Origin: Opitutaceae bacterium
GTDB lineage: Bacteria; Verrucomicrobiota; Verrucomicrobiia; Opitutales; Opitutaceae
DNA length: 10,759 nucleotides
Direction of reading: 5' to 3'
Assembly: GCA_031272375.1 (NCBI GenBank)
Contig: JAISTY010000102.1
Location: 1-10,759 of the forward strand
This document shows positions 1 through 10,759 of this stretch, piece after piece. Every line of letters begins with the position of its first letter. Positions within the stretch are counted from its first letter, which is position 1. The position numbers and the translations under genes were made by a program. A model generated the notes under the pieces. That model was given only the letters and a program-made list of their open reading frames with translations, made no database searches and was not told the origin of the DNA.

Positions 1-126
1 ATTAGGAATTAGGAATTGGAAAAAACGGCGAGAACGAGAGCGGTGAGGGCGGGCGTTTTTTCCGCATGGTGGGCGCGCGTTTTTTTGGGGGTTGCGGGGA
101 TGGAGGCGGGGGCGTTTTCCGGGGGC

Positions 127-756
127 ATGAAGATTGTGATCAGCGGAGTGACGACGGGGTTGGGACGGGCGCTGGCGGAGGCGTTTCTCAAGGCGGGACA
201 CGCGGTCGCGGGGTGCGGGGACGGGGCGGCGGAAATCATGGAGCTGCGGTTCGGGCACGCGGGAGGCGGGCATGTGTTCGACGTGGTGGACACGCGCGAG
301 GCGTCGCGGGTGGCGCTCTGGGCGGAGAAGGTGACGGGGGCGTTTCGCGGGGCGCCGGATGTCGTGGTCGCTTTCGCCGGCGCGGAGGGCGTGCGGGGGC
401 GTTTTTGGGAGACGGACGCGGGGGATTTTTCGCGGGTGATGGACGTCAACGCGAAGGGCGTCGCGAACGTGCTGCGGGCGTTTTTGCCGGGGATGGCCGT
501 GGCGGGGCGCGGGAAGGTGGTGGCGGTCGGCGGCGCCGGGCGGCGCGGGGAGGCGTTGACGGCGGCTTGTCGCGCGGCGCGGGGCGCGACGGAGGGGTTG
601 ATGGAGGCGCTGGCGGGGGAGTTGCCGGCGGGGATGCGCGCGGTGGCGCTGCAGGTCGGGGAGACCGGGCGGGAGGCGGAGTGGGCGGCGCGGGCGGCGC
701 GGTTCATCATCGGGCTTGGGCCGGAGGCGGACGGAAAAATCGTGACGGAAGTGTGA
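127..756 (+). CDS. SDR-like Rossmann-fold protein lacking the catalytic residues
   Basis: The 209-residue product reads as a short-chain dehydrogenase/reductase fold. The N-terminal strand MKIVIS leads into GVTTGLG (residues 7-13), matching the TGxxxGxG nucleotide-binding turn. The helix-4 asparagine is kept (DVNAKG, N108), and AFAG stands where NNAG is usual. Aligning the EGLMEAL helix (156-162) with the classical YxxxKxxxEGL stretch puts C148 at the catalytic Tyr and R152 at the Lys. The Ser position falls in AVGG (133-136). The protein contains no tyrosine at all, so normal SDR chemistry is unlikely; it may bind a nucleotide without reducing a substrate, or use other residues. It is also shorter than typical SDRs of about 240-280 residues. 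I chose ATG 127 because the conserved fold begins there; in-frame upstream starts (16, 100) add an Ala/Gly/Arg-rich stretch unlike the family. No clear Shine-Dalgarno is seen. It is followed 82 bases later by the deaminase gene. Family call fairly sure, function unknown. Confidence 0.75.
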   Translation: MKIVISGVTTGLGRALAEAFLKAGHAVAGCGDGAAEIMELRFGHAGGGHVFDVVDTREASRVALWAEKVTGAFRGAPDVVVAFAGAEGVRGRFWETDAGDFSRVMDVNAKGVANVLRAFLPGMAVAGRGKVVAVGGAGRRGEALTAACRAARGATEGLMEALAGELPAGMRAVALQVGETGREAEWAARAARFIIGLGPEADGKIVTEV

Positions 757-838
757 GGGCGGCCTGTCGCGAAGGCGGCGCGGCCGGCGGGGCGATTATT
801 GGGGTGGCTTTTTGGGGCGGGTTTTGTGCGATGGAGGC

Positions 839-1330
839 ATGAGCAACGAGGTTTCGGCCGTGGATTTGATCGCGGAGGCCGCGGGGAAGTTTCCCGGGAG
901 GCCCTCATGGGACGAGTATTTCATGGCGACGGCGGTGCTGATTTCGACGCGGTCGGCCTGCGAACGGCTGCACGTCGGGTGCGTTCTGGTGAGCGGGGGC
1001 GCGCGGCGGAACCGGATCATCGCGGCGGGCTACAACGGATTTTTGCCGGGGACGCCGCACGTGTCGCGGATGCGCGACGGGCACGAGCAGGCGACGGTAC
1101 ACGCGGAGCAGAACGCGGTGGCGGACGCGGCGCGGCGCGGCAGTCCGGTGGAGGGGGCGGTGGCGTATGTGACGCATTACCCGTGCGTGAACTGCGCGAA
1201 GGTGCTGGCGGCGGCGGGCATCGCGGAGGTGCGGTATCGCGAGGATTATCACAACGACCCCATCGTCGGCGCGCTGCTGGCGGACGCCGGGGTGCGGGTG
1301 ACGCGGCTGGGAGGGGACGGCCATGAGTGA
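839..1330 (+). CDS. dCMP deaminase (ComEB-like, cytidine/deoxycytidylate deaminase family)
   Basis: The 163-residue product matches zinc-dependent deoxycytidylate deaminases, which convert dCMP to dUMP in the cytoplasm and so feed dTMP synthesis. The N-terminal WDEYFMATA (24-32) and the RIIAAGYNGFLPGTPH stretch (59-74) are characteristic. The zinc site is complete: VHAEQNA gives H88 and the proton-shuttling E90, and PCVNC gives C116 and C119. Length is normal for the family. The start is uncertain. ATG 839 fits the domain, but the nearby GGAGG (833-837) is only one base from it, too close for normal Shine-Dalgarno function. In-frame TTG codons at 824 and 812 are alternatives. The last 8 bases overlap the yqgE start, so the two are probably co-transcribed and translationally coupled. 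Some relatives act on other cytosine nucleotides, but the YNG...PH block favours dCMP. Confidence 0.9.
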   Translation: MSNEVSAVDLIAEAAGKFPGRPSWDEYFMATAVLISTRSACERLHVGCVLVSGGARRNRIIAAGYNGFLPGTPHVSRMRDGHEQATVHAEQNAVADAARRGSPVEGAVAYVTHYPCVNCAKVLAAAGIAEVRYREDYHNDPIVGALLADAGVRVTRLGGDGHE

Positions 1331-1883
1331 GGGCGGGGAGGACGGGTCGCTCGCGGGACGGCTGCTTGTCGCCAGCCCGCGGCTGGAAGGGCGGCATTTC
1401 CGCCACTCGGTCGTGCTGCTGGCGGCGCACGACGAGGAGGGGGCGATGGGCATCGTGCTGAACCGACCGCTCGGGCGGAGGCTCGGCGGGTTGTCGGTGG
1501 AGTTGTCGGCGGGGCCGCTCGCGGAGGTGCCGCTGCTGTCGGGCGGGCCGGTGGAGGAAGAACGGCTGGCGTTGTGCGTGTGGAGGGAGCACCTGGGGCC
1601 GGGAACGACGGCGTTCCAGTTTGTCTTCGGGCTTCCGCCGGAGAAGGCGGAGGCGATGGCGCGGAATCCCGGGGTGCGGCTGCGGGCGTTTCTGGGACAT
1701 GCGGGCTGGGAGGGCGGGCAGCTGGAGTCGGAGCTGGCGGAAGGCTCGTGGGCGGTGGTCGGCATGACGCCGGAGACCCTGCGCGGGGAGATGGACGCGA
1801 GCCTTTGGCGGCGGCTGGCGAAGGAGCTGGGTGACGACTGGCGGATCGCGGCGGGGGAGCCGGAGGAGCTGGAGGCGAACTGA
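1323..1883 (+). CDS. yqgE: YqgE/AlgH family protein (UPF0301/DUF179)
   Basis: The 186-residue product has the family's conserved blocks in order: GRLLVASPRLEGRHFRHSVV (12-31), the HDEEGAMGIVLNRP signature (36-49), LLSGGPV (71-77), and LGHAGWEGGQLESEL (124-138). This is a full-length, single-domain protein of the usual size. The family is widespread in Gram-negative bacteria. AlgH was named for an effect on alginate regulation in Pseudomonas, but its biochemical role is not settled. GAGGGGAC lies a good distance upstream of ATG 1323 and supports the start, which sits inside the end of the deaminase gene. It converges with the secreted Cys-cluster gene, with only 22 bases between the two stop codons. 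Confidence 0.92.
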   Translation: MSEGGEDGSLAGRLLVASPRLEGRHFRHSVVLLAAHDEEGAMGIVLNRPLGRRLGGLSVELSAGPLAEVPLLSGGPVEEERLALCVWREHLGPGTTAFQFVFGLPPEKAEAMARNPGVRLRAFLGHAGWEGGQLESELAEGSWAVVGMTPETLRGEMDASLWRRLAKELGDDWRIAAGEPEELEAN

Positions 1884-1900
1884 CGCGGCGCCGCGCCGCG
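1884..1900. terminator. GC-rich hairpin between convergent genes (possible bidirectional terminator)
   Basis: CGCGGC and GCCGCG can pair around a 5-base loop, starting directly after the yqgE stop codon. The first 12 bases (CGCGGCGCCGCG) are also a perfect palindrome. No T tract follows on either strand, so a role in termination is inferred from position between converging stops and from stem strength. Confidence 0.35.
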
Positions 1901-1905
1901 CGCCC

Positions 1906-2415
1906 TCAACCTCCGCCGGCGCTCTTGTTGTGCTGGGTGCAAAGCCCGCTGGTGTGGGTCGTGTTCCGGCTGCAGCGGGTGCCTTTTTTCGTGATCGCCG
2001 AGCATTGGACGGACACGCCGTCGGGGTTGGGCGGCTCCGCCGGCGCGGGTTGGGCGGCGGGAGGCGGTTTCGCCGCGGAGTCCGTACCGGCGGCGGCGGG
2101 CGCGGCGGCTTGCGGGGGCGGGGGCGTCGGAATGTAGCCGACGGCGAAGAACTCGTCGCGGCGCGTCTCCTGCGCGCGGAAGGCGGCCGACCAGCCCTCG
2201 TCTGGGAAATCCACGCGGATTTGCGTGCCGGGCTGCAGGGTGGAGATCAGGCGGGCGTTGGAGGAGCGGGCGGCGCGCAGCGGCGTCGCCTCGGGCAACA
2301 CGATCGGGTCGGGCAGCGACCCCGGCGCCTTCGAGCGGGCGGCACCCTCCGCGCGCGGCTGGAAAAGGCAAAGGGCGGGCGGCAGCAGGAAGAGAATGGC
2401 GCGGGCGGCTCTCAT
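1906..2415 (-). CDS. Small secreted protein with SH3-like segment and C-terminal Cys3-His cluster
   Basis: The 169-residue product begins with a signal peptide: basic MRAAR, then a hydrophobic AILFLLPPALCLF core, with likely cleavage near residues 22-26. It should be exported; no convincing lipobox is seen. Residues 43-95 (TPLRAARSSNARLIST...GYI) look like a bacterial SH3-type segment, with a glycine-tryptophan turn (DEGW, 72-75) and a closing GYI. A Pro/Ala-rich linker follows (96-131). The C-terminus carries C138-x9-C148-x10-C159-x2-H162 in the context CSAITKKGTRCS...LCTQH. This resembles the short Cys/His motif of DUF5763-type proteins (C...TKKGTxC...C..H), probably metal-binding. Finding that motif on an exported protein is unusual. 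The gene lies 43 bases downstream of the carbonic anhydrase-like gene on the same strand and may share its transcript. No Shine-Dalgarno precedes ATG 2415, which is chosen because the signal peptide starts there. Function unknown. Confidence 0.72.
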   Translation of the reverse strand: MRAARAILFLLPPALCLFQPRAEGAARSKAPGSLPDPIVLPEATPLRAARSSNARLISTLQPGTQIRVDFPDEGWSAAFRAQETRRDEFFAVGYIPTPPPPQAAAPAAAGTDSAAKPPPAAQPAPAEPPNPDGVSVQCSAITKKGTRCSRNTTHTSGLCTQHNKSAGGG

Positions 2416-2458
2416 GGCGGCGTTGGCGTCGGAAAACGGGGGCGGGCGGCTCCGCGCG

Positions 2459-2989
2459 TCAGCCCCTTTGCCGGGCGGCGTGGCGCCGGGCGACCTCGAT
2501 GTATTTCTCGGCGAGCTTGCGGATGCTGGCGCGCTCGTCCGCGGTAAGCGGCCGCACGACCTTCGCGGGGCTGCCGAGCACGAGCGAGCCGGGCGGGCAC
2601 CTGAAGCCCTTTGTGACGAGGGCATTCGCGCCGACGATGCTCTGCGAGCCGATGACCGCGTGGTCAATGATGGTCGCGCCCATGCCCACGAGCACCTCGT
2701 CCTCAAGCGTGCAGCCGTGCAGGATCGCGGCGTGCCCGACGTCGCAATACCGGCCGACCTTCACGCCGGCGTCGTCGGAAAGGTGGACGACGCAGTTGTC
2801 CTGGATGTTGGAACCCTCGCCGATTTCGATGCGGTTGATGTCGCCACGCAGAACGGCGCCGTGAAAGACGCTGGTATTCGGGCCGAGCCGGACGTCGCCG
2901 GTGACGCTTGCGGTCGGGGCGATGAACAGGGCGCCGGCGGTGTCGGGCGTTTTGGCGAAGTGGGCGTCGAGTCGTTCGTGGATGGTCAT
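2459..2989 (-). CDS. Gamma-class carbonic anhydrase-like protein (left-handed beta-helix, YrdA/PaaY type)
   Basis: The 176-residue product is a left-handed parallel beta-helix protein with imperfect hexapeptide turns from about residue 22 to 140. Its core is that of gamma carbonic anhydrases: VLRGDINRIEIGEGSNIQDN (46-65), with R48, D50, Q63 and D64 where Cam has its structural residues. The three metal-binding histidines are all present: H69 (CVVH), H86 and H91 (GHAAILHG). A C-terminal helix (149-173) is typical of the family. Members form trimers with metal at the subunit interfaces. Many short members like this one have weak or no measured CO2 hydration, so activity is uncertain although the ligands are intact. 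The ATG at 2989 starts MTIHERL, the usual lead-in; longer in-frame extensions are not family-like. No Shine-Dalgarno is seen. It is divergent from the CPBP protease gene across 117 bases. Confidence 0.92.
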   Translation of the reverse strand: MTIHERLDAHFAKTPDTAGALFIAPTASVTGDVRLGPNTSVFHGAVLRGDINRIEIGEGSNIQDNCVVHLSDDAGVKVGRYCDVGHAAILHGCTLEDEVLVGMGATIIDHAVIGSQSIVGANALVTKGFRCPPGSLVLGSPAKVVRPLTADERASIRKLAEKYIEVARRHAARQRG

Positions 2990-3106
2990 GGGGAAAAGTT
3001 GGCGTTCCGCGGGGCGTCCCTTGCAAGCGCGGAGTTGCGGCGTCCCGGAGGCGCGGCGCAAAAAAACTTTGTCCTCCGCCCGAAACAAAGGATGGGTTTC
3101 GCGGCA

Positions 3107-3715
3107 ATGGAACATCCGCTCGTCATCGTCCTGCTCATTGCCGGCGCCGGCTGGCTTTTCAATTTCTGGCTTCGCGACCTGCGGCTCGCCCGCCGCGGCG
3201 CGCCCAACCCGCGCGCCCTTCCGGGCGCGGTTCCGGCGGGCGGGCGCGCCGTCGCCATCGCCGTCGCCGGCGCGCTGCTCATCCTCGGCGGCGAGACGCT
3301 CGCGGAGCTGGGCCTGGGGACGTCGGGGGAGCAAAGCACGCTGACGGCGTTGCTCGCGGTCTACACGCTGTTCGCGGCGTTCCTCGAGGAGGTCGTTTTC
3401 CGCGGCTACATTGTCGTCACCGGGCGCGGAGCGGCGGTGACGTGGGGCGCGGCCGCAGCGGCCTCGCTGGTTTTCGCGCTGGCGCACCCGTTTCTCTGGA
3501 AATGGGACGGCGGGGGTTTCCGCGTGACCGTGTCCGCGCAGCCGCTTGTGAGCACGGTCTCGGTTTTCGCGACGAGCCTGTGGCTTTACGCGATGCGGTT
3601 CTGGAAGGGAAATCCGGGGCGGTCGCTGGTTCCCTGCGTGGCGGCGCACCTGGCGCGGAACGCGGCGGTGATCGCCATCAAGGGCGTCCAGGGGCATCTC
3701 GGCGGCTGGTGGTGA
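3107..3715 (+). CDS. CPBP-family intramembrane glutamic/metallo protease (CAAX-protease-like)
   Basis: The 202-residue product is a multi-spanning inner-membrane protein with hydrophobic segments near residues 3-21, 47-65, 78-92, 110-127, 147-163 and 180-192. The three CPBP/Abi motifs are complete: EEVVFR (E94, E95, R99), FALAH (F123, H127) and HLARN (H181, N185). These residues form the active site inside the membrane in the Rce1-like family. Bacterial members act in varied processes, such as bacteriocin self-immunity or protein processing, and nothing nearby reveals a substrate. The start is ambiguous: ATG 3107 gives MEHPLVIV, while ATG 3092 would add MGFAA. An AAAGGA stretch lies just upstream of 3092, too close to that codon and rather far from 3107. 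The gene stands alone on the plus strand between two minus-strand groups. Confidence 0.88.
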   Translation: MEHPLVIVLLIAGAGWLFNFWLRDLRLARRGAPNPRALPGAVPAGGRAVAIAVAGALLILGGETLAELGLGTSGEQSTLTALLAVYTLFAAFLEEVVFRGYIVVTGRGAAVTWGAAAAASLVFALAHPFLWKWDGGGFRVTVSAQPLVSTVSVFATSLWLYAMRFWKGNPGRSLVPCVAAHLARNAAVIAIKGVQGHLGGWW

Positions 3716-3727
3716 GCGGGGGGGCGG

Positions 3728-3757
3728 AAAAAAATCCCCGCCCTTGCGGGCGGGGAT
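3728..3757 (-). terminator. Intrinsic terminator of the amtB-PII unit
   Basis: On the minus strand a 10-base-pair stem (ATCCCCGCCC with GGGCGGGGAT, 3734-3757) closes on a GCAA loop of the GNRA type and is followed by seven T residues (3728-3734 read in reverse). It lies 49 bases past the PII stop codon. This is the only hairpin in the window with a proper U tract. It also lies shortly after the CPBP stop on the other strand and could partly end that transcript, but without a T run. Confidence 0.88.
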
Positions 3758-3806
3758 GTATCGTCAGGCCGCCGGAATCGCCCGGCGGACGCGTTGTGTG
3801 TGTCGT

Positions 3807-4185
<379 letters not shown>

Positions 4186-4186
4186 T

Positions 4187-5575
4187 TTAGTCAATGTATC
4201 CCTCCTCGCCGTGGTCGGTGATGTCGAGGCCGATGCGCTCGTTGTCAACCGTCGGGCGCAGGCCGATCAGGGCCTTGACGACGTAGGCGATGATGACCGT
4301 GGCGACGACGCTCCAGACGAGCACGATGCCGACGGAGATGAGTTGCTTGGTGAACAGCTCGAGGCCGCCCTCCTGGTCGTTGATGAATTTCGCCGCCAGC
4401 AGACCGGTCAGCAGGGTGCCGACGGTGCCGCCGACCGCGTGGACGCCGAAGGTGTCGAGGGCGTCGTCATACCCCAGTTTCTTCTTGAGCCAGACGACCG
4501 CGAAGAAGGGCACGACACCCGCGGCGATGCCGCAGATGACCGCGCCGCCCGCGGTGACGAAGCCCGCCGCCGGCGTGATGACAACGAGGCCCGCGACGAT
4601 GCCGGAGCAGAAGCCCAGCACCGAGGGTTGCTTCTTGATGATGTATTCGAGACCCGCCCAAACGAAGCCGCCGATGGCCGCCGCGATGGTGGTGGTCAGG
4701 AAGGCCGAGCCCGCGAGGGCGTTGGCGGCGCCGGCGGAACCGGCGTTGAAGCCATACCAGCCGACCCACAGTATCGAGGTGCCGATCATACACAGGACCA
4801 TGCTGTGCGGCGCCATTTTCTCGCGGCCGTAGCCCGTGCGGGGGCCGAGGATCAGCGCCAGCGTCAGCGCGGAGAAGCCGGAGGACATGTGGACGACGAG
4901 GCCGCCGGCGAAGTCAACAGCGCCGATCGTGCCGCCGATCAGACCGCCGCCCCAGACCATGTGGGCGAAGGGGAAATAGACGAGGAACAGCCAGCCCGTC
5001 ATGAAGGCGAGCAGCGCCGTGAACTTCATGCGCTCCGCGATCGCGCCGACGATCAGGGCCGGCGTGATGACCGCGAAGGTGTATTGGAAGATCACCCAGA
5101 CGCTCTCGGGGACGCCCGCCAGCGTGCTGGAGTAGGCGAGGTTGTTGCCCTCCGGCCCGTAGATGGCCTTGGTCAGGAACGCCAGGTCGAGGTTGCCGAT
5201 GAACTTGCCGTCACCGGAGAACGACAGCGAGTAGCCGACCGCCCACCAGATGATGGCCGCCAGACCGGCGATGCCGAGGCATTGGGCCAGCACGGAGAGG
5301 ACGTTCTTTTTGCGGACGAGACCGCCGTAAAAGAGCGCCAGTCCGGGCAGCGTCATGAAGAGAACCAGCGCCGAGCTGGTCATCATCCAGGCGGTGTCGC
5401 CGGAGTTAATGCCCGCGCCGGCCTTCTCGAGCGCGTCAACGCGCTGTTCAATGGTCGGGGGGGGCGCCGCGGGGGCGGCCTCCTGGGCGCTGGCAACACC
5501 ACTCATGGCGAGCAGTCCGGCCAAAAGCCCCAAAGAGGCGTGTCGTGTCAGGAATCGGTTGAATGAATATCTCAT
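4187..5575 (-). CDS. amtB: Ammonium transporter AmtB with cleavable signal peptide
   Basis: The 462-residue product is an Amt/Mep/Rh channel that passes ammonium across the inner membrane. Residues 1-30 form a signal peptide (hydrophobic SLGLLAGLLAM, cleavage after ASA). A short periplasmic stretch rich in Ala and Pro follows, then about 11 membrane segments from residue 62 to 438. The working residues, by match to E. coli AmtB, are present: F163 and F276 (gate residues F103 and F215; F167 matches F107), W208 and S280 (outer binding site), D221 (D160), and the twin pore histidines H229 and H379 (H168, H318). The C-terminal tail, GLDITDHGEEGYID, is the conserved cytoplasmic segment that contacts PII. 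GGAGG followed by GAGGGCGT precedes ATG 5575, giving a well-placed Shine-Dalgarno. The PII gene follows in the same transcript. The AT-rich region upstream probably holds the promoter. Confidence 0.97.
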   Translation of the reverse strand: MRYSFNRFLTRHASLGLLAGLLAMSGVASAQEAAPAAPPPTIEQRVDALEKAGAGINSGDTAWMMTSSALVLFMTLPGLALFYGGLVRKKNVLSVLAQCLGIAGLAAIIWWAVGYSLSFSGDGKFIGNLDLAFLTKAIYGPEGNNLAYSSTLAGVPESVWVIFQYTFAVITPALIVGAIAERMKFTALLAFMTGWLFLVYFPFAHMVWGGGLIGGTIGAVDFAGGLVVHMSSGFSALTLALILGPRTGYGREKMAPHSMVLCMIGTSILWVGWYGFNAGSAGAANALAGSAFLTTTIAAAIGGFVWAGLEYIIKKQPSVLGFCSGIVAGLVVITPAAGFVTAGGAVICGIAAGVVPFFAVVWLKKKLGYDDALDTFGVHAVGGTVGTLLTGLLAAKFINDQEGGLELFTKQLISVGIVLVWSVVATVIIAYVVKALIGLRPTVDNERIGLDITDHGEEGYID

Positions 5576-5636
5576 ACGCCCTCCCTCCAAACCCCCATCA
5601 TTCCCCCTTATCAAACCCAATTTCGCCGTTTCGTTA

Positions 5637-5655
5637 AATTAAATCTTATTTAATT
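5637..5655. promoter_or_regulatory. Inverted repeat upstream of amtB (operator-like)
   Basis: AATTAAAT and ATTTAATT form a perfect 8-base inverted repeat around CTT, 62 bases before the amtB start codon. A further ATTAAAT follows at 5671-5677, so the motif occurs three times in alternating orientation. This could be a regulator site close to the promoter; AT-rich sequence makes chance repeats more likely. Confidence 0.35.
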
Positions 5656-5700
5656 CAAAATTATTTTCGGATTAAATAAATCACAACTCACTCACCGACA

Positions 5701-5720
5701 ATCTAAAACACTGATTAGAT
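5701..5720. promoter_or_regulatory. ATCTAA-N8-TTAGAT inverted repeat upstream of amtB
   Basis: A perfect 6-base inverted repeat with an 8-base spacer lies about 125 bases before the amtB start. Its half-site spacing suits a dimeric DNA-binding protein sitting upstream of a promoter. No known regulator is assigned. Confidence 0.35.
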
Positions 5721-5870
5721 AAACAACTCCCAAATTCTTTTTGTTTTCAATTTCGTTTTCAAAATTAGAAAAACTTAACAACATCCCCGCGAACGCCGTC
5801 TTTTCAGGCAGGGTGGAATGCATCGTCGGTCGGGCGGTTTTCATCCGTGAACGGTGCCCCGCGGAACGCC

Positions 5871-5899
5871 CCGCCGCGCGGTCGCAACCGCGCGGGCGG
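5871..5899 (-). terminator. GC-rich hairpin directly after the adenosyltransferase gene
   Basis: CCGCGCGGT and ACCGCGCGG pair perfectly (9 base pairs, 4-base loop), extended by three further pairs beyond one bulged base. The hairpin begins 3 bases past the stop codon of the minus-strand gene. No T tract follows, so it is a probable 3' end or transcript-stabilising structure, not a textbook intrinsic terminator. Confidence 0.5.
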
Positions 5900-5902
5900 C
5901 GC

Positions 5903-6436
5903 TCACTCCGCCGCCTCGCGGGCGAGGAGCCAGAGCAGGTCGGAAAGGCGGTTCGCGTAGGCCAGCAGCAAGGGCCTCAAACCGTGCCCGCCCGCGCCGC
6001 CGAGGGAGACAAGCTGCCGCTCGGCGCGGCGGGCCACCGTCCTCGCGAAATCGAGCGCCGCCGACGCCGGGTTCGCGCCGGGCGTCGCCCAGTCGAACGC
6101 GCCATGCCGCCCCGCCTCCAGCCCCGCGATCAGCGCGTCGAGGCGTCCGACGTCGGCCTCCCCCAGTTTTTGGAAGGAGGATCCCGCGTGGCGCGCCCCG
6201 TCCTCCTCCGCGCAGACGACCTCGCCCATCATGGCCACAAGGCTTTTTTGGACGCCCGCGATGTCCCCTTTGCGCCCCTCCGCCGACGGTGGCAGGGCGG
6301 CGCGGGCGAGGCCGAGGGCCGCGTTGAGTTCGTCGAGCGCGCCGACGGCGGCCATCCGCGGATGATCCTTCGGAACGCGCTGCCCGTAAAGCAGCGCGGT
6401 CGTGCCGTCGTCGCCCCTTCGCGTGGTGATGCTCAT
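5903..6436 (-). CDS. PduO-type cob(I)alamin adenosyltransferase
   Basis: The 177-residue product matches ATP:cob(I)alamin adenosyltransferases of the PduO/MMAB type. These transfer the adenosyl group of ATP to reduced cobalamin to make adenosylcobalamin in the cytoplasm, and work as trimers of helical bundles. The N-terminal nucleotide loop TRRGDDGTT (5-13) is present, then K23 and R27 in VPKDHPR, the ALDELNAALG block (33-42), the ARTVARRAER block (131-140, with R136, R137 and E139), and NRLSDLLWLLAR (162-173). All family blocks are intact and the length is usual. ATG 6436 overlaps the deformylase stop as ATGA, so translation of the two is probably coupled. No cobalamin riboswitch is recognisable upstream and no B12-dependent enzyme lies in the window, so whether the cofactor serves salvage or a specific enzyme cannot be told. 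Confidence 0.94.
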   Translation of the reverse strand: MSITTRRGDDGTTALLYGQRVPKDHPRMAAVGALDELNAALGLARAALPPSAEGRKGDIAGVQKSLVAMMGEVVCAEEDGARHAGSSFQKLGEADVGRLDALIAGLEAGRHGAFDWATPGANPASAALDFARTVARRAERQLVSLGGAGGHGLRPLLLAYANRLSDLLWLLAREAAE

Positions 6437-7008
6437 GCGGTTTTCCCTCCGGCGGACGCCTTCGTCGCGGCGGCCAGCCCCTTGAGGGCGCGGTCGAGCG
6501 CGCGGCGTGTTTTTTTGTCCATGCGGTCAATGAAGAGAACGCCGTTGAGATGATCCACCTCGTGCTGGACGCAGCGGGCGAGCAGGTCGTCGCAGATGAG
6601 CGTGTGCGGCGTGCCGTCGAGGTCGCGGTAATCAACCCGGACGCGGTCGGGCCGCGTGACATCGCCTCGGATGTCGGGGAAGGACAGGCAGCCCTCCTCG
6701 TAGATGAAATCGTCCCCGTCGAGTATCTGGACGGACGGGTTGACGAGGGTGAGCGGCATGAAGAGTTCGAGCGGCGGTCTGGCGCCGTCGAGCCGCCAGT
6801 CGCCCTCGAAGCGGGCGGGGCGGATGTCAATGACGGCGACTTGCCGGGCGAGGCCGACCTGCTGGGCGGCGAGGCCGATGCCGTTGTGGGCGCGCATGGT
6901 CTCGATCATGCCGCCGGCAAGCTGCCGCAGGGCGTCGTCGAAGCGCTCGACGGGAGCGCCCTTCTGCCGGAGGCGGCTATCGTTGTAATGGACAATCCCG
7001 AAAGGCAT
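6433..7008 (-). CDS. def: Peptide deformylase
   Basis: The 191-residue product removes the N-formyl group from new proteins at the ribosome. All three signature motifs are present: GIGLAAQQ (43-50, the GxGLAAxQ motif), EGCLS (105-109, metal-binding C107), and QHEVDHLNG (148-156, with H149, catalytic E150 and H153). The opening MPFGIVHYNDSRLRQKG is a normal deformylase N-terminus, so ATG 7008 is chosen; the upstream in-frame TTG at 7047 would add 13 residues with no family support. No Shine-Dalgarno is evident. In many bacteria def pairs with fmt (methionyl-tRNA formyltransferase). Here it is followed instead by the cobalamin adenosyltransferase with a 4-base overlap. It begins 66 bases past the acyltransferase stop, just after a possible hairpin. 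Confidence 0.96.
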   Translation of the reverse strand: MPFGIVHYNDSRLRQKGAPVERFDDALRQLAGGMIETMRAHNGIGLAAQQVGLARQVAVIDIRPARFEGDWRLDGARPPLELFMPLTLVNPSVQILDGDDFIYEEGCLSFPDIRGDVTRPDRVRVDYRDLDGTPHTLICDDLLARCVQHEVDHLNGVLFIDRMDKKTRRALDRALKGLAAATKASAGGKTA

Positions 7009-7027
7009 GACGGCGCGGGTTGTCCGT

Positions 7028-7052
7028 AAAACCGCCGCGCGCGGCAACGGTT
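7028..7052 (-). terminator. Weak terminator or attenuator between the acyltransferase and def genes
   Basis: On the minus strand a 9-base-pair stem with two G-U pairs (from AACCG... to ...CGGTT) closes on a 5-base loop and ends in four T residues. It starts 22 bases after the acyltransferase stop and ends 19 bases before the def start, leaving almost no room for a separate def promoter afterwards. Partial read-through or attenuation would fit better than full termination. Confidence 0.35.
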
Positions 7053-7074
7053 AAGTGGCGCGCGCGGGGATTTT

Positions 7075-9150
7075 TCAGTCCGCCGCGCCCGCCTCCGCCC
7101 GCAGGGACGGCGCCATTTTTTCCCGCAGCAGGGGGAGGATTTTGCGGCGGACGGCGTCACGGGTCAGGTGGCCGCGCCCGTCGTTGCACAGGGGAATGCC
7201 GTTCTCAATCATCCCGTAGCGCGTCCCGTCCGGCGAAAGGAAGGCGCCGGCGAGGTCAATGAAGCGCGCGGGGACGTCCGCCCGCTCCGCGACTTCGTAA
7301 ATCGCCCCGTTCAGGCGGCGGTGCGTCGCGTGGTCGCGTTCGGGCGCGGGGGCGTTGAAGAAAAGCGACAGCTTCGCCGCGTGGTGGATGTCGAAGTCCG
7401 GCCCGCCGGGGAGATTGCCCCAAGGGACGTCGAGCAGCACCCAGACCTTGCGGCCACCCCGCGCGAGCCGCCGCAGGGTGTCCGTCAGCGCGGCGGTGAA
7501 AACGGCGTCGCCGGCTTTTTCGGCGTAAGTCTGCCAGGCCGCCGCCAGGACGACGTGGCGGATGTTTTCCCGCTCAACGTATCCCATCACTTCCGCGGCC
7601 CAGCGCGGGGTTTGCCCGTCCAGCCCGTGCATCCCGGAGAACGCGAAGCCGGCCATCGGAGGGGTGTTGGCGTGCGTCGCGAATTTTCCGCCGACGCCCG
7701 CCTCGCGGCACAATGCGTCCATCGCGGCGATCAGGCACATCGCGTGGCTGTCGCCCCAGAGCAGCAGCCGGGGTTTCGCGCCCGGAACGCCGATGTCCGG
7801 CAGGCGCCCCCGCGCGGCGTCCTCCGGGTAAAACTCCCGTGTCGCCGCGGTGTAGTCGGTGTCCGCCGTCGCCTTTTGGATTTCGGCGAGCTTCCCCAGC
7901 ACGGGCGCCGGCCAGCGCCGCGCAAACCCGTTGGTTCCCGCCAGGAGCGCGCCCGACAGGACGACAACGCCCACCGCCGCCGCCGCCGCCGCGAAAAGCC
8001 CCCGGCGCGAGCGGACAAGCCGCCGCCGGCGGAACGGCGTCTCCACGAATCGCCACGACAGCGCCGACAACGCCGCGGCCAGCGCGAGCAGCGCCGCCGT
8101 GCGCGGGGGCGTCGCGGCGCCGTTCCGGTAGCCGTCGAACACCAGCACCGGCCAGTGCCAGAGGTAGAGCGAGTAGGAGACCAGACCGATGGCGACCGCC
8201 GGGCGCGACGACAACAGGCGCCCCGCCGAGGTCGGCGCGGGCGCGCCGGGACAAGCCGCCGCGCGGCCATTGCCCCAGATGAACAGCGCCGCGCCCAGCA
8301 CCGGCGGCACGGCGGCCAGACCGGGAAATGGCGTTTGCTCCGAGTAAAACCCGACGGACGCCACCACCGCGGCCAGCCCGCCCCACGCCGCGATTTCACG
8401 CCAAAGCCGCCCGCGCGCGGAACAAGTTGCCGGCAGCGCCGCCAGCAACGCGCCGGCGAGCAGCTCCCACGCCCGCGTCGGCGGCAGGAAGAAGGCGGCG
8501 ACGTCGCCCTTGCCGGCCACGTTCACCGCCGCGCACGCCGCCGACAAGCTGCCGCCCGCGGCGAGCGCCAGGAGGAGCGAAAGCGCCCGCGGCGTCCGCG
8601 TCCGCGCGAAGGCAAACAGCCCCGCCAGCAGGGGCGGGAAAAGCAGGTAGAACTGCTCCTCGACCGCGAGCGACCACGTGTGAAGCAGCGGGCGCGACTC
8701 GACCAGCCCCAGCGCCCAGTAGCCGTGGATGTCGGCCTTCCAGAAGAAAAAGTTGGCGGACAACAAGGCCTGCGCGACGGCGGACTTGCCGAGCCGCGCG
8801 CAGTCGGGGGGCGCGAGCAGCAGCGCGCCGGCGGCGAGCGTCGCGAGAACCATGACCGTCAACGCCGGCCAGATCCGCCGGAGCCGGCGCTCCCAGAAAC
8901 CGGCGAGCGAAAACGTCCCCGCCGCCAGCTCCTTCAGGACGAGCGAGGTGATGAGGAAGCCGGAGATGACAAAGAAGACATCCACGCCGACGAACCCGCC
9001 CGGGAAGCCGCCTATCTTCGCGTGGTAAAAAACGACGGACAGAACGGCGACGGCCCGCAGCCCGTCAATTTCCGGACGATAAACCAACGGCGCGAATCCG
9101 CCGGACGCGGAATTTTCAGCGGGGGGGGGGGGTAATTTATTGTTGTTCAT
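7075..9150 (-). CDS. OafA/YrhL-type O-acyltransferase with C-terminal SGNH domain; C12 tract at the 5' end
   Basis: The 691-residue inner-membrane protein probably transfers acyl groups, usually acetyl, to a surface polysaccharide. The Acyl_transf_3 domain (about 23-370) opens with YRPEIDGLRAVAVL...FYH, giving the R32-x10-H43 motif. GFVGVDVFFVISGFLI (52-67) and WERRLRRIWPAL (86-97) follow, then about ten membrane helices including SYSLYLWHWPVLVF. After a further hydrophobic segment (FAAAAAAVGVVVLSGALLAG) comes an extracytoplasmic SGNH domain: LLLWGDSHA with nucleophile S468, and near the C-terminus NDGRGHLT with D657 and H661. That spacing is one residue longer than the common DxxHL. This is the full two-domain architecture of OafA-like enzymes. 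The start MNNNKL at ATG 9150 has no Shine-Dalgarno and is followed immediately by 12 C residues encoding PPPP. The unstructured lead-in (1-22) is not part of the domain, so a downstream start such as the TTG in PLVYRP is possible. Confidence 0.94.
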   Translation of the reverse strand: MNNNKLPPPPAENSASGGFAPLVYRPEIDGLRAVAVLSVVFYHAKIGGFPGGFVGVDVFFVISGFLITSLVLKELAAGTFSLAGFWERRLRRIWPALTVMVLATLAAGALLLAPPDCARLGKSAVAQALLSANFFFWKADIHGYWALGLVESRPLLHTWSLAVEEQFYLLFPPLLAGLFAFARTRTPRALSLLLALAAGGSLSAACAAVNVAGKGDVAAFFLPPTRAWELLAGALLAALPATCSARGRLWREIAAWGGLAAVVASVGFYSEQTPFPGLAAVPPVLGAALFIWGNGRAAACPGAPAPTSAGRLLSSRPAVAIGLVSYSLYLWHWPVLVFDGYRNGAATPPRTAALLALAAALSALSWRFVETPFRRRRLVRSRRGLFAAAAAAVGVVVLSGALLAGTNGFARRWPAPVLGKLAEIQKATADTDYTAATREFYPEDAARGRLPDIGVPGAKPRLLLWGDSHAMCLIAAMDALCREAGVGGKFATHANTPPMAGFAFSGMHGLDGQTPRWAAEVMGYVERENIRHVVLAAAWQTYAEKAGDAVFTAALTDTLRRLARGGRKVWVLLDVPWGNLPGGPDFDIHHAAKLSLFFNAPAPERDHATHRRLNGAIYEVAERADVPARFIDLAGAFLSPDGTRYGMIENGIPLCNDGRGHLTRDAVRRKILPLLREKMAPSLRAEAGAAD
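9121..9132 (-). repeat. Homopolymeric C12 tract inside the acyltransferase start region (possible phase-variation switch)
   Basis: Twelve consecutive G on the plus strand are twelve C in the coding strand, forming codons 7-10 (Pro-Pro-Pro-Pro). Tracts of this length are prone to slipped-strand changes. Gain or loss of one or two bases would shift the frame right after the start codon, and changes of three would restore it. It is the longest homopolymer in the window. Confidence 0.75.
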
Positions 9151-9436
9151 AGAGTTATGAAATGATGACACCGCACTCCGCAACAGAGACGCCGTGTGAC
9201 GCGGGACGCTGTGTTGGACGGGAGCGGGTCGGACGGGAACGCATGGTGGCGGAAGGGGCGCATAAGGCGTCAACCCCAACGCGCCCCGTCAACAAGGCAT
9301 TTCACGCGACACCCGCACGCCACACACGCGGCACCCGCGCCGGTATTTCGCGCGGCGCGTTTCGGCGGACACGTTTCCCGGCGGGCGTGTTTTCCGCGTT
9401 TCCTTTCGCCGCGGCTGTGCGAGAAACGCCGGAAAA
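9151..9436. other. Divergent intergenic region between the acyltransferase and the secreted-protein gene
   Basis: These 286 bases must hold the promoters of both divergent genes. An 8-base direct repeat, GGACGGGA, occurs at 9216-9223 and 9231-9238. On the minus strand TTGCGG followed 17 bases later by TCATAA ends only five bases before the acyltransferase ATG, which would give a nearly leaderless transcript; the match is too weak to call. No other structure is evident. Confidence 0.35.
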
Positions 9437-10396
9437 ATGTCACGCGCCATTCCCGTTCCCGTCAGCCGCGTCCTGCGCCGCCAGTTTCTCCCCGCCGTCC
9501 TCGCGGGGTTGTCCGCCGGCTTCCTTTGCGCCGAACGCCCGACGCCCCTCGCGAACCTCACCCTCGCCACCCCCGACAACCTGCCGCCGCCCGCGCCCGT
9601 CATCCCCCCCGCCCTGCCCTCCGCGCCGCCGCAAACGGTCAGGAGCGTCACCATTCTCGAGGCGCCCGAAACGCCGCTTCCCGCCGGCAACGCGGTTCCC
9701 CGCCCGCCGGACGCGAAGCCAAGGGAGCCGGCGCCGCCCGCCGCCTATTACACCGAGGCCTGGAGCCACTCCCCCGCCTGCGCCACCGCCGCCGACTACC
9801 GCGTCCTCGCCGGCGACGGCGCCTCCTTTGTCAGCGCCGAACTCGAATACCTCTTTCTCTACTTTCTCGACCGCGACGGGGCCGACCGCGTTTTCATCCA
9901 CGTCCCGCTCTACGTCCCCGATTACGAGGACACGCCCCTTGCCGCCGCGATCGCCACCGGCATCCGTTTCGAGCACGCCGGGCGGACGCTGGAACCCGTC
10001 TGGGCGGAGCCGCTCGACCCACTTGGAAAATTCCATCCGGTTCCCGAAAACTTCCGCCTCGTCGCGCTCACCTTCGCCATCCCGCGGGCCGCGCTCCTGG
10101 AAAAATTCAAGGTGCGCGTCAGCTACATCCAGCATCATTTCCGCTACAACAACGCCAGCGTCGCCGCCCTTTTCCCGCGCCTCCCGTTCCTTGAGAAATA
10201 CCGGCAGAAGCTCGCCCTCGACCGCCGCAAATTCACCGTCCTTTTCGAGGTTCCCCCCGGAAGCGCGCTCGCGCTGCGGCGCATCACCCCGAACACCGCG
10301 CCGCTTGGGGACGCGCCGGACAAAATCCTCGTCCGGCTGGCCGACGACGAACCCGTCGCCGTCGAGGTGTTCCCGCGCGGGCCGTCCCCCCGGTAG
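9437..10396 (+). CDS. Unrecognised secreted protein with proline-rich linker
   Basis: I do not recognise a family for this 319-residue product. It begins with a likely signal peptide: a basic region to R15, then FLPAVLAGLSAGFLCA, with cleavage near residue 32. The sequence before C31 (GFL) is not a good lipobox. Residues 34-102 are rich in proline and alanine (for example LPPPAPVIPPALPSAPP), a flexible or wall/envelope-spanning linker. From about 103 to 312 it looks folded and rich in beta-prone stretches: SAELEYLFLYFLDRDGADRV (133-152), FRLVALTFAIPRAAL (206-220), KVRVSYIQHHFRY (225-237) and RKFTVLFEVPPG (264-275). ATG 9437 follows GGAAAA, a weak ribosome site. It is divergent from the acyltransferase gene across 286 bases and could be an envelope protein. 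It converges with the partial gene at the window edge. Confidence 0.7.
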   Translation: MSRAIPVPVSRVLRRQFLPAVLAGLSAGFLCAERPTPLANLTLATPDNLPPPAPVIPPALPSAPPQTVRSVTILEAPETPLPAGNAVPRPPDAKPREPAPPAAYYTEAWSHSPACATAADYRVLAGDGASFVSAELEYLFLYFLDRDGADRVFIHVPLYVPDYEDTPLAAAIATGIRFEHAGRTLEPVWAEPLDPLGKFHPVPENFRLVALTFAIPRAALLEKFKVRVSYIQHHFRYNNASVAALFPRLPFLEKYRQKLALDRRKFTVLFEVPPGSALALRRITPNTAPLGDAPDKILVRLADDEPVAVEVFPRGPSPR

Positions 10397-10421
10397 GCGC
10401 GCCGCGCGCGCGGGCTACCGG
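10390..10421. terminator. Hairpin containing both stop codons of a convergent gene pair
   Basis: CCGGTAG (10390-10396) pairs with CTACCGG (10415-10421). Five more pairs, GCGCG with CGCGC, lie inside after a 3-base bulge, with a 5-base loop. Each outer arm contains a TAG stop codon, one for the plus-strand gene and one for the minus-strand gene. No T tract is present on either side. It is a likely bidirectional 3'-end structure. Confidence 0.5.
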
Positions 10422-10759
10422 ACCGTCCAGAGGCGGAGGGAGGCCAGGAGAAAGTCCTCGAGGGCGGCCAGCTCGTTGAGGTTGAGGCGGAGAAGGCCGG
10501 CATTGTGCTCCAGGGTTTCCAGCGCGGCGACGAGGGCGCGGCGGCTGGCGGCGTCGTTCCGCTGGATGGCGGGCAGGGCGTGGTCGCGGGTGGCCGCGGC
10601 GATTTCGGCGAAAAGGCGGAGGCGGAGGGCGTTGACGTGCCCGCTTTTCAGGGCGGCCAGCTCCTCCTTGTCGAGGGCGGCGCCGGCGTCGGCGGCTTGT
10701 TGATCGAGGAGCGCTTCGGTGGCGGCGTCGAGGATGCCGCCGAAGCGCGCGAGCAGGCC
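10415..10759 (-). CDS. 3' end of an unrecognised alpha-helical protein (partial, runs off the window)
   Basis: One minus-strand frame is open from the window edge to a TAG at 10415-10417 and gives 114 residues; the start lies outside. The visible part is rich in Ala and Leu with regular charged residues, for example DKEELAALKSGHVNALRLRLFAEI, and LETLEHNAGLLRLNLNELAALEDF near the end. It closes with LRLWTVR. This pattern suggests a bundle of long amphipathic helices or coiled coil, and proline is almost absent. The strong third-position C/G preference of this frame supports coding. No known motif is recognised. It faces the secreted-protein gene tail to tail, 18 bases apart. Confidence 0.65.
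   Translation of the reverse strand, partial: GLLARFGGILDAATEALLDQQAADAGAALDKEELAALKSGHVNALRLRLFAEIAAATRDHALPAIQRNDAASRRALVAALETLEHNAGLLRLNLNELAALEDFLLASLRLWTVR

Follow-up and report, generated by a model that had tools for sequence, protein, structure and literature searches.

A C12 tract near the 5′ end of an AT3-SGNH O-acyltransferase frame from an uncultured, probably Opitutaceae bacterium: a candidate slippage switch

The window, that is, the whole stretch of 10,759 nt analyzed here (contig C160 of a metagenome bin), contains a run of twelve C at the 5′ end of an intact O-acyltransferase gene, and our analyses suggest, with a probability slightly above one half (about 0.55), that this run is a slippage on/off switch of the gene. 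The C12 would be a hypermutable homopolymer, in which slipped-strand mispairing at replication would lead to the gain or loss of C. A tract of twelve C keeps the frame open and would give the 691-aa enzyme (on), whereas one or two C more or fewer would leave a short product of only 10 to 46 residues (off). The change would be reversible, and cells would differ in the acylation of some surface glycan. Phase variation through this tract is credible, if unproven, and would be a known kind of switch.

The C12 tract lies near the 5′ end of an intact AT3-SGNH acyltransferase frame

The tract reads GGGGGGGGGGGG (twelve G) at 9121–9132 on the forward strand, corresponding to C12 on the minus strand, and a word search retrieved five overlapping C8 words from this position, exclusively on the minus strand. 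The original prediction placed the tract directly after MNNNKL in an acyltransferase frame, within a lead-in that precedes the conserved domain. Both points were borne out: in the minus-strand ORF 9150–7075, bases 9150–9133 read ATG AAC AAC AAT AAA TTA (MNNNKL) and are followed by four CCC codons at 9132–9121, and the acyltransferase domain starts only at residue 26. The numbering of these prolines as codons 7–10 assumes that translation starts at the ATG at 9150.

Table 1. Features of the acyltransferase gene and its upstream region in the window
Feature	Position	Strand	Basis
C12 homopolymer (G12 on the + strand); codons 7–10 if the start is ATG 9150	9121..9132	-	sequence
Gene for a 691-aa AT3-SGNH O-acyltransferase (predicted), intact frame	7075..9150	-	ORF list, Pfam scan
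Acyltransferase-3 domain PF01757, residues 26–364	8059..9075	-	Pfam scan
SGNH domain PF19040, residues 452–668	7147..7797	-	Pfam scan
Intergenic stretch common to the divergent ORF; presumed acyltransferase promoter	9151..9436		ORF list
ATG, proposed start upstream of the tract, AT-rich context	9148..9150	-	sequence, AT content
In-frame TTG, where P0001 (670 aa) starts as predicted in the database	9085..9087	-	database prediction
TGA closing the +1-slip frame after 11 residues; the TTG follows 29 nt further on	9116..9118	-	sequence, frame computation

The deduced product matched Acyl_transf_3 (PF01757) with 104.4 bits (cut-off 31) and, in a fused C-terminal part, the SGNH family PF19040 with 106.6 bits (cut-off 27). 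It also contains GDSH, which we take to act as part of the SGNH domain. By both Pfam domains the product is predicted to be an intact AT3-SGNH protein, in agreement with its proposed nature as a surface-type acyltransferase, and its deduced sequence places it among the OafA/OafB/PglI-type acyltransferases, with nothing missing before or after the tract. A Pfam scan of four neighboring genes identified a peptide deformylase and a cobalamin adenosyltransferase, with no match for the other two, and none of the four gave a hint of the substrate, presumably a surface glycan. The divergent 319-aa ORF (9437–10396, + strand) had no match in Pfam or NCBIfam; by eye, its product is proline-rich and possibly secreted.

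Sequence context and a relative favor a start upstream of the tract, the database prediction one downstream

The protein predicted in the database from the same contig, P0001, starts downstream of the tract. If this TTG start at 9087 is right, the tract is part of the mRNA 5′ leader and the proposed switch fails, because slips would at most tune translation or transcription, leaving the protein unchanged. Besides the database prediction, this start has in its favor that it leaves a 6-residue leader ahead of IDGLR and that leaders of seven residues or fewer occur in 4 of 119 homologs listed (from the best 120 of 7994), with P0001 counted among these four; against it, 42 of these 119 homologs have leaders of at least 20 residues. 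Likewise, the ATG at 9150 is in frame, and the AT content over 41 nt is 0.71 around it, versus 0.415 around the TTG and a mean of 0.39 for 104 called starts. Additionally, the relative G005 reads NIDNSGNPVLPLVYRPEIDG and shares PLVYRPEIDG with the window, the Leu codon that is TTG in the window being CTT in G005; since CTT cannot be a start codon, the start in G005 should lie further upstream, as read by hand from a copy that is itself in two pieces. Shine-Dalgarno-like words were of no help in the choice of start, because just 17 of 104 called genes are preceded by one. The context and the relative G005 favor ATG 9150 as the putative start and the database prediction favors the TTG; we consider a start at TTG 9087 quite unlikely.

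Slips of one or two nucleotides shift the frame ahead of the domain

From the computed frames, the addition of one C leads to a peptide of 11 residues and the loss of one C to 45 residues; changes of two C result in 10 or 46 residues, and changes of three keep the frame. The C12 is then a long homopolymer placed so that any slip of one or two nucleotides shifts the frame (10 to 46 residues). The original prediction of a clean off state stands as far as the short peptides are concerned, but not as to its cleanness: the frame resulting from a +1 slip stops 29 nt before the in-frame TTG at 9087, so that re-initiation is possible and the off state would not necessarily be clean.

The tract exceeds chance expectation

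Runs of C or G of at least 12 appeared in only 12 of 3000 windows simulated with an order-2 Markov model of the window, and the tract is beyond chance expectation. Codon usage was evaluated with 41,064 codons from called genes of the window and of sampled contigs, in which CCC represents 50% of the proline codons. Among 38 runs of at least three proline codons in the sampled genes, the acyltransferase tract alone was pure CCC, and none of the other 37 contained three consecutive CCC (P ~0.003 under independent codons); this test is indicative only, because the sample left out most of the tract-bearing contigs and called genes elsewhere in the genome hold C9 or longer. The leaders of the homologs contain 13% proline, and PPP was present in none of the 119 that were measurable among the best 120 of 7994 homologs; therefore, a proline-rich leader does not by itself explain the tract.

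Long C/G leader tracts are rare among the scored relatives of the gene

The best homolog besides P0001, among the best 120 of 7994, is around 50% identical. We scored on both strands 120 distinct relatives, none of them a close ortholog and with no congener among the genomes compared; 22 further loci lacked the motif with a long frame and were dropped, including G005 and a second AT3 gene that exists in the genome of the window. A C/G run of at least 7 in the 150 nt preceding the motif was found in two of the 120 relatives, C7 in L079 and G9 in L258, leaving L258 as the only one with a long C/G leader tract (relatives at best ~50% identical). L258 is an AT3-type gene from a genome of the same class (G335), with 35% identity and the G9 located 84 nt before the IDG motif. 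The ATG upstream of its G9 is in another frame; however, a TTG could be its start, and an ATG in frame is likewise missing from 20 of the 120 relatives, so this frame evidence is weak. The genome containing L258 shares genus g80 with nine others among those compared.

A start-proximal poly-C extending across the family was considered and dropped: ATGA-N-C9 occurs in 123 of 252 family genomes and ATGA-N-G9 is as common (155 of 252). ATGA-N-C9 exceeded its reversed control in many genomes, with the opposite in some (e.g., G077, G146, and G008). The genome with most matches among the 252 was G141, with 227 for ATGA-C9 and 571 for ATGA-G9, counting overlaps.

Long C/G tracts are dense in the genome and enriched near gene starts

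The bin that includes the window (1.46 Mb in 242 contigs, 67.6% complete) contains 47 tracts of at least 9 nt (pattern DC9), or ~32 per Mb with contig-end tracts included, which is the highest density among 57 genomes compared, the next having ~20 per Mb. It also contains a gene for MutS, albeit cut by a contig end, and there is thus no sign of a general loss of repair.

Many of the tracts at contig ends look like assembly or dark-cycle artifacts: 26 of 49 listed tracts are within 100 nt of a contig end and some are in low-complexity sequence. In a bin this fragmented, the C12 or its exact length might likewise be a sequencing or assembly error, an explanation that we regard as very unlikely, since the C12 is 1627 nt away from the contig end, is flanked by long stretches of open frame in both directions, and has a number of C that preserves this frame. 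Because of the suspect contig-end tracts, the position statistics were restricted to the 23 internal tracts, which are separated from any contig end by 100 nt or more.

These counts bear on whether the lineage simply accumulates long C/G homopolymers, in which case the C12 would mutate and be merely tolerated in a dispensable leader, with no selection for switching. The total number of tracts of at least 9 agrees with this possibility, as it shows no excess over a first-order model (47 observed versus 48 expected). Tracts of at least 12, however, were in excess (23 observed, eight of them at least 100 nt from a contig end, versus 1.4 expected); the model overstates runs of 6 threefold. The positions of the internal tracts also argue against neutrality. 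Eight of the 23 are within −100 to +40 of a called start, versus 2.2 by random placement (P 0.001) and 12.9% for runs of 5–6 bases (P 0.006), and 11 of 23 are within −130 to +90, versus 3.35 expected (P 0.0002); a narrow interval of −30 to +40 was not enriched (3 of 23 internal tracts, P 0.13). Additionally, as a raw count, 5 of 18 scanned proteins encoded by tract-linked or neighboring genes scored above cut-off against families of glycosyltransferases or of small-molecule-type methyltransferases (RsmH excluded). In favor of neutral accumulation, 14 of the 23 internal tracts are intergenic by our gene calls, an ATG at up to 30 nt upstream of a C-run was no commoner than in controls (9 of 33 tracts versus 7, 9, and 14 of 33), and such tracts are nearly absent from the 120 relatives of the gene that were scored. 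Pointing in the same direction is an in-frame G12 (L199:10246–10257) in a likely housekeeping gene, ftsL-like and located between rsmH and a penicillin-binding-protein (transpeptidase) gene, the label coming from its place and look. The gene would be an odd place for a hypermutable tract, and the presence of a tract there means that selection for switching is not established. Overall, we consider neutral accumulation rather unlikely.

The gene calls came from our own simple caller, which favors ATG and missed the ftsL-like gene. Background contigs were taken at roughly even steps, except for C38, C61, and C132, which were picked for their tracts; C38 and C61 are near a step and were left out of the first-order model, and C170, which carries a tract, was passed over at its step, so that the lack of runs of at least 8 in the background sample is partly by construction. 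Three contigs reading N still counted in the length for the first-order model. Gene calls, start context, and the codon and leader statistics derive from the background sample plus C61, C132, and the window.

Other tracts suggest further candidate switches

One gene is split in L173 (G000:C214), where a G11 at 1534–1544 separates a sugar C-methyltransferase gene into two frames. Positions 1–24 of PF08421 match upstream of the tract (E 0.0015) and positions 35–62 downstream in another frame (E 9.5e-6); neither match reaches the family cut-off, but PF08484 and PF13489, after the tract, exceed theirs. From this arrangement, the G11 is a candidate switch in the off state, with the split within the putative zinc-binding domain.

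A possible case of length heterogeneity involves the flank CCCCCCTCCCACGGTTGCGTT, of which the genome has just two copies, one following C13 where C132 ends (L199:17483–17495) and the other following C16 or more where C58 begins (L179:1–16). The two ends most likely represent a single locus whose tract differs in length between cells or between library molecules, and this heterogeneity says nothing direct about 9121–9132. By eye, the tract is upstream of a gene resembling an AraC-type regulator. The RsmH encoded in C132 is 80% identical to P0122, encoded on a contig of 6779 bases from a different source, so that public data include a nearer relative of the organism. Among the best 120 hits of this RsmH, ten carry an organism name, and all ten are assigned to Opitutaceae, Opitutus or Verrucomicrobia, making Opitutaceae the likely lineage.

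In-frame tracts are also found in L178 (G000:C237), with a C9 at 58–66, 10 nt from a GTG, in a GT2 glycosyltransferase gene and a G11 at 1395–1405 in the adjoining methyltransferase gene, as well as in a methyltransferase gene with G12 (L170) and a GT2 gene with G15 (L191). In four other loci (L168:737–745, L169:40–57, L193:699–708, and L137:1502–1510) an ATG precedes a C tract, with a long ORF in another frame; their products have the look of a signal peptide (L168), GDPD/GLUG (L169), a membrane-like aspect (L193), or similarity to PMT_2 below cut-off (L137). These four are leads only, because an ATG before a tract is no commoner than in controls.

Two further loci have an unusual organization. 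A C26 (L171:2646–2671, G000:C209) lies near the point where a gltB-like gene (GATase_2) breaks off, which could be a break in the frame or else a chimera joined at the poly-C. L166 (G000:C164) contains a G12 at 373–384 and a G11 at 488–498, both followed by AGGCAATTTTA and similar letters; a GH106 rhamnosidase gene starts 10 nt after the second tract.

Together, these tracts might form a genome-wide repertoire of long poly-G/C switches that this GC-rich lineage keeps in genes for glycans and the cell surface, comparable to those of Campylobacter or Neisseria, a tentative proposal whose reality we consider doubtful. Its proposed members would be the AT3 acyltransferase C12 (on), the GT2 C9 (on), and the sugar C-methyltransferase G11 (off), with a possible mannosyltransferase-like gene and secreted and membrane proteins as further leads. 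Even so, the wider tract set of this genome is a more interesting lead than the acyltransferase tract alone.

Comparison with known systems

If the C12 does act as a slippage switch, surface-glycan acylation would vary from cell to cell in an uncultured verrucomicrobial bacterium, as by the meningococcal PglI route, with whatever benefit this might presumably bring, and its poly-G/C-rich genome would be a place to examine slippage-based switching in Verrucomicrobiota. As described in PMC2831843, poly-C/G is generally under-represented in coding genes and is not closer to their 5′ ends.

In the literature considered here, the reports for the phylum come from Akkermansia. Slippage phase variation was suggested, from sequence, for the A. 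muciniphila acyltransferase Amuc_2098, which has a (C)10 (PMC3048395), and the switching shown there is that of the capsule, by inversion of a DNA element beside the capsule locus cps1, which includes Amuc_2098 and for which slippage is mentioned as possible (PMC13343947). The literature searched thus suggests slippage switching in Verrucomicrobiota and yielded no demonstration of it, which does not establish its absence in print. Amuc_2098, whose host is probably of the same phylum as our organism, resembles the window gene in being an acyltransferase gene with a poly-C tract and in its gene length (2049 bp, from coordinates given in PMC13343947); it differs in that its repeats are placed "at the end" of the gene by the same source and that the switching is by inversion, the two genes being likened by description only.

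L258 shares with the window gene its AT3 type and a long C/G tract near the 5′ end, but has G instead of C, low identity, and a possible TTG start. In Haemophilus influenzae, oafA is described as a phase-variable AT3 O-acetyltransferase that acylates a surface glycan (PMC9558356), which is the activity that we would expect here; the difference is that a reference in that paper names, in its title, genes with tetranucleotide repeats rather than a homopolymer.

The original prediction invoked known switching of O-acetyltransferase genes by poly-tracts, and for the AT3-SGNH architecture a published precedent exists in PglI of N. meningitidis, an AT3-SGNH protein (PMC9558356) and the O-acetyltransferase of the pilin glycan. 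Its expression is reported as phase variable (PMC11130364; PMC5445459), and PMC5445459 includes PglI among phase-varying genes and mentions homopolymeric tracts of at least 7 for pilin glycosylation. PglI thus has the same architecture as the product of the window gene, with the difference that its variation is documented in isolates, and in another phylum, whereas the window gene is known from sequence alone.
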